Below, piece by piece: positions 1-64,000 of a stretch of DNA of 64,000 bases; the first letter of the stretch is position 1; every line of letters begins with the position of its first letter. Both the position numbers and the translations under genes were made by a program. The notes below the pieces were generated by a model that was given only the letters and a program-made list of their open reading frames with translations, ran no database searches and had not been told where the DNA came from. Source of the DNA: Arthrobacter sp. UNC362MFTsu5.1 (GTDB taxonomy: Bacteria; Actinomycetota; Actinomycetes; Actinomycetales; Micrococcaceae); NCBI RefSeq assembly GCF_000685965.1, contig NZ_JMLE01000007.1, positions 1-64,000 of the forward strand. The letters run 5' to 3'.

Positions 1-425
1 GCCCAGGGGATGACTGTTGCCCGCTCCCGGAAGGCGGCAGCATTGTTGATGTCGTCATACGGCAGGTCGAGGTAGAAAGGGTTCTCTTTCGGCTTCATGT
101 TGGCCGGCGCATAGCCGTTGGAACCTGACCGTGGCTCGGTCTCACAGCCGTCAGACGTGAGCCGGCCGTCACAACCGCCGTAACTGTCCATCCACTTCGA
201 GTCATAGGTGGAGAAGACCTGGCTGCCGTCCGCGGCGTTGGGGTCAAAGACTTCTCCCACCCAGAAGGTGGTGGCCACAATGTTCGTGTGCCAGGGGTAC
301 TTCCCCTGAGACCGTTGCTCCGGCTCCGGAGGCGTGCACGCCGTGGCCACCATTGCCAGCAGCAGAACGGCGGCAGCAAGGCAGCGGAAACGGAACCGGC
401 GGCGTTTGGAGCCTGGATCCTTCAC
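1..425 (-). CDS. secreted lipoprotein of unknown function (3' part cut off by window edge)
   Basis: A leftward reading frame opens at a GTG preceded by a GGGGGAC ribosome-binding site and runs off the left edge, so only about 141 residues are visible. The N-terminus is a basic stretch (KRRRFRFR) followed by a hydrophobic segment ending in a lipobox, ATAC, with the lipidation Cys at about residue 30. The mature part is rich in aromatic residues and contains several Cys (YGGCDG, DGCETE), suggesting an exported disulfide-containing domain. I do not recognise the family. It lies downstream of the deacetylase operon on the same strand but is separated from it by a strong hairpin, so it is probably its own transcript. 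Confidence 0.6.
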   Translation of the reverse strand, partial: MKDPGSKRRRFRFRCLAAAVLLLAMVATACTPPEPEQRSQGKYPWHTNIVATTFWVGEVFDPNAADGSQVFSTYDSKWMDSYGGCDGRLTSDGCETEPRSGSNGYAPANMKPKENPFYLDLPYDDINNAAAFRERATVIPW

Positions 426-493
426 TCTGGTCCCCCGAATCAATGAACTTCAGCCTGCGGTAAGAGAGTCCTGCGGTACACGTACAGCGGCGA

Positions 494-538
494 GGGCGGC
501 CGCACGTCCGGGGGGATTCCCCGGCTGCGCGGCCGCCC
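494..538 (-). terminator. hairpin terminator after the deacetylase operon
   Basis: Ten-bp perfect arms (GGGCGGCCGC at 494-503 and its complement at 529-538) enclose a second inner stem (CCGGGG at 508-513 with CCCCGG at 519-524). It sits 28 bp past the deacetylase stop. There is no T-tract, which is usual for GC-rich actinobacterial terminators. Confidence 0.6.
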
Positions 539-565
539 GTAGTGTCCAACCGGTGCGGGACCTGG

Positions 566-2539
566 CTACATTCCCTTCGGGAAGTTCAGGTTGTAGCGGT
601 AGACAAACGCTGCCATGGCGTCCCTGCCGATCGGCTGGACCGGCCGGAACGTACCATCCGGGTACCCCGTGGTGATCGCCGTCGCTGCCAGCCAGCGGAT
701 CTCGTTGTAGAACTGGTTGCCGGTGGTGACGTCAGGGAACGTCGGGGCGGTAGTTGGTACGGCGGGCTTGCCGTTGTAGCGGTAGAGGAACGCCGCCATC
801 GCGTCACGGTTCACAGGAGCCAGTGGCCGGTAGGTTCCGTCCGTGTAGCCCGTGGTGATGCCCTGGGCCGCCAGCCAACGGATTTCGTTGTAGAACTGGT
901 TGCTGGGGGTCACGTCAGTGAATGTCGGTGCGTTGGCCGGCACTGCAGGGCTGCCCGCCAACCTGTACAGGAAGGCTGCCATCGCGTCCCGGTTGATCGA
1001 TGCTCCCGGCCGGAACGTGCCGTCAGCGTAACCCTGGGTGATCAGGTTGTTGGAGAGCCAGCTGATTTCGTTGTAGAACTGGTTGGTGGCGGCAACATCG
1101 CTGAACGTCTTGATGCCTACCGTGTCGTACAGTTCATAGTCGTCCGTGACCAAGGTTCCGTTGTTGAGCATGTTCAAGCCGACGCTGATGGCCGTTGCAC
1201 CGGCAGGAACCGCCGGAGTTGTGAACGACACCTGCGTCCAGACATTGTTTGTGGGCAGATACTGCGGGCCCGATGTCCAGTAGGTCCACGAGCCGGCGGC
1301 CGTTCTGTAGTGCAGATCGAACTGCGTATTTCCACCGGTTGATTTGTACCAGGCTTTGGCGAGGTACGTGTGCCCGGGGGTCGCGCTCGGAGCGCATTCG
1401 CCGGTGTCCAGCTGAGGCAGCAGCTTGCCGTCTCCGTCGGTGTAGCCCGAAATCACCAGTTGCTGGGCAGCCGTGGCTGTGCCGGCGTGGCCGGGCGTCA
1501 CCGCGGTGAAGGCCCTGGTGTTGGTGCCGTAGCCGCCTCCCTGCCAGCAGCGCGGGAGCAGCGAACCGTTGAGTCCCGCAGTTTCAAGGCTCGGGTTCTT
1601 GATGAGGTTGCCGGCCGTTTGGGGGGTCGGCGCCGGAACAACTGCCGGAGCCGGCTTTGTGGTACCGCCAATGACTTCCTTCACGGTCTTGACCAGGACC
1701 GGGTTGGTGACGTTGGTGTCCCGCTGCCCCGCAAGCCAGTCGATGAACTGGTTGAAAGTGTCTGTGCTGACAGTCAGCGGATCCTTGACGGGCGATCCAA
1801 TGAGGATGCCGGTACCGATGTGGTGGAAGGTCAGCTGCACCCAGCCGCCACCGTTGGCCTGCGCCTGGGTGACGAGCGTCTGGATGTCCGCGAGGGTCCA
1901 CGTTTCATCCAGCTGGTCCGGGGCACCCGTGTAGTAGAGGTCGCCCGGCGTCAGGGATTCGGCGAACGGGAAGGTCTCCGAACCCACCACCTTGCTCCGG
2001 ATATCACCCAGCCCGCGTGCACTGTTGTAGCCACAGGCCGCGACAGCGGCCGCGGCCGTGGGGCTGGACGAGGCAAACGGATAGGCGAAGTTCTGGACGT
2101 CCAGCCCGTAACCCATCAGCGTCGCGCGGTCGTTGCAGACCTGCCTGCCCAGTTCGTCGGTCCCCACCGCCGCAAGGTCGGCGTGAGTGACACTGTGCCC
2201 GCCGATCTCGTGTCCGGCGGCCTGCAACGCCTGGGCCTGGGCCGTCGTCATGTAGTTCGTTTGGTTCATGTAGCCGGAGGGCAGGAAGAATGTTCCCCGC
2301 ATGCCAGAGGAAACCAGCTTGTCCGCGGCGGCGACCTGGTCGGCGTTGGCGTCGTCGAACGTCAGCGTGACGACGGTTTCGCCGACAGCGTTGGCGGCCG
2401 GGGCAGTCAACCCGAGCAGCGAGGCGGCGAGGGCCACCGTTGTGGAGGCGGCCAGCCAGCGGGCCTTTCGCCGGCCGGGAGGCCTTTCGGCCCTGTGCCG
2501 GGGCTCTGAGGCCGCAGTAGAGCGATGCAGAAGCGTCAT
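566..2539 (-). CDS. secreted NodB-type polysaccharide deacetylase with three SLH domains
   Basis: 657 residues if translation starts at the ATG at 2539 (upstream AAAGAG); a longer frame lacks an obvious ribosome site. Residues 1-51 form a signal peptide ending ANA. A carbohydrate esterase family 4 (NodB) domain follows, with the metal/catalytic motifs TFDD (60-63), HSVTH (115-119) and FAYPF (151-155). The middle region (about 330-470) looks like a beta-sandwich carbohydrate-binding module. Three S-layer-homology repeats of about 61 residues (about 479-657, each with QFYNEI and GYxDGTxRP) end the protein. By family it removes acyl groups from a cell-wall or capsular polysaccharide while held on the envelope. 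It is the last gene of the operon with the nucleotide-sugar enzymes at 2620-5114. Confidence 0.9.
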   Translation of the reverse strand: MTLLHRSTAASEPRHRAERPPGRRKARWLAASTTVALAASLLGLTAPAANAVGETVVTLTFDDANADQVAAADKLVSSGMRGTFFLPSGYMNQTNYMTTAQAQALQAAGHEIGGHSVTHADLAAVGTDELGRQVCNDRATLMGYGLDVQNFAYPFASSSPTAAAAVAACGYNSARGLGDIRSKVVGSETFPFAESLTPGDLYYTGAPDQLDETWTLADIQTLVTQAQANGGGWVQLTFHHIGTGILIGSPVKDPLTVSTDTFNQFIDWLAGQRDTNVTNPVLVKTVKEVIGGTTKPAPAVVPAPTPQTAGNLIKNPSLETAGLNGSLLPRCWQGGGYGTNTRAFTAVTPGHAGTATAAQQLVISGYTDGDGKLLPQLDTGECAPSATPGHTYLAKAWYKSTGGNTQFDLHYRTAAGSWTYWTSGPQYLPTNNVWTQVSFTTPAVPAGATAISVGLNMLNNGTLVTDDYELYDTVGIKTFSDVAATNQFYNEISWLSNNLITQGYADGTFRPGASINRDAMAAFLYRLAGSPAVPANAPTFTDVTPSNQFYNEIRWLAAQGITTGYTDGTYRPLAPVNRDAMAAFLYRYNGKPAVPTTAPTFPDVTTGNQFYNEIRWLAATAITTGYPDGTFRPVQPIGRDAMAAFVYRYNLNFPKGM

Positions 2540-2619
2540 GGAACTCAACTCTTTCGTCGAAGGTGCACATAACTTTTGACGGTTGCCGCCCCCCGTCCGG
2601 CGCGGCACCTCACGGACGG

Positions 2620-3627
2620 CTAGTTGGCCGCCATCGTGACTTTCCACCCGAGCGGGTCGGGTGCTTTCACCGGGCGGTGATCGGCCGCCACGTTCTGGAT
2701 GATCTGGTCCAGCGTGGTCTTGGGGTCGAAGCCCACCAGATCTTTCGCTTTGCTGTTGTTTGGTACTCGGCGGCGCATATCCTCATACCCCTCCGCGTAG
2801 GCCTGTTCGTAGGGCACCAGGGTGATGGGGCTTTCGCTGCCGAGCAGCTCCACAATTCGCTGTGCGAGGGTCAAAATCGAGATCTCGTAGCTGCCGCCAA
2901 GGTTGTACGCGTTGCCGTAGGCGGACTCTTCCTCCGAGATTTTGGTGATGGCCGGGACGATGTCGCCGACGTAGGAGAAGCATCGCGTCTGGTGTCCGTC
3001 TCCGTAAACCGTCAACGGCTCGCCGGCCAACGCCTGTTTGACCAGGCGCGGAACCACCATCCCGTATCGGCCGGTCTGCCGCGGACCCACTGTGTTGAAC
3101 AGCCGGACGATGGCAACCGGAAGGCCGAACTGCCGCCAGTAAGCGTGCGCGAATGCCTCGTCGATTCCCTTTGCCGCCGCGTAGGTCCACCGGGACTTGA
3201 GCGCTGAGCCAAGGATCCGGTCCGACTCCTCGGACAGGCTGTCCGAGGTGTTCTTTCCATAAATCTCACTCGTGGACGCCAGGAGCAGCGTGGCACCGGA
3301 CTCCAGGACGGCGTCCAAGACCACTTCCGTGCCGTGGATGTTGGTGCGCAGGCTCTCCAGGGGATGCTCCACGATGAGGTTGACGCCGACTGCTGCCGCC
3401 AGGTGGAACACCCGGTCGGCACCGGCCACTACTTTGTCCACCGCCGCGCGGTCCAGGATAGTGCCCTCCACGAAGTGGAAGTTCCGGTGGCCAATCACCG
3501 TCCGGAGGTTCTCCAGGCGACCGGTCGAGAGGTCATCCAGTACGGTGACTGTGTCTCCGGCCGCGAGGAGATGCTCCACGAGATGGCTCCCGATGAAGCC
3601 GGCTCCGCCGGTGATTGCTGTTTTCAC
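2620..3627 (-). CDS. NAD-dependent nucleotide-sugar epimerase/decarboxylase (extended SDR)
   Basis: 335 residues, starting at a GTG preceded by TAGGAG. The Rossmann motif GGAGFIGSH (7-15) and the catalytic YAAAK (149-153) define an extended short-chain dehydrogenase. The STSEIYG segment just before the active site resembles UDP-glucuronate decarboxylases and 4-epimerases, so plausible reactions are UDP-glucuronate to UDP-xylose or a C4 epimerisation; substrate cannot be fixed from sequence. It lies 53 bp after the nucleotide-sugar dehydrogenase and 80 bp before the deacetylase, all leftward, which suggests one operon supplying and processing a surface glycan. Confidence 0.88.
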   Translation of the reverse strand: MKTAITGGAGFIGSHLVEHLLAAGDTVTVLDDLSTGRLENLRTVIGHRNFHFVEGTILDRAAVDKVVAGADRVFHLAAAVGVNLIVEHPLESLRTNIHGTEVVLDAVLESGATLLLASTSEIYGKNTSDSLSEESDRILGSALKSRWTYAAAKGIDEAFAHAYWRQFGLPVAIVRLFNTVGPRQTGRYGMVVPRLVKQALAGEPLTVYGDGHQTRCFSYVGDIVPAITKISEEESAYGNAYNLGGSYEISILTLAQRIVELLGSESPITLVPYEQAYAEGYEDMRRRVPNNSKAKDLVGFDPKTTLDQIIQNVAADHRPVKAPDPLGWKVTMAAN

Positions 3628-3680
3628 GTCTCCTACTTTCTTTTGAAGCCCAGCGGGGCCGCTGGAATCACAACCTGAAT

Positions 3681-5114
3681 TCACAACCTCGTGACATTGG
3701 TTCCGGCCGGAAGCCGGTAGGTGGTGTCGAGGACGGCCGGCGCGTCGCGCAGCCACTCGATGTCCATGGCCGAGTGCCTCGTGTGAAGGATGACCAGGTC
3801 TGCGTCCCAGCCCGAGGGATCCTCCAGCGATTCGAGGGCACTTCCCTGGCCGTCGGGAGCCGTGGGGCACCACGGATCGTGGTAAGCAACTACAGCGCCG
3901 TGGGCGACCATTGCGGCGATGATTTCCAAAGCCGGCGATTCGCGGAGGTCCTCGACGTCCGGTTTGTATGCCACGCCAAGAACCAGCACACGGGCTCCGC
4001 TGATTCCGTGGTTACGGTCCGAGAGGATGCGGCGGGCCTTCTCCACCACCTGATGGGGCCTTCCGGCGATGCCCGCCATGGCGTGCTCGATGACCGGCGC
4101 CGTGACCCTTGCCTTCCTGAGCTGCCACAGCAGGTAGTGCGGATCGCAGGGAATGCAGTGGCCGCCGACGCCCGGGCCGGGGGTGAACGGCATAAAGCCG
4201 TATGGCTTCGTCGAGGCCGCGTCAATCACGTCCATGACCTCCATGCCCAGCTCGTGGCAAATATCCGCGAACTCATTGGCCAGCGCGATGTTCACCGCGC
4301 GGAACGTGTTTTCGACAAGTTTGGTCATCTCGGCAACATCTGCGGACGGCACCACATGCACCAGCTTGGTGCTGGCCTGGAGCAGTTCCGCGGCGGCCTC
4401 ACCGCAAGCGGGCGTTACTCCGCCTACCACCCGGGGGACGTCTTCATGCGAGAAAGCGTCCACTCCCGGGTTGATCCGCTCCGGCGAGAAGGCTACGAAC
4501 ACGTCCGTGCCGGGGATCAGGCCCTTGGCGGCCAGCGGCACTGCCAGGAGATCCCGGGTGGAGCCAACGTAGGTGGTGGACGTCAACATCAGAAGCTGGC
4601 CCGGTACTGCGAACTCCACCACGGAGGCGCACGCCGCCCGCAGGATGCCGAGGTCCGGCACCAGGTACGGATCCACCGGGGTGGGAACACAAACCACCAC
4701 TGCCGCCGCCCGTGCCAGCAGGGACAGGTCCGTGCTGATCATGAACGAAGGATCCTCCAGCGCGTTGCCCAGCCGGACCTTGTCGGAGTCCAGCAGGTCT
4801 GCCTGCCGGGACCGGATGACAGCCAGCCTGTTCTCCGACACGTCAAGTCCCAGGACGCGCCGGCCGGAGGCGTTGATGGCCAGCGCTGTCGGCAGGCCAA
4901 CGTACCCGAGTCCGACTATCGCGACGTCGAACGTGAACGTGTGATCCTGAGCGGCGGCATCGTCCGCCGCTGCGGCAGATTCCAGGGCCTCGGGCGCCAG
5001 TTCGGGCACCCCTGTCCCGTTCTCCGGCCACTCCCGGGAATCCTCAAGCAACGGTGGAAGTTCGGCCCGGGTCAGCTGGGCCTTACGAGCCTTTAGTTTG
5101 GTGTTCGGTGTCAT
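3681..5114 (-). CDS. nucleotide-sugar (UDP-HexNAc-type) 6-dehydrogenase
   Basis: 477 residues, ATG start with GGGAGGT nine bases upstream. The Rossmann motif GLGYVG is at 68-73, FSPERINPG at 209-217, and the catalytic Cys is C320 in GPGVGGHCIPCDP. That form of the active site is typical of the WecC/WbpA/VipA branch (UDP-N-acetylhexosamine dehydrogenases) rather than of UDP-glucose dehydrogenases, which carry GGSCFPKD. About 60 residues of low-complexity acidic N-terminus precede the enzyme, which is unusual for the family. It oxidises C6 of a nucleotide sugar to a uronate using two NAD. It is the first gene of the polysaccharide operon. Confidence 0.9.
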   Translation of the reverse strand: MTPNTKLKARKAQLTRAELPPLLEDSREWPENGTGVPELAPEALESAAAADDAAAQDHTFTFDVAIVGLGYVGLPTALAINASGRRVLGLDVSENRLAVIRSRQADLLDSDKVRLGNALEDPSFMISTDLSLLARAAAVVVCVPTPVDPYLVPDLGILRAACASVVEFAVPGQLLMLTSTTYVGSTRDLLAVPLAAKGLIPGTDVFVAFSPERINPGVDAFSHEDVPRVVGGVTPACGEAAAELLQASTKLVHVVPSADVAEMTKLVENTFRAVNIALANEFADICHELGMEVMDVIDAASTKPYGFMPFTPGPGVGGHCIPCDPHYLLWQLRKARVTAPVIEHAMAGIAGRPHQVVEKARRILSDRNHGISGARVLVLGVAYKPDVEDLRESPALEIIAAMVAHGAVVAYHDPWCPTAPDGQGSALESLEDPSGWDADLVILHTRHSAMDIEWLRDAPAVLDTTYRLPAGTNVTRL

Positions 5115-5679
5115 GCTAAACCGACCTCCCGGTATTCGATTTGTCCCGTTTGTGTGAAAGCCGGCGACATCGGGTGGCAGATCCCGGTCTCAGAGGACGC
5201 TGCCCGGTTCGTCGCCGGCTCGAATAGGGTGCCCGCTTTCGGCGGGATGCTGGTCGCCCTGGAGGAGTTTTCCAGGTGGATTGCCACATGAAATTCCGAA
5301 GGCCAGTTGTCAGCTGATTGATGCATTTAGAGACCCACTACTTTCCCCAATAGATACCTGCGGCCCAACAAGCTACAGCGTATTAACCAACCCCCTGCCG
5401 GGGCGCGAGTGGGCTCTACCCGTCTTTGCGGGTGCATCACTGAGGGGAATGGGGTGGTACCCGCCCGGTCCGCCCCCACCACTCGCATGAATACTCGTTT
5501 GAGGGCGGTGCGAACGCGGCGGCCGCCCCGGTTTCGGGGCGCGGGCAATCTTCCGACGGGTAGCCGGTGGCCTGACTACCGTTGGAAGGCGCTATTCAGT
5601 CCGGGATGGCACGGCCCAAGGCAGGGTCCTAGGAGTGACCCTAGGCAGGGTCCTGGGAGTGGCCCTGGGAATACGGGCC
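5115..5679. other. 565-bp intergenic region between LuxR regulator A and the polysaccharide operon
   Basis: No convincing gene is visible; a 71-codon frame ending at the dehydrogenase start has no family signal. The segment holds a relatively AT-rich island at about 5320-5400 with the motif TTAACCAA (5383-5390) also found upstream of two of the LuxR genes, and a 24-bp direct repeat at 5619-5666. It must contain the promoter of the leftward dehydrogenase-epimerase-deacetylase operon, but I cannot place a confident -35/-10. Confidence 0.5.
5619..5666. repeat. two 24-bp direct repeats, each an imperfect palindrome
   Basis: Two adjacent 24-bp units (5619-5642 and 5643-5666) differ at two positions. 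Each contains AGGGTC and a complementary (G)ACCCT or GGCCCT arm around an 8-nt centre, so each could be a protein-binding half-site pair or a small hairpin. It lies 14 bp past the stop of LuxR regulator A and about 500 bp upstream of the dehydrogenase gene. Confidence 0.6.
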
Positions 5680-8379
5680 TTAGGCCGGTCCGGGCAGGCC
5701 CGCATGGCGGGCACCGTAGGCCACGGAAGCCAGATCCTCACGGTGGCTGATGCCGAGTTTCGCGAACATTCGGTAGAGATGGCCTTCCACCGTCCGCAAT
5801 GACAGCCCCAGCTGGAGCGCGATTTCCCGGTTGCTTGCTCCCGCCTGGACCAAGGCCGCGATTTCCTGCTCGCGCCGGGTCAGCTTGTGCAGGTCCGGCG
5901 GGATTTCGGCCGCCGAAGCACCGGCTTTGTTGAGTGCCGCATTCCGCTGTTTGACGAGTTTCTGGGCCTCGAACTGCCTGGGTTTGTCGCCTCGGGTCTC
6001 AAGGATCCGCAGGGCGTGGCCGGCGCATTCCGCGGCCGCCAGGTCCAGGCCGTCCCGCGCTGCCGCATCGCTCATTTCCACGAGGCGGTTGACGTCCTTG
6101 GCCGCCAGGGCACGGCAGTACGCGGCCAGGAACTCCGCGCTCCGCCCTTCACAGCCCTCCGCCGCCGCAGCCAGCCGCGGCACAATGGACAGGTCCCCGA
6201 GCCGGAGCACCAGGGAGAGGATTTCCACTTCGTAACTGAGGAATCCGGAGGTCGCTGCCGCATCGGCAAGGGCGATCAGCTTTGACACTGCTGCCTGGAC
6301 GCCGACCCGTTCGGCCCGCGCCGCCACGGTGTAGGCCTGCCCCAGCAGTGAGGCATGGCGATGGTCTGAGAGCAGCGCGTCGTAGGCGTTCGCGTTCGCA
6401 GTGGCCGTGTCCGTCCGGTTCAGGATGGAAGCGGCGTATGCGGTGGCCGCGAGCGCATCGGGCAAATCGCCGCCGGCGTCGGAAAGGCGAAGCACCTCGG
6501 CGGCCTGGCTCAGCTTCGGCAGTGCGGCCCCGATGGTGCCCCGCCGGAGGTCGGCCGTGCCCGCCGCGAGGTGCAGCATGCCGCCAAAGTAGATCAAGGA
6601 GTTCGACGCCTGGGCGATATGGTTTTGCAGGTAGTCGTCGAGGACGTCGAGTTCACCGGCATGGAGCAGCGCCAGCAGGTAGCGTCTCATCACGAACTCG
6701 GCGTACTCAAGCCGCCGGTCCCCGCTGGCGGCGAGGATGTCCTCGACGTCCATCACAATCTGCAGCGCAGATACGGAGCGTCCTGTCAGTGCCAGCGACT
6801 CTGCCAGCAGCGTTCCGGCCAGAAGCCGGGACTCGTCGTCGTCCGTGGATTCCCAGATTTCCTGGAGTTCCGGCTCCGCTTCCACATGGCGTCCTGCTGC
6901 CTGGTAGCCCTCCAGGGCAAGGAGCCTGCTACCCAGACGGGCGGTGGCCAGCTCCGTCGTGTCGAACCCCGGGGTGGCGTCTTCCAGCCTGGAGACGGCT
7001 TCCGCCCACGCATCGGCTGCCCGCAGCACGGCCTCCGGCCCGTTGCGCTTGCCCGCTGCAAGCTGGGCCGCCAGCATGGACGCCTGCCGGACGGTGCGCA
7101 GGTCGGTGGCTTGTTCCACCACGCCCTCAAGGCACAGGCCGGCTCCGACGGGATCGCGCCCGTAGAGTTTGGCGCGGGCCAGCTCCACTTGTGCCGCGAG
7201 TTTGAGGGACGGCTCCCGGATCGCCCCCACGACCCGTTCCACGTAGTCGGGAATGAAGAGCCTGTTCGCCAGCTGGGCGGCCTCGAGGATGTCGGCGTCC
7301 GGGACGGTTGCCCCGGACTCCAGCGCCCAGGTGACGTGCCGGAGCCTGCCGTCCAGGGTCTCGGGGCGGGAGTCCAGAAGGTCGACAATCCGCCGTCGGA
7401 TGGTCACGCTGCGGGCGGTGGGCACCAGCTGCCTGATCACTTCGCCGATCAGCGGCTGCGCGAGGCGGACGTGCCGGGCGGCGTCGGCCGAGATCACGAT
7501 GAACTGGAGTTCCTTAAGTTCATCGACGGCGTGGCTGTCGCTGGCACGCTGCAGGACGCTGAGCGGGATCGCCTCGGCCAGCGCCACCGATTCCAGGGCC
7601 TGGCGCTGTTCGGGGTTCAGCTGCATGATCTGGTTCCGGACCAGGTCCATCAGCCGGACGGTGGCCGCTCCGGGCTCGCCGAGGAGCACCCAGGTGTCAT
7701 TTCGCTGGAGCAGGTGGCCGCGGGACTTGGCATGGGCTATCAGTTCCAGCAGGAACATCGGGTTTCCGCCGGATGACCTGAACAAGACGGCGCTGGCGCT
7801 GGGGACGAGGGGCGAGCCAAGCACGCGCGTGCACAACTCGTCCACTTCTTCCTTGGTTAGCGGCTGCAGTTCGAAACGGTCCACCAGCCCTTCCGACCAC
7901 ATCGACAGCACTTCCGGCGGCGCCGAAGGATGCGGGCGGCAGAGCAAAACCACCCTGGCGGCCTCTGCAGCGGCCAGCTGTGCAATGACCGCTGCACTGC
8001 TGTCGTCCAGATGCTGGGCGTCCTCGACCACCAGCACGGCCTGCGACTGGTCCCGCAGGCTCTCCGGATTGAGTTCCGTTACCAACGCCTTCAGCACTGC
8101 GCGCGGCTGGTCTGTCTGGCCGGGAGTCAAAGCCGTCAGCAAGGGTGCAAGGGCCGCGTACGGAACCTCGGAAAGCGAAGGACCCGCGTACACGTAGAAG
8201 GGCCGGATCCGGCTGCCAAGCTCAAAGACGACTTCGTTGATCAGGGCGGTCTTGCCGATGCCGGCGTCCCCCAGGATAAGCGCCCCGGGGCCGTTGGCGT
8301 CGAGGAGGCAGTCGACTACCGACGCAACCATGCCGAATCGCCCAATCAGCCGCTCTGCCGTGATGGTGGTTTCAGTCAT
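5680..8379 (-). CDS. LuxR-type LAL/STAND ATPase transcriptional regulator A
   Basis: 899 residues, the last of four tandem paralogous regulators. An N-terminal AAA/NACHT-like ATPase has an intact P-loop GDAGIGKT (37-44) and Walker B AVLVVEDAQHLDD (about 115-127). A long helical TPR-like middle follows, and a LuxR (GerE) helix-turn-helix lies at about 833-890 (LTRREQEIAALVQAG, then LSLRTVEGHLYRMFAKLG). This is the large ATP-binding LuxR (LAL, MalT-like) architecture, in which ligand and ATP binding trigger oligomerisation and DNA binding. Its ATG overlaps the stop of regulator B as ATGA with AGGAGATGACC upstream, indicating translational coupling. The ligand is unknown; the adjacent polysaccharide operon is the natural candidate target. 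Confidence 0.9.
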   Translation of the reverse strand: MTETTITAERLIGRFGMVASVVDCLLDANGPGALILGDAGIGKTALINEVVFELGSRIRPFYVYAGPSLSEVPYAALAPLLTALTPGQTDQPRAVLKALVTELNPESLRDQSQAVLVVEDAQHLDDSSAAVIAQLAAAEAARVVLLCRPHPSAPPEVLSMWSEGLVDRFELQPLTKEEVDELCTRVLGSPLVPSASAVLFRSSGGNPMFLLELIAHAKSRGHLLQRNDTWVLLGEPGAATVRLMDLVRNQIMQLNPEQRQALESVALAEAIPLSVLQRASDSHAVDELKELQFIVISADAARHVRLAQPLIGEVIRQLVPTARSVTIRRRIVDLLDSRPETLDGRLRHVTWALESGATVPDADILEAAQLANRLFIPDYVERVVGAIREPSLKLAAQVELARAKLYGRDPVGAGLCLEGVVEQATDLRTVRQASMLAAQLAAGKRNGPEAVLRAADAWAEAVSRLEDATPGFDTTELATARLGSRLLALEGYQAAGRHVEAEPELQEIWESTDDDESRLLAGTLLAESLALTGRSVSALQIVMDVEDILAASGDRRLEYAEFVMRRYLLALLHAGELDVLDDYLQNHIAQASNSLIYFGGMLHLAAGTADLRRGTIGAALPKLSQAAEVLRLSDAGGDLPDALAATAYAASILNRTDTATANANAYDALLSDHRHASLLGQAYTVAARAERVGVQAAVSKLIALADAAATSGFLSYEVEILSLVLRLGDLSIVPRLAAAAEGCEGRSAEFLAAYCRALAAKDVNRLVEMSDAAARDGLDLAAAECAGHALRILETRGDKPRQFEAQKLVKQRNAALNKAGASAAEIPPDLHKLTRREQEIAALVQAGASNREIALQLGLSLRTVEGHLYRMFAKLGISHREDLASVAYGARHAGLPGPA

Positions 8380-11105
8380 GACTGGTCATCTCCTGTACTG
8401 CCAAGGGCTACCGGAAGCTCCAAACGCTCTTCGATTTTTAGCTTGCCGTAAATCTGGTAGAGGTGTCCCTCCACTGTCCGTACTGATACGTGCAGTTGGG
8501 CCGCGATGCTCTTATTACTCGCCCCGGCGGCGGCCAGCTGCGCTATTTGGAGTTCGCGGGCGGTCAGGGTGAGCCTGTCGTGGGTGCCGTCCTGTGGCGT
8601 CCGCAACCGCCGGCGGCACGTTTCCGCCAGGTGCTTGGCCTGCCGGACCAGGCTCCTTTCGAGGTGCGCCTGATCCAGGTTCAGGATTGACTCGGCGATG
8701 TCCAGGGCGAACCTGTCATTGTGCATCCTGGCAGCGAGGTTTGCGGCTGCCATGAGATTGTCGGCTTCACGGGTCATGACTCCCCGGGCGTAATGTGCAC
8801 ACAGTTCCGCGAAGGGTCCCTGGCTTTCGCCTGCACTGTCCAGCAGCCTCGGAGCCGCATCGGATTCCCCCAGCCTGACGGCCGAGCTCAGGCACAGCAG
8901 CTCATGACCGACATTGCCGGCGGCACGGTCATCCTCCGCCATCCGGAGCAACTGCTCAATTCCCGTCCGCGAGCCGTCCAGTTCCGCCCGCGCAAGGGCC
9001 GTGAAATAGCCTTCTGCCCGGGATACCTTCCAGGTTTTCCGCCTGGAAGCGGATTCCGTCTCCGCAAGATAGGCAAGTGCTGCTTCCCGTTCGCCCTGCA
9101 GCGCGGAAGCGTAGGCCGCCGCGGCACAGGCCAGCGGCAGGATGCCGTCGCTGTCCTGGATGCGCAGCTGGCTGATGCCGGGAACGAGCAGATCGAGTCC
9201 GTCGCGTCCACGGCCCTGCATGCAGGCGCAGATCGCTTCCGGTATTTCAGTGGCACTGAACCGCCGGTAGATAACGGATGACGGGAGCCAGTCCTCCGTT
9301 GGCAGAGTCTCGGTCGCCTCATCCCACCTGCCGGCCACCAGGTACGCAAAGCGGAGCCTTGAGATCACCGACTGCGCGATGGCCACAGGAATCTCAGGCC
9401 GCAGGCACTGCAACTTCAGCTGTTCGGCGAGCTCGGCGGCATCCGACTGGCGTCCCGTCACGGCCCACGCTTCACACAGCCAGCTGCCGGCCTGGAGCCT
9501 GAATTCCGGGCTGTGGAACTCGACATTGTTCAAGGAATCGGTGAGGTCTGCCGCCATGTCCCGGTAACTTCCTGCGTAGCCGGCGGCTTCAGCCTCGGCC
9601 AGCGTGAGCTGTTCCCTGATGCGCCTGAGCTCCGGTGCCGGCATTCTCTCTGCAGGACCGGACGTGTCGTCATAAAGGACTTTCCGGGCCTTGGCCAGGG
9701 ACGCCGGGGCCTCGAGCCAGGCGTCCGGTGTGGCGAGGAACACCGAGCTCTCCGCCAGCAGTATGCCGATCGATTCGGCGAGCGCAGGCTCTGCCTGCGA
9801 CAACTTTTGATGCCGCCGAACAACGGCCAGGGCCTCCTCCACTTCGCCGAGGGTCATCAGCGCCGCAACCTCTTCGGTCACCGCTTCAGCCAGCGCATCG
9901 TGTCCCGGGATGGAGCGGACGAACCGCAGCGCGAGTGCGGCATCCAGCCTCCTGTTGGCGAGCCGGGCGGCGGACAGGGATTCTTCGGTCGACAACGGGG
10001 CGCCGCAGTCGAGGGCCCAGACTGCGAACGGCAGTTCCGTGGCGGGTGTGCGGAGCGAGGGGGCGGCGGCCTGGAGGACCATTTCGCGGAGCTCGTTGCT
10101 CCGGCCGGGCGGAACGTTCTCGCGGACCACATCTGCCACCAGCTGGCTCTGGATCCTGACCCGGCGGGGCAGGGAGTCCTCGACCGCCAGGACCCCGCGC
10201 TCCTCAAGGGCGTCCACGTCGTCGGCAGCCACGAGCGTCAGCAGTGTGTCCAGCGGCAGGGTCTCGGCCAGCGAGAGGATTTCCAGGATCCGCCGGTCAG
10301 CCTCGCCCATCCGCCCCAGCCGGGTGGCGATCAGGTCGGTGATGGCCCGTCCATGGACCCGGTGATCGGCCGTCAGGACCCACACCCCGTCCCGGACCAC
10401 CAGCGAACCGGAGTCAGCCAGCTCCATTGCAAGCATCTTGAGGTAGTGCGGGTTGCCATCGCTGGCTGCCCAGAGCGATTGGACGGCAGAGTGTGACACC
10501 TTGGCACTGAGGCCTTCTTCAAGCCAGCTGACCGCTTCCCGGAAGGAGAGTGGTTCGAGGTTCACCCGGGTCAGGAACCCGCCGTCGCACAGTCCCGAAA
10601 TCTCTGCCGACAGCCGCAACGGATCAGAGCAGGTCAGGACCAGGCGCACTGCGCGGTTTCGGGCGAGCTGTGCGATTGTCACGGCCGTCAGTTCGTCAGC
10701 CTCGCCGGCGTTGTCGACAAAGAGGTAAACAGTCTTTCCCATGGCCCGTTCCCGCAGGAGCCGCATCAGACCGGACAACACCAGCACCGGGTGGTTGAGG
10801 TATCCCGGCTCCAGGTCGCTCAGCAACATGTTGAGGGCGCCGTACGGCGAACGGGACAGCGCGGCACTGCACCGAAGTGTCACAACCAGGGAATCGTCAC
10901 GGAACTGCTTGAGTGCGTGGGTGGTCAGGAACGTCTTTCCGGTGCCCGAGGTTCCGGTCACCAGCACTCCCCCTGCTGACTCCGCCAGGGCGCGGGTAAT
11001 ATCGCTGACCGCCTGCTTGCGACCGATCAATGGCCATGCGGCGCCCCGTGACATTCCGGCGGACCTGGTGGCGTGTGAACTGGCCACATTATCAGCTGTC
11101 AACAT
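8376..11105 (-). CDS. LuxR-type LAL/STAND ATPase transcriptional regulator B
   Basis: 909 residues from the ATG at 11105, which has AGAGGT eight bases upstream; a TTG at 11147 would add 14 residues. The P-loop is GTSGTGKT (51-58) and the Walker B strand is TVYLFVDNAGEAD, where the second acidic residue of the usual DD/ED pair is replaced by Asn. The C-terminus has a canonical LuxR DNA-binding domain (LTARELQIAQLAAAG, SVRTVEGHLYQIYGKLK). It overlaps regulator A by 4 bp. A 279-bp gap with several inverted repeats separates it from regulator C, so this A/B pair probably has its own promoter in addition to read-through. Confidence 0.9.
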   Translation of the reverse strand: MLTADNVASSHATRSAGMSRGAAWPLIGRKQAVSDITRALAESAGGVLVTGTSGTGKTFLTTHALKQFRDDSLVVTLRCSAALSRSPYGALNMLLSDLEPGYLNHPVLVLSGLMRLLRERAMGKTVYLFVDNAGEADELTAVTIAQLARNRAVRLVLTCSDPLRLSAEISGLCDGGFLTRVNLEPLSFREAVSWLEEGLSAKVSHSAVQSLWAASDGNPHYLKMLAMELADSGSLVVRDGVWVLTADHRVHGRAITDLIATRLGRMGEADRRILEILSLAETLPLDTLLTLVAADDVDALEERGVLAVEDSLPRRVRIQSQLVADVVRENVPPGRSNELREMVLQAAAPSLRTPATELPFAVWALDCGAPLSTEESLSAARLANRRLDAALALRFVRSIPGHDALAEAVTEEVAALMTLGEVEEALAVVRRHQKLSQAEPALAESIGILLAESSVFLATPDAWLEAPASLAKARKVLYDDTSGPAERMPAPELRRIREQLTLAEAEAAGYAGSYRDMAADLTDSLNNVEFHSPEFRLQAGSWLCEAWAVTGRQSDAAELAEQLKLQCLRPEIPVAIAQSVISRLRFAYLVAGRWDEATETLPTEDWLPSSVIYRRFSATEIPEAICACMQGRGRDGLDLLVPGISQLRIQDSDGILPLACAAAAYASALQGEREAALAYLAETESASRRKTWKVSRAEGYFTALARAELDGSRTGIEQLLRMAEDDRAAGNVGHELLCLSSAVRLGESDAAPRLLDSAGESQGPFAELCAHYARGVMTREADNLMAAANLAARMHNDRFALDIAESILNLDQAHLERSLVRQAKHLAETCRRRLRTPQDGTHDRLTLTARELQIAQLAAAGASNKSIAAQLHVSVRTVEGHLYQIYGKLKIEERLELPVALGSTGDDQS

Positions 11106-11135
11106 GAGTGAGACCTCTGTATTTACGAGCGATTC

Positions 11136-11156
11136 CTGGTACCCCAAATTAACCAG
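11136..11156. promoter_or_regulatory. inverted repeat with TTAACCA motif upstream of LuxR regulator B
   Basis: Arms CTGGT (11136-11140) and ACCAG (11152-11156) flank an 11-nt spacer; the right side reads TTAACCAG, close to the centre of the large palindrome before regulator D and to the TTAACCAA before the polysaccharide operon. Position about 30-50 bp upstream of the regulator B start fits an operator. Inference only. Confidence 0.35.
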
Positions 11157-11213
11157 CTGTCACGCCCGCGGGCACCAGTAGTGAGTACTCGATTTTGCGC
11201 TTGACCGATACCT

Positions 11214-11232
11214 GTACTTGGAAAGCAAGTAC
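11214..11232. promoter_or_regulatory. 19-bp palindrome in the LuxR B/C gap
   Basis: GTACTTG and CAAGTAC form perfect 7-bp arms around GAAAG. A second, shorter pair (TGGTC at 11236-11240, GACCA at 11245-11249) follows at once. The arrangement about 110-130 bp upstream of regulator B suggests a regulatory site rather than a terminator, since no GC-rich stem or T-tract is present. Confidence 0.4.
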
Positions 11233-11359
11233 CCCTGGTCACCGGACCAAGGTACGCGGCCCCGCGGATCCAGCGCTGACACGCGGCTAGAGGTGCGCCC
11301 GGGGCGCTTCAAAATAGTTAACAAGTCGCCGTCGCCGCACCGTTTTGAGCGCCACGTCC

Positions 11360-11386
11360 GAGTAGGACCTCCCGGTCCAAGTACTC
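11360..11386 (-). terminator. hairpin overlapping the stop codon of LuxR regulator C
   Basis: GAGTA-GGACC (11360-11369) pairs with GGTCC (11374-11378) and TACTC (11382-11386), leaving a TCCC loop and a 3-nt bulge. The outer arm includes the TGA of regulator C. It could attenuate transcription from the upstream C/D pair into A/B. Confidence 0.4.
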
Positions 11387-14171
11387 ATTTCCCGGGTGCT
11401 GGTTTGGCCTTAACCGGCGGGTCCTCTCCGAGGCCCGCGGCGGCAGCCAACTCGTCACGTCCCGCGATGCCAAGCTTCAGGTAACAACGGTAAAGGTGGC
11501 CTTCCACCGTTCGGACGGAGATCTGGAGCTTGTCCGCGATCATCCGGTCGCTGAGTCCCGTGGCCGCCAGCCCCACGATGTTCCGTTCGCGCTTGGTCAG
11601 GATCGGGGCCACCGTGTCCGGCTGGGCTTCGTTGCCGGCGTGGCCCAGCTCTTCGTTGCATCGGGCGATGCCGGCGCGGGCCATGGCTGCCAGCTCCCGG
11701 TTCCGGCTCCGGTCCAATGAGGTCAGGGCTGCGGCATAGGCATCCGAGGCCAGCTGGAAGGCCGAGGCCGCGAAGAGCGACTCCCCCGCACGCAGGTACA
11801 GTTCGGCGCTGCCATCGGCGAGCGCGGCGGAGTATTCAGCCAGGGCCGCCGCCCAAGCGCCTTCCACCGAGCCGGCCAGCTCCTGCACACGCCCCAGCCG
11901 GGTGGTGTCTCCCAGGCTCATGGCCAGGGCGAGGGCGTTCAGTTCCAAGAACCCTGCGCCCTGTTGCGCGGCTTCCTCCGCGCTGCGGTGCAGGGCCGCG
12001 ATGCCGGATCCGTTCCCTGCCTGGAGTTCCTCACCGGCAGCAAGGAAGTCCCGCGCAAATGCTGTCACAAGATGCATGCCGCGCTCGCCCCACGCTTCAT
12101 AGTCCGACCGCAGCCTGTCGGCCTCGGCCTTGAAGCCCTGGGCCGCCGCCACGTAGTAGGCCATGGCTGCGCAGAACCGGAACATCTGCTGGGGATCACT
12201 GTCGCGGAGGGCTTCAATCCCGGTGACCAGCAATTCCAGAGCCTCGGCGAGCTTCCCCTGCCGGAGTGCAATGTAGCCCATGACGACATATGAGGCACCG
12301 CTGAAGGAAACCATGGCGGAACCGAAAGACGTCTGGGCGTAGCCATCCAGGAGTTGCTGGGCCTCAGCCCACTCCCCTGCGGCCAGGTCGCAGGCGACGA
12401 GCCGCACCACAGTGAACTCCGGAAGGAAGAAGATGTCGTTGTCCGGCGGCTGGACCTGGCCGTAGGCATCCATTGCGAGCTGGCGCCCTTGCAACGGATA
12501 CCCCAGCGCACAGAGCCGTTCGGCCTGCAGGGCCAGTGCCATCGACCTGGTGAGCGCGCCGTCCGGTTCCCCTGCGGAAGCGTCGGCTGCCAGCAGGTCA
12601 TCGAGCCCGGGACCCATCCGCCTGTAGTCGCCCGCGAGCGAGTACGCCATGAGTTCCACCAGGGAGGCCCGCCGTGCCGTGAGCCTGCGGATGGAGGCCG
12701 ACTCCGCGGGGTGGGCAGCGGCCTCTTCTTCGCCCCACAGGCGAAGGCGCCGGGCGTCCTCCTCGATGGCAGAGGCGGGCTGCCCGAGTGCCGTCCGGGT
12801 GGCGGACCTCAAGAGGCTGTTGACCACCATGTGCGTGAGGCCGCTGCCGGCGTCCACATTCACGTTCAAGAGGGCGGCAGCCTCGTCGTAGTGCCCCAGG
12901 TTGTAGTGCGAGCGGGCCATCACGGCCCGTGCCGTCTGTTGCAGTTCAGGATCCCGGACAGCCCAGGCGATGCGCAGGGCCGTCTCGCTTTCGAAGAGCT
13001 TGCAGGCCAGCACGGCGGCCCGGATCAGCAGCCTGGCGGGGACTTCCGCTCCACAGTCCAAAGACCAGGAAACCATCCGGAGCAGGGACTCGGGTTTGTC
13101 AGCGGAGAGTTCCATCCGGGACACGAGCTCCCGGTGCAGCTGGAGGCTTCGGGCCGCGGGAACGATCCGGCGCAGCACTTCCCCGTAGACCGGGCTGACC
13201 AGCCGGAGCGTCGGTTCGCTGTCCACCGACTGGACCACCAGACGCTGGTCCAGCAGTTCCTTGACGGCGGGCTCACCCGCGATCTCTCCCACGAGGGTCC
13301 TGTCCACCGGTTCCGCCAGCGCGATCAGGTTCAGCGCCTCACGGCCGTCGGCCGAGATGCGCATGAGCTGGACCTTCACGACGGCGGTGAGTTCCAGCGT
13401 CCGTACATGGGAGGAACCTGCGTTGAGCCAGACCCCGTTGCGCTGGATCAGGTCGCCGGAACGCTGGGCCTCGCGGATCAGGGTCTTGAGCAGCAGCGTG
13501 TTCCCGCCGGCCTCCTGCCAGTATTCACGCGAGGTGCTGTTGAGCACTTTGCCCTCAAGCAGGGCCTCGCACAGTTGATGGCCCTGTTCCAGGGTGAGGG
13601 GGGCGATGTCGAACCGTTCGGCAGTGCCGTCGTGCCAGAGCCGGAGCAAGGGCTGGGGGATGCCGGGCCGCGGAATGCAGGTGGCGACGAGTTTGGCCCA
13701 GCCGGCCTGGACAAGTTCGGAAATCATCTCGGCCGTGGCGGTGTCGAGGTCGTGGGCGTCGTCCACCAGCAGCAGGGCCGGTCCCGGACCCTTCCGGCCG
13801 CTTTCGAGGTGCGCCCACAGCGCCCTGAGGACGGCCACTTTGGAGGTGACGTCCTCTACTGAGAGATCAGACAGGTACGGGGAAAGTGCACCGTACGGAA
13901 CCGGTGAAAGTGACGGGCTTCCGTGGACGGTCATGACCGCCTGCCGGCCGTTCCCGGCGCTATTCAGTTGCGCCAGGAACGAAGACGCTCCCAATCCGGC
14001 GTCGCCGACGACGAAAACCGCCCAGCAGTCGTCCGATGCGAGGGCGTCTTTGACCGCGGACAGCATGTCCCCCCGGTCTATCCAGGGATCATCAGCATTC
14101 TGGCGCCGGGTCCCGGCGCGCGACCGCCCCGAAGCCTTCCCGTCAGACTTGAGCGGTTCCTTCAAGCTCAC
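11385..14171 (-). CDS. LuxR-type LAL/STAND regulator C with degenerate P-loop
   Basis: 928 residues from the GTG at 14171; a TTG at 14165 has the better-spaced GAGGAG and may be the true start. The ATPase region is recognisable, with Walker B PALLLVDDAHDLD, but the P-loop reads GDAGLGAS (56-63): the invariant lysine is Ala62, confirmed by the codons GGA-GCG-TCT. The helical middle and the C-terminal LuxR helix-turn-helix (LTKRERNIVGLAATG, SVRTVEGHLYRCYLKLG) are intact and the frame is uninterrupted, so it is not an ordinary pseudogene. The start lies inside the 3' end of regulator D (23-29 bp overlap), implying translational coupling. It may work without ATP hydrolysis or as a partner of the other three. 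Confidence 0.88.
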   Translation of the reverse strand: MSLKEPLKSDGKASGRSRAGTRRQNADDPWIDRGDMLSAVKDALASDDCWAVFVVGDAGLGASSFLAQLNSAGNGRQAVMTVHGSPSLSPVPYGALSPYLSDLSVEDVTSKVAVLRALWAHLESGRKGPGPALLLVDDAHDLDTATAEMISELVQAGWAKLVATCIPRPGIPQPLLRLWHDGTAERFDIAPLTLEQGHQLCEALLEGKVLNSTSREYWQEAGGNTLLLKTLIREAQRSGDLIQRNGVWLNAGSSHVRTLELTAVVKVQLMRISADGREALNLIALAEPVDRTLVGEIAGEPAVKELLDQRLVVQSVDSEPTLRLVSPVYGEVLRRIVPAARSLQLHRELVSRMELSADKPESLLRMVSWSLDCGAEVPARLLIRAAVLACKLFESETALRIAWAVRDPELQQTARAVMARSHYNLGHYDEAAALLNVNVDAGSGLTHMVVNSLLRSATRTALGQPASAIEEDARRLRLWGEEEAAAHPAESASIRRLTARRASLVELMAYSLAGDYRRMGPGLDDLLAADASAGEPDGALTRSMALALQAERLCALGYPLQGRQLAMDAYGQVQPPDNDIFFLPEFTVVRLVACDLAAGEWAEAQQLLDGYAQTSFGSAMVSFSGASYVVMGYIALRQGKLAEALELLVTGIEALRDSDPQQMFRFCAAMAYYVAAAQGFKAEADRLRSDYEAWGERGMHLVTAFARDFLAAGEELQAGNGSGIAALHRSAEEAAQQGAGFLELNALALAMSLGDTTRLGRVQELAGSVEGAWAAALAEYSAALADGSAELYLRAGESLFAASAFQLASDAYAAALTSLDRSRNRELAAMARAGIARCNEELGHAGNEAQPDTVAPILTKRERNIVGLAATGLSDRMIADKLQISVRTVEGHLYRCYLKLGIAGRDELAAAAGLGEDPPVKAKPAPGK

Positions 14172-16875
14172 TCCTCGATGAAATCCCCATTTTCGTGAAG
14201 ATCTGGTAGAGATGGCCTTCCACCGTACGAATGGAAAGCTGCAGCCGGTTGGCGACTTCCTTGTTGCTCAACCCCTGGCTGGCCATTCTGGCAACCTGCC
14301 GTTCCCGTTCGGTCAGTTCCGGTCCCACCGTGTGCGGCATCAGCGGCAACACCGGCAGCGTTTCCACGAGCCGGTCCAGCCGGTGCTGGGCGGCCCGTGC
14401 GGACTGGGAGTCCCCCTTTTCCCTGGCGATGTCCAGCGCCAGCACCACGCATCTGGACTCCACCGCGTCGAGGTGCAGCTCCTGGGCCAGTGACGCAGCC
14501 TCAAGCAGGAGTTTGGAATCCTTCTTTCTGCTCCCCTCCCCGACCAGACGGTTGACGCTGGCCATCTTTCCCTGCCTCCGGGAGGACACCTCGGTCAGCA
14601 GAACCAGTTCTTCCTCCGTTCCATGCACCGTAGCACCGAACAGGCTGATGGAGGCAGTGGTTGTCCGCCCCTTGGAAATGTCCTCGTGCGCGGACTCGAT
14701 CAGCTTCTGCTTTGCACCCGGATCCTTGAGCCACCGCTTGGCCATCCGCACGCAGAACTCGGCCATCCACGAGGTGAACCAGGCGACATGCTGTTCCTCC
14801 TGGGCTGCGAGGTCGAGGAAGTTTCGCGATTCCTGGATGTCCCCGGCCTGGGCGTAGGCGAATGCCAGGGCTGAGCAGGCCAGTGACGGTCCGTAGTAGC
14901 TCCGCCTGATTTCCAGCTGCGCCTGGGCGCCGAGCAGCGTGTCGATGGCGAGGTCGGCCCGTCCGGCATAGGTGTAGGCCACACCCAGCGCAAGTTCTGC
15001 CGCCCCACCCAGGTACTGCATGATTTTGGGCTTCTGGTCCAGTGCGTCGGTGAGTATCCTGACGCAGTCCTCCCATTGGCCGCTGCACAGCAGGGCGGCA
15101 AACAGTCCTTCGGCCTGCCAGGCCAGCATTCCCGGCGCCACGTTGGACTGTTCCATCCGGTGCTGAATCTCGGCTGCCAGGGCAATGGCGTCCGCCTCCC
15201 TGCCTATGACCGCCCACGCCATGGTCAGCAGGCAGGCGCAGTTCAGGACGTACAGCGGGTCGCCGTCTTCTTTGTAGGACCGTTCCAGGTCTTCGGCGAC
15301 GGCGGCGTATTCACCCTGGTGGATCATCTGCTCGAATTCGGCGAGCATGATCAGCTCGTGGGCACGGGCAAAGTCGGCCGGCGTCTCATTGCCGATGGAT
15401 GCCCTTTCCCGCCGGGCCAGCTCCTGCCGGGCCGCCGACAGGATTCCGTCGATCCGCGTGTACCCTCCGTGGACCCAGAGCAGCGCGCTGCAGAAATCCT
15501 GCACGCAGCTCGCGTAGGCGGTCGCGGGTAGTTCAGCCAGTTGCTCGGGTGTGACCTCCTCGAGGACCGCCACGGCAGACTCATGCTCGGCCAGCGTCAT
15601 GTAGGCGGCGGCCCGTTGCTGGGCGGCCTCAGCCCAGTGCGGGTCTCCGACGTGGATCTGCGCTAGCGCCTCCAAGGCGAACATCGGGTCGAACAGCCGG
15701 TTCGCCGCAGCGGCAGCGGCCAGTGCGAACGCCGGCTCCACCGGCTCACCGCAGTCAAGGGTCCAGGCGACATACCCGAGGAGCTCTTCGACATCCATCT
15801 CGGCAGGGGTTGCACCCACAACCCGTGCGACGAGCTGGTGGAGTTCCTTGCGCCGCGGCAGGTCCATCCAGCCCCGGATGACTTCGCCGACGTAGTCGTC
15901 CTTCAGGCTCACCCAGCGGCGGCCCGTCTCACCGACTTGCAAATACCCGGCCTTTTCGAGGTCGGCAACCACGGCCGGGTCCAGGACATCGAGGAGGACG
16001 AATAAGGGAACCCGGCGGATCAGGGCCAGCCACTCCAGGCCTTCCCTGACCTTGGGGGTTTCCCGTGCCAACCGGGACCTGACCAGGTCCACCAGGGCGT
16101 CGGCTTCCGCGAGGTTGATCCCCCCGCGCAGCGCCCAGACTTTCCCGGCGAGGTGGAGGTTGCCTGAACGCAGTTGCTCAATCACGATCGCCTGGAGAAC
16201 CAGCGGGTTTCCGCCACTCGCCGCGTACAGCGAACTGGCGGCGGTGGCAGTCACGGGACGCCCCAGGACGCCGGCAAGCAGTTTGCTCACTTCCGGCCTG
16301 GTGAATACTTCGAGCCGGATTTCTTCGAGCGAATTGTTGCGCAGGAGCCGGATCAGGTCTTCGGGCATGTCCGTCACGTTGCGAACGGTGACCATGAGCT
16401 TCGCGGCGCCGCTCAGGATGAGGTGCATCAGGACTGCGGTGCTCATGCTGTCGATCGCCGGCAGGTCTTCGAGCACAACCAGGACCGGACGCCCGGCGGC
16501 GTCTTCGCGGATGAGCCGGGAAATGCCGTGGACGATTTCGCCCGGGGATTCCAGCACATGTCCGGGCAGCCGGGCCACGAGAAAGGCCAGTTGACCAAAC
16601 GGAATGGCAGGATCAGTGGTGGTTCCGTGGAGGTGGATGATATGCATCTTGCCCACCAGCTTGGCTTCCACTGCGCGCGCAAAAGTGGACTTGCCGACGC
16701 CTTGCGCGCCGACGACTACGACGCCGTGGAGTTCGCTCTCAGACAGGATGGAGACGACGGACGCCTGGATGTCCTGCCTGACCAAAGACGACCACTTACG
16801 ACGCTCGGAGGCTCCCATGCCCCGGCGTTCAGTCTCCAGGAGCCCCCCATGTTCAGAGCCTGGTGATGCAAGCAC
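14143..16875 (-). CDS. LuxR-type LAL/STAND ATPase transcriptional regulator D
   Basis: 910 residues from a GTG at 16875; an ATG at 16818 (891 residues, MGASERRKW) is an alternative, and neither has a strong ribosome site. The P-loop GAQGVGKS (56-63) is intact; Walker B is PVLVVLEDLPAID. The C-terminus has the LuxR DNA-binding domain (LTERERQVARMASQG, LSIRTVEGHLYQIFTKMG). This is the first gene of the regulator quartet and lies directly behind the putative promoter at 16982-17046. Compared with A-C the sensor region is clearly divergent, as expected if each recognises a different ligand. Confidence 0.88.
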   Translation of the reverse strand: MLASPGSEHGGLLETERRGMGASERRKWSSLVRQDIQASVVSILSESELHGVVVVGAQGVGKSTFARAVEAKLVGKMHIIHLHGTTTDPAIPFGQLAFLVARLPGHVLESPGEIVHGISRLIREDAAGRPVLVVLEDLPAIDSMSTAVLMHLILSGAAKLMVTVRNVTDMPEDLIRLLRNNSLEEIRLEVFTRPEVSKLLAGVLGRPVTATAASSLYAASGGNPLVLQAIVIEQLRSGNLHLAGKVWALRGGINLAEADALVDLVRSRLARETPKVREGLEWLALIRRVPLFVLLDVLDPAVVADLEKAGYLQVGETGRRWVSLKDDYVGEVIRGWMDLPRRKELHQLVARVVGATPAEMDVEELLGYVAWTLDCGEPVEPAFALAAAAAANRLFDPMFALEALAQIHVGDPHWAEAAQQRAAAYMTLAEHESAVAVLEEVTPEQLAELPATAYASCVQDFCSALLWVHGGYTRIDGILSAARQELARRERASIGNETPADFARAHELIMLAEFEQMIHQGEYAAVAEDLERSYKEDGDPLYVLNCACLLTMAWAVIGREADAIALAAEIQHRMEQSNVAPGMLAWQAEGLFAALLCSGQWEDCVRILTDALDQKPKIMQYLGGAAELALGVAYTYAGRADLAIDTLLGAQAQLEIRRSYYGPSLACSALAFAYAQAGDIQESRNFLDLAAQEEQHVAWFTSWMAEFCVRMAKRWLKDPGAKQKLIESAHEDISKGRTTTASISLFGATVHGTEEELVLLTEVSSRRQGKMASVNRLVGEGSRKKDSKLLLEAASLAQELHLDAVESRCVVLALDIAREKGDSQSARAAQHRLDRLVETLPVLPLMPHTVGPELTERERQVARMASQGLSNKEVANRLQLSIRTVEGHLYQIFTKMGISSRSELEGTAQV

Positions 16876-16981
16876 GATCGATCACGCTACCTTCGTGGCT
16901 CCAGCTGATGCGAGTTGGCTGAGCCGTCGGGTGTTCAGTTTTCCGATGCCGCCAAACGAGGCAACAAGACCTTGAATGTGA

Positions 16982-17046
16982 AAATTACCATAGCAGGTAT
17001 GGCTAAACAATTAGGCCGCTTTATGCAACTGGTTAACCAATTGCAT
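16982..17046 (-). promoter_or_regulatory. putative promoter and two palindromic operators upstream of the LuxR quartet
   Basis: Reading leftward, TTGTTT (17005-17010) and TAATTT (16982-16987) are separated by exactly 17 bp, a plausible -35/-10. The spacer holds an inverted repeat CCATA-GCAGG-TATGG (16988-17002). Upstream, 17023-17046 is a 24-bp palindrome with 11 of 12 pairs matched; its core is TGGTTAACCA and its outer arms are ATGCAA and TTGCAT. The region is AT-rich against the genome background. One site in the spacer and one centred near -60 is a common layout for combined repression and activation. The element is inferred, not demonstrated. Confidence 0.5.
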
Positions 17047-17113
17047 TGCACCAACCGTGACCAGTCCCCCACCCGCAGGCTACCGCTAAAGAGGCGGTTT
17101 CGAGGCAACGTTA

Positions 17114-17695
17114 CTAAACCGACGTGTGATATTTCTGCTGCGCGGCAGCAAGGCCGTCCTTGATGACAATCTCCACGGCGTCGGCGGCGTCATCCAGGAG
17201 GAACGGCAGTTCCTTCTTTTCGGCCGTGGCGAAGTCCTTCAGAACAAAGTCGGCGGTATCCATCCGGCCCGGCGGGCGGCCCACTCCGACGCGGACCCGA
17301 AGGTAGTCCTTGGTGGCCAGCGCTTTGGAAATGTCCCGGAGCCCGTTGTGGCCGCCTTCGCCGCCGCCGATCTTGAGCTTGACGGTATTGAAGGGAATGT
17401 CGATTTCGTCATGGACCGCCACGACGTGCTCCGGACCGATGTCGTAGAACTTCGATAGGGCGGACACCGGACCGCCGGAGACGTTCATGTAGCTCATGGG
17501 TTTGGCCAGGATGACGCGGGGTCCTCCGATCCCGAGCCGGCCCTCCAGGACGTGGGCGCGGGCCTTGTGGACTTTGAAACTGCCGCCCACCCGGCTCGCG
17601 AGTTCATCCAGCACCATTTGGCCGACGTTGTGACGGTTGTGGCTGTATTCGCTGCCGGGGTTGCCAAGGCCTACGATCAGCCAGGTGTCAGTCAT
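17114..17695 (-). CDS. pth: peptidyl-tRNA hydrolase
   Basis: 193 residues, the normal family length. It begins with the signature IVGLGNPGSEYSHNRHNVG, containing the conserved Asn and the catalytic His of the Pth family, and later has MSYMNVSGGPV and HDEIDIPF. The enzyme releases peptides from peptidyl-tRNAs that drop off the ribosome. It follows rplY, separated by about 90 bp containing a hairpin; pth-rplY-prs-glmU is a conserved actinobacterial order. Confidence 0.96.
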   Translation of the reverse strand: MTDTWLIVGLGNPGSEYSHNRHNVGQMVLDELASRVGGSFKVHKARAHVLEGRLGIGGPRVILAKPMSYMNVSGGPVSALSKFYDIGPEHVVAVHDEIDIPFNTVKLKIGGGEGGHNGLRDISKALATKDYLRVRVGVGRPPGRMDTADFVLKDFATAEKKELPFLLDDAADAVEIVIKDGLAAAQQKYHTSV

Positions 17696-17737
17696 TCGTC
17701 AATCCTAGGGTTGTTGCAAACGGGCTTTAATACGGCA

Positions 17738-17767
17738 GTGGCCGGGCCCCGACAGGGACCCGGCCAC
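17738..17767 (-). terminator. hairpin between rplY and pth
   Basis: GTGGCCGGG (17738-17746) pairs with CCCGGCCAC (17759-17767), with a further CCC/GGG pair inside. It lies about 20 bp past the rplY stop, so it probably limits read-through from rplY into pth. Confidence 0.55.
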
Positions 17768-17786
17768 GAGAAACGGGCTGCCGGAA

Positions 17787-18377
17787 TTACTCGGCTGAAG
17801 CCTCGGAGGTGGCGCCTTCGGAAGCCTCTTCGTCGGAAACCTCGGTGGCCTCGGAGATGTTGACCACCAGGGACTCGGGGTCGGCCAGCAGGATGGAACC
17901 CTTCGGCAGGACGAGGTCGGAAGCGTGGATGTGCTCGCCGGCGGAACGGCCTTCGATGCTGACCTCGACGGCGGTGGGCAGGTGGGTTGCCTCGGCCTCG
18001 AGGGAAACAACGGTCATTTCCTGGTTGTAGGCGTTGCCCGGAGCCAGTTCACCGGTGAGGTGGACGGGAACGTCGACGGTAACCTTTTCGCCGGTGCGGA
18101 CGGTCAGGAGGTCGAGGTGCTCGACGATCTGCTTGATCGGGTTGCGCTGGATGTCCTTGACGAGGGCCAGGTGCTGTTCGCCGTTGATGTCCAGGGTCAG
18201 CAGGGCGTTGGCGGTGCGGACGGCCAGGGTGGTGGCCTTCGCCGGGAGGGTGATGTGGATCGGCTCTGCGCCGTGGCCGTAGATGACGGCGGGGATCAGG
18301 TTGGCCATGCGTGCGCGGCGGGCGAAGCCCTTGCCGAATTCGGTGCGTACTTCTGCTGCGAGCTTCTGCTCAGACAT
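17787..18377 (-). CDS. rplY: 50S ribosomal protein L25 / general stress protein Ctc
   Basis: 196 residues from the ATG at 18377, which has a strong AAGGAG seven bases upstream; the longer open frame is not needed. Residues 1-95 form the L25 5S-rRNA-binding domain (EVRTEFGKGFARRARMAN). A TL5/Ctc beta-domain follows, and the C-terminus is a short acidic Glu/Ser/Ala tail. This two-domain form is the usual actinobacterial L25. It binds 5S rRNA in the central protuberance. Confidence 0.95.
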   Translation of the reverse strand: MSEQKLAAEVRTEFGKGFARRARMANLIPAVIYGHGAEPIHITLPAKATTLAVRTANALLTLDINGEQHLALVKDIQRNPIKQIVEHLDLLTVRTGEKVTVDVPVHLTGELAPGNAYNQEMTVVSLEAEATHLPTAVEVSIEGRSAGEHIHASDLVLPKGSILLADPESLVVNISEATEVSDEEASEGATSEASAE

Positions 18378-18541
18378 GTAAATCTCCTTGAAATCTAAAC
18401 GGGTGTTCAGCAAGGGCGGAGGTCTGTTTGCGACCTTCAACGCCGGGCGGCCCGTGGCCGGCCCTTCAAGAAGGGAGATTCAGACCCAGTCGATAACGGA
18501 GACTGCTCTCCCTCGCCAAGGTATCGTGGACCAGCCTACCA

Positions 18542-18577
18542 GCGTTGGGCCCTGTTACTGAAAACGGGGCCCAACGC
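18542..18577 (-). terminator. strong hairpin downstream of prs
   Basis: An 11-bp perfect stem (18542-18552, GCGTTGGGCCC, with its complement at 18567-18577) closes a 14-nt loop containing AAAA/TTTT. It lies about 75 bp past the prs stop in the leftward direction. Confidence 0.6.
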
Positions 18578-18601
18578 CGGCGGGCTCGGATCCCCACCAG
18601 C

Positions 18602-18629
18602 TCCCTAAGCTCGCAAGCTCGCTCAGGGA
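18602..18629. repeat. REP-like imperfect palindrome after prs
   Basis: TCCCTaAGC at the left pairs with GCTcAGGGA at the right, with one A/C mismatch, around TCGCAAGCTC; the inner part also repeats AGCTCGC directly. Elements of this GAGCGAGCTTGCGAGCTTAGGGAGC-like type are, to my recollection, scattered near gene ends in Arthrobacter genomes; a genome search would confirm. Confidence 0.45.
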
Positions 18630-18652
18630 ACCCTGCTGGCGTGGGCCCTGGC

Positions 18653-19633
18653 TTAGGCGTTGCCGTCGAACAGGCTGGTGACGGAGCCGTCGTCGAACAC
18701 TTCACGGATGGCGCGGGCAATCAACGGTGCGATGGACAGCACTGTCAGCTGCGCGAAGCGCTTGTCAGCCGGGATGGGCAGCGTGTCGGTGACCACCACT
18801 TCGCGGGCACCCGACTCGGCGAGCCTGCGGGCAGCCGGGTCGGAGAAGACGGCGTGGGTCGCCGCGATGATGACATCCTTGGCGCCGGCGTTCTTCAGCA
18901 CCTGGACGGCCCCGGAGATGGTTCCGCCGGTGTCGATCATGTCGTCGATCAGGACGCAGGTGCGGCCTTCGATCTGCCCCACGACGGTCTTGGACACGGC
19001 CTGGTTCGGAACCGTGAGGTCGCGGCTCTTGTGGACGAACGCCAGCGGGGCACCGCCGAGGCGCTCGGCCCACTGTTCGGCCACGCGGACGCGGCCGGTG
19101 TCCGGGGAGACAACGGTGATGTTGTCCGCGGCGACGCGCGTGCGGATGTAGTCGGCCAGCAGCGGGATGGCCATGAGGTGGTCAACCGGACCGTCGAAGA
19201 AGCCCTGGATCTGCGAGGTGTGCAGGTCAACGCTCATGATGCGGTCCGCGCCGGCCGTCTTGTACAGGTCAGCCACCAGACGGGCGGAGATCGGCTCGCG
19301 GCCGCGGCCCTTCTTGTCCTGGCGGGAGTAGGGGTAGAAGGGCGAAACCACGGTGATGCGCTTGGCGGATGCCCGCTTCAGCGAATCAATCATGATCAGC
19401 TGTTCCATGAGGTGGTTGTTCAGCGGGGCCGGGTGCGCCTGGATGACGAAGGCGTCCGTGCCGCGGACGCTCTCTCCGGCGCGTACGTAGATTTCCCCGT
19501 TGGCAAAATCGTAGGCATCCACCGGCAGCAGTTCAGTGCCCAGCTCCTTGGCGATCTCCCGCGCAAGCTCGGGGTGGGCCCGCCCTGCGGCGAGAACCAG
19601 TTTCTTCTCGCCGCGTGCCGTAATTTCGGTCAT
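18653..19633 (-). CDS. prs: ribose-phosphate pyrophosphokinase
   Basis: 326 residues. Key class I PRPP synthetase motifs are present: FANGEIYVR, the flexible loop segment SRQDKKGRGREPISA, the active-site His in SVDLHTSQIQGFF, and the PRPP-binding VLIDDMIDTGGT. It makes PRPP from ribose-5-phosphate and ATP for nucleotide, His and Trp synthesis. Its ATG overlaps the glmU stop as ATGA, so the two are translationally coupled. Confidence 0.97.
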   Translation of the reverse strand: MTEITARGEKKLVLAAGRAHPELAREIAKELGTELLPVDAYDFANGEIYVRAGESVRGTDAFVIQAHPAPLNNHLMEQLIMIDSLKRASAKRITVVSPFYPYSRQDKKGRGREPISARLVADLYKTAGADRIMSVDLHTSQIQGFFDGPVDHLMAIPLLADYIRTRVAADNITVVSPDTGRVRVAEQWAERLGGAPLAFVHKSRDLTVPNQAVSKTVVGQIEGRTCVLIDDMIDTGGTISGAVQVLKNAGAKDVIIAATHAVFSDPAARRLAESGAREVVVTDTLPIPADKRFAQLTVLSIAPLIARAIREVFDDGSVTSLFDGNA

Positions 19634-21156
19634 GATTGCTTGCCCTCTTCTGTAGGTGCCGGGGTGCTTGAGGAATCCAGGGGCGGCTGTGCCGCGGCTG
19701 TTTCGCTGACCGGCGCCGTTGCCCCCGCGGCTTCGGCCAGTACTGCTGAGATGGAGCCCGGCCGGTGCGAGACGACCCAGCCTTCGGCGTTCCGCTGCTT
19801 GGCCACCGAGATGGCCAGCGCGCCGGCGGGAACGTCCTGCCGGATCACCGCGCCGGCTCCGCTGTAGGCACCGTCGCCCACCTGGACCGGAGCGACGAAG
19901 ACCGTGTTGGAACCCGTGCGCACGCCGGAGCCGATCACGGTGCGGTGCTTGTGCTCGCCGTCGTAGTTGGCCGTGATGTTGCCACAGCCGATGTTGGTGT
20001 CCTCGCCGATTTCCGCATCGCCGGCGTAGCCGAGGTGCGACAGTTTGGAACCGCGGCCGATCGTGACGTTCTTGGTTTCGTAGAAGGCGCCGATCTTGCC
20101 GGTCTCCCCCAGCACCGTTCCCGGGCGGAGGTAGGTGAACGGTCCGACGCTCGCGTTCGCGCCGATCGCAGCTCCGGAGCCGTGCGTCCGCGTCACCTTG
20201 GCGCCCTCGCCAATGGTGACGTCCGTCAGCGTGGTGTCAGGGCCGACGACGGCGTCCCTCGCCACCGTCGTGGCGCCGTGCAGCTGGGTGTTGGGCAGGA
20301 TCCGGACGTCCTCGGCGAGGGTCACCGTGGAGTCGATCCACGTGGTGGCGGGGTCCACGACCGTCACACCGGCGCGCATCCAGGCCTCCACCGTGCGCCG
20401 GTTGTGTTCGGCTCCGAGTGCCGAGAGCTGGACGCGGTCGTTGGCGCCTTCGACCTGCCAGCGGTCGTTGGTGACCACGGCGGCCACCCGCCCGCCGGCC
20501 GCGCGGGCAATGCCCAGAACGTCGGTGAGGTACATCTCGCCCTGGGCATTGTCCGTGGTGACGTGGGCCAGTGCGTCGCGGAGGACGGCGGCGTCGAAGG
20601 CGTAGATCCCGGAATTGATTTCTCGGATTTCACGTTCCTCGTCGGAGGCGTCCTTGTGCTCGCGGATTCCCGTGACGGTGCCGTCGGCCGCCCGCAGGAT
20701 CCGGCCGTAGCCTGCCGCGTCGTCGAGGACCGCGGTCAGGACCGTGACGGCGTTGCGTTCGTGTTCGTGGATCAGGACCAGCTCGGCAAGCAGCTCCGCC
20801 GAGAGCAACGGCACGTCGCCGTAGGTGACCACAACGGTGCCGCTGAGCGGTCCGCCGGCGTCGAGGGCTTCCAGCGCCGCCTGCACGGCGCGGCCGGTGC
20901 CGGGGACTTCATCCTGGTCCACGATCAGCGCCGCGGGATCAAGCCGGGAGACGTGCGCGGCCACGAGGTCGCGCTCGTGCCGGACCACAAGGGCCAGCTG
21001 GCGGGGATCGATGGTGCGGGCAGCACGCAGGGCGTGGCCAACCAGCGAAAGGCCGCCGATTTCGTGGAGAATCTTGGGCGTCCGGGATTTCATCCGGGTA
21101 CCGGCACCTGCAGCTAGGACGATGACGGCGGCGGGGCCGGTTGTCTCGGGGCTCAC
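19630..21156 (-). CDS. glmU: bifunctional GlmU: UDP-GlcNAc pyrophosphorylase / glucosamine-1-phosphate acetyltransferase
   Basis: 508 residues from a GTG with AAGGAGAG upstream. The N-terminal uridylyltransferase has VLAAGAGTRM and PKILHEIGG; the C-terminal half is a left-handed beta-helix acetyltransferase (hexapeptide repeats such as IGANASVGPFTYLRPGT and the Lys-containing KIGAFYETKNVTIG). A proline/alanine-rich tail of about 35 residues ends the protein, as in other actinobacteria. It provides UDP-GlcNAc for peptidoglycan and for any HexNAc polysaccharide made by the 0.5-5.1 kb operon. Confidence 0.97.
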   Translation of the reverse strand: MSPETTGPAAVIVLAAGAGTRMKSRTPKILHEIGGLSLVGHALRAARTIDPRQLALVVRHERDLVAAHVSRLDPAALIVDQDEVPGTGRAVQAALEALDAGGPLSGTVVVTYGDVPLLSAELLAELVLIHEHERNAVTVLTAVLDDAAGYGRILRAADGTVTGIREHKDASDEEREIREINSGIYAFDAAVLRDALAHVTTDNAQGEMYLTDVLGIARAAGGRVAAVVTNDRWQVEGANDRVQLSALGAEHNRRTVEAWMRAGVTVVDPATTWIDSTVTLAEDVRILPNTQLHGATTVARDAVVGPDTTLTDVTIGEGAKVTRTHGSGAAIGANASVGPFTYLRPGTVLGETGKIGAFYETKNVTIGRGSKLSHLGYAGDAEIGEDTNIGCGNITANYDGEHKHRTVIGSGVRTGSNTVFVAPVQVGDGAYSGAGAVIRQDVPAGALAISVAKQRNAEGWVVSHRPGSISAVLAEAAGATAPVSETAAAQPPLDSSSTPAPTEEGKQS

Positions 21157-21249
21157 GTACAGGCTCTCCTTGCTTGGTGGATCTCAGTTGCGCGCACTTT
21201 CACACCTTTGCCGGTCTGTTCCGGATCCGGGATCCGTCCGCAGCGGCAG

Positions 21250-21321
21250 TTCCGCCCATAGGATTCGAACCTATACTCCACGGCTCCAAAGGCCGGGGTG
21301 CTGCCATTACACCAGGGCGGA
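21250..21321 (-). tRNA. tRNA-Gln (anticodon TTG)
   Basis: Reading leftward, a 7-bp acceptor stem TCCGCCC/GGGCGGA, D-arm GTGT/GCAC, anticodon loop CTTTGGA giving anticodon TTG, 5-nt variable loop and T-arm ATAGG-TTCGAAT-CCTAT form a complete cloverleaf of 72 nt. The discriminator base is A and CCA is not encoded. One C/T mismatch sits at the top of the anticodon stem. Confidence 0.93.
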
Positions 21322-21425
21322 CCGTGCCCGGACCCGCAGCCCCGTGGCACGAGAACCAATTCTGCCACGAAGGTCGGCGGACTTGCGACTCGGGGCCCGG
21401 TGCATCCCTAAGGCATGATGGGACG

Positions 21426-22115
21426 GTGAGCAAGATCAACGGTGCGCCCGCTGGCGCCGGAAGCCCTCCCGGCCGGCCCGTCAGGGCACCCGGTTACATC
21501 CCCCGGCCCCGCATGACCGGTGCGCAGCGCCGCTCACAGCTGATCGACATCGGACGCGGACTCTTCGCCATCCGGGGTCTTGACGGCACCACGATCGAAG
21601 AAATTGCGGCTGCTGCGGGCGTATCGAAGCCCGTGATCTATGAGCACTTCGGGTCCAAGGAAGGCCTCTACACCCAGGTGGTGGAGTACGAGTTCCGGAT
21701 CCTGCTGGCCGCCATCAATGACGCCCTCACGGACGAAGCCAAGCCACGGGTCCAGGTGGAGCGGGCAGCACTGGCCCTGTTGACGTACATCGAGGACCGC
21801 ACGGACGGATTCCGGATCCTGATGCGGGACGCACCGCCGTCGCAGCCCGAAGGCGCCTTTTCCACGCTGCTCTCCCACGTCACCGCGCGGGTGGAACACA
21901 TCCTGTCCGACGAGTTCGCCCGCCGCGGGTTCAGTGCGGCCGACGGCGCCATGTACGCCCAGATGCTGGTGGGCATGGTGGCCATGACCGGGCAGTGGTG
22001 GCAGGACAGCCGCACGCCGGACAAGCGCGCCGTGGCCGCCCACCTGGTGAACCTCGCCTGGAACGGCCTCACGGGGCTGCAGAAGGAACCCGAGCTCCGG
22101 TCCGACGTGGACTAA
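21426..22115 (+). CDS. TetR/AcrR family transcriptional regulator
   Basis: 229 residues from a GTG, divergent from the tRNA and glmU. After about 30 Pro/Gly-rich residues comes the TetR DNA-binding domain (RRSQLIDIGRGLFAIRG, TTIEEIAAAAGVSKPVIYEHFGSKEGLY). The C-terminal ligand domain (FRILMRDAPPSQPEGAF and GMVAMTGQWWQD) resembles the regulator found next to glmU in Mycobacterium (Rv1019). The ligand and targets are unknown. The gene converges with the ABC-F gene. Confidence 0.9.
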   Translation: MSKINGAPAGAGSPPGRPVRAPGYIPRPRMTGAQRRSQLIDIGRGLFAIRGLDGTTIEEIAAAAGVSKPVIYEHFGSKEGLYTQVVEYEFRILLAAINDALTDEAKPRVQVERAALALLTYIEDRTDGFRILMRDAPPSQPEGAFSTLLSHVTARVEHILSDEFARRGFSAADGAMYAQMLVGMVAMTGQWWQDSRTPDKRAVAAHLVNLAWNGLTGLQKEPELRSDVD

Positions 22116-22127
22116 GGCCCGCCGCCC

Positions 22128-22198
22128 GGTGAGGCAGTCATCCTCTGCGTGCTGCTCCTTCGTCGCTTTGACGCACGCTGCCGGATAACTCCCTCACC
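22128..22198. terminator. nested inverted repeat between convergent TetR and ABC-F genes
   Basis: Outer arms GGTGAGG (22128-22134) and CCTCACC (22192-22198) enclose inner arms GCGTGC (22147-22152) and GCACGC (22173-22178). It fits a bidirectional terminator, or a copy of a dispersed palindromic repeat; a genome search would tell. Confidence 0.4.
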
Positions 22199-22221
22199 CG
22201 CATTGCTGGCCGGCCCCCTTA

Positions 22222-24057
22222 TTACTCTCCGAGCACTTCCAGCGCTTCGAGCCATTCGAGTTCCAGGGCTTCGCGTTCTTCGGCCAGGGTTTTGAGTTTC
22301 TTGTTCAGGTCTGCCATGGCGTCGAAGTCGTTGTCGGCGGTGCTCTTGACCATCTGGGCGTGGATCTTTTCCTCCTGCTGGGTCAGTTTGCCCAGCTGGC
22401 GGTCGATCCGGTTCTTGGCTTTGCGGGCGTCGCGCTTCTGTGCTTCGGAGGGGCCGGCCGGGCCCTCGGCGGCGGGTGCCGAGCTGCCGCTGGCGCCGAT
22501 GACGGGGTTGCCGCCGCCTGTGATGGTGGAGCCGGCCAGGGCGCCTTCGCGCAGTTCCAGGTACTGGTCCACGCCCCGCGGCAGCGCGCGGATCTTGCCG
22601 TCGCCCAACAGCGCCATCTGGTGGTCGGTTACGCGCTCCAGCAGGTAGCGGTCGTGGCTCACCACAACGAGCGTGCCCGGCCAGCCGTCCAGGACGTCTT
22701 CGACGGCGGCGAGCGTGTCGGTGTCCAGGTCGTTGGTGGGCTCGTCGAGCATCAGCACGTTGGGTTCGCCAACGAGCAGGCGCAGGAGCTGGAGGCGGCG
22801 GCGTTCGCCACCGGACAGGTCCTTGACCGGGGTCCACTGCTTCTCATTGGTGAAGCCGAGCTGTTCCACCAGCTGGCCGGCGCTGAATTCCTTGCCGCCA
22901 ACATTGAAGGACCGCTTTTCGCGCTCGATCACTTCGATGACCCGCAGGTCCTTGACGTCGTCGAGTTCCTTGACCTCCTGGGTCAGCACGGCGGTAACAA
23001 CGGTCTTGCCGCGCTTGACCTTGCCGGAGGTGGGCTGGATTTCGCCGTTGAGGAGCTTGAGCAGGGTGGTCTTGCCGGCGCCGTTGACGCCCACCAGCCC
23101 CAGCCGCTCCCCCGGTGCGAGGCGGAGGGTGATGTTGTCGAAGAGCTTCTGGCCGGCTTCGCCACCGAGGAAGTCCAGGGAAACGTGCTCAAGGTCCAGC
23201 ACGTCCTTGCCGAGGCGCGCCGTGGCCATCTTGCTCAGCGCCATCGAGTCGCGGGGCTCCGGGACGTCGGCGATCAGCGCGTTGGCGGCTTCGATGCGGA
23301 ACTTCGGCTTGGCGGTGCGGGCGGGGGCGCCGCGGCGCAGCCAGGCGAGTTCCTTCTTGACGAGCTGCTGGCGCTTGCCTTCCATTACCGAAGCCGAGCG
23401 GTCCCGTTCGGCGCGGGCCAGGACGTAGGCCGCGTAGCCGCCTTCGAACGGGTCCATGATTCCGTCGTGGATTTCCCAGGTCTTGTTGCAGACTTCGTCG
23501 AGGAACCAGCGGTCGTGGGTGACCACCAGGAAGGCGCCCTGGTTGGCGCGCCAGCGGGTCTTGAGGTGGCGGGAGAGCCAGGCGACCCCTTCGACGTCGA
23601 GGTGGTTGGTGGGCTCATCGAGCATGATGACGTCGTGGTCTTCGATCAGCAGCTTGGCCAGCGCAACGCGCCGTTTCTGCCCGCCGGAGAGGGCATGTAC
23701 GTTGGCGTGCCAGTCGACGTCGGACACCAGGCCGCCCATGACCTCGCGGATCTGCGGGTTGCGGGCCCATTCGTAGTCCGCCTGGTCGCCGACGATGGCG
23801 GCACCGACCGTGAGGTCGCCGTCGAGCACGTCGCTCTGGTCGAGGTAGCCGATGTTGACTTCGCTGCGCTTGGTCACGCGGCCGGAATCGGGGGTGGAGC
23901 GCATCGCCAGCAGGCGCATGAGGGTGGACTTGCCGTCGCCGTTTCGGCCCACCATGCCGATCCGGTCACCCTCTTCAAGGCCGAGGGTAACGCCGTCGAG
24001 GACGGTGCGGGTTGCATACGAGACCGTGAGGTTCTCGCCGCCGAGCAGGTGAGCCAC
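22222..24057 (-). CDS. ABC-F family ATPase (Uup/EttA-like, ribosome-associated)
   Basis: 611 residues from the GTG at 24057; the open frame extends further upstream but homology-like sequence begins at AHLLGGENLTVSY. Two ABC domains in one chain without membrane segments: P-loops GRNGDGKST and GVNGAGKTT, signatures LSGGQKRR and LSGGERRR, Walker B VIMLDEPTNHLD and VLMLDEPTNDLD. A charged C-terminal coiled coil (about 530-605) is typical of the Uup branch. Such proteins act on the ribosome in translation quality control or antibiotic protection rather than in transport. It lies 62 bp behind ispE. Confidence 0.93.
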   Translation of the reverse strand: MAHLLGGENLTVSYATRTVLDGVTLGLEEGDRIGMVGRNGDGKSTLMRLLAMRSTPDSGRVTKRSEVNIGYLDQSDVLDGDLTVGAAIVGDQADYEWARNPQIREVMGGLVSDVDWHANVHALSGGQKRRVALAKLLIEDHDVIMLDEPTNHLDVEGVAWLSRHLKTRWRANQGAFLVVTHDRWFLDEVCNKTWEIHDGIMDPFEGGYAAYVLARAERDRSASVMEGKRQQLVKKELAWLRRGAPARTAKPKFRIEAANALIADVPEPRDSMALSKMATARLGKDVLDLEHVSLDFLGGEAGQKLFDNITLRLAPGERLGLVGVNGAGKTTLLKLLNGEIQPTSGKVKRGKTVVTAVLTQEVKELDDVKDLRVIEVIEREKRSFNVGGKEFSAGQLVEQLGFTNEKQWTPVKDLSGGERRRLQLLRLLVGEPNVLMLDEPTNDLDTDTLAAVEDVLDGWPGTLVVVSHDRYLLERVTDHQMALLGDGKIRALPRGVDQYLELREGALAGSTITGGGNPVIGASGSSAPAAEGPAGPSEAQKRDARKAKNRIDRQLGKLTQQEEKIHAQMVKSTADNDFDAMADLNKKLKTLAEEREALELEWLEALEVLGE

Positions 24058-24119
24058 TGGGAACTGCTTTCTTCGGTGGAAATTCGTCGAACGTAAAGGG
24101 TCGAACGGGGTCGGAAGTA

Positions 24120-25082
24120 CTAAAGGAGCGTATCGGAGATGATGCGGGCCCCGTGCACCGGTCCATGGACGGCCAGTGCGTTCAGGCCGTGATGGCCGAG
24201 GTCCTCCGCGAGGCTGGCAGCCGCTGCAGGGCTGTGCGTGAGCAGGGCCACGGTGGGGCCGGACCCTGAAACAAGTCCGGCGATCGCTCCGCACGATTCG
24301 CCAAGTCCAAGGATATCGCGCAGTCCCGGCGCCAGCTCAATGGAGGCCCGCTGGAGGTCGTTGACCAGGACGCGGCTCAAGGCGTCCGCGTCCCCGCTGC
24401 GCAGCGCCTGCAGGATCTTCGGATCCACGGCGTCGGGCTCTTCCACGGTGACGCCTTCGGCGAGGCGAAGGCGGTCCAGGGTGCGGAAGACCTCCGGCGT
24501 GGACAGCCCGTAGTCGGCCGTGACCAGGACCCAGTCCATTTGCGCTTTGGCCAGCGCGGGAGACAACTCATCCCCTACGCCGAGTCCCACCGCGGTGCCG
24601 CCGAGGAGGGAAAACGGGACGTCGGCCCCGAGTTCTGCGGCCAGGTGGGCGAGCTCATCACGGGACAGCCCGCTGTTCCAGAGGGCGTCGCAGGCGAGCA
24701 GCGTGGCTGCGGCGTCTGCTGATCCTCCCCCCATGCCGCCGGCCACGGGGACCCGCTTGGTGATTTCCAGGTGGACACCGGTGGAGTGCTCGGACACGTC
24801 TGCCATGATGGCGGCCGCCTTGTAGGCGAGATTCCGTTCGTCGAGCGGTATGTCCACGTCCGCCAGATCCAGCGTGCTGGCCGGACTGATGCTGACCGTA
24901 ATGCCCTCCGTGGGAGTGCTGGTGGCAGCCACTTCCTCGTAGAGGGAAACGGCGAGGTAGACACTGGCCACGGAATGGTAGCCGTCCTCACGCAGCGGGC
25001 CCACATCCAGCGAGACGTTGATTTTGCCGGGAGCCTTGACCCGGACCGTCCTCGCGGCAAAGCGCCCTCTCACTGCGTTCAT
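24120..25082 (-). CDS. ispE: 4-diphosphocytidyl-2-C-methyl-D-erythritol kinase
   Basis: 320 residues. The GHMP kinase motifs are clear: VKAPGKINVSLDVG at the N-terminus, the ATP-binding PVAGGMGGGSADAAATLLA in the middle, and SGSGPTVALL near the C-terminus. It phosphorylates CDP-ME in the MEP isoprenoid pathway. Order tatD-rpfB-rsmA-ispE is conserved with Mycobacterium. Confidence 0.96.
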   Translation of the reverse strand: MNAVRGRFAARTVRVKAPGKINVSLDVGPLREDGYHSVASVYLAVSLYEEVAATSTPTEGITVSISPASTLDLADVDIPLDERNLAYKAAAIMADVSEHSTGVHLEITKRVPVAGGMGGGSADAAATLLACDALWNSGLSRDELAHLAAELGADVPFSLLGGTAVGLGVGDELSPALAKAQMDWVLVTADYGLSTPEVFRTLDRLRLAEGVTVEEPDAVDPKILQALRSGDADALSRVLVNDLQRASIELAPGLRDILGLGESCGAIAGLVSGSGPTVALLTHSPAAAASLAEDLGHHGLNALAVHGPVHGARIISDTLL

Positions 25083-25164
25083 GAGTCCAAGCTATGGCAT
25101 GGCAGCGTCAGGCTCCAAGCATGCGCACCCATGGTGACACCCGATGCGGCAGCGCCCCTGCGAC

Positions 25165-26052
25165 TCAACCCTGCGCGGCCTGACGGGCTTCGGCAATCCG
25201 CGCGAACGCCGCGATGTCGATTACTTCGCCCCGGGCAGTGGGATCAACACCTGCCGCCAGCAGGCAACGTTCGGCCTCCGCGGCGCTTCCGGCCCATCCG
25301 GCCAGGGCGGCACGCAGGGTTTTCCGGCGCTGCGCGAACGCGGCGTCGATGACGGCGAAGACCTGTTCGCGGGTGGCCGACGTCACCGGCGGCTCACGGC
25401 GGGTGAAGGCGACAAGCCCCGAGTGGATCTTGGGTGCAGGCCAGAAGACATTCATGCCGATCACGCCGGCCTTGCGCATGCTGCTGTACCAGGCGGCCTT
25501 CACCGACGGCACACCGTAGGTCTTGGACCCGGGGCCGGCGGCGAGCCGGTCCGCCACCTCGTCCTGGACCATGACCAGGCCGTGCCGGAGGCTCGGGAAG
25601 TGCTGCAGGAGGTGGAGCACCACCGGCACCGCGACGTTGTACGGGAGGTTCGCCACGAGGGCAGTGGGTTCCACCGGCAGTTCCGTGACCCTCATGGCGT
25701 CGGCCAGCACCAGATGGAAATCCTTGGCGGCGTCGGGGCGCCACTGCTGCACAGTGCCCGGCAGTTTGGCGGCGAGGACCGGATCGATTTCGACGGCGAC
25801 GACCGACTTGGCGGCGTCCAGCAATCCCAGGGTGAGCGAGCCCAGTCCGGGACCCACCTCGAGGACGGTCTCGTCGGCGTGGATGTCAGCGGCAGCGACG
25901 ATCCGGCGGATGGTGTTGCCGTCGATCACGAAGTTCTGGCCCAGGGTCTTCGTGGGGCGGACCCCGATTTCCTCGGCGAGCCGGCGGACGTCGGAGGCGC
26001 CAAAGAGTGGTGCGGGCGCGGTGCCGGAGGCGGCGGGGGTCGGTTCAGTCAC
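25165..26052 (-). CDS. rsmA: 16S rRNA (adenine-1518/1519-N6)-dimethyltransferase
   Basis: 295 residues from a GTG. SAM-binding GPGLGSLT is preceded by the family motif [13 protein letters not shown], and the catalytic NLPYNVAVP (NLPY) is present. RsmA/KsgA dimethylates two adenines in helix 45 of 16S rRNA during 30S assembly. It is separated from the upstream rpfB by a strong terminator, so it probably has its own promoter in the 100 bp before its start. Confidence 0.96.
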
Positions 26053-26152
26053 CTAGGTATCCTATCCCGCCGGCCTGCGGCGGCCGTGTCCGACGCCGGC
26101 CGGCGCTGCCGTCCCAGGCGGCAGTATTCGGAGGGGTCGCCATGGGGACGGC

Positions 26153-26188
26153 AAAGGGCCAGGTCCGGCGTTCCGGACCTGGCCCTTT
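26153..26188 (-). terminator. strong terminator after rpfB
   Basis: A perfect 16-bp stem (AAAGGGCCAGGTCCGG at 26153-26168 with its complement at 26173-26188) closes a CGTT tetraloop, flanked by A and T runs on either side. It lies about 50 bp past the rpfB stop. Confidence 0.85.
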
Positions 26189-26236
26189 ATTGCGTCGCGG
26201 CGGTGGTCAGCTGCCGCGATACACGATCAGTAACTG

Positions 26237-27412
26237 CTAGCTGGTCGCTGCCCAGCCGCAGCCCCAGGGCTGGAGGCCGCGCTGTGCGTACACGCGGTTG
26301 GCGATGTCGATCTGCTGCGCCTTGGTGGCGAGGCTGGCGTTGGGTGCGTACGCCCCGCCGCCGGAACCAATCCAGGTCTGGATGTCGAACTGCAGTCCGC
26401 CGTAGTAGCCGTTTCCGGAGTTGATGGACCAGTTGCCGGTGGATTCGCACTGCGCGATCTTGTCCCACATGGCTTCGTTCATCATGGCGGGGGCTGCTGC
26501 GCCGGTGTTCGCGGCGGCTTCAGCCTTGGGCTTTTCCTTGGTCCCCACGGAGACCTTTTCGGTCACGGGCTGGACGGAGACGGTCTCGGAGACGAGGGTC
26601 CGGGCGGCTTCGCGGCCGTCCACCAGCACGAGCTTGAAGTTCTTGTCCACCTTGCCGGGGACACCGGCCTGGGTGACCTTCTTCTCGCCCACGAAGAGAT
26701 CGGCGCTTTCGGAACTCATCGTGTCGAAAGGAACCTCCTCGGAGGTGGCGGCTGTCTTGGTGGAATCCACCCGGGACACCTTGATGGCCATGTCATTGAC
26801 GACGTGGGCGTTGCGGGGCTGGGACAGCCGGTCGCCTGCGCCGACGGTTACTCCGGCGTCATTGAGGACCTCAGCCACGGTTGCCGCAGTGGTGGTCGCC
26901 TTGGTGGCCTTGCCGTCCGCCAGGATGCTGACGGTCTTGGGGGTGGAGATGGCCACAAAGGAACCGGAAACGGCAAGCTGGGCGTCCTTCGGCACGGAGA
27001 CTTCCGAGGCGCTGGCAACGCCGAGTTCCGTGACCAGTCCTTCGACATTGGCCGAGGTGGTGTTAATGGTCTTTTCTGCCCCGTCGAGGCTGATCTTCAC
27101 GGCCTTGGCGAGATTGACGTTGATGACCGAGCCATCCTCCACGCGGGCGTCCGCAGACGGGGATACCCGGTCCGCGGCCTGCAGCTCCACCTTGGCACTC
27201 TTGACCACTTGGCCTACGGTCCCGCCGAAGGTCTGGACGGAGCTGACTTTGCCGTCCACGTTCAGGGTGACTGTCTTGTTGTTGCCTACGAAGGCCACGA
27301 GGCCCAGCACGAGTGCCGAGAGCACAACCAGCTGGGCGCCGACCTTGACGAAACTGAATTTACCGTCCGAAGTGAAGAACTTGACCACGATTGCCCGTAA
27401 CTCTAGGACCAT
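26237..27412 (-). CDS. rpfB: resuscitation-promoting factor RpfB-type (DUF348 x3, G5, transglycosylase-like)
   Basis: 391 residues from the ATG at 27412; a GTG 21 bases downstream is an alternative and no strong ribosome site marks either. A single N-terminal membrane segment (about 25-45) precedes three DUF348 ubiquitin-like domains, a G5 domain (about 210-285), and the C-terminal Rpf domain (about 315-391) with the catalytic Glu in QCESTGNW and GGLQFDIQTW. Rpf proteins cleave peptidoglycan and promote regrowth from dormancy. An unusually long 270-bp leader precedes it, and a strong terminator follows. Confidence 0.94.
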   Translation of the reverse strand: MVLELRAIVVKFFTSDGKFSFVKVGAQLVVLSALVLGLVAFVGNNKTVTLNVDGKVSSVQTFGGTVGQVVKSAKVELQAADRVSPSADARVEDGSVINVNLAKAVKISLDGAEKTINTTSANVEGLVTELGVASASEVSVPKDAQLAVSGSFVAISTPKTVSILADGKATKATTTAATVAEVLNDAGVTVGAGDRLSQPRNAHVVNDMAIKVSRVDSTKTAATSEEVPFDTMSSESADLFVGEKKVTQAGVPGKVDKNFKLVLVDGREAARTLVSETVSVQPVTEKVSVGTKEKPKAEAAANTGAAAPAMMNEAMWDKIAQCESTGNWSINSGNGYYGGLQFDIQTWIGSGGGAYAPNASLATKAQQIDIANRVYAQRGLQPWGCGWAATS

Positions 27413-27682
27413 CCGGGCACGGGGAAAAACGCACATCACCCACCGACGCAAACACCCTCAGGGCAACTCCGGACATGGTCCGGATGTTTGCAGCAGACGT
27501 GTGCGCCGCCATGCTCAGGACTCCGCAGACCAGCCTCTCGGCAGGTCCGGAACTGAGCGAAATTATCCGAAGGCCTTCCCCGACCCCGGCTAATAGTTAT
27601 CCACTGTAACCGAAGCGTTATAAAGCATCCAAGATTTTGTGCATACCTGGTATTCCTGAGGGTTCCCTGATCGGGGCTCTCC
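27413..27682 (-). promoter_or_regulatory. 270-bp leader/promoter region of rpfB
   Basis: The gap between tatD and rpfB has an AT-rich block at about 27590-27640 that probably holds the promoter, leaving a long 5' leader. I looked for a c-di-AMP (ydaO) riboswitch, which is known upstream of rpf genes in some actinobacteria, and did not see its conserved blocks. Confidence 0.35.
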
Positions 27683-28570
27683 TCAGTCCCAGGATCCGTA
27701 CGCCTGCAGGGAATTCCGGGCAATCCGAGCGCAAATGTCGGACAAATCAGTGCTTGTCAACTCGGCCATGGCACGGACCGTATGAGGGATCAGGTAACTG
27801 GCGTTGGGCCGGCCGCGGAAGGGGTGCGGGGTCAGGAAGGGCGCATCGGTTTCCACCAGGACCCGGGCAGGGTCGGCAATCACAAGTGCTTCACGGAGGT
27901 TGGCCGCGTTCTTGAACGTGACCGTTCCTGCGAACGACATGTACCAGCCTTCGTTGTTGCAGGTGCGGGCGAGCTGTTCATCTCCGGAGAAGCAATGGAA
28001 CACCACCCGCTCGGGGGCGCCCTCTTCGCGCAGGACCTGGACAACGTCGTCGTGGGCGTCCCGGTCATGGATCTGCAGCGTCAGGCCGAGGCGCTTGGCA
28101 ATGTCGATGTGGCGCCGGAACGAGTACCGCTGGTGCTTCAGCCCCTCCCCCTCGGTGCGGAAGAAATCCAGGCCCGTCTCACCAATGGCACGGATCCTGG
28201 GATGCGCTGCCAGGGCCTCGATCTCGGCCAGCGCATCCTCCAGTTCGCCGCGGGCGGCGTAGTCCGGGGCGTCGTTGGGGTGGATGGCCACAGCACCGAG
28301 AAGGCGGGGGTCCAGGTCAACGGCCTGCACCGTGAACCGGGAGGATTCCAGGTCGCAGCCAACCTGCACGGCTCCCTGCACGCCTACTGACGCCGCAACG
28401 TCCAGTGCGGCGGCCACCTCCACCTTCACGTCGGCGTTGGGGAAGTCCAGGTGCGTGTGGTTGTCCATGACCGGGACGGGCAGCGGCTCGGGAGCGGGCG
28501 GATAGCCCTGCCGGCCGGAGCCGTCGCTTCCGGGCACGCGAAACGGGGCTGGCGTCAACGGGGTGTTCAT
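27683..28570 (-). CDS. tatD: TatD family metal-dependent hydrolase
   Basis: 295 residues. The amidohydrolase-fold metal ligands are visible: HTHLDF, the Glu in IGETGLDFF, QIHDRDAHDD, FHCFSGD and ETDAPFLTP. About 35 residues of Pro-rich N-terminus precede the domain. TatD proteins are 3'-5' exonucleases or deoxyribonucleases. The gene is divergent from the MoxR operon. Confidence 0.93.
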   Translation of the reverse strand: MNTPLTPAPFRVPGSDGSGRQGYPPAPEPLPVPVMDNHTHLDFPNADVKVEVAAALDVAASVGVQGAVQVGCDLESSRFTVQAVDLDPRLLGAVAIHPNDAPDYAARGELEDALAEIEALAAHPRIRAIGETGLDFFRTEGEGLKHQRYSFRRHIDIAKRLGLTLQIHDRDAHDDVVQVLREEGAPERVVFHCFSGDEQLARTCNNEGWYMSFAGTVTFKNAANLREALVIADPARVLVETDAPFLTPHPFRGRPNASYLIPHTVRAMAELTSTDLSDICARIARNSLQAYGSWD

Positions 28571-28743
28571 CCTTCTACCCTAGCTTCCCGGGCTTCCCGG
28601 ATCCTGCCGGGAAATACCGGAACTCTCTGTTAGCCCCGGCAGTTGTGTTAGTAGTCTGGTGGCATACGGGCGAACGCCCGACGGCGGGCGCCGGCACTTC
28701 CTGCCAACCCGTGCCAGGCTTCCCCAGGTCTGAAAGGCTGCCG

Positions 28744-29862
28744 ATGGACTCCCACAGACGCACGACAGTAGATGAAGCCCTCCCTGACGGGCAGGTCTTC
28801 CCCGACGGTGCGGGAGTGGCGGGAAACCCACTGAACGGGACCCGGCCGCCGGCCATGGACGCCGAAGCCTTCCACGCCGCCAGCGAGCGCATCCTGTCAG
28901 CCATTAATACGGTCATCGACGGCAAGGCCGAAGCGGCGAAGCTTGCCCTGACGGTTCTTCTGGCCCAGGGGCACCTGCTGCTTGAGGATGTTCCCGGTGT
29001 GGGAAAGACGCTGCTCGCCAAGACACTCGCCCGCACCATCGACTGCTCGGTGAGCAGGATCCAGTTCACCCCGGACCTCCTGCCCTCGGACGTCACAGGT
29101 GTGTCCATCTACAACCAGGCCTCGCGGCTGTTCGAATTCAGGCCCGGCGCCGTGTTCGCGAACATTGTCATCGGGGACGAGATCAACCGCGCTTCCGCAA
29201 AGACCCAGTCTGCGCTCCTGGAGTGCATGGAAGAGCACCAGGTCACAGTGGACGGGCACTCCTACAAGCTGGACGAGCCCTTTATGGTGGTGGCCACCCA
29301 GAATCCCATTGAGATGGAAGGGACCTATCCGCTGCCGGAAGCGCAGCGCGACCGGTTTATGGCCCGGATCTCCATGGGCTATCCGGACAAGGACTCGGAG
29401 ATCGAGATGCTGGAGACGCACCAGGCGACCTCGCCGCTGACCCGGGTGACCGCCGTCGTCACTTCGGCCGATGTGGCCGGCATGATCGCCGCCGTCCAGC
29501 GCGTCTACGTTTCGCAGGCAGTCAAGGAGTACACCGTGGCGCTGGGGCGCGCCACCCGCGAAAGCGCCATGCTCCGCCTCGGCGCCAGTCCCCGGTCCAT
29601 GCTCCAACTGCTGCGGGCGGCGAAGGCCACCGCCGCGCTGGAGGGCCGGAACTTCGTGCTGCCCGACGACGTCGTCACCGTTGCCGAAGCCGTGCTGGCG
29701 CACAGGATCATCCTCGACCGCAAGGCCGCCAGCACGGGCGAAACCCCGCACAGTGTCATCCGCAGCATCCTGGCCAAACTTCCTGTGCCGCAGGAAATGT
29801 CCGCAGCCCCCTCCCGGGCCGGCAGCCCGCGCGGCGGCGCGGACCTTCGGCACAGCCGCTAG
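28744..29862 (+). CDS. MoxR family AAA+ ATPase
   Basis: 372 residues from the ATG at 28744 (AAAGGC upstream). MoxR features: Walker A EDVPGVGKTLLAKTLA, GDEINRASAKTQSALLECM as Walker B, and sensor FMVVATQNPIEMEGTYPLPEAQ. MoxR ATPases act as chaperones for assembly of protein complexes. It starts the operon MoxR-DUF58-TgpA; 14 bp separate it from the DUF58 gene. Confidence 0.94.
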   Translation: MDSHRRTTVDEALPDGQVFPDGAGVAGNPLNGTRPPAMDAEAFHAASERILSAINTVIDGKAEAAKLALTVLLAQGHLLLEDVPGVGKTLLAKTLARTIDCSVSRIQFTPDLLPSDVTGVSIYNQASRLFEFRPGAVFANIVIGDEINRASAKTQSALLECMEEHQVTVDGHSYKLDEPFMVVATQNPIEMEGTYPLPEAQRDRFMARISMGYPDKDSEIEMLETHQATSPLTRVTAVVTSADVAGMIAAVQRVYVSQAVKEYTVALGRATRESAMLRLGASPRSMLQLLRAAKATAALEGRNFVLPDDVVTVAEAVLAHRIILDRKAASTGETPHSVIRSILAKLPVPQEMSAAPSRAGSPRGGADLRHSR

Positions 29863-29876
29863 CGGACGGCGCCACG

Positions 29877-31277
29877 ATGGCCCTCACCGACAGGCTCCCG
29901 CGGCATCTCTTCAGCACTCGCGGCTGGGGGTTGCTGGCTGCCGGTGTGGTCTCATTGCTGGCAGCACAGGTCATGGGCAGGCGCGACCTCCTCTCGCTCG
30001 GCATCCTGCTGATCGTCCTCCCGCTGGTTTCACTGGCAGGGATACGCCTCCTCAAGCCCCGGTTCAAGGTGTACCGGGAATTCAGCCCAGCCAGTGTGGA
30101 AACGTCCTCGACCACCACCGTGCGCCTCGCTGTGGCCCGGACCGGCCCGGCCACCGGCCAGGTCATCATGGAGGAACGCCTCCCGTCGCGGTTCGGTGAG
30201 TCGCCGGCCTTCCGTTTCCCGTCACGCTCGGCGACCGGCGGGACCAGCCGCTACGAATACCACCTCCGGTCCGGCAAACGGGGTCAGTTCGTCATTGGCC
30301 CGGTGACGGCCGAGTTCACCGATCCCTTTGGACTTTCGCTGCACCGCCACGCAATCGACGACGGCGACACCCTGACGGTGACGCCCGCCGCCGTCGAACT
30401 CCCCGCGACGGGACTTGCCGGCGCACGCGGCAACGACGGCGTCACGGCCACGCGCATCCGGGCAAACCCGAGCGACGACGACGTCATGACCCGCGAATAC
30501 CGCCACGGAGATCCGATGCGCCGGGTCCACTGGGCCGCGACCGCCAGGCACGGGGCCCTGATGGTGCGGCAAGAGGAATCCGTGACCACGCCGGAGGCCA
30601 CCATCATCCTGGACCAGCGGTGGTCGGCGTTTGCGCGCGGACCGGGCGCCGCCTTTTCTGCCACGTCCGGTGAGGACGGCCACGAACTGGTCACCAGCGA
30701 CGCCTTCGAATGGGCGGTTACGGCCGCCATGTCGGTGAGCGCCCATCTGGCCGAACGCAACTACGCCCTGCGGTTCCTCGACCCCGCGGGGGAAGCGGCC
30801 TTCCTGCAATCCCCCTCCGCCCCGGAACCGGAGGCCGAGGAATACACCGGGTCCGCGGGCCTGCAGTCCATCGCCGAGAGCCTGGCGGCCATCCAGCTCT
30901 CCGGCGCCCACCATGCAGCGCACCATGCAGCGCCCGAATCGGGTCAGCGGGCCTTCGACGACCGGCTCATGGACAAGCTTTCCGCCCACCGCCAGCGCGG
31001 CCCCATCATGGCGATCCTGGGCCACGTGCAGGCAGCCGAGGCACGCTCGCTGTCCGCCGCCGCCGGGTTCGGGGCCAACGCCTTTGCGATCATCGTCACC
31101 GACCATCCCGGAGAGTGCCGCGACGCCGTTGAGGTCCTGCGGTCCGGCGGCTGGCGGGCCGTGGCCATCACCCCCGGCACATCGGTGGCAGCGGCGTGGT
31201 CCTCTTTCGACCAGCGCGATGCGGCTGCCGCCACGGCCGCCGCGGACGTCCGCCGCGCCACAGGAGTCAGCCGATGA
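29877..31277 (+). CDS. DUF58 domain-containing membrane protein
   Basis: 466 residues. Two N-terminal membrane helices (about 18-58) are followed by a soluble region and the DUF58 motif EYRHGDPMRRVHWAATARHG (about 204-223), then a von Willebrand A-like fold. DUF58 proteins are regularly encoded beside MoxR and are thought to be its clients. Its stop overlaps the next ATG (ATGA), so it is coupled to the transglutaminase gene. Confidence 0.92.
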   Translation: MALTDRLPRHLFSTRGWGLLAAGVVSLLAAQVMGRRDLLSLGILLIVLPLVSLAGIRLLKPRFKVYREFSPASVETSSTTTVRLAVARTGPATGQVIMEERLPSRFGESPAFRFPSRSATGGTSRYEYHLRSGKRGQFVIGPVTAEFTDPFGLSLHRHAIDDGDTLTVTPAAVELPATGLAGARGNDGVTATRIRANPSDDDVMTREYRHGDPMRRVHWAATARHGALMVRQEESVTTPEATIILDQRWSAFARGPGAAFSATSGEDGHELVTSDAFEWAVTAAMSVSAHLAERNYALRFLDPAGEAAFLQSPSAPEPEAEEYTGSAGLQSIAESLAAIQLSGAHHAAHHAAPESGQRAFDDRLMDKLSAHRQRGPIMAILGHVQAAEARSLSAAAGFGANAFAIIVTDHPGECRDAVEVLRSGGWRAVAITPGTSVAAAWSSFDQRDAAAATAAADVRRATGVSR

Positions 31278-33808
31278 CCATGACTCCCCAGCGGCACTCC
31301 GGTCCGGGGACCGGCCGCACGTCCGAGGTCCTGGCACCAGCCACGGCGCCGGCTCCACGGCCGCGCCGGGTCGGCGCGCAGCCCTGGGTCATGGCCGCTG
31401 CCGTCGCCCTGGCCGTCGCCGGCGCCGCCCTGTCCCTGAACGGAGTGCTGCGGGGCTGGGCCTGGTATCTTCCGGTGCTGACCACAGTCTTTGTTGTTGC
31501 CCTGGCCATGGCCGCCCTGAGGTCGCTGCGGGCGCAACCCTTCCTGGTGGCGCTCGGCGGCTTCGCAGCGCTCGTCTTCATCCTGACCTTCACGTTCTTC
31601 CGCAGGTTCAGCATCGCCGGGTTCATTCCGTCCGGGGACACCATGGAGCAGTTGGGCCGGTATCTGCGCCGGGCCAGCGAAACCGTCCTGGCCGAGAGCT
31701 CCCCCGTGGCCCCGAACGCCGGCATCGTACTGGTCACCTGCGCGGTCCTGGGCCTGGTGGTCATCTTGGTCGATGCCCTTGCGGTGCCCCTGGCTCTTCC
31801 GGCAACCAGCGGGCTGGGGCTCGTGGCCGTCCTGGTGGTACCGGCCATGGTCAAACCGCAGAGCGTCGGGCCGTGGGCGTTTGCGGCCGCTGCCGCCGGC
31901 TACCTCATGATCCTTGCCTGCAGCCAGTGGTTCGCCCCGGCTGACCGCACCGTGGCCGACACCGCCCGGAATCCCGGACAGTTCCGCCGTGCGGCCCTCA
32001 CGGGGGGCATGGCGCTGGTGATCACGCTCCTCCTCCCCCTCGCCATTCCGGGCTTCGACCAAGGCACGTTTCCGCAGGGTTCCAGGCTCAACCCGTGGGG
32101 TTCGTCCACCGGCCTCAACCCCATGATCAGCCTGGGCAACAGCTTGCGGAGTCCATCCGGCGACGGGCGCATCACCTATGCCACCAGTGCCAGCAGGCCC
32201 CCTTACCTGCGGTCCGTCACCGTGGACCGGTTCGACGGCGATTCGTGGTCACCGGACGACCGTGACGGGTCCCGCCGGGTGGGCGTCGGGCGGATGGACA
32301 CCGGGTATGAGATCGTCGCTGACGAGCAGGTCCGGCAGGTCACTGCGATCAATACCGGGCGTTTCACCAGCCCCTACCTGCCGGCGCCGTACGCTCCGGA
32401 CTCGGTCAACGGCCTGGACGGGCGGTGGAGCTGGGATCCGGCCACCCTGAGCATCAAGGGCGTGGACACCAACTCACGGAACCAGCAGTACGTTGTGCAG
32501 TCCAGCGCCCCCAGGCTCACGCCCGAACTGTTGTCCCGGTCTTCGGCGGCGGTTCGCGGGATCTCGGAGGAATTCATCCGGCCGCCCAACAACGTGCCGG
32601 ACATCGTGCGCAGCACCGCGGACACGGTGACCGCGGGAAGCAGCACGGCGTATGCCAAGGCAATGGCCATCCAGAACTACCTGCGCTCCGTCGAATTCAC
32701 CTATTCCCTGCAGTCCCCCGTGCAGGGCGGCTACGACGGCAACGGGCTCTCCGTTCTGGCGGACTTCCTGACCCAGAAGAGCGGCTATTGCATCCATTTC
32801 GCCTCGGCCATGGCCGTGATGGCCAGGCTGGAAGGGATCCCCAGCCGCATCGCCGTGGGGTATGCACCGGGCCGGTCCACGGGCGGCACGGTTTCGGTTC
32901 CCGGGCAGGGCGCACTGACAGAATACGAAGTTGACTCCAGGGACGCGCACGCCTGGCCGGAACTGTATTTCCAAGGACTCGGCTGGGTGGCATTCGAACC
33001 CACACCTTCCCGTGGCATGGTGCCGGACTACGCAGCGCAGGCCTTCACGCCGGGCGGCGCCGGCACCAATGAAAACAACGACGACCTCATCCCGTCCAAT
33101 GCCGCCACACCGGGTGCCACACCGGAAACACCCGCGCCGCTCCCCGGGCTGGATTCGGCCGGTGAGGCAGGGCACCCGCTGACGCTCCCGCTCTACGGCG
33201 CCGCCGGCCTCCTGGTCCTTGCGCTGATCGCCGCATCGCCCCGGATGGTCCGCACCGGCCTGCGGTCACAACGGCTCAGGCGCGCACCGTCCCCGGGGGG
33301 CAACGCGGCCGCGGCAGCCTGGGCCGAGCTACGGGATCTGGCCACCGACTACGGACTGGCTCCCGGCCTCAGCGAAACTCCGCGGCACTTCTCCGGCCGG
33401 TTGCGCTCGTCGGCTGCCCTGGGCGGGCCGGACAATGCGGACGACGCCGGCGCCCGGGCGGTTGCGTCGCTGACCGCTGACTACGAACGCCAGCAGTACG
33501 GGCCGCCGGCCGGGACGCCCGACGGCGCCGCCGCTGCCGGGGCTGCGGGAACTGCCGGGGCCGCCGGCGCCGCCGCACCCTCCGCGGCAGACAGGATGGC
33601 GGTGGTGCAGGCATCGCTGCGGAGGCACTCGCGGCCGGCCCGCAGGCTCCGGGCGGAATGGCTGCCGCCGTCGGTCATGAACCGGTGGGGGCGCATCGTC
33701 ACCGCCCCGTTACGTGCCGTCGCACGGGCCGCCGCCATACCGGCGCAGGCCGCCGCGCGGTCCTGGCGGACGGTGCGCGACGGCCTGCGGAGGCTGCGGC
33801 AGGGTTAG
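31274..33808 (+). CDS. TgpA-type transglutaminase-domain membrane protein with DUF4129-like tail
   Basis: 844 residues from the ATG overlapping the DUF58 stop. Six or seven N-terminal membrane helices (about 38-260) precede an external transglutaminase-like domain with Cys506 in GYCIHFASAM and His559 in SRDAHAWPE; the third triad position is in WVAFEPTP. One more helix lies near 640, and the tail (AWAELRDLATDYGLAPG...ERQQYG) resembles DUF4129. Family members are putative envelope proteases/transglutaminases of unknown substrate. The C-terminal Ala-rich stretch at 33530-33590 is low complexity. Confidence 0.92.
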   Translation: MTMTPQRHSGPGTGRTSEVLAPATAPAPRPRRVGAQPWVMAAAVALAVAGAALSLNGVLRGWAWYLPVLTTVFVVALAMAALRSLRAQPFLVALGGFAALVFILTFTFFRRFSIAGFIPSGDTMEQLGRYLRRASETVLAESSPVAPNAGIVLVTCAVLGLVVILVDALAVPLALPATSGLGLVAVLVVPAMVKPQSVGPWAFAAAAAGYLMILACSQWFAPADRTVADTARNPGQFRRAALTGGMALVITLLLPLAIPGFDQGTFPQGSRLNPWGSSTGLNPMISLGNSLRSPSGDGRITYATSASRPPYLRSVTVDRFDGDSWSPDDRDGSRRVGVGRMDTGYEIVADEQVRQVTAINTGRFTSPYLPAPYAPDSVNGLDGRWSWDPATLSIKGVDTNSRNQQYVVQSSAPRLTPELLSRSSAAVRGISEEFIRPPNNVPDIVRSTADTVTAGSSTAYAKAMAIQNYLRSVEFTYSLQSPVQGGYDGNGLSVLADFLTQKSGYCIHFASAMAVMARLEGIPSRIAVGYAPGRSTGGTVSVPGQGALTEYEVDSRDAHAWPELYFQGLGWVAFEPTPSRGMVPDYAAQAFTPGGAGTNENNDDLIPSNAATPGATPETPAPLPGLDSAGEAGHPLTLPLYGAAGLLVLALIAASPRMVRTGLRSQRLRRAPSPGGNAAAAAWAELRDLATDYGLAPGLSETPRHFSGRLRSSAALGGPDNADDAGARAVASLTADYERQQYGPPAGTPDGAAAAGAAGTAGAAGAAAPSAADRMAVVQASLRRHSRPARRLRAEWLPPSVMNRWGRIVTAPLRAVARAAAIPAQAAARSWRTVRDGLRRLRQG

Positions 33809-33811
33809 CCT

Positions 33812-33841
33812 GCCGGCCGGACTGCGTCCGGACTAGCCGGC
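33812..33841. terminator. hairpin between convergent TgpA and gabD genes
   Basis: CCGGAC (33817-33822) and GTCCGG (33826-33831) form a 6-bp stem with a TGC loop; outer arms GCCGG (33812-33816) and CCGGC (33837-33841) extend it across a 5-nt bulge. It overlaps the last codons of gabD. Confidence 0.4.
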
Positions 33842-35332
33842 GTAGGGGTCGGCGATGCCGATGTACTGGGTGTACAGGTATTCCTCGATGCCCTCCAGGC
33901 CGCCTTCGCGGCCCAGGCCGGACTGCTTGACGCCGCCGAACGGGGCGGCCGCGTTGGACACGACGCCGGCGTTCAGGCCGAGCATGCCGGTCTCGAGGCG
34001 TTCGCCCATCCGGATGCCCCGGTTCAGGTCCCTGGTAAACACGTAGGCCACCAGGCCGTACTCGGTGTTGTTGGCCAGGCGGACCGCCTCGTCCTCGCTG
34101 CCGAAGGTGATGATCGGCGCGACCGGCCCGAAGATCTCCTCGGACAGGATCCGGGTGCCCTCAGTGACGCCCTTGAGGATGGTGGGCTGGTAGAAGTAGC
34201 CCGGACCGTCCACCGGACCGCCGCCGGCCACTGCCACGGCGCCGGAGTTCACGGCGTCGGTGACGAGCTCGTGGACCTTGTCCCGGCTCTTGGCATCGAT
34301 CAGCGGACCCACCTTGGACTCCGGCTCGGTGCCGCGGGCGGTGGTCATCTCGCCCATTTTCGCGGCGAACTTCTCCGCGAACTCGTCCGCGACGGACTCG
34401 TGCACAATGAACCGGTTGGCCGCGGTGCAGGCCTCGCCCATGTTCCGCAGCTTCGCCAGCATCGCCCCGGCCACGGCGGCGTCCACGTCGGCGTCCTCGA
34501 AGACCACGAACGGGGCATTTCCGCCGAGTTCCATGGAGGTCCGCAGCACGGTTTCGGACGCATCCGAGAGCAGCCGGCGGCCCACCTCGGTGGAGCCGGT
34601 GAAGGAAAGCTTCCGCAGCCGGGAGTCCTTGATCAACGGGCCCGTCGTGGCGCCGGCCGTGGAGGTGGGGATGACGTTCAGGACACCGGCGGGCAGTCCG
34701 GCCTCCTGCATCACAGCGGCGAACAGCTGGGAGGTCAGCGGGGTCAGGTTGGCGGATTTGAGCACCATGGTGCAGCCGGCGGCAACGGCCGGGGCGATCT
34801 TGCGGGTGGCCATCGCCAGCGGGAAGTTCCACGGCGTGATCAGCAGGCAGGGCCCCACCGGCTTCTTCGTCACCAGAAGGCGGGACTTGCCGTCCGGGGA
34901 CACCGAGTAGCGGCCGAATGCACGGACGGCTTCCTCGGAGAACCAGCGCAGGAACTCGGCGCCGTAGGTGACCTCGCCGCGGGCTTCGGCCAGCGGCTTG
35001 CCCATCTCCATGGTCATCAGCAGCGCGAAGTCCTCGGCGCGGGCGGTGACCATTTCGAACGCACGGCGCAGGATTTCGCCGCGCTCACGGGGCGGGACCT
35101 TGGCCCAGGAATCCTGCGCGGCAACGGCAGCATCGAGGGCAGCCTTGCCGTCCTCGGCCCCGGCGTCAGCGATGCTGAGCAGGACCTTTCCGGTGGCGGG
35201 ATCTTCGACGTCGAACGTCTTCCCGGACGCCGCCGGGCGCCATTCGCCGTTGATCAGCAGGCCGGTGGGAACAGAGGCCAGCAGCTCGCTCTCGCGCTCC
35301 GCAGTAACAGTGGGCTGTGCAGTTACAGTCAC
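33833..35332 (-). CDS. gabD: NADP-dependent succinate-semialdehyde dehydrogenase
   Basis: 499 residues from a GTG with GAGGGAG upstream. Aldehyde dehydrogenase motifs: ITPWNFPLAM, SFTGSTEVG, the catalytic Glu in MELGGNAPFVV and the catalytic Cys in GEACTAANR. The sequence is closest in pattern to the GabD/SSADH branch; it oxidises succinate semialdehyde to succinate. It stands alone, converging with the MoxR operon, with no GABA transaminase nearby. Another semialdehyde could be the substrate. Confidence 0.85.
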   Translation of the reverse strand: MTVTAQPTVTAERESELLASVPTGLLINGEWRPAASGKTFDVEDPATGKVLLSIADAGAEDGKAALDAAVAAQDSWAKVPPRERGEILRRAFEMVTARAEDFALLMTMEMGKPLAEARGEVTYGAEFLRWFSEEAVRAFGRYSVSPDGKSRLLVTKKPVGPCLLITPWNFPLAMATRKIAPAVAAGCTMVLKSANLTPLTSQLFAAVMQEAGLPAGVLNVIPTSTAGATTGPLIKDSRLRKLSFTGSTEVGRRLLSDASETVLRTSMELGGNAPFVVFEDADVDAAVAGAMLAKLRNMGEACTAANRFIVHESVADEFAEKFAAKMGEMTTARGTEPESKVGPLIDAKSRDKVHELVTDAVNSGAVAVAGGGPVDGPGYFYQPTILKGVTEGTRILSEEIFGPVAPIITFGSEDEAVRLANNTEYGLVAYVFTRDLNRGIRMGERLETGMLGLNAGVVSNAAAPFGGVKQSGLGREGGLEGIEEYLYTQYIGIADPYAG

Positions 35333-35487
35333 GATGACTCCCTCGTCAGCAATTGGGGTGTGGGATGGGTTCAGCTCTCGGCTGCTTTACAGCCACGGTA
35401 CTGCCGTCCGCTCCGGAGCGTCTATGCATGGGCGCACTACGCACTTTGGAACTTGCTGTGCAGCTGCACAAGGCCCGAGCCCGGCTT

Positions 35488-36429
35488 CTAGCGGGCGGCC
35501 AGGACCGCTGAGTAGAGCTCCCGCTTGCTGACTTTCGCGTCCTCGGCGACGGCGGCCACGGCTTCCTTCAGCCTGATGCCCTGCGCAATAAGCCCGTTGA
35601 CGGCGGCCACGTGGTCCTCCGTCCGGCCCGGCTCGCGCTCCGGAGCGCCGCCCACCACCACTGCTATTTCACCGCGCACCTCGTTGGTTTCCGCCCACTG
35701 CAGCAGGTGGCCCAGCGTGCCGCGGATGACCTCTTCGTAGGTCTTGGTGAGCTCACGGCAGACGGCGGCCGGGCGGTCGCCGCCGAAGCGCTCACGGAGG
35801 GCCCGAAGCATCGGTTCCAGCCGGTGCGGCGCCTCGAAAAAGACCATGGTCCGGCGTTCGGCGTCGAGTTCGGACAGCCGGGAAGCCCGCTCGCCGGCCT
35901 TGCGGGGCAGGAAACCTTCAAAACAGAACCGGTCCGTCGGGAGCCCGGAGAGGGCCAGCGCAGTGAGGACCGCCGACGGCCCCGGCACCGCGGTGACCGT
36001 CAGGCCCGCCGCCACCGCGCCCTCTACCAGCCGGAACCCCGGATCCGAGACGGAGGGCATGCCCGCGTCAGTCACCATCACGAGGGTCTTTCCGGCCCGC
36101 ACCTGGTCCAGGAGTTCGGCCGTTTTCGCGGCTTCGTTGTGCTCGTGGTAGCTGATCACCCGCCCGGCAACGGCGATCCCCAGGTTCTGCACCAGCCGGT
36201 GCAGGCGCCGGGTGTCCTCCGCGGCGACGATGTCAGCGGTGGTGAGGAGTTCAACGAGCCGGGGGGACGCATCGCCGACGTTTCCGATGGGCGTCGCAGC
36301 CAGCACAATCCTGCCCGGCTGCCCTTCCGCGGCGGGGGCCGCAGGTTCGGCTGCCGGAGCCCAGGCCTCATCGAAGGTGCCGTCATCATCGGAGCTGCTC
36401 GCGGGGGAGGTACTGAGTTGTTGGTCCAC
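35488..36429 (-). CDS. rsmI: 16S rRNA (cytidine-1402-2'-O)-methyltransferase
   Basis: 313 residues from a GTG. Tetrapyrrole-methylase fold motifs: LAATPIGNVGDASPR, AAEDTRRLHRL, SYHEHNE and VTDAGMPSVSDPGFRLV, diagnostic of RsmI. About 40 residues of Ala/Glu-rich N-terminus are extra. It is divergent from pmt, the same pair as in Mycobacterium (Rv1003-Rv1002c). Confidence 0.96.
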   Translation of the reverse strand: MDQQLSTSPASSSDDDGTFDEAWAPAAEPAAPAAEGQPGRIVLAATPIGNVGDASPRLVELLTTADIVAAEDTRRLHRLVQNLGIAVAGRVISYHEHNEAAKTAELLDQVRAGKTLVMVTDAGMPSVSDPGFRLVEGAVAAGLTVTAVPGPSAVLTALALSGLPTDRFCFEGFLPRKAGERASRLSELDAERRTMVFFEAPHRLEPMLRALRERFGGDRPAAVCRELTKTYEEVIRGTLGHLLQWAETNEVRGEIAVVVGGAPEREPGRTEDHVAAVNGLIAQGIRLKEAVAAVAEDAKVSKRELYSAVLAAR

Positions 36430-36483
36430 ACGACCAGCCTACTGCTGGCAGGCTCTTCCAGCGCCAAAAGGTAGCATGGGCAC

Positions 36484-38199
36484 GTGACGCAGACCTCCGT
36501 ACCTCCTGTCGAGGCCGACCCGGCCGATCCGGCCAAGCCAGCACGGCCGGCCCCAGGGACATCGGGACGCAACCTTGAGGGGCAGCGGTGGATCCGCCGC
36601 CCCCGGGAAGCGTTCACCGAAGGCGCCCTGCAGGAGCGGCTGATCGGCGGCATCCGCAGCTGGCGTGACTATCCGCCGTCGCTGCGGCTCTGGTTCTGGC
36701 TCATCCCCGTCATCACCGCGGCGATCGGCGGCATCCTCCGCTTCGTCCGCCTGGAGAATCCGCGCAGCCTGGTGTTTGACGAAACCTATTACGTCAAGGA
36801 CGGCTACTCATTCCTGGTCAGCGGGTACGAACGCAGCTGGCCGGACAAGGCCAACGAATCCTTCGTGGCAGGGAACCCCGGCGTCATCCTGTCCTCGCCC
36901 GAGTATGTTGTGCATCCGCCGGTGGGCAAGTGGATGATCGCGGCAGGAATGTGGCTGTTCGGCCCGGACAACCCGCTGGGCTGGCGGTTCGGCGCCGCGC
37001 TGACCGGGACCCTGTCCATCCTGCTGATCACCCTGATCGCGCAGAAACTCTTCCACTCGCTGACGCTGGGGGCCGTGGCGGGCCTGCTGCTCGCGGTGGA
37101 CGGCCACCACCTGGTGATGTCCCGCACCTCCTTGCTGGACATCTTCCTGATGTTCTGGGTCCTTGCAGCCTTCGGCGCGCTCCTGATGGACCGCGACGAC
37201 GGCCGACGGCGGCTCGCGGCCAGGCTGGGGCGCCAGGCCGGCGCCGCGCCGGACGGCAGGCCCTCCGTGGTCCAGCTCGTGTCCGGGCCCTGGCTCGGCA
37301 TCCGCTGGTGGCGCGTTGCTGCGGGCGTCTGCCTGGGGCTTGCCGTGGGCACCAAGTGGTCGGCGCTGTTCTTTATGGCGGCCTTCGGGCTCCTCACGGT
37401 CTTCTGGGACCTGAGCGCGCGCCGGATCGCAGGCATCCGGGGCTGGATCAGCGGCGGCATCATCAAGGACGGGATTCCCGCTTTCATCAGCATCGTGCCT
37501 GTCGCCGCCCTGGTGTACCTTTCCACCTGGGCCGGCTGGTTCCAGTCGAAGGATGCGTACTTCCGCCATTGGGCCGACACCAACCCCTCGGCCCAGTGGG
37601 GCTGGCTCCCCAGTCCGCTGCGGTCCCTGGCCCACTACCATCTGGAAGCGTACAAGTTCCATCAGGGGCTCAGTTCCGACCACCCCTATGAGGCGAGCGC
37701 CTGGAGCTGGCTGGTGATGGGGCGGCCCACGTCGTTCTTCTATGAGTCCCCCAAACAGGGCAGCCCCGGTTGCGACGTCGCCAGCTGCACCTCGGCCATC
37801 CTTTCCGTGGGCAACCCCCTGATCTGGTGGAGCGCCACGGTTGCGCTGGTGATCCTGCTGTTCTGGTGGGCGGGCCGCCGGGACTGGCGGGCCGGTGCCA
37901 TCCTCGCCGGGGTCGGCGCGGGCTACCTCCCTTGGTTCATGTACCCGGAACGCACCATGTTCACGTTCTACGCCGTGTCCTTCGAACCGTTCCTGGTCCT
38001 GGCCCTGACATATTGCCTGGGGCTGGTGCTCGGACGTCGCTCGGACCCGTTGTGGCGCCGGCGTTCCGGCCTGTACCTCGTGGCAGTCTTCGTGGTCGGA
38101 GCGGTGCTGGTCTCGGCGTTCTTCTACCCCATCTGGACCGCGGAAATCATTCCGTACCAGGACTGGCGGTTCAGGATGTGGATGCCGTCCTGGATCTAG
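36484..38199 (+). CDS. pmt: polyprenol-phosphate-mannose: protein O-mannosyltransferase
   Basis: 571 residues from a GTG. A GT39 (PMT) protein with the catalytic acidic pair Asp99-Glu100 in VFDETYYVKD, about ten membrane helices, and the conserved HPPVGKWMI. The C-terminal segment WRFRMWMPSW is typical of actinobacterial Pmt. It transfers mannose from a polyprenyl-phosphate donor to exported proteins. Mannose supply is encoded by manA at 60.3 kb. Confidence 0.93.
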   Translation: MTQTSVPPVEADPADPAKPARPAPGTSGRNLEGQRWIRRPREAFTEGALQERLIGGIRSWRDYPPSLRLWFWLIPVITAAIGGILRFVRLENPRSLVFDETYYVKDGYSFLVSGYERSWPDKANESFVAGNPGVILSSPEYVVHPPVGKWMIAAGMWLFGPDNPLGWRFGAALTGTLSILLITLIAQKLFHSLTLGAVAGLLLAVDGHHLVMSRTSLLDIFLMFWVLAAFGALLMDRDDGRRRLAARLGRQAGAAPDGRPSVVQLVSGPWLGIRWWRVAAGVCLGLAVGTKWSALFFMAAFGLLTVFWDLSARRIAGIRGWISGGIIKDGIPAFISIVPVAALVYLSTWAGWFQSKDAYFRHWADTNPSAQWGWLPSPLRSLAHYHLEAYKFHQGLSSDHPYEASAWSWLVMGRPTSFFYESPKQGSPGCDVASCTSAILSVGNPLIWWSATVALVILLFWWAGRRDWRAGAILAGVGAGYLPWFMYPERTMFTFYAVSFEPFLVLALTYCLGLVLGRRSDPLWRRRSGLYLVAVFVVGAVLVSAFFYPIWTAEIIPYQDWRFRMWMPSWI

Positions 38200-38256
38200 G
38201 GCAGTATGGCAAGGGTGCCGGGACACCGCATCACGGATCCGGAAGGGAGACTGGCT

Positions 38257-40086
38257 GTGAGGGAAGCAAGCACTGAACTGCTCGTGGAGCTGGATCAGGG
38301 CAGCAACGTGACTGACCTGCTGCTGGGGCAGCACGCCAAGGACCCGTCGCACGCTGTGTATGCCCGAAAAGGTCCCAACGGCTGGGTTGAGGTCCCCGTC
38401 CAGCAGTTCCTGGACAAGGTGGTGGCGCTTGCCAAGGGGTTGATCGCCGGAGGCCTGGCGCCGGGCGACACGGTGGCTGTGATGTCCGGGACCCGGTACG
38501 AATGGACCCTGGTGGACTTCGCCATCTGGTTCGCCGGCGGTGTGACCGTTCCAGTGTATGAAACTTCCTCGGCAAGCCAGGTCGAGTGGATCTTGCATGA
38601 CTCCGGCGCCCGCCGGGTGTTCGTTGAGGACCCTGCCAAGGCCGGGCTCGTAGCCGGCGTCCTGGCCCATTCCGAACTGCTCGGCGACGCTGTGGTGACG
38701 GTCGTGCGTATGGACGACGACGGCGGCGCACCGAACCTGGCGAGCCTCGCCGCCGCCGGCGCCGGCGTCACTGATGCCGAGCTGGAGCGGCACCGCAGCA
38801 CGGCAGGCCTGGCCGACGTCGCCTCCCTGGTGTACACGTCCGGTACCACGGGTAAGCTCAAGGGCTGCGAGATCACGCACGGCAACTTCGCCCTGGTGGC
38901 CACCAACATCGTGGACTTCCTGCCCGAAATCCTGCGGCAGGAGGGCGCCCGGACACTGATGTTCCTCCCTCTCGCCCACGTCCTGGCCCGCGCTGTCCAG
39001 GTGGTGTGCCTCAGCGCCGGAGTGACCCTGGGCCACACCTCCAGCGCCGCCCAGCTGCTGGAGGACCTCGCCTCGTACAAGCCCACCTTCCTGCTGGTGG
39101 TGCCCAGGATCTTTGAGAAGGTCTATGCGGGTGCCGGCCACAAGGCTGCCCTGGCCGGCAAGGAGCGGCTCTTCGCGGCCGCTTCCGCAGTGGCCATCGA
39201 CTACTCCAGGGCGCTCGATGCCCGGGTCCGGGGAAAAGGCAGCGGACCCGGATTCATGCTCCGCGCCAAGCACGCCGTCTTTGACCGGCTGCTCTACCCC
39301 AAGCTCCGGCAGGCCTTCGGCGGACAGGTCAAGTACACGGTCTCCGGTGCCAGCCCGCTCAGCTCCAACGACGCGCACTTCTTCCGCGGTGCCGGCATTC
39401 CCGTACTGGAGGGCTACGGCCTCACCGAAACCACCGCCCCCTGCACCGCCAACACCCCGTCACGGACCAAGGTGGGCACGGTCGGCATCCCCGTGCCGGG
39501 CACCACTGTGCGGGTCGCAGACGACGGCGAGATCCTGGTCAAAGGCATCGGCGTCTTCAAGGGTTACCACGCCAATGAGGCAGCCAACGCGGAGGCTTTC
39601 GTGGACGGGTTCTTCCGCACCGGGGATCTCGGCTCGCTGGATGAAGACGGCTTCCTCACCATCACCGGCCGCAAGAAGGACCTCCTCGTCACGGCTGGCG
39701 GGAAGAACGTGGCACCCGGGCCGCTCGAGGAAAAGATCCGGGAGCACCAGCTCGTGGCCCAGGCCGTGGTGGTGGGCGACGGAAGGCCGTACGTCTCCGC
39801 CCTGGTCAACCTCGATCCGGAGGGCTTGGAGAACTGGTGCGCCGCCCAGCGGATTCCGGTCCTGGGTGTGGCCGAAGCAACGTCGGATGTCCGGGTCCGG
39901 GAAGCCGTGCAGGGCGCTATCGACCAGGCAAACCTGCTGGTGTCGAAGGCGGAATCGATCCGCAGCTTCGTCCTGCTGGCTGCCGATTTCACGGTGGAGT
40001 CAGGTCACCTGACGCCGTCACTGAAACTCAAGCGGGCCGCCGTCGTCCGCGACTTCGAAGCCCACATCAACGGCCTGTACCGCTAG
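38257..40086 (+). CDS. long-chain fatty acid-CoA ligase (FadD15-like AMP-binding protein)
   Basis: 609 residues from the GTG at 38257, which has AAGGGAG suitably placed; an ATG at 38206 would add 17 residues with a weaker site. ANL superfamily motifs: YTSGTTGKLKG (about 194-203), EGYGLTETTAP, and GRKKDLLVTAGGKNVAPG with the C-terminal catalytic region. It activates fatty acids to acyl-CoA via acyl-AMP; the pattern resembles actinobacterial FadD15. It lies 57 bp after pmt. Confidence 0.92.
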   Translation: MREASTELLVELDQGSNVTDLLLGQHAKDPSHAVYARKGPNGWVEVPVQQFLDKVVALAKGLIAGGLAPGDTVAVMSGTRYEWTLVDFAIWFAGGVTVPVYETSSASQVEWILHDSGARRVFVEDPAKAGLVAGVLAHSELLGDAVVTVVRMDDDGGAPNLASLAAAGAGVTDAELERHRSTAGLADVASLVYTSGTTGKLKGCEITHGNFALVATNIVDFLPEILRQEGARTLMFLPLAHVLARAVQVVCLSAGVTLGHTSSAAQLLEDLASYKPTFLLVVPRIFEKVYAGAGHKAALAGKERLFAAASAVAIDYSRALDARVRGKGSGPGFMLRAKHAVFDRLLYPKLRQAFGGQVKYTVSGASPLSSNDAHFFRGAGIPVLEGYGLTETTAPCTANTPSRTKVGTVGIPVPGTTVRVADDGEILVKGIGVFKGYHANEAANAEAFVDGFFRTGDLGSLDEDGFLTITGRKKDLLVTAGGKNVAPGPLEEKIREHQLVAQAVVVGDGRPYVSALVNLDPEGLENWCAAQRIPVLGVAEATSDVRVREAVQGAIDQANLLVSKAESIRSFVLLAADFTVESGHLTPSLKLKRAAVVRDFEAHINGLYR

Positions 40087-40099
40087 ACCCGGGCCGGTC

Positions 40100-40145
40100 C
40101 CCCGGCATGCGCCCACACAACACCCCGGCATGTGCCCACACAACC
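40100..40145. repeat. two 23-bp tandem repeats beside the terminator
   Basis: Units 40100-40122 and 40123-40145 (CCCCGGCATG, C or T, GCCCACACAAC) are near-identical and end exactly where the following hairpin begins. No function is evident; it could be a local duplication by slippage. Confidence 0.75.
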
Positions 40146-40179
40146 ATGAAGGCGACCGGCCTGCGCCGGTCGCCTTCAT
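40146..40179. terminator. bidirectional terminator between FadD-like and Lit-like genes
   Basis: A perfect 15-bp stem (ATGAAGGCGACCGGC at 40146-40160 with its complement at 40165-40179) closes a CTGC tetraloop between convergent genes. Confidence 0.85.
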
Positions 40180-40204
40180 CGTGTTCATGCCTCTGCGGAG
40201 CCCG

Positions 40205-41437
40205 CTAAACCGTCGCGGAGTTTCCCCGGGTGCGCCGCTGCGCGGCGTCGGGGAGGTCAGTTGTCCCGGCGTCGCTGTCCGTGGCTGAGGCGTCCTGGGC
40301 GTCTGTGTCTTTGTCGTTCGTTTTCCTGGCAAGGCCGCGGCGCTTCCGCGTGGGCCAGGTGAGGATCAGGGTGGCAACGGAGGCGATCAGGACCAGTGCG
40401 CCGATAACGATCCCGGAATCAACCCAGAACTGTCCCGGGAAGAGCCGGATCAGGGTGTCGTCCAGGGCGAATGTCCACGTCCCGTTGGCGAAGAAAATCC
40501 GGTGGAACTCGGTGAAGAACTGCTGCCAGCCCAGGGCGGCCAGAGTGCCCAGCCCCAGGATGATCACCAGGGTGGCGACGGAGCCGGCGAAGAGGCCGCG
40601 GCGGACTCCCCCGGTGCTGCGCCGGCGCAGGTAGATGATCGCGATGATGCCCAGCAGGATCAGCAGCGCCCCGCCGCCGAACGTTGACAGGATGACGAGC
40701 TTGACGTCTGCCATGTGGCTGACTTCGCCTTCCTGGAACAGCGCATCGCCGCTGCGGTTCACCAGTTCGCCGAGATACCGCGGGCCGGACCAGTTGCTGA
40801 GGTAGTCCACGGCGTAGGACCCGTAGGTCATGCGGTCATCGGCGCTGAAGCCGTAGCCATCGCCGGGGAATCCCGGGCGGTTGTATTCAACCCAGAGGAA
40901 CAGGGGACTTGCGACGGCCCGGACGGCCAGGACCAGGAGGATCAGCGGGTAGAAGACAGCCAGCAGCACCTGCATCACGCGCGGCAGGACGGGCTTGGTG
41001 TTGTTCGCCAGCTCCCGTTCGGCGTTCCGGCGTTCCACCTCGTCCTGCGGCGGGCGCACCTGGAGGGCCGAAGTGGGCAGGGGTTCGCGGAAATGCGTGC
41101 CCCTCCCCTGCGGCTCTGCGGCCGGTTCGACGGCGGACTCCGCCGCCTTGCGGTCGGCGCGGCTCCCGGCCTGGGAGACAGGGGTGCTGGCCTGGGAGAC
41201 AGGGCTCCCGGCCCGGGAGGCAGGGATGCCGGCGGACGCTGCCGGCTGGCCCTTGCCTGCGTCAGTGCCCGGAACAGGGGACGTGTGTCCGGCCGGGGTT
41301 GTTCCCTGTGCTTTTGCCGCCCTTCCTGCCCCAGTGCCGGCAGACTTCATCCAGTCGAAGGCGGGCTCGGCAGTGTCGTCGGCCGGATCCAGATGCGGAT
41401 CCTGCCGATTCGGCGGGGTGGGCGTCTTTTCAGTCAC
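40205..41437 (-). CDS. TIGR01906/DUF1461 (Lit-like) integral membrane protein with long disordered N-terminus
   Basis: 410 residues from the GTG at 41437 (GGAAGTG upstream); a GTG at 41476 would add 13. Residues 1-150 are low-complexity, Ala/Ser/Gln-rich, partly encoded by a 21-bp repeat. The core (about 152-385) has four membrane helices with the family blocks EYNRPGFPGDGYGFSADDRM and FHRIFFANGTWTFALDDTLI, RLFPGQFW. DUF1461 includes Lit, the lipoprotein intramolecular acyltransferase of Firmicutes; whether actinobacterial members do this is not known. The gene stands between terminators and weakly adjoins a SpoIIM-like gene. Confidence 0.8.
   Translation of the reverse strand: MTEKTPTPPNRQDPHLDPADDTAEPAFDWMKSAGTGAGRAAKAQGTTPAGHTSPVPGTDAGKGQPAASAGIPASRAGSPVSQASTPVSQAGSRADRKAAESAVEPAAEPQGRGTHFREPLPTSALQVRPPQDEVERRNAERELANNTKPVLPRVMQVLLAVFYPLILLVLAVRAVASPLFLWVEYNRPGFPGDGYGFSADDRMTYGSYAVDYLSNWSGPRYLGELVNRSGDALFQEGEVSHMADVKLVILSTFGGGALLILLGIIAIIYLRRRSTGGVRRGLFAGSVATLVIILGLGTLAALGWQQFFTEFHRIFFANGTWTFALDDTLIRLFPGQFWVDSGIVIGALVLIASVATLILTWPTRKRRGLARKTNDKDTDAQDASATDSDAGTTDLPDAAQRRTRGNSATV
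41168..41230. repeat. three 21-bp in-frame minisatellite units
   Basis: Units at 41168-41188, 41189-41209 and 41210-41230 (consensus GGCCTGGGAGACAGGG plus five bases) encode repeats such as SPVSQA/TPVSQA in the N-terminal tail of the Lit-like protein. Because the period is a multiple of three, copy-number change would lengthen or shorten the tail without a frameshift. Confidence 0.75.
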
Positions 41438-41559
41438 TGCAGTTTCACTTCCGTAGGCGTCCGCGTTGCCGGACACCGCCAGGCAACGCTACTTATCTCC
41501 AGATGAGCCTACCGTCAGGCACTCCGTGGCGGCAGGTGCCACCCCGTTCCGCCACGTAT

Positions 41560-42552
41560 TCACGCAGCCAACGCCGTGTAGCCTGCATCAGCGCTATCCA
41601 GGTCGCCGCTGGCCCCGGAACGATAGGCACGCCTGCCCCACACCAGTACATACGTCCAGTACGTAGCCAGGACCGCCGCGCCGATCGTGATCTTGGCCCA
41701 CACCGGAAGGCTGCTGGGGGTGACGAAGCCTTCCACGAGGCCGGAGACAAACAGCACCACCACAAGTCCCAGCGCCACGGTGATCAGCGAGCGCCCTTCC
41801 GCGGCCACTGCCTGGCCCCTGGTCCGGGGTCCGGGGGAAACCATGGCCCAGAAGATCTTCAGGCCCGCAGCGCAGGCAATGAACACCGCGGTGAGTTCCA
41901 TCAGGCCGTGGGGAAGGATGTAGCTGAAGAAGACATCGGACTTGCCGACGGCAGCGAAGACCCCGGCCGCGATTCCCAGCCCCTGGGCGTTGCTGAAGAG
42001 GATCATCGGAACCCAGAAACCGGTAATGCCCAGCGCCACCGCCTGGGCAGCGATCCAGGCGTTGTTGGTCCAGACGGCACCGGCGAACGACGCTGCGGGA
42101 TTCTCGGAGTAGTAGTCGACGAAGTCCCGCTCGACGTACTGCTTGACGGTTGCGTCCGAACCGAGGGCCCGGAGCGCATCGGGCGACGTGGCGATCCACA
42201 ACGCGTACGCCCCCGCGACTAGGCAGAACGCCAGGCCGCACCAGACGGTAAGCCAGCGGATCCGGTACAGCGCCGCCGGAAGTGCGATGACGAAGAACCG
42301 TGCGAGGTCATCCATGAAGTTGGAGCGGGCCCCGGTGAAGCGTGTGCGGGCTTGGGCCAGTGTGGCCGACAGGGAGGCCGAGAGGCCACTTTCGGGGGCA
42401 ACCGACCGCAGCAGGGAAAGGTGGGCGGAGGTGGTCTGGTAGAGGCGCAGCAGTTCATCGGCCTCGCTTCCGTCCAGGCGCCGCTTGTACGCCAGCACGT
42501 AGAGCCGCGCCCACTTGTCCCCGTTGACCGCGGAGAACGCATCGATGTCCAC
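41560..42552 (-). CDS. stage II sporulation protein M (SpoIIM) family membrane protein
   Basis: 330 residues from a GTG. Soluble N-terminus (about 1-95) then six or so membrane helices; the family block NNAWIAAQAVALGITGFWV and GLGIAAGVFAA, HGLMELTAVFIACAAGL is characteristic. Although named for sporulation, such genes are common in non-sporulating actinobacteria beside RDD, MoxR and DUF58 genes and have no known role there. It is divergent from the RDD gene, 71 bp away. Confidence 0.9.
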   Translation of the reverse strand: MDIDAFSAVNGDKWARLYVLAYKRRLDGSEADELLRLYQTTSAHLSLLRSVAPESGLSASLSATLAQARTRFTGARSNFMDDLARFFVIALPAALYRIRWLTVWCGLAFCLVAGAYALWIATSPDALRALGSDATVKQYVERDFVDYYSENPAASFAGAVWTNNAWIAAQAVALGITGFWVPMILFSNAQGLGIAAGVFAAVGKSDVFFSYILPHGLMELTAVFIACAAGLKIFWAMVSPGPRTRGQAVAAEGRSLITVALGLVVVLFVSGLVEGFVTPSSLPVWAKITIGAAVLATYWTYVLVWGRRAYRSGASGDLDSADAGYTALAA

Positions 42553-42623
42553 GGCACTACCCTAGCGCCCCCGGATTAGACTGTGAGCGTCCGTAGGCGG
42601 CGTGTAGGGGACGGGGACCCGGT

Positions 42624-43433
42624 TTGAGCTCGATCATCACAGGTGAAGCAGTTGTCTTGGAGCTCCGGCCGGCGTCGTTCGCTGCGCGGGCGCTGGGCCT
42701 GATCCTGGACGTCGTTGCGAACGTCGTCCTCCTCATCGTGATGATGACGGTGATCTCCTCGGCCTACAGTGACCTCGACGGGGCGGCCGCGCGTGCCCTG
42801 GTCCTGGTCAGTGTGGTGTTCTGTTTCGTGATCCTCCCGGTGGCGGTGGAAACCCTCACCCGCGGCCTCTCGCTGGGGAAGCTGGCGGCCGGGCTCCGGA
42901 TCGTCCGGGACGACGGCGGCGCCATCCGCTTCCGCCACGCGCTGATCCGCGGGCTGATCGGATTCCTGGAGATCTACCTGACGTTCGGCGGACTGGCCAT
43001 CGCCGTCGCGCTGTTCAATGACAAATCCAAGCGGCTCGGTGACGTGGTGGCGGGAACCTATTCCCTGCGCCGCCGGGTGCCTACCGAACCGCCGTTCGTG
43101 CCGTTCGTGCCTCCGCACCTGAGGTCCTGGGCGGCGCTGGCCGATATCGGCCGGATACCGGACGCGGTGGCCCGCCGCTCGGCGCAGTTCATCCGCCAGG
43201 CGGGACGGATGTCGCCGGCGTCGCGCGCCTCCATGGCGGTGTCCCTCGCCACCGAGGTTTCAGCCTGTGTTGCCCCGCCGCCGCCGGCCGGTACGGGTCC
43301 GGAGGAGTATCTGGCAGCCGTCCTGGTGGAACGCCGCGAGCGGGAACTGGCCCGGCTGACCCGGGCGCGGGCGCGGAGCACCGGCGTGGGGGAACGGCTG
43401 GACCGGCTCCCCTACAGCCGGGATGGCCGGTAG
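42624..43433 (+). CDS. RDD family membrane protein
   Basis: 269 residues, probably from a TTG with GGGGACC upstream. The RDD domain (about 10-150) begins LRPASFAARALGLILDVV and carries GLSLGKLAAGLRIV and KRLGDVVAGT; two or three membrane helices. A soluble Arg-rich C-terminus (about 150-269) follows. Function unknown. It converges with the first L,D-transpeptidase gene, with only 10 bp between stops. Confidence 0.88.
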   Translation: MSSIITGEAVVLELRPASFAARALGLILDVVANVVLLIVMMTVISSAYSDLDGAAARALVLVSVVFCFVILPVAVETLTRGLSLGKLAAGLRIVRDDGGAIRFRHALIRGLIGFLEIYLTFGGLAIAVALFNDKSKRLGDVVAGTYSLRRRVPTEPPFVPFVPPHLRSWAALADIGRIPDAVARRSAQFIRQAGRMSPASRASMAVSLATEVSACVAPPPPAGTGPEEYLAAVLVERRERELARLTRARARSTGVGERLDRLPYSRDGR

Positions 43434-43443
43434 GCCGCGGGCA

Positions 43444-44676
43444 CTACCGCTTGGCGTACTGCGCCCAGGGAATGTTCCAGTCGCCGTAGCCCTCCAGCGG
43501 CTCCACCGGCGGAGCGCCCGTGTTGAGGGTCTGGACCACGTCGCCGGTCTTCATGTTGTTGAAGAACCACGCTGCATCCGCGGGCAGGAGCCCCACGCAG
43601 CCATGCGAGACGTTGGATTTTCCGACGTAGCTCCAGGCGGATTCGAGGGCCTGGTGGACGTAAACGCCGGACGACGTCAGCCTGTTGGCGTATTCGACGG
43701 TCAGCGGCGGGTAGTAACCCTTGTCCCCGGGCTTGAGGCCGATGCTTCCGGCATTGAACTTGGAGTGCCGCTCCTGCTCCATGATCACGGCGTAGCCGGT
43801 GGGCGAGAGCCATTCGGCGTCGCCGAGGGTGACGGGAGCCGTCCGGACCAGCTGGCCGTCAAAGTAGACGTTCATGGTCTTGGTGACATCGTCCACGATG
43901 GCCACCCGCTGCGGGCCGACCTTGAAGCTGACCTTGGTGTCCACGTTGCCCACCATCTTGTTCCCGAAGTCGACGCCGAACAGCTTGAGGTCCACCGTGA
44001 CCTGGCTGCCCGAGGCCCAGAACGCTTCGGGACGGATGCGCACGCGCTGGTCTGAGTACCAGCGCCAGGCGACCGCCTGGCCGGAGGATGAGGTGACGGT
44101 GACGGCCTTCTCCATGGCCTCCTTGTTCAGGACCGGCTCGGAGAAGACAATTTCAATCGGCTGGCCCGAGCCCACGGTGGAACCGTTTTTCGGGTACACG
44201 GCGGCGTCCGCCTCGTTGGCCGTTGCCACCGTGGTGAAAGTCTGGGTCTTTTTCGTTTCGCGGCCTGCCTGGTCCACGATCGTGAAGGCGTAATCGTAGG
44301 CGGCGTCGAATTCCAGCGGGTCCAAAGCGGTCCAGGTGGAACCGTCGGCGCTGAGGGTGCCCTTGACGGGCGCACCGCCGTCGGCAGTCGCCAGGACGAC
44401 GTCCTTCACGGTGCCGTTGACGGCTTTGACGGACGGCGCGACGGCGGGATTGACTCCCGCGGCGCCGTCCGTGGGGGTTACGCCGAGTTCGACTGCCTTG
44501 ACGACAGGAGCCGCGAGCCCCGGTTCGTTGCGGACCGGGCTGGAAGACTCCGACTGGAATACGGGTTCGGCCCAGCTGGGAGCCGTGGCCACGCCGATCC
44601 CGCCGGCCGCGACCGCAACGCAGATGGCGGCAATCCCCAGGATTTTCATGGTCTTCCGATTGTGGACTTTAGTCAT
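43444..44676 (-). CDS. L,D-transpeptidase with Ig-like domains (copy 1)
   Basis: 410 residues from the ATG at 44676, which has GGAGAAGG upstream; an ATG four codons earlier is too close to its own site. An N-terminal signal-anchor (about 12-36) precedes two bacterial Ig-like domains (about 60-250) and a YkuD catalytic domain (about 260-385) with the nucleophile Cys in SNVSHGCVGL. Such Ldt proteins make 3-3 cross-links in peptidoglycan or attach proteins to it. It is a paralog of the next gene, same strand, same length; the conserved tail GDWNIPWAQYA is shared. Confidence 0.94.
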   Translation of the reverse strand: MTKVHNRKTMKILGIAAICVAVAAGGIGVATAPSWAEPVFQSESSSPVRNEPGLAAPVVKAVELGVTPTDGAAGVNPAVAPSVKAVNGTVKDVVLATADGGAPVKGTLSADGSTWTALDPLEFDAAYDYAFTIVDQAGRETKKTQTFTTVATANEADAAVYPKNGSTVGSGQPIEIVFSEPVLNKEAMEKAVTVTSSSGQAVAWRWYSDQRVRIRPEAFWASGSQVTVDLKLFGVDFGNKMVGNVDTKVSFKVGPQRVAIVDDVTKTMNVYFDGQLVRTAPVTLGDAEWLSPTGYAVIMEQERHSKFNAGSIGLKPGDKGYYPPLTVEYANRLTSSGVYVHQALESAWSYVGKSNVSHGCVGLLPADAAWFFNNMKTGDVVQTLNTGAPPVEPLEGYGDWNIPWAQYAKR

Positions 44677-44815
44677 GACCTTCTCCATGTCCCCCGACAG
44701 GCCCGTGATCAGCCCAAATACCGTCTTGAATCTTCAGTTGATACGTTCGTCAGCGCGTTAGTGAGGTGTTCAGCACTCACCGGTGACCAGACGATTTTAC
44801 CGTATGCCGAACGGA

Positions 44816-46045
44816 TCAATTGGCGTACTGCGCCCAGGGGATGTTCCAGTCGCCGAATCCGTCGTCGAAGTTGGCGTTTTCACCTTCGGTGTTGACTACC
44901 TGGACAACGTCGCCCGTGGTCATGTTCTCGAAGACCCACTGGGCGCCGTCCGGGCCCAGGCCGATGCAACCGTGCGAGAGGTTGCTGACACCGATGTACG
45001 GCATTGCGGAGTCCGTGGCCTGGTGGATGAATTCCCCGCTGGGTGTCAGGCGGGTGGCGAAGTTGACGTCCAGCTCGCCGTAGTAGGCCGGGTCGCCCGG
45101 CTTGAGCCCGATGCTGGCGGCAGACATATGCTCCACCCGGTACTTCTCCATGAAGACGAGGTAGCCCCTGGCCGAAGGGAACCGGGTGTCCCCCATGGTG
45201 GCCGGCCATGTGCCGGCCGGCTTGTCATTAACGCTCACCGAAAAGGTGTGCGCCGTAGCGTCGGCCACGGCGACCTTCTTGTCGCCGATGTGGACCGTGA
45301 CCAACTTGTTAAAGTTTCCGATCTGGCCGTTGCCGAAATCAACCCCGAAAAGCTGCAGGTCCATGGTGACCGTGCTGTTGGCCGCCCAGAAATTCTCGGC
45401 CCGGTACCGGACCATGCTGTCGCTGAACCAGTGAAAGTCGCCCGCCTGGCCGGACGTCGAGGAGACCTTGATGGCTTTCTCCACCGCGTCCTTGTTCAGG
45501 ACAGGTTCGCTGAAGGTGATCTGCAGCGGCTGCGCGACGCCGACCTTCATTCCGTCCAGCGGGTAGACCGCGGCATCCGCCTCGTTGGCGGTGGACACCG
45601 TGGTGAACGTGCGGGTGCTGTTGGTCTTGCGGCCCGCAGCGTCGGCCACCACAAAGCTGTAGGTGTAGCTGCTGTTGAACTGCAAGGGCCCGGCGGCCGA
45701 CCAGCCCGTACCGTCCGAGCTCAGGCTGCCCTCGACTGCTGCGCCGTCGCCGCCCGTGAGGGCCACGCGTTCAATGGTTCCGTTGGTGACTTTCAGCGAT
45801 ACCGGGGCTGCCGGATTTACCTGCTGCGCGCCGTCCGCCGGCGACGCTGCCAGTTGCACCGGCGCCACCACCGGCGCCGCGAGTCCCGGCGTCGTTCGCT
45901 CCGCGGAACCCGCTTCGGATTCGAAGGCGGCGTGGGCGGCCCCTGGTGCCACGGCGGCGAAAACGCCGCCGCCGGCTGCCAGCAGGCAGAGCGCCCCAAG
46001 CAAAAAGGCCTTCCGGCCGGTGGTCCAGCGTTCCCTTGCCGTCAC
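44816..46045 (-). CDS. L,D-transpeptidase with Ig-like domains (copy 2)
   Basis: 409 residues from the GTG at 46045 (AAAGGTCC upstream); the longer frame reads back into the ahcY terminator. Architecture matches copy 1: signal peptide ending AHA, two Ig-like domains, and a YkuD domain with the nucleophile Cys in SNLSHGCIGL and the final GDWNIPWAQYAN. The gene is 139 bp upstream of copy 1, with its own promoter possible in the gap. Tandem duplication followed by divergence is the simplest origin. Confidence 0.94.
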   Translation of the reverse strand: MTARERWTTGRKAFLLGALCLLAAGGGVFAAVAPGAAHAAFESEAGSAERTTPGLAAPVVAPVQLAASPADGAQQVNPAAPVSLKVTNGTIERVALTGGDGAAVEGSLSSDGTGWSAAGPLQFNSSYTYSFVVADAAGRKTNSTRTFTTVSTANEADAAVYPLDGMKVGVAQPLQITFSEPVLNKDAVEKAIKVSSTSGQAGDFHWFSDSMVRYRAENFWAANSTVTMDLQLFGVDFGNGQIGNFNKLVTVHIGDKKVAVADATAHTFSVSVNDKPAGTWPATMGDTRFPSARGYLVFMEKYRVEHMSAASIGLKPGDPAYYGELDVNFATRLTPSGEFIHQATDSAMPYIGVSNLSHGCIGLGPDGAQWVFENMTTGDVVQVVNTEGENANFDDGFGDWNIPWAQYAN

Positions 46046-46136
46046 GGCGCGGGGACCTTTGCAGTCATCATGGGCACAGCATAGGGCACGCTCCTTAGAG
46101 TTGACGGGGTATCCGGCAACCCGAAGGCCACGGCGA

Positions 46137-46164
46137 AGGGCCCCGGAAGTCATTCCGGGGCCCT
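46137..46164 (-). terminator. terminator after ahcY
   Basis: A 12-bp perfect stem (AGGGCCCCGGAA at 46137-46148 with its complement at 46153-46164) around GTCA, extended by three more pairs beyond a bulged A. It lies about 40 bp past the ahcY stop. Confidence 0.8.
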
Positions 46165-46203
46165 CGCGATGCTGCTTTTACGGCCGCCTGGGCGGCTGCG
46201 CGC

Positions 46204-47682
<1,479 letters not shown>

Positions 47683-47815
47683 GTGAGTCCTTGTGTTGTA
47701 TCCGGAAAATTCAGGAGCGGCGGAAGTCCGTGTCCGTTCGGCGAACCATGGGAAGTTCGACGCCAAGCGGAAGGGCGATGGGCCGGCCGGGCGGTTATTC
47801 GGGCCGGCGGTGAAG

Positions 47816-48097
47816 CTATACGGCGTTGGCGGGCCCTGATGCCGCAGGGCTTGATGCCGCGGGGCTTGTTGCCGCGGGGCCGTGCCCGCCGTCATGCTGG
47901 TCCGACGCCGCGGCGTTCGCGGCGGCGACGAGTTCCGGCGGCAGCAGCAGCGGAATGCCGTCCTCGATGGCGTAGCGCAGCTTCTCCCCGGAGGCACCGG
48001 CGGCAGTCGAGACGAGTTCTTCGCCTTCCTGCACCAGTGTTGAGCCGGTTACGGGACAACGCAGGACGGACAACAGGTCAGGACTGATCTTTGGCAT
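47816..48097 (-). CDS. Trm112-like protein
   Basis: 93 residues, ATG with GGGAG upstream. The first 60 residues match the Trm112/YcaR fold ([26 protein letters not shown]), although only one of the usual zinc Cys remains. The last 30 residues are Ala/Ser/Pro-rich and encoded by a 15-bp tandem repeat. In other organisms Trm112 stabilises methyltransferases. Order ahcY-Trm112-DUF3499-zincin is conserved in related genera. Confidence 0.9.
47838..47882. repeat. three 15-bp in-frame tandem repeats in the Trm112-like gene
   Basis: Units GATGCCGCAGGGCTT (47838-47852), GATGCCGCGGGGCTT (47853-47867) and GTTGCCGCGGGGCCG (47868-47882) encode the C-terminal repeats [14 protein letters not shown]. Confidence 0.8.
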
Positions 48098-48187
48098 GGT
48101 GAATGCTCCCTGATGGGCGCCGCAGCAGGCGCCGGTGGCCGATGGATTTGCAGCTTCCAGCGTACAAGCTTCGCGGCGCGGCCGGGC

Positions 48188-48577
48188 TCAGGACGGTTCG
48201 CGGAGGACCCGCAGGTGTCCCCGCCGGGCGCCTTCCGAAGCCGGCGGGGCCTCAAGCGCCGCGTGCGCGGAACGCTGTCCCGGGGCAGGGTCCGCCGCGG
48301 ACGGTCGCAGGGCAGCCTCGCGGACGGCGTTGGCGAGGGCCAGCAGGTCATCGGGCCCCGGCTGCGGCGGCGTTGCCGGCATGGCCAGGCGCAAAACTTC
48401 CCAGCCCCGCGGCACTGTCAGTGACCCGGCATGCTGTTCGCACAAATCGTAACAATGGGGCTCGGCGTACGTGGCCAGTGGCCCCAGGACGGCCGTGGAG
48501 TCCGCGTAGACGTACGTCAAAGTGGCCACCGCAGAGTTACGGCAGGCTGACCTTGAACATTGACGAATAGCACCCAC
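48188..48577 (-). CDS. DUF3499 family protein
   Basis: 129 residues from a GTG. Two CxxxxC-type pairs (Cys7/Cys12 in QCSRSAC, and HCYDLCEQH) suggest a zinc-ribbon-like small domain; WEVLRL follows. The C-terminal 50 residues are Ala/Pro/Arg-rich. The family is actinobacterial and of unknown function, with the Mycobacterium homologue (Rv3258c) also next to the zincin-like gene and whiB2. It is divergent from that gene here. Confidence 0.88.
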   Translation of the reverse strand: MGAIRQCSRSACRNSAVATLTYVYADSTAVLGPLATYAEPHCYDLCEQHAGSLTVPRGWEVLRLAMPATPPQPGPDDLLALANAVREAALRPSAADPAPGQRSAHAALEAPPASEGARRGHLRVLREPS

Positions 48578-48731
48578 GACATCACAGACTACTCCCCGTT
48601 GGCCGTTGTGCCGTACATTCCTGCCCGCAGTGTCCTGTGGTGTCGTCCGTGCTGCCGCAAGTTGCCGGGATGGTCCGTGTGGCGTTTCTAGTTATGTCGC
48701 GTATTTCAGGCGGCGGGTTTAGAGTCAATGT

Positions 48732-49259
48732 ATGCAGCAATCGCACCACGTTCCGGGTTTTACGGTCCGGTTGGCTGACCCGGGAGCCGGCCAGCCGGCG
48801 GACACCGCCGCGCCCGCGTCAACAGTCCGCGGGAAGAGCTTCCGGGAGCGCCGCAGGAACCGCCATGGGCGTGGCCTGCGCGGCGAACTGATGCTGCCTA
48901 CGCTTCCGGGCTACCGCACCCGTTCGGACCGCTTCGACGAGATGGTCATGGACTCCGCCCAGCGTCTCCACGACATCTGGGGCAAGCCCCTGGACGGTGT
49001 CAGGTTTGCTGTTGATGAGATCCCGCAGGGCCTGGAGCAGCTGGTTGCGGACCGCTCCCCGGCGCCGATGGGTCTTTATGAGCCCGCCGCCGGCGGCGAA
49101 GGTCCGGTGATCACGCTCTACCGCCGGGTCATCGAGAACGCCTGCTCCAGCCGCGAGGAACTCCAGGACCTGGTGCACGACGTCGTGGTGGAACGCACCG
49201 CTGAAATGCTCGGGGTGGCACCGGAAACACTGGACCCCGTCTACCGGCGCCGGTACTAA
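48732..49259 (+). CDS. zincin-like metallopeptidase family protein lacking HExxH
   Basis: 175 residues. A basic N-terminus (KSFRERRRNRHGRG) precedes a domain of the DUF1025/minimal zincin family (TRSDRFDEMVMDSAQRL, GPVITLYRRVIENACSSREEL). Where family members carry HEIGH, this one has HDVVVE (149-154), so the Glu and second His of the zinc site are absent and it is unlikely to be a peptidase of the usual kind. Its homologue in Mycobacterium (Rv3259) also sits beside whiB2. It converges with the DUF5719 gene. Confidence 0.85.
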   Translation: MQQSHHVPGFTVRLADPGAGQPADTAAPASTVRGKSFRERRRNRHGRGLRGELMLPTLPGYRTRSDRFDEMVMDSAQRLHDIWGKPLDGVRFAVDEIPQGLEQLVADRSPAPMGLYEPAAGGEGPVITLYRRVIENACSSREELQDLVHDVVVERTAEMLGVAPETLDPVYRRRY

Positions 49260-49278
49260 GCGCCGGCACCGGCTGGTG

Positions 49279-50964
49279 CTAGTAGCCGAGCTTCACCGCG
49301 ACCTGTTCCTGTCCCGCGGCGCCCGGCGCCACCGCCACTGCGCCGATATCCGCGCGCCCGTCCTGCTCCAGCAGCACTGTGCCGTACGCAGCATCTCCGG
49401 ACGCTGACACGACGTACCCCAGCACCGCCGAATCAGCCACCTCCGCGGGCACCTTGATGACTGCGGTGGTGCCGCCGGCGATGTCCGCGGCGGCCGCACT
49501 GCGGACCTTGCCGTCAGCAGTGATGGGTGTGTAGGTGATCTTGGCCCGGTCCTCGGGTGCACCGAAGACCAGGTAGCGTTCTCCACCTCGCGGCACCGCC
49601 ACCACGTGCTGGCTCCCGAGCCTGGCGGATGACGGCGACCAGGCAAAGTCCGTGGCGCCGTCCGACTTGAGGCCGCGGGTTACCCGCGCCGCAGCGGCGA
49701 ACGACACGTCGGAACTGGCCGCAACGGTGTATTGGCCGGCCGGAACACCCGCCAATGAAACCTCCGTCACGGATCCGCCCTTGGCCGTCACCACGCCGCC
49801 GCCCGGCAGGGCCTTTTGACCATCGCGGCCGTACAGCTTGATTTCCACCACGGCGTCTGCAGGGCCGGGGACGGCGATCTGCAGCGCCGCCGCGGCGTCA
49901 GCAAAGCCTTGTTTGGCCGTGAGTGCCTTGGCGGAGGCCGGGTCCTGGATGTCCAGTCCGGACATGACCTGCCGCGTCGCCGGTGCCGCGCCGGGCACAA
50001 TAAAGTCCACGCCGCCGGGAGTTAGCCCTCTCAGGACGCTCTGCTGGACCACGGCGGTGACCGGACCTCCGGCGCTCCGGGCGTGGATGCTGAGCTTTGC
50101 CTGGCCGGGCGCCAGTCCGGCCAGGACGATGGAGCGGGTGGTTCCCGGCGCAACCAGGAGTCCGCGGCTGCCGGGGGCCTGGATCTGGCCTTCGGCGCCG
50201 TACAGGTCCAGGCTGACGGTCGCCGGGGTGCTGGAGGCGTTGCTGAGGTTGAGTACTGCGGTCCGCCCCAGTGAAGTGTTCGCACCTACAAGCCACAGGT
50301 CGTTCGACGGCGCCTGGCAGCCGGCCGCGGCCAGGCCCTGCAGGTCACCGTCGGTGGCGGTGTAACTCATCACTCCACCGGCCGTGGCCTGCTGGTTGCC
50401 TGCCGCATCCGCGCTCAGGACGCTGACGGAATCCACCGAGCGTTCGGACACGACCCCTGCCAGCAGCGCAGGAGGGGCGGTGGCAGCGGTGGGGCTTCCG
50501 GGATCCTTGGCGATTTCGGCCAGCGGATTTCCGTTGAGCTCGGCAAGCCTGCTTCCGGGCAGCACTCCTGCGTTGGTACTCAGCACTACGCCGTTGACCA
50601 GGGTCCTGGCGGTGGCCGATTCCGGGCTGAACTGCGGGTCGGTGCCCACGGGGGTGCCCTCCAACAAGCGGGCGGGGCCGGGGCAGATCCCCACGTTGCT
50701 TCCCGCAGGTACTGCTGCCAGCGGTGCTTCGAGCGTGCGGCTGCCGGCGCTTTGCGGGCCCATAGACGCCGCCGCCACCAGGCTTCCGGCCGCAGCCACG
50801 ATGACCACTGCCGAGGCCAGCCCCGCCACCGTTCCGCGCACAGCTCTCCCGCGGCCGGTGAGTCCCTTCAGGCGTGCTGCCGCGGGCGCGGCTTCCCCTG
50901 CGTGGTCAGCCTCGTGGTCCGCGGTCGCTGCCTGCGGCACGCCGTCGTTCCCGTCCTTATGCAT
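49279..50964 (-). CDS. DUF5719 family secreted/membrane-anchored protein
   Basis: 561 residues from the ATG at 50964, which lies within the last codons of the glycosyltransferase gene (8-bp overlap). After a cytosolic Ala/Glu-rich N-terminus of about 45 residues comes one membrane helix (GTVAGLASAVVIVAAAGSLV), then an external region of repeated beta-sandwich character up to the C-terminus. The family is specific to Actinobacteria and always follows this large GT2 enzyme in Micrococcales, suggesting joint action in the envelope. Function unknown. Confidence 0.87.
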   Translation of the reverse strand: MHKDGNDGVPQAATADHEADHAGEAAPAAARLKGLTGRGRAVRGTVAGLASAVVIVAAAGSLVAAASMGPQSAGSRTLEAPLAAVPAGSNVGICPGPARLLEGTPVGTDPQFSPESATARTLVNGVVLSTNAGVLPGSRLAELNGNPLAEIAKDPGSPTAATAPPALLAGVVSERSVDSVSVLSADAAGNQQATAGGVMSYTATDGDLQGLAAAGCQAPSNDLWLVGANTSLGRTAVLNLSNASSTPATVSLDLYGAEGQIQAPGSRGLLVAPGTTRSIVLAGLAPGQAKLSIHARSAGGPVTAVVQQSVLRGLTPGGVDFIVPGAAPATRQVMSGLDIQDPASAKALTAKQGFADAAAALQIAVPGPADAVVEIKLYGRDGQKALPGGGVVTAKGGSVTEVSLAGVPAGQYTVAASSDVSFAAAARVTRGLKSDGATDFAWSPSSARLGSQHVVAVPRGGERYLVFGAPEDRAKITYTPITADGKVRSAAAADIAGGTTAVIKVPAEVADSAVLGYVVSASGDAAYGTVLLEQDGRADIGAVAVAPGAAGQEQVAVKLGY

Positions 50965-53900
50965 GCTGATGTTCCTTACGCAGGGAGCCTTCATCGCGGG
51001 AGAGGCCGGTGTTCGGCCGGCGGGCGGGCATGGGAATGGCTAGCAGCACGGTCAGTCCAATGACCGTGGCCTGGACGACGGCGGTCCACCCCGCCCACGG
51101 GTTTTCGTAGCGGATGGTGAGCTGTCCGGCCTGGGCGGGAAGGGTGAACGCCTGGGACCAGCCGGACGTTGTGGACGTCAGCCGCCTGCCGTCCAGCCAT
51201 GCCGACCACCCCGGATCGGAACGTTCGGCGAGAACCACCAGCCGGCCTTCCGGCCCTTCCGGAACTGCGGCATCAACCGATTCCAGTCCGGAGGGCAGGA
51301 GCCCTATCGCTGCTCCGGCACCGTCCACGATGCGCACCCGGTGGGCGACATCCGCGGCGTCGATGACAGGCTGGTTGAGCGGGCTGATCCGCCAGAGCCA
51401 GCCGACGTTGGTCTGCCCCACGGCGACCAGTCCGGGCACGGCATCCATCCGGCTCGCAGTCAGCTGCGCGGCGGTGTCCGAGGACCGGAGGACAACGAAG
51501 CCTGCCCCCAGGCGTTCCAGTTCAGGGCGCGGGTCAACGCCCTGGCCGGCGACCACGGTGGCCACGACGCTGCGCAGGGCTGCGGTAACGGCGTCGTCAT
51601 CCCTGACGGTCTCCTTGCCCGGGTCGCCCATGATGTTGCGGGCGGCAGCAATGGCGGACAGTCCGTCCAGGGTGGTGCCTGCACCCCTCACGATCGAGGC
51701 GTTGAAGCTGCCGTCCTCAGCCGTGTCGATCACCAGCGTCCGGGTCTGCTCCGGTCCCTGGCCGCGGTCGATGGCCGTTGCGGGCAGTGTGCGGGCAGAG
51801 GTGGAAGCAATCTGCCGAGGGGTGCCCCAAGGGGCCGTTCCCGCAGTCTCAGGGGCAGCACCGGCAGCTGCGGCCCCGGAGGCGGACTGCAGCAGGTTCT
51901 GGGCTGCCCAGGCGCTCAGTCCGGCCACGGGCCCCGCGACGAGCAACACCATGGCAAGGACAGACATGCACCTAAGAGCGATCCGGCGGGCGGCCGGTGC
52001 GGCAGCTGTCCGCTCCGCGAAGCAGAGCAGACCGTCGGCCCCGATCAGGGCGGCACCCAGCAGCAGGAATCCGGACGCAGACACGGCAGGTCCCGTAAAG
52101 GGCGTGACCAGCGTGTCGGCGCTGGCGCCCGTGGCGACGTGGCCGGCGAGCCAGCCGCCCGCGAGGATGATCAGGGCGGCCACCCACAGGGCACGGGCAA
52201 CGCGGGTGCGCTTGCCGGGGACAAAGAGTGCCGCCGTCGCCAGGGCGACGACCGGGAAACCGACCAGGAGGGCAAGGAGCAGCGCCCACGGGACGGCAGT
52301 TCCGTCGAAAACCGGAAGGCCGGCCAAACCGCCGTCGGCATCAAAGTACAACGGCTGTCCCAGCAGCTGCTGCCACAACGGCGCGCCATCAAAACCGAGC
52401 GGCACGCCGGGGTCGGCCAGCAGTGCCCGCGGGCGGTCGAGGACGGAGAACCCGAAGGGAACAAAAAGCGCTGCGCTCGGAAGCAACGCCCACCAGACAG
52501 TGCGTCCGCGCCGGCCCAGCAGGATCCCGGCAAGGACAACCACGGCGGCGGACGGAAGCAGCAGCGACGGTGCCGCGGCTGCCACCACAGCCAGCGCCAG
52601 GCCGGCGGCAGCTGCGGCGGTCCACGATGGCATCCCGTTGACGCCGGGCTTGGCGGGAGGCTTTTCCAGGAAGCGGCGGTCCCCCGGTTCGGGCACGGCA
52701 AAGCGGCCCTGGCCACGGGCAGTGCCGGTGGCACGCAGCAGGGCCACCACCAGTAGCGGAATCATGATGTGGGCTACCAGCGCACCCAGGCGTCCCTGGT
52801 TCAAAGCGACCTGCAGGGCGGGCGCCCCGCCCCACACGAGTGCAGCCACGAGGCGGAACCGTCGCCGCGTGGTCAGGCCGCCGGCTGCAAACCAGGCGGC
52901 GAGGCCGGAGAGCGGCATGGCCAGGAGCAGCAGCCAGGCCAGGGCGCTGTTGGCATCCCCGCCGCCCGCAATGCCAAGAACCCAAAGGAGGAGGGCGAAG
53001 GGGTCGCCGTGGCCGGGGAGTCCGGCGCCCAGCCCGATCCACCAGCTGGTGGCGTGGTGCCAGATGTCCGAGACCTTCGACGAAACGGGAATCAGGCCAC
53101 CGCCGGAGACTGCTTCGGCACGGAACAACCCCGAAAGCCCGATCAGCGACGCGGCCGCTGTCAGGATCACGGCCAGCAGGGCGCCGTTGCCCACCCAGCC
53201 GCGGTCCGAGGTGGTCAGCGCGGCGAAGTCGTCCGTGGAGTCACCGCTGGGCTGTTCGGCCAGCGGATCGGTTCTGGCCGAGTCGGGGCCCTGGTCGTCG
53301 GAGCCCAACGCTTCAATGAGGGAGCGCCGGTGCGCCCAGACCTCGCGCCGCGGGGTCTGGAGTCCTTTGATCACCGAGCGGCGAATCCGCCGCGTCCGTG
53401 CTGCGTCGCGGCGCCCGCGGATCACCGCCGCGGGACGGCCCAGCGCCACAAACGTCGCCATGAGCTGGGAGAATCCGTGGCCGGGATCCTTGACGGCAAT
53501 GCTCAGGACAAGCTTGAAGAGGCTCCCCAGCAGTGCCCCCGCCGCGTGCAGCGGCACCTTCCACCACACGGTGTGCTTGAGGCGGAGGTAGACCTGGGCC
53601 TTGCGGGCTGCGCTGGCGCTCCCCAGCGCATGCGGCCGGTGCGACACGTGGAACATCCGCGCTGTGGGAACCACCACCACGCGGTGTCCGGCAAGGCGGT
53701 TGCGCCAGCAGAAATCCACATCGTCCCCGGTTCCGGGCAGGGCGGCGTCAAAACCGCCCAGTTCCTCCCAGACGTCCCGTCGTACCAGCATGCCGGCGGA
53801 GTTGACCGCGAAGGTGTCGCTGCGGCCGTCGTACTGCCCCTGGTCGAGTTCATCCGCTTCGATGAGGGTCAGCCGTTCAGCCCAGCGGCTGGTGGAAAGT

Positions 53901-54376
53901 CCGACGTCGATCAGCCGGCGCCTGGCATGCCAGTCCAGCTGCTTGCAGCCGGCCACCGTCACCGACGGTGCCCGCTCCACGGCATGGAGCAGTTCGGCGA
54001 GCGCTTCCGGCGCGGGCGCGGCATCATCGTGCAGCAGCCAGATCCATTCGGCGTCGGCCGCCGGCCGGTCGCTGTCGCGGGGAACACTGTCCTGGGGAAC
54101 GCTGTCCCCGGGATCTCCGTTTCGGGGGGCCAGGGCGGCCAGGCCGGCCTTGACCGCATCCCCCATCCCGGCCCGTCCCTGCTGGAAGGTGGTGACGTTT
54201 GCCTCGCCGAACGCCTGGTCCAGCAAGGCCAGGGAATTATCCCGTGAGCCGGTATCGACGCCGATGAAAGCATCAACGGGTCGGGTCTGCTCCGACAAAG
54301 CCGCCAGGGTTCTGGGGAGATAGTCACCGCCGTTGTGGGCGACCACAACGGCGGTGACATGTACTACTTGAAGAAT
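50957..54376 (-). CDS. large membrane glycosyltransferase family 2 protein (start codon uncertain)
   Basis: About 1139 residues. Residues 1-300 are a GT2 domain: VTAVVVAHNGGDYLPRTL, nucleotide-binding GVDTGSRDNS, the acidic motif LLHDDA and GTGDDVDFCWRN. Then come roughly twelve membrane helices and an external C-terminal region ending KEHQHA. No ATG, GTG or TTG lies between the whiB stop and the first beta-strand. The first GTG (54346) falls inside that strand, so I give the first codon after the whiB stop (an ATT) as the boundary. A start within whiB (TTG 54430, GTG 54472, ATG 54499) is the other possibility. It lies between whiB and DUF5719 on one transcript. Confidence 0.85.
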   Translation of the reverse strand: MLQVVHVTAVVVAHNGGDYLPRTLAALSEQTRPVDAFIGVDTGSRDNSLALLDQAFGEANVTTFQQGRAGMGDAVKAGLAALAPRNGDPGDSVPQDSVPRDSDRPAADAEWIWLLHDDAAPAPEALAELLHAVERAPSVTVAGCKQLDWHARRRLIDVGLSTSRWAERLTLIEADELDQGQYDGRSDTFAVNSAGMLVRRDVWEELGGFDAALPGTGDDVDFCWRNRLAGHRVVVVPTARMFHVSHRPHALGSASAARKAQVYLRLKHTVWWKVPLHAAGALLGSLFKLVLSIAVKDPGHGFSQLMATFVALGRPAAVIRGRRDAARTRRIRRSVIKGLQTPRREVWAHRRSLIEALGSDDQGPDSARTDPLAEQPSGDSTDDFAALTTSDRGWVGNGALLAVILTAAASLIGLSGLFRAEAVSGGGLIPVSSKVSDIWHHATSWWIGLGAGLPGHGDPFALLLWVLGIAGGGDANSALAWLLLLAMPLSGLAAWFAAGGLTTRRRFRLVAALVWGGAPALQVALNQGRLGALVAHIMIPLLVVALLRATGTARGQGRFAVPEPGDRRFLEKPPAKPGVNGMPSWTAAAAAGLALAVVAAAAPSLLLPSAAVVVLAGILLGRRGRTVWWALLPSAALFVPFGFSVLDRPRALLADPGVPLGFDGAPLWQQLLGQPLYFDADGGLAGLPVFDGTAVPWALLLALLVGFPVVALATAALFVPGKRTRVARALWVAALIILAGGWLAGHVATGASADTLVTPFTGPAVSASGFLLLGAALIGADGLLCFAERTAAAPAARRIALRCMSVLAMVLLVAGPVAGLSAWAAQNLLQSASGAAAAGAAPETAGTAPWGTPRQIASTSARTLPATAIDRGQGPEQTRTLVIDTAEDGSFNASIVRGAGTTLDGLSAIAAARNIMGDPGKETVRDDDAVTAALRSVVATVVAGQGVDPRPELERLGAGFVVLRSSDTAAQLTASRMDAVPGLVAVGQTNVGWLWRISPLNQPVIDAADVAHRVRIVDGAGAAIGLLPSGLESVDAAVPEGPEGRLVVLAERSDPGWSAWLDGRRLTSTTSGWSQAFTLPAQAGQLTIRYENPWAGWTAVVQATVIGLTVLLAIPMPARRPNTGLSRDEGSLRKEHQHA

Positions 54377-54921
54377 TAGACCGCTCGCTTCCTCAGCCGA
54401 CGGCGCTCGCGCTCGGAGAGGCCTCCCCAAATGCCAAAGCGTTCGTCGTTCGACAGTGCGTATTCGAGGCACTGCGAGCGTACGTTGCAGGCGCCGCATA
54501 CTTTCTTGGCGTCGCGGGTGGACCCTCCCTTTTCGGGAAAGAATGCCTCCGGATCAGTCTGGGCGCACAAGGCGTCCGTCTGCCAGCCGAGCTCCCCTTC
54601 GTCGTCGAAGTCCTGCTCGAAGGGTAGCCCGATCCAGACCGGTTGCGCGGTGGTTTCCGAGTGCAGTGTCTGCAGTTCCATCGGAGGATCGTGGAGATCG
54701 TTGTCCTGGTCGGGGTTGCCCGCCAGGAGTGCTTCATGTGCTGCCAGGAAGGCCGTAGCCTGGTCCTGCAGCAGATCGTTGGTGCTCTGGTTATACCGCT
54801 CGGCGGCATCCGGATCGGCCGGATCGACATACCAATCACTTGGCACACCGCGCGAACGGTATTTTGCCGACGCCTGACCCGCGACGACTGCATCTTCATG
54901 GATACGCTCAACTTGCCCCAT
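54376..54921 (-). CDS. whiB2: WhiB family iron-sulfur regulator, WhiB2/WhmD-like
   Basis: 181 residues from the ATG at 54921 with AGGAGGGA upstream. The four [4Fe-4S] ligands are Cys119, 142, 145 and 151 (CxxC...C pattern), followed by the G(I)WGG turn (164-167) and basic tail RERRRLRKRAV. An acidic N-terminal extension of about 110 residues is longer than in most WhiB proteins. Gene neighbours (Trm112/DUF3499/zincin, LCP, TIGR03089, purK/E further on) match the whiB2 locus of Mycobacterium, so the assignment to WhiB2, which controls septation and cell division there, rests on synteny and sequence. Confidence 0.9.
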   Translation of the reverse strand: MGQVERIHEDAVVAGQASAKYRSRGVPSDWYVDPADPDAAERYNQSTNDLLQDQATAFLAAHEALLAGNPDQDNDLHDPPMELQTLHSETTAQPVWIGLPFEQDFDDEGELGWQTDALCAQTDPEAFFPEKGGSTRDAKKVCGACNVRSQCLEYALSNDERFGIWGGLSERERRRLRKRAV

Positions 54922-55012
54922 TATGGCGTCCCTCCTGATGTTGCTGCCCCTGACTGAATACCTGGACACTCGGTTGTGTGGCCCGTATCTGCGCAATGGC
55001 GTTCGATAACTA

Positions 55013-55042
55013 ATTACACGTGTGTAAGTCGTTGGGAGTCAA
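55013..55042 (-). promoter_or_regulatory. putative whiB2 promoter with inverted repeat
   Basis: Reading leftward, TTGACT (55037-55042) and TGTAAT (55013-55018) are 18 bp apart, a good -35/-10 match, about 90 bp before the whiB2 start codon. A 14-bp inverted repeat, TTACAC-AC-GTGTAA on the leftward strand (55014-55027), overlaps the -10 and could bind a repressor. Confidence 0.5.
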
Positions 55043-55339
55043 GCGGCTGCCGGGATAATAATCAACTTCATGCTCAATCCGCCGCCGCGCCACGCCCATG
55101 AATTTTCGGACGACTCGCCGCCATCACAGGACTTTCAACAGCATACTGACTAGTTTTCTGGGAATTTACCGGGAATCCCGGGAAATCCTCCGTCCATCGT
55201 GATTTAGGCAATCAAAGTGATCAAAAACGACGTGTCGCAAATCACACACACTTCGGCGGGTGCCACTTCCCCGTAGCCCCGCATACCACCCTCCCGTCCA
55301 GGCCTCCCGCCCAGGCAGGCACCGTGGCAAGATGTTCGC
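55043..55339. other. 297-bp intergenic region between whiB2 and TIGR03089
   Basis: No gene is visible. The region is AT-rich for this genome and contains GGGAA repeated three times at about 55159-55184 around a CCCGGG centre. It presumably carries the remaining upstream elements of whiB2 and the promoter of the rightward TIGR03089 gene. Confidence 0.4.
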
Positions 55340-56041
55340 ATGAGCATCCCCGCGATCGAATTGATGACTGCACTGCGGTCCGGCCATTCCACTTCTCCCC
55401 GGCTGACCTGGTACGGACCGGACGCCGAACGGGTGGAACTGTCCGGCCGGGTCCTCGACAACTGGGTCGCGAAAACCAGCAACCTGCTACAGGACGAACT
55501 AGACGCCGAGCCCGGGATGCGCCTCCGGCTGGACCTGCCGGCGCACTGGAAGTCGATGGTCCTGGCCCTTGCCGCCTGGCAGCTCGGGATGGAAGTGGTC
55601 CTCGACTCCGCTGACGCAGAGCTCCTTGCCACCGGCTCGCCGGAGGCGGAACCCCAGGGCGGGTTCGACGCCGTCATTGCAGTTCCGCTTCCGGCGCTGG
55701 CCATGCGCTGGCCCGGCGAACTGCCGCCCGGCGTCGTCGATTTCGCTGCCGAAGTGCGTTCGCACGGCGACGTCTTTATGGCCCATCAGGATCCGGAAGG
55801 GTCACAGCGGGCCATCGTGTCGGCTGCCGGCACATCGCATCCGCACGCAGAACTGCTGGAAGGCTTCGCCGCCACGCACGATACCGGTGTGCGGTTGCTG
55901 GTCCGGGCCGGCGACGGACTGGAGCAGGCCTTGGTCCAGTCGCTGGGCGCGTGGCAGAACGGCGGTTCGGTCGTCCTGGTCCACCCTGACGTTTCGGTGA
56001 CCGAGAAGCTCCTCAACGACGAGCGCGTGCAGGGAGACTAG
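55340..56041 (+). CDS. TIGR03089 family protein
   Basis: 233 residues. The start PAIELMTALRSGHSTSPRLTWYG and the central LPAHWKSMVLALAAWQLG are characteristic of this actinobacterial family, a reduced relative of AMP-binding enzymes in which the catalytic motifs are missing. The function is unknown. In Mycobacterium the homologue (Rv3268) is next to an LCP gene, as here within 3 kb. It converges with gtrA. Confidence 0.88.
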   Translation: MSIPAIELMTALRSGHSTSPRLTWYGPDAERVELSGRVLDNWVAKTSNLLQDELDAEPGMRLRLDLPAHWKSMVLALAAWQLGMEVVLDSADAELLATGSPEAEPQGGFDAVIAVPLPALAMRWPGELPPGVVDFAAEVRSHGDVFMAHQDPEGSQRAIVSAAGTSHPHAELLEGFAATHDTGVRLLVRAGDGLEQALVQSLGAWQNGGSVVLVHPDVSVTEKLLNDERVQGD

Positions 56042-56062
56042 GCCCCAGCCGCTCCGGCCGTC

Positions 56063-56644
56063 CTAGCTGCGGGGCGGCCCGGGGAGGTCCGGATCCTGCA
56101 CCTTGGCCAGCTCGTCGTTCGCGGGAACGCGGACCGCGTGCTTGTCCTGGTGGTGGTGCAGTTCGATGATCTCGTGGTCATGCGAGAACGACGGCTCTTC
56201 GTCCAGTTCCTTGTTGAAGACGAGGAACCGGTAGGCGAAGAAACGCACCACGGTGGCCACGAGGATACCCGCCACGCCGGCCAGGAACAGCATGTTCTTG
56301 TCCGTGATGCCGAATGAATACTTGGCCAGGGCGGTGAAGCCGGTGGAGATGCCGATACCGATGCCGTTGATCAGGATGAACATGAAGAATTCGCGGATCA
56401 CGTTGTCCTGGCGGCGGTGGCGGAACGTCCAGAACCGGTTCGCGATCCAGGAAAAGACCGTGGCCACCGAGGCGCCCACGAACCGTGCCTTGGCCTCGCT
56501 GTCCGTCATCGGGCCGTGCATCAGGTAGTACGTCAGGCCGTTGTCGATCACGAAGGCGACACCGCCGACGGCGCCGAACTTGGCCACCTCGCGCCAAAAA
56601 AGCGAGGCGAGTCCGCGCAAACGTTCTGCAAGTGTGTAAATCAT
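56063..56644 (-). CDS. GtrA family membrane protein
   Basis: 193 residues from the ATG at 56644 (GGAGGG upstream). Four membrane helices in the GtrA pattern (FGAVGGVAFVIDNGLTYYL, SWIANRFWTFRHRRQ) and a cytosolic His-rich tail (LHHHQD). GtrA proteins are thought to move lipid-linked sugars across the membrane; the locus beside purK matches Rv3277 in Mycobacterium. It is divergent from purK. Confidence 0.92.
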   Translation of the reverse strand: MIYTLAERLRGLASLFWREVAKFGAVGGVAFVIDNGLTYYLMHGPMTDSEAKARFVGASVATVFSWIANRFWTFRHRRQDNVIREFFMFILINGIGIGISTGFTALAKYSFGITDKNMLFLAGVAGILVATVVRFFAYRFLVFNKELDEEPSFSHDHEIIELHHHQDKHAVRVPANDELAKVQDPDLPGPPRS

Positions 56645-56826
56645 GACCCTCCATGGCCGTCTGAGATTTCGGGCCACAGGGCCGGGTACCCATTTTAGCC
56701 CGTTAGCTGGAAACAGTCTGAACGGGCCGGGCAGCCCAGCCTCCCGCCGGCTCTAAATAACGTAAATTCCGGGCCGAAACGGTGGTGAAGCCCGGAACTC
56801 CCCTGCACTTCTGTAGGCTGGTTCTT

Positions 56827-58023
56827 GTGACTTTTCCAGTAATAGGCGTAGTTGGCGGCGGCCAGCTTGCCCGCATGATGGCCCCCGCCGCAACGGCCCT
56901 GGGCTTTGAACTACGTGTCCTGGCCGAGGGCGAAGACGTGTCCGCGGTCTCCGCCGTGCCGACGTCGCCGGTAGGTGATTACAAGGACCTCGACGCCCTG
57001 CTGGAGTTTTCCCAGGGCCTCGACGTCATGACGTTTGATCACGAACACGTCCCGAACGACCACCTGCGCGCGCTGCAGGAGGCGGGGGTCAACGTGCAGC
57101 CCGGCCCCGACGCGCTGGTGCACGCACAGGACAAACTCGTGATGCGCGCCGCCATCGACAGGCTGGAGCTGCCGAACCCGGCATGGGCCTCTGTCGCCGA
57201 CGTCGATGCCCTGGTTGCCTTCGGCGAGCAGACCGGCTGGCCGGTGGTGCTGAAAACGCCCCGCGGCGGATACGACGGCAAAGGCGTCCGCATTGTCGGC
57301 TCGGCTGAGGAAGCCGCCGATACCGACGACTGGTTCGCGGCCATGTCTCCCCTGCTGGCCGAGGCCAAGGTGGAATTCAGCCGCGAACTGTCCGCACTCG
57401 TCGCGAGGACACCGGACGGCGAATCCCGCGCCTGGCCGGTGGTCCACACCATCCAGGTGGACGGCGTCTGCGACGAAGTGATCGCCCCCGCCCAGGACAT
57501 CCCCCTCGAGGTGGCGGCGGCCGCCGAAGACGCCGCAATCCGGATCGCCAACGAACTGGGCGTCACCGGCGTCATGGCCGTGGAGCTCTTCGAGACCCCC
57601 GGCGTCGGGTCCGGCTTCCTGATCAACGAACTCGCGATGCGTCCGCACAACACCGGCCACTGGACCCAGGACGGATCCGTCACGAGCCAGTTCGAACAGC
57701 ACCTGCGCGCGGTACTGAACCTCCCGCTAGGCGCCACCGACGCCCTGGGGCCGGTTGTTGTGATGAAGAACTTCCTCGGCGGAGACAACCAGGAACTGTT
57801 CTCGGCCTATCCGCTGGCCATGGCCAGCGAGCCGGCCGCGAAAATCCACTGCTACGGCAAAGCCGTCCGGCCCGGACGAAAGATCGGCCACGTCAACTTG
57901 GTGGGCGCAGCCGCTTCCGACGTCGATTTCGTCCGGCAGCGTGCCACCACCGTCGCCAACATCATCAGGGACGGCCGTGCTCCGGCCCGAACAGCACCAG
58001 GGAATTCCGAGGAAACCGCATGA
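56827..58023 (+). CDS. purK: N5-carboxyaminoimidazole ribonucleotide synthase
   Basis: 398 residues from the GTG at 56827. ATP-grasp fold with [14 protein letters not shown] at the N-terminus, [13 protein letters not shown] and [13 protein letters not shown]. It carboxylates AIR to N5-CAIR in purine synthesis. Its stop overlaps the purE ATG as ATGA. Confidence 0.97.
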
Positions 58024-58613
58024 GCACGCCTGCAGCAGCAATCCACCCGGCTGAAACCGACGCCGCGGCGCCGATCGTTGGCCTCGTGATGGGCTCCGAC
58101 TCGGACTGGCCCGTCATGGAAGCCGCAGCCGAGGCCCTGGCCGAGTTCGGCATCCCGTTTGAAGCCGATGTGGTCTCGGCCCACAGGATGCCCACCGAAA
58201 TGATCCGCTACGGCCAGACGGCCCACGAACGGGGGCTGCGCGTCATCATCGCCGGAGCCGGCGGTGCGGCCCACCTGCCCGGCATGCTGGCATCCGTCAC
58301 CCCGCTGCCCGTCATCGGTGTCCCCGTCCCGCTGAAGACGCTCGACGGCATGGACTCGCTGCTGTCCATCGTCCAGATGCCCGCCGGTGTTCCGGTGGCC
58401 ACTGTCTCGATCGCGGGCGCACGGAACGCCGGCCTGCTGGCCGTCCGGATGCTGGCCTCGGGCACGGACGACCTGGCCGTCCGCCTGCGCGAGGACCTGG
58501 TGGAGTTCGCCCAGGAACTCAACGACGTCGCCACCCGCAAGGGCGCGGCGCTGCGGCACAAAGTCAGCGAAGTGTTCTCCGACGGCAACGTCGTTCTCCG
58601 GGGCAGCCGTTAG
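58020..58613 (+). CDS. purE: N5-carboxyaminoimidazole ribonucleotide mutase
   Basis: 197 residues, class I PurE. Substrate-binding [11 protein letters not shown], the catalytic His region SAHRMP, and [11 protein letters not shown] are all present. It converts N5-CAIR to CAIR and is coupled to purK. About 20 extra residues at each end compared with the E. coli enzyme. Confidence 0.97.
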
Positions 58614-58620
58614 GAATCAG

Positions 58621-60264
58621 ATGACCACTAGCCACTCCCGTCCCAAGGCACCGCAACCGGCACTGACGGACCCCGTCCGCCATCCGGCGAATGCCCCGGC
58701 TCCGGTGAGGACCAAACGCGCGTTCGTCCTCCTGCTGCTGACCCTGCTCGTCCCCGGCAGTGCCCAGATCGTGGCCGGCGACCGCAAATTGGGAAGGATC
58801 GCCCTCCGGGTGACGCTCGCCGCCTGGGCACTGGCGATCGCGGGACTGGTGCTGCTGCTGGTGAACCGCACGCTCCTGATCGGCATCCTCACCAACACGG
58901 TGGCTTCGCTCCTGATCATCGCCCTCCTCATCGCCCTCGCAATAGGCTGGGCCGCGCTGTTCGTCAATACGCTCAGGCTCATCCGGCCGGTCCTGCTGGC
59001 TCCCGGGATGCGGCCCATCGTCGGCGTCGCCCTGGTCCTGGCCATGGTGCTCAGCAGCGGCACCCTGGGCTACGCGGCCTATGTGCTGAATGTGAGCCGG
59101 AACGCCATCGGCAGCATCTTCTCCGCCGGACCCGCCATTGATCCCGTGGACGGCCGCTACAACTTCCTGATGATGGGCGGCGACGCCGGAGACGACCGCA
59201 CGGGCCGCCGTCCGGACAGCCTCTCCGTCCTCAGTGTCGACGCCAAAACCGGCCAGACCGCCATCATTTCGGTGCCTCGCAACCTGCAGAACGCACAGTT
59301 CAGCGAAGGCTCGCCGATGCGGCAGATCTACCCGGACGGCTACGACTGCGGCAACGAGTGCCTGATCAACGCCATCAACACCGAGGTGACCAACGAGCAC
59401 GCGGACCTCTATCCCGGCGTCGCCGATCCCGGCGCCCAGGCAACCCTCGAGGCTGTCTCGGGCACGCTCGGCATCACCGTCCAGGCCTACGTCCTGGTGG
59501 ATATGGACGGCTTCGCCAAGCTCATCGATGCCATGGGCGGCATCAGGATCAAGGCCGGCGGCTGGGTGCCGCTGAGCGGGGACATGGTGGACGAGGCCAA
59601 CGGCATCCACGGCATGCCCCTCGGCTGGATCCCGGCCGGCGAGCAGCACCTGAACGGCTACCACGCACTCTGGTACGGACGCTCCCGCGAATTCGTAGAC
59701 GATTACGCCCGCATCCAGCGTCAGCAGTGTGTCCAGCAGGCCATGCTGAAGCAGCTGGACCCGGCAACGCTGCTCGCCAAGTTCGAGGACATCGCCAACG
59801 CGGGCACCAAGGTGGTGGACTCCAACATTTCCGCGAGCCAGCTCGGCAGCTTTGTGGACCTGGCAATGAAGGCCAAGGGCAAGGAAGTCAGCCGGCTGAC
59901 CATCGGGCCGCCTGATTTCGACGCATCCTTCTCCACCGTGCCGGACTTCGACCAGATCCACCAGAAGGTGGACCAGTTGCTGGCCGCACAGTCCGGGAAG
60001 TCGGCCGGGGCAGCCGGGGATCCCGCTGGCGAGGACAGCATCGTGCAGGCCGGAACGGGGGCGGGCCACCTGATGGCAGCCGCACCGGCGGCGCCCCTGA
60101 CACAGCCGGCACCCTCGCCGTCGTCGTCGGATTTCACACCGGTAACCACCACTCCCGACGGCGAGCCGATCACCGAAGAGATGCTCAACCAGTTCAAGCG
60201 TGAGGGCAACGAGCAAGCGATCCGGGACCTTGTGGCCACGAACGGCCAGTGCCGCCCGCTCTGA
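58621..60264 (+). CDS. LytR-CpsA-Psr (LCP) family protein with multi-helix N-terminus
   Basis: 547 residues from the ATG at 58621. The N-terminal 150 residues carry about four membrane helices, with LVPGSAQIVAGDRKLGR, instead of the single anchor usual in LCP proteins. The LCP domain (about 175-400) has LMMGGDAGDDRTGRRPDSL, SVPRNLQN and the Arg-containing YGRSREFVDDYARIQRQQ. A Pro/Ser-rich tail follows. LCP enzymes attach glycopolymers to peptidoglycan. The gene is 8 bp after purE and precedes manA and femX-like genes. Confidence 0.93.
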   Translation: MTTSHSRPKAPQPALTDPVRHPANAPAPVRTKRAFVLLLLTLLVPGSAQIVAGDRKLGRIALRVTLAAWALAIAGLVLLLVNRTLLIGILTNTVASLLIIALLIALAIGWAALFVNTLRLIRPVLLAPGMRPIVGVALVLAMVLSSGTLGYAAYVLNVSRNAIGSIFSAGPAIDPVDGRYNFLMMGGDAGDDRTGRRPDSLSVLSVDAKTGQTAIISVPRNLQNAQFSEGSPMRQIYPDGYDCGNECLINAINTEVTNEHADLYPGVADPGAQATLEAVSGTLGITVQAYVLVDMDGFAKLIDAMGGIRIKAGGWVPLSGDMVDEANGIHGMPLGWIPAGEQHLNGYHALWYGRSREFVDDYARIQRQQCVQQAMLKQLDPATLLAKFEDIANAGTKVVDSNISASQLGSFVDLAMKAKGKEVSRLTIGPPDFDASFSTVPDFDQIHQKVDQLLAAQSGKSAGAAGDPAGEDSIVQAGTGAGHLMAAAPAAPLTQPAPSPSSSDFTPVTTTPDGEPITEEMLNQFKREGNEQAIRDLVATNGQCRPL

Positions 60265-60285
60265 GCGCCCACGCCCCTTCCGCCC

Positions 60286-60319
60286 TAACTGCTGTACTGA
60301 GATAACTGCTGCACTGAGA
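60286..60319. repeat. two 17-bp tandem repeats upstream of manA
   Basis: TAACTGCTGTACTGAGA (60286-60302) and TAACTGCTGCACTGAGA (60303-60319) are adjacent and differ at one position; the manA ribosome site AAAGGA follows two bases later. They may form part of a translational control element or be a simple duplication. Confidence 0.8.
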
Positions 60320-60335
60320 TAAAGGACACCAGGCT

Positions 60336-61586
60336 TTGTACGAAATCGAGAATGTCCTCCGGCCCTATGCCTGGGGCTCCACCACGGCGATTGCCGGCCT
60401 GCTGGGCAGGCAGGCCTCCGGCGGTCCGGAAGCGGAACTGTGGGTGGGCGCCCACCCGGACTCGCCGTCCGTGGCAGTTGCGGCCGACGGCGGTCCGCTG
60501 GCTTTGGATGCGCTGATCAGCTCCGATCCGGACCACCATCTGGGAAGCGCCAGCGTGGCGGAGTTCGGCCCGCGCCTGCCGTTCCTCCTCAAGGTCCTGG
60601 CCGCCGAGAGCCCGCTGTCGCTGCAGGTCCACCCGACGCTGGAGCAGGCACGGGCGGGTTTTGCCCGCGAGGAGGCAGCCGGCGTCGACCGTTCCGCGGC
60701 CGAACGGAACTACAAGGATGACAACCACAAGCCGGAGATGATCTTCGCCCTGACGCCGTTCGAGGCGCTGTGCGGCTTCCGTCCGGCCGCGTCCACGCGT
60801 GCCCTCTTCGAGCACCTGGCGGCGTCCATGCGCGCGATGTCGCTGGAGGTTCCGCACGTGTTCCTCGACGTCGCGGAGGACCTCACCGGCCCCGTGGAAC
60901 ACGATGCCCTGAAAGCCGCCTTCACCCGGCTCATCGGCGGCGGCCACGCCGTCTCGCACGCCGTGCGCGAACTCGTGGCGGCACTCAAGGCCGGGCTGCC
61001 GATGTCCCCGTACCAGACCGAACTGTCCACCGTGGTCAGCCTGCACGGCCACTACCCCGGCGACCCCGGCGTGCTGATCTCGCTGCTCCTGAACCGCATC
61101 TCGCTGGCGCCCGGCGAGGCTGTGTACCTGCCGGCCGGCAATGTCCACGCCTACCTGCACGGGCTCGGCATCGAGGTCATGGCGTCGTCGGACAACGTGC
61201 TCCGCGGAGGCCTGACGCCTAAGTTCGTGGACGTTCCCGAACTCCTGGCAACCGTGGAGTTCGAGTCCGTGGGCGTGCCGATGCTTGCCGCGGAGAGGTC
61301 TGAGCTGGGCCAGGAACTCTACCGGCCCCCGTTCCGTGAATTCCAGCTGCAAAGGATCGAACTGGAACCGGACGGCGGCCCCGTCCCGCTGGCACAGTCC
61401 GGCGCGGCAGTGATCATCGTGGTCTCCGGCTCGGTGCTGCTCGACTCCCCCAAGGGCGATCTCCATCTGGACCGCGGCGCGAGTGCCTTCCTCCCGGCCG
61501 CCGAGGCACCGGTCAACGTCCACCCCGCAGCGGGCTCCGCGGGGACCGCCGTGGCCTTCGCCGTGACCACTGCCGTAGGGGCTTGA
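60336..61586 (+). CDS. manA: mannose-6-phosphate isomerase, class I
   Basis: 416 residues from a TTG with AAAGGA nine bases upstream. Zinc and active-site motifs: LSLQVHPTLEQA, DNHKPEMIFAL, and PAGNVHAYLHG. It interconverts fructose-6-phosphate and mannose-6-phosphate, feeding GDP-mannose and thus Pmt. The start TYR-Glu-Ile-Glu (YEIENVLRPYAWGS) is typical. It is 5 bp from the femX-like gene. Confidence 0.96.
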   Translation: MYEIENVLRPYAWGSTTAIAGLLGRQASGGPEAELWVGAHPDSPSVAVAADGGPLALDALISSDPDHHLGSASVAEFGPRLPFLLKVLAAESPLSLQVHPTLEQARAGFAREEAAGVDRSAAERNYKDDNHKPEMIFALTPFEALCGFRPAASTRALFEHLAASMRAMSLEVPHVFLDVAEDLTGPVEHDALKAAFTRLIGGGHAVSHAVRELVAALKAGLPMSPYQTELSTVVSLHGHYPGDPGVLISLLLNRISLAPGEAVYLPAGNVHAYLHGLGIEVMASSDNVLRGGLTPKFVDVPELLATVEFESVGVPMLAAERSELGQELYRPPFREFQLQRIELEPDGGPVPLAQSGAAVIIVVSGSVLLDSPKGDLHLDRGASAFLPAAEAPVNVHPAAGSAGTAVAFAVTTAVGA

Positions 61587-61590
61587 TCCG

Positions 61591-62538
61591 GTGGAATATT
61601 TCCTGCAGACCCCGCAGTGGGCCGACGTCCAGCGTTCCCTCGGGCGCACGGTGCACGAACAGTCGGGTCCCGGCTGGAGTTTCCTTGCCGTGGAGGAGAA
61701 AAATCCGGCAGGCAAGGTCCTTTACGCCCCGTACGGCCCCATTGCTGAATCACTCGAAGCGTTCGACGCCGCGTTGGCCGCCCTGGTGGCACTGGCCCGC
61801 AAGTGCGGTGCGGCGTTCGTCCGGATCGAGCCGGTCAGCGCCGGGGTCGACAACGCGGCATCCGAAACAGTGCTGCGCAGCCGCGGCCTGCGGCCGGCTC
61901 CCGTCAACCAGCAGCCTGAACTGAGCTGGATCGTGGACCTGGACCGGGACTTCAAGGAGGTCCTGGACGGTATGAAACCCGTGAACCGGAACCTCTACCG
62001 GAACATCCACAAGAAGGACGTGACCTTCCGGACGTCGCAGGATCCCGACGAGATCCGCGTGCTGTTGAATTTCCTGCACATGACGGCCAAGCGGAGCGGA
62101 TTCAAGCCGCAAAGCGATGAGTACCTTAGCCAGGTGGCCCGTTGCCTGATGCCTGCGGGCGCGGCCACGCTGTTCATCGCCGAGCGCCATGGCGGTCCCA
62201 TCGCCGCGGCCCTGGCCTACGACTCCGCCGACACCCGCACCTATGCGCACGCAGCCCTGGACGACGCGCACCGGAAGCTCAGCGCGGGTATTCCGCTGCT
62301 GGTGACGCTCATGGCGGATGCCAAGGAGAAGGGCCTGAAGTACGTGGACCTGTGGGGCGTGGCACCGGAGGACGAGCCGAACCACAAGTGGGCCGGGTTC
62401 ACGGCGTTCAAGAAGTCCTTCGGCGGGCGCGAAATCGCCTACCCCGGCACCTGGGACCTGCCCGTGAAGAAACTCCGCTACGGGGCCTACCAGCTCGCCC
62501 GAAAGGCCCGGGAGAAGCTCCGCGCCCTCCGCAGCTGA
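61591..62538 (+). CDS. FemABX-type aminoacyltransferase (peptidoglycan bridge formation)
   Basis: 315 residues from a GTG. Fem motifs: MEYFLQTPQWADVQRSLGR, SWIVDLDRD, MKPVNRNLYRNI, KRSGFKPQ and KWAGFTAFKKSFGG, with two tandem GNAT-like folds. It adds amino acids from aminoacyl-tRNA to the lipid II side chain; the amino acid cannot be told from sequence. It lies in one rightward run with manA and LCP. The first copy of the palindromic repeat begins right after its TGA. Confidence 0.93.
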   Translation: MEYFLQTPQWADVQRSLGRTVHEQSGPGWSFLAVEEKNPAGKVLYAPYGPIAESLEAFDAALAALVALARKCGAAFVRIEPVSAGVDNAASETVLRSRGLRPAPVNQQPELSWIVDLDRDFKEVLDGMKPVNRNLYRNIHKKDVTFRTSQDPDEIRVLLNFLHMTAKRSGFKPQSDEYLSQVARCLMPAGAATLFIAERHGGPIAAALAYDSADTRTYAHAALDDAHRKLSAGIPLLVTLMADAKEKGLKYVDLWGVAPEDEPNHKWAGFTAFKKSFGGREIAYPGTWDLPVKKLRYGAYQLARKAREKLRALRS

Positions 62539-62636
62539 CCCACCCCCTGAGCGCGAACGGACACTAGAGGCCCACCCCCTGAGCGCGAACGGACACTTGA
62601 GGCCCACCGTTTGGGGATCCAACTGTCCGTTCGCGC
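62539..62636. repeat. upstream copies of a palindromic repeat (GCGCGAACGGACACTTGAGG type)
   Basis: Two tandem 32-bp units (62539-62570 and 62571-62602, one A/T difference), a truncated third start, then an inverted half copy TGTCCGTTCGCGC (62624-62636). The half copy pairs with GCGCGAACGGACA of unit two (62583-62595) as a 13-bp stem. The core recurs at 63631-63690 on the far side of the next gene. Confidence 0.9.
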
Positions 62637-62699
62637 ATCGCCCGGAATCCGGCCTGTGGATAACGTCTTCGTGCGTTACTGGCCGGTGCAGACTGAAGC

Positions 62700-63650
62700 A
62701 TGCCCGTCACGCGCCTGCCCCAGGAATTACTCACCGGTTCCTTCACTGACCTTGCTGCCCGGGACCTTGGTGTCACCCGAAAGCGGCAGAGGCAACCCGA
62801 CGTCGCCATACCTTCACGGGGCATCCGTGTCCCATTTGGCGGCGCTGGCGGGCCGGCTGCAAGCCTCCGTGCCTATACGGAACTGGACAGCAAATCAGTC
62901 CTGACCCACCATTCCGGAGGCCGCATCTGGGAGTGCGCCTTGCCGGCCTGGATGCAGGAGGACTGGCGGATCCATATTGCCAGGGAACGGAACGGCAGCA
63001 AGCCGCGGCGACGCAACGTCGTGGGTCACCGTCTGACGTTCAAGGCAGGGGAGGTTGTGATGCACGACGGCGTCCGGGTCACCTCGCCGGCGAGGACGTG
63101 GCTTGACCTCGCGTCGCTAATAACCGTCGATGACCTCATCGCAGCTGGCGATTCGCTGGTCTGTGCCCATGGCCCTGACTTTCCCCGGCCGAAGGATGGC
63201 CTCTGTACGGTGGCCGAACTGCGTCGGATGGTCGGCGCCCATCCGGGAATGCGCGGGATGAAGACCGCAAGACTGGCTCTCACTGAAATACGAGTGGGCG
63301 CCGACTCCCCTCAGGAGACCCGGATGCGGCTGGTCCTGGCCCGCTCCGGCTACGGCGAACCTGTTCTCAACTACGTCATCAGGAACACTTGGGGACAGCC
63401 GGCGGTGTGGCCGGATGCGGCCTACCCGGAGCAACGGATCGCGTTTCAGTACGACGGGGGCCACCACGCCGAACCGCTCCAGATCAGCAGCGACGTCCGC
63501 CGTCAGGCCCTGACTCAACGGCTTGGCTGGCGTGAAATCAGGGTCTACAAAGAGGATCTCGACGGCGACAAACCGTTCCTGCTCGACAAGGTCCGGGCGG
63601 CCGCGATGCCCAGCGCCGAACGGCAAACAACAGCGCGAACGTACACTTGA
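62700..63650 (+). CDS. DUF559/Vsr-like nuclease-fold protein
   Basis: 316 residues from an ATG. The N-terminus has a short helical part resembling AbiEi-type winged helices, the middle reads SPARTWLDLASLITVDDLIA, and the C-terminus is a Vsr-like domain (SPQETRMRLVLARSGYGEP, PDAAYPEQRIAFQYDGGHH, GWREIRVYKEDL). In most DUF559 proteins the strand before YDG carries Glu (AIEYDG); here it is Gln, so activity is uncertain. Such genes occur in several copies per Arthrobacter genome, to my recollection. Its last codons and TGA lie inside the downstream palindromic repeat. Confidence 0.82.
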   Translation: MPVTRLPQELLTGSFTDLAARDLGVTRKRQRQPDVAIPSRGIRVPFGGAGGPAASLRAYTELDSKSVLTHHSGGRIWECALPAWMQEDWRIHIARERNGSKPRRRNVVGHRLTFKAGEVVMHDGVRVTSPARTWLDLASLITVDDLIAAGDSLVCAHGPDFPRPKDGLCTVAELRRMVGAHPGMRGMKTARLALTEIRVGADSPQETRMRLVLARSGYGEPVLNYVIRNTWGQPAVWPDAAYPEQRIAFQYDGGHHAEPLQISSDVRRQALTQRLGWREIRVYKEDLDGDKPFLLDKVRAAAMPSAERQTTARTYT

Positions 63651-63690
63651 GGCCCCGCTAGGCGGGGGCCTCAAGTGTACGTTCGCGCTG
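63631..63690. repeat. 26-bp perfect inverted repeat containing the stop of the DUF559 gene
   Basis: The left arm (63631-63656, starting CAGCGCGAACGTACACTTGA) and the right arm (63665-63690) are perfectly complementary over 26 bp with an 8-nt loop GCTAGGCG. The TGA of the DUF559 gene is inside the left arm. It can act as a bidirectional terminator towards glpX. Its core matches the repeats at 62539-62636. Confidence 0.95.
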
Positions 63691-63714
63691 AATGAAGCGG
63701 GCGACGCAGAAGGG

Positions 63715-64000
63715 CTAGCTCTTGCGGGCGTAGCCTTCCCACTTGCTGGCCTGGTGCTCGCCGTCCACGAAGCGGATGGTGCCGGACTTGGACCGCATGA
63801 CGATCGACTGGGTCAGGACCTTGTCCTTGGAGTAGCGCACGCCCCTGAGCAGGTCGCCGTCGGTGATGCCCGTGGCCGCGAAGTAGCAGTTGTCGCTCGA
63901 GACGAGGTCGTTCGTGGACAGGACGCGATCGAGGTCGTGCCCGGCGTCGATGGCCTTCTGCTTCTCGTCATCGCTGGTGGGCCAGAGGCGGCCCTGGATG
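63715..64000 (-). CDS. glpX: class II fructose-1,6-bisphosphatase (5' part cut off)
   Basis: The last 94 residues of a leftward gene; the rest lies beyond the window. LVSSDNCYFAATGITDGDLL and GVRYSKDKVLTQSIVMRSKS are characteristic of GlpX. It dephosphorylates fructose-1,6-bisphosphate in gluconeogenesis. The DUF559 gene converges on it across the inverted repeat. Confidence 0.93.
   Translation of the reverse strand, partial: IQGRLWPTSDDEKQKAIDAGHDLDRVLSTNDLVSSDNCYFAATGITDGDLLRGVRYSKDKVLTQSIVMRSKSGTIRFVDGEHQASKWEGYARKS

Follow-up and report, generated by a model that had tools for sequence, protein, structure and literature searches.

A predicted AbiEi-winged, Vsr-like nuclease gene and the dispersed hairpins that change type with it in Arthrobacter and its relatives

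In Arthrobacter sp. UNC362MFTsu5.1, a gene encoding a predicted Vsr-like nuclease lies between hairpins whose relatives are dispersed throughout the genome. Across related genomes, hairpin counts largely follow the type of nuclease that resides at this site. For a second, paralogous nuclease of this genome, comparison with a close relative reveals hairpins that have switched sequence in place, towards the hairpin of the local nuclease. We favor, somewhat above even chance, a model in which a homing-like system of a nuclease and its target hairpin rewrites and spreads hairpins through break-induced copying.

Results

Hairpins made from one repeat bracket the nuclease-like gene

The window, by which we mean the whole stretch of DNA analyzed, comprises 64,000 nucleotides (positions 1 to 64,000 of contig NZ_JMLE01000007.1). 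The features relevant to this study lie near its right end:

61591–62538, plus strand: FemAB-family gene, upstream neighbor and anchor of the syntenic site
62551–62570, plus strand: repeat unit with one mismatch (CTAGAGG) to GCGCGAACGKACANTTGAGG, by sequence match
62583–62602, plus strand: exact repeat unit, by sequence match; left arm of the upstream hairpin (62583–62636)
62617–62636, minus strand: inverted partial repeat unit with three mismatches, by sequence match; right arm of the upstream hairpin
62700–63650, plus strand: nuclease-like gene of 316 amino acids, proposed cognate nuclease of the repeat
63631–63690, no strand assigned: perfect hairpin with 26-nt arms (63631–63656 and 63665–63690) and an 8-nt loop; the gene ends within the left arm
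63715–64000, minus strand: 3′ part of a conserved 345-amino-acid downstream neighbor, continuing past the window end

We take the downstream neighbor to be glpX, encoding a class II fructose-1,6-bisphosphatase. Five matches to the repeat were observed in the window, compared with 0.03 expected, and none of 100 shuffles contained five or more. All of the copies described in the first-pass annotation (two direct and one inverted upstream, and a 26-nt perfect inverted repeat downstream) were located. Its description of a gene tail built from the repeat was borne out as well; the left arm of the downstream hairpin includes the last codons and the TGA stop (63648–63650). Folding of this hairpin yields −59.1 kcal/mol (z = −11.2). 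Rfam returned two sub-threshold matches, the better of which, a microRNA model on the hairpin (35.9 versus 82 bits), was taken as a chance match to a stem-loop. Elsewhere in the window, a control gene (43444–44688) carries a 33-bp direct repeat with one mismatch near both ends, without a strong hairpin.

The protein resembles AbiEi and Vsr-like nucleases

The DUF559 label first given to the protein finds weak support in its sequence (12.8 bits, below the profile cut-off of 20.6). The MTES_1575 profile, which a 2013 paper assigns to restriction endonucleases of the Vsr fold (PMC3710099), is matched by the window protein at 17.4 bits, below the cut-off of 38.2, and by 19 of 22 aligned family members at E ≤ 0.01. 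The model was built from an alignment of 22 relatives (pLDDT 90, pTM 0.86). A Foldseek search of the PDB returned nothing at E ≤ 0.001; a mitoribosomal chain ranked first, followed by Vsr (1cw0; probability 1.00, E 0.01) and the domain of the homing endonuclease I-Bth0305I (3r3p; probability 0.98, E 0.06). The fold assignment is therefore based on a second look with VIA-align, in which Z scores of 9–10 are modestly above the tool's typical best values (7–8). The AbiEi antitoxin 6y8q aligned with residues 2–198 (Z 10.3, rmsd 6.3, 173 residues aligned), and I-Bth0305I (Z 10.1, rmsd 2.9, 92 residues) and Vsr (Z 9.0, rmsd 2.4, 98 residues) aligned within about residues 201–305. PADLOC also reported an AbiEi match (31.9 bits). 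In the model, an AbiEi-like N-terminal region (about residues 2–198) is thus joined to a Vsr/I-Bth0305I-like nuclease domain (about residues 203–303).

Residues E206, D239, H256, and D265 are invariant in all 22 aligned members. Position 250, which directly precedes a Y-D/E-G motif, is Q in nuclease groups A–C (groups are introduced below), N in group D, and E in group E; catalysis is not assured in members of groups A–D because Q or N, not E, stands ahead of Y-D-G. This substitution at a likely catalytic position would suit a different reading, in which the protein is a hairpin-binding regulator or an RNA-binding protein with a RAP-like fold and the hairpins, acting as terminators or mRNA ends, co-evolve with it by selection for binding without cutting. 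Mitoribosomal chains (Z 10.1) and the RAP module of FASTKD4 (Z 8.7) scored similarly to the nucleases in VIA-align, which also points in this direction. We nevertheless consider the regulator reading improbable for reasons presented with the switched hairpins below.

Copies of the repeat are dispersed behind genes, and paralogues carry other hairpins

Counted genome-wide, as proposed in the first-pass annotation, the 13-mer core of the repeat occurs 52 times in the 5.1-Mb genome and the 20-mer occurs 73 times with up to three mismatches; the reversed controls each gave 0. Many copies form plus/minus pairs that lie tens of bases apart and close behind a stop codon. The median distance to the stop codon is 21 nt for hairpins of the window type (A) and 14 nt for those of a second family (E), and only 1 of 37 classified hairpin sites falls between divergent genes, compared with 24 of 124 background gaps. 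Both observations favor the regulator reading. Sites between convergent genes number 14 of 37, compared with 26 of 124 in the background, a marginal difference (p = 0.05). In 464 kb of this genome (the window plus 20 chosen stretches), 38 hairpins score at least 14; the families with more than two members there are E (four), A (three), and a loose G+C-rich cluster (three).

Five members of the nuclease family were found in the genome, and the window gene alone lies near the window-type repeat. The paralogue at C7:169812, which belongs to group E and defines the E hairpin type, has its own hairpin, CCCAACTAGGTAGCAGCAGGTGTCG, on one side. Those at C4:72030 and C15:110428 have their own hairpins on both sides (GTGGGTGCGGGCCG and GACGCGCA...GGCGCACC, respectively), and no hairpin was found beside C2:127689 (L033) at the score used. 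Most copies of the window repeat thus have no adjoining nuclease, and only one of five family members lies near it, which counts against the dispersing unit proposed in the first-pass annotation; in its favor, such genes do not mostly lack a repeat, since most members are bracketed by a different one of their own.

Bracketing is widespread in the family

Bracketing was scored as a sequence common to both 250-base flanks with a score of at least 16. Among loci from the best 79 of 352 relatives, mostly Arthrobacter, Pseudarthrobacter, and Paenarthrobacter, 62 of the 77 that could be scored had such a sequence; these counts are not independent because many of the loci represent one syntenic site. 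The best matches of an order-wide search gave 15 of 30 loci, or 12 of 26 when four loci of the same genus as the window were left out. By comparison, shared flank sequence was found at 1 of 109 genes of 240–420 amino acids from the same genome, namely the control gene at 43444–44688 of the window, and at 1 of 190 neighbor genes. Hairpins were not universal: at the score used, 4 of the 10 loci read from group C (L111, L112, L121, and L122) and 2 of the 5 from group D (L114 and L117) showed none. The arrangement extends to G269, a member of another family, in which the gene lies between identical hairpins and related hairpins occur elsewhere in the 400 kb sampled.

Two further loci are described here for their structure. 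At L283:19624–19747 of G269, two GTGGGTACGACGATGGCG hairpins form a 60-nt perfect inverted repeat; the GTGGGTACGACGATGGCG family and GCCGAGCATGTGGTTG recur in the sampled 400 kb, and no family gene was found beside those copies. In G167 (L123/L331), an insert with ORFs of 583 and 271 amino acids interrupts the A nuclease gene, upstream of which lie five tandem repeat units.

Hairpin type goes with nuclease type at the site and, largely, genome-wide

In the closest relatives read, the gene occupies the site between femAB and the glpX-like gene. Group A genes (65–85% identity) are flanked on both sides by GCGCGAACG(G/T/A)ACA-type units in 20 of 20 loci (L076–L095), and group B genes by GCGAACTGGCAG units, with at most one mismatch, in 9 of 9 (L096–L104). 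Groups C, D, and E, like the paralogues of the window gene, are associated with other hairpins; the neighbor of group C genes is presumably a fructose-bisphosphate-aldolase-like gene. The femAB–glpX-like site was recognized in 33 of the 79 named loci, 15 of them A-type without a B unit and 18 with B units (on both sides in 15 and on one side in 3). The loosened A pattern used in this tally also matches B arms, which makes it uninformative about A units at B loci.

Repeat counts across whole genomes largely follow nuclease type. We sorted 198 genomes by hand into 21 with a full A nuclease, 6 with A fragments, 20 with a full B nuclease, and 151 others with neither A nor full B. Nine of the full-B genomes were read at the site and 11 were assigned by 54–59% identity. 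Two genomes whose best matches are 58% identical, G049 and G062, were removed from B, their loci (L121 and L122) adjoining an aldolase-like gene. At least 10 A copies were present in 25 of 27 A genomes (full or fragment), 11 of 20 full-B genomes, and 8 of 151 others, whereas at least five B copies were present in 20 of 20 full-B genomes (20 of 22 had G049 and G062 been kept), 8 of 27 A genomes, and 8 of 151 others. Fisher's test gives p of about 1e-20 for each protein versus the others, a value that serves only as a guide because the genomes are related. The two A genomes with fewer than 10 A copies are G121, whose hairpins are of the variant type GAACGAACA, and G072, which is 83% complete. 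Six of the eight A-rich genomes among the others hold a broken nuclease at the site. The pairing is not exclusive, given the 11 full-B genomes with at least 10 A copies. These 11 (among them G004, G170, and G036) carry 15–78 A copies besides B, which may be relics or belong with a second nuclease.

The correspondence extends to a subvariant that differs by one base, GAACGAACA/GCGCGAACGAACA. Genomes in which it flanks the nuclease contain 42 (G171), 23 (G151), 18 (G157), and 7 copies (G121, GAACGAACA), compared with 2 in the present genome (G000) and 3 in G113, where the nuclease is not flanked by it. Two cases run contrary: G168 has GAACGAACA units only at the nuclease (2 copies genome-wide), and G028 has 19 copies of GAACGAACA and no nuclease at the site.

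A and B types have switched repeatedly

We placed nuclease type on a tree of the neighboring FemAB protein (21 A and 9 B rows), whose gene is linked to that of the nuclease. At least nine changes between A and B are needed, seven of which are forced by well-supported branches, and the labels are no more clustered than shuffled labels. Judged by this tree, type is not bound to clade and appears to have switched at least seven times, which weakens a reading based on clade inheritance alone. In seven independent A/B pairs (mean over pairings, with thresholds picked after the counts were seen), at least 5, 7, and 12 B copies went with the B protein in 4.7 (p 0.06), 5.3 (p 0.06), and 6.5 pairs (p 0.03), respectively. 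At least 35 A copies went with the A protein in 4.0 pairs (p 0.13), and the threshold of at least 10 A copies distinguished none of the seven. No pair went the opposite way at any threshold. A rank test of the 21 A against the 9 B genomes gave p 8e-5 for B counts and p 0.054 for A counts.

These comparisons bear on the notion that the gene is a bystander at a recombination-prone intergenic site, with repeats spread by general recombination and the pairing a product of shared history. The flanking hairpin type necessarily moves with the gene as one cassette, and the linkage of femAB to the gene likewise leaves room for such a history. However, a number of unrelated loci and paralogues each have their own bracketing hairpin, and genome-wide counts follow type across switches. 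We regard the bystander explanation as very improbable.

E hairpins have switched in place in step with the local nuclease

The clearest view of hairpin change comes from G113, a close relative with a contig that matches 184 kb of ours, divided among 19 pieces; the long pieces are 91–96% identical. The hairpin of the E nuclease is CCCAACTGACTGGCAGTTAACGTCG in G113 and CCCAACTAGGTAGCAGCAGGTGTCG in our genome. In arms that fit CCCAACTNNNTNGCA, C occupies the third variable position in 24 of 32 cases in G113 versus 0 of 37 in our genome, counts in which the two arms of one hairpin are not independent. Twenty-two E hairpins of our genome fit a 66-nt pattern; in G113, 14 are intact at the same place, 1 is damaged, and 7 are absent. 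Ten of the 14 hairpins in common have switched, in each genome towards the hairpin of its own nuclease. In 9 of 12 orthologous pairs, hairpin identity is 0.44–0.67 despite flanks that are 91–95% identical, and L294/L295 is the tenth switched pair. Paralogous hairpins within one genome are more alike (0.86–0.90 in ours and 0.72–0.81 in G113). The remaining four retain the older type (identity 0.91–0.95 for three, plus L350/L376). We left one of 13 comparisons out of the pairs, that between C7_169 and the second hairpin of G113 (identity 0.52), because the upstream hairpin of this E gene is lost in our genome. E units are 66 nt long in both genomes, and switched hairpins keep their position, length, and conserved ends; a few in G113 contain one arm of mixed type. 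Evolution of the E hairpins is thus concerted and tracks the allele of the local nuclease.

The regulator reading has difficulty with this pattern. About ten parallel changes, each at multiple positions and in both arms, would be hard to achieve in a short time by point mutation and selection, and selection for binding leaves both the bracketing of the gene and the fast switching of alleles unexplained.

A third alternative is RAYT-like transposition, in which hairpins are small mobile elements that the protein cuts out and inserts, and an apparent replacement reflects one hairpin lost and another inserted later at a hot spot. Copies are dispersed between genes, as this alternative predicts, and some sites differ in occupancy: 7 of 9 further E sites of our genome are absent in G113, one of them (L314/L371) cleanly. 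This sample is biased towards absence because the nine were chosen as those left unpaired before. Moreover, one A site (L059/L369) is held by another hairpin family in G113. Repeated independent insertion would not be expected to preserve position, the 66-nt length, and conserved ends within flanks of 91–95% identity, and the genome contains no match to the Y1 transposase (PF01797) at E ≤ 0.001, in a search whose control found matches in 5 of 14 genomes. We view transposition as unlikely, albeit the strongest of the three alternatives. The dispersing unit suggested in the first-pass annotation agrees with the differences in presence and absence, but the clearest trace of activity is replacement of hairpins in place.

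The A sites are alike in the two genomes. Flanks were located for 9 of 10 sites; 7 are common (some with other unit numbers), 1 is absent, and 1 is taken by another hairpin family. At two A sites, both arms changed jointly and the hairpin is still paired. The site of exchanged family holds an A hairpin in our genome (L059, C25:18898) and ATCGATTGCTCCGTAACCGCCC in the same intergenic position of G113 (L369), which resembles the hairpins on either side of the E-group nucleases at L119 and L120. Isolated A-like motifs within the syntenic region (67878 and 101161 in our genome; 94284, 175907, 210868, and 232535 in G113) are probably chance matches or decayed copies.

The E proteins of the two genomes differ most in their N-terminal halves, with 43–67% identity in four 30-column blocks (columns 61–180) and 73–100% in later blocks. 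Relative to G113, both the 5′ end of our E gene (G000:C7:169700–170720; L130, L032) and the hairpin upstream of it have been lost, likely through a recent truncation adjacent to the gene that follows. Because of these losses, our E nuclease may now be inactive, and the E switch may predate its loss of function.

Filled and empty sites

Comparison of empty and filled sites in relatives, another proposal of the first-pass annotation, uncovered both kinds. Of 30 chosen genomes, 20 yielded FemAB, 10 with a broken or partial nuclease and 10 without any. Filled sites have the order hairpin–gene–hairpin. The nuclease-free sites contain a single hairpin between femAB and glpX in four genomes (L324, L333, L334, and L336), neither hairpin nor gene in two (L325 and L340), and an unrelated gene in three (L337, L339, and L342); L341 falls outside these classes. 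Single-hairpin sites fit either insertion of the gene into one hairpin or deletion between two.

Discussion

REP/RAYT systems (REPtrons, REPINs, and TnpA-REP) are the closest parallel in layout. PMC3733652, PMC3116915, and PMC8266576 describe them as dispersed intergenic palindromes, often paired, with a gene flanked by the same palindromes and family-specific pairing. The genes described here are likewise flanked by palindromes that are dispersed genome-wide and paired by family. They differ in that the protein is not an HUH/Y1 transposase and the hairpins switch sequence in place. We rejected membership among RAYTs because the genome has no match to Y1_Tnp (PF01797). The GTAG tag, as defined in PMC3733652, is absent from the ends of the window units. 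Hence the first-pass comparison with a REP/RAYT unit holds for the layout, in which cognate hairpins bracket a gene and are dispersed largely type by type, and fails for the protein, which models with a Vsr-like fold. A 2013 survey mentions a REP class (CGTC) that apparently lacks a dedicated transposase (PMC3733652), and PMC12306157 tabulates REPs in one Arthrobacter genome without the words RAYT or nuclease.

The predicted catalytic domain resembles that of the EDxHD homing endonuclease I-Bth0305I. According to a review (PMC3943268), this enzyme dimerizes on a target of nearly 60 bp, which compares with units of 57–66 bp here. Unlike EDxHD homing endonucleases, our gene is free-standing between hairpins, its product has an AbiEi-like N-terminal part, and its putative targets are many dispersed hairpins. 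Fold and weak profile matches place the protein near Vsr, REase_MTES_1575, and DUF559; unlike vsr, the gene has FemAB-family and glpX-like genes, not a methyltransferase gene, as immediate neighbors. In the open-licence articles that our searches listed, no link appeared between dispersed palindromes and proteins of the DUF559, MTES_1575, or Vsr-like kinds. The N-terminal two thirds resemble AbiEi of the AbiE type IV toxin-antitoxin systems, but here this part is fused to a nuclease domain. Neither immediate neighbor is an AbiEii-type toxin gene, and on this ground we rejected a toxin-antitoxin reading.

In the homing-like model that we favor, binding, dimerization, cutting, recombinational copying, and the direction of events are what we infer from these comparisons. 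A dimer of the AbiEi-wing and Vsr-like nuclease would recognize one half-site in each arm of the palindrome of about 57–66 bp and would cut or nick hairpins, with a preference for any that still differ from its own type. In the ensuing repair, a second hairpin of the resident type would supply the sequence to be copied. Such copying could have three outcomes: dispersed hairpins would be rewritten in place to match the resident nuclease, the gene, bracketed by two hairpins, would be copied into single-hairpin sites, and hairpin sites would occasionally be gained or lost. Intergenic hairpins just after stop codons would do little harm or may end transcription.

It is tempting to go further, and we judge the chances about evenly balanced that these genes and hairpins constitute a previously undescribed class of selfish elements, for which we suggest the name homing REPs. 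Their AbiEi-winged, Vsr-like nucleases would cause dispersed palindromes both to spread and to be rewritten in place in a concerted manner. Alleles would switch repeatedly, one genome could harbor several independent nuclease–hairpin pairs, and members would occur in different genera of the order. By a new class we mean one outside known classes by the features tested, a view based on the failed RAYT and AbiE tests and on the open-licence literature; in layout, it works like REP/RAYT.

Bacteria commonly carry REP-like palindromes, whose known dedicated enzyme is, to our knowledge, the RAYT transposase. The present findings pair an unrelated, modeled nuclease fold with such palindromes, and alleles that differ naturally between close relatives reveal which protein a given hairpin follows. 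Because of these natural differences, two open questions become directly testable: how dispersed repeats stay alike, and whether a nuclease can drive its own target sequence through a genome. If the proposed model is true, it would suggest a function for AbiEi/DUF559-like proteins that are now annotated as antitoxins or as proteins of unknown function.
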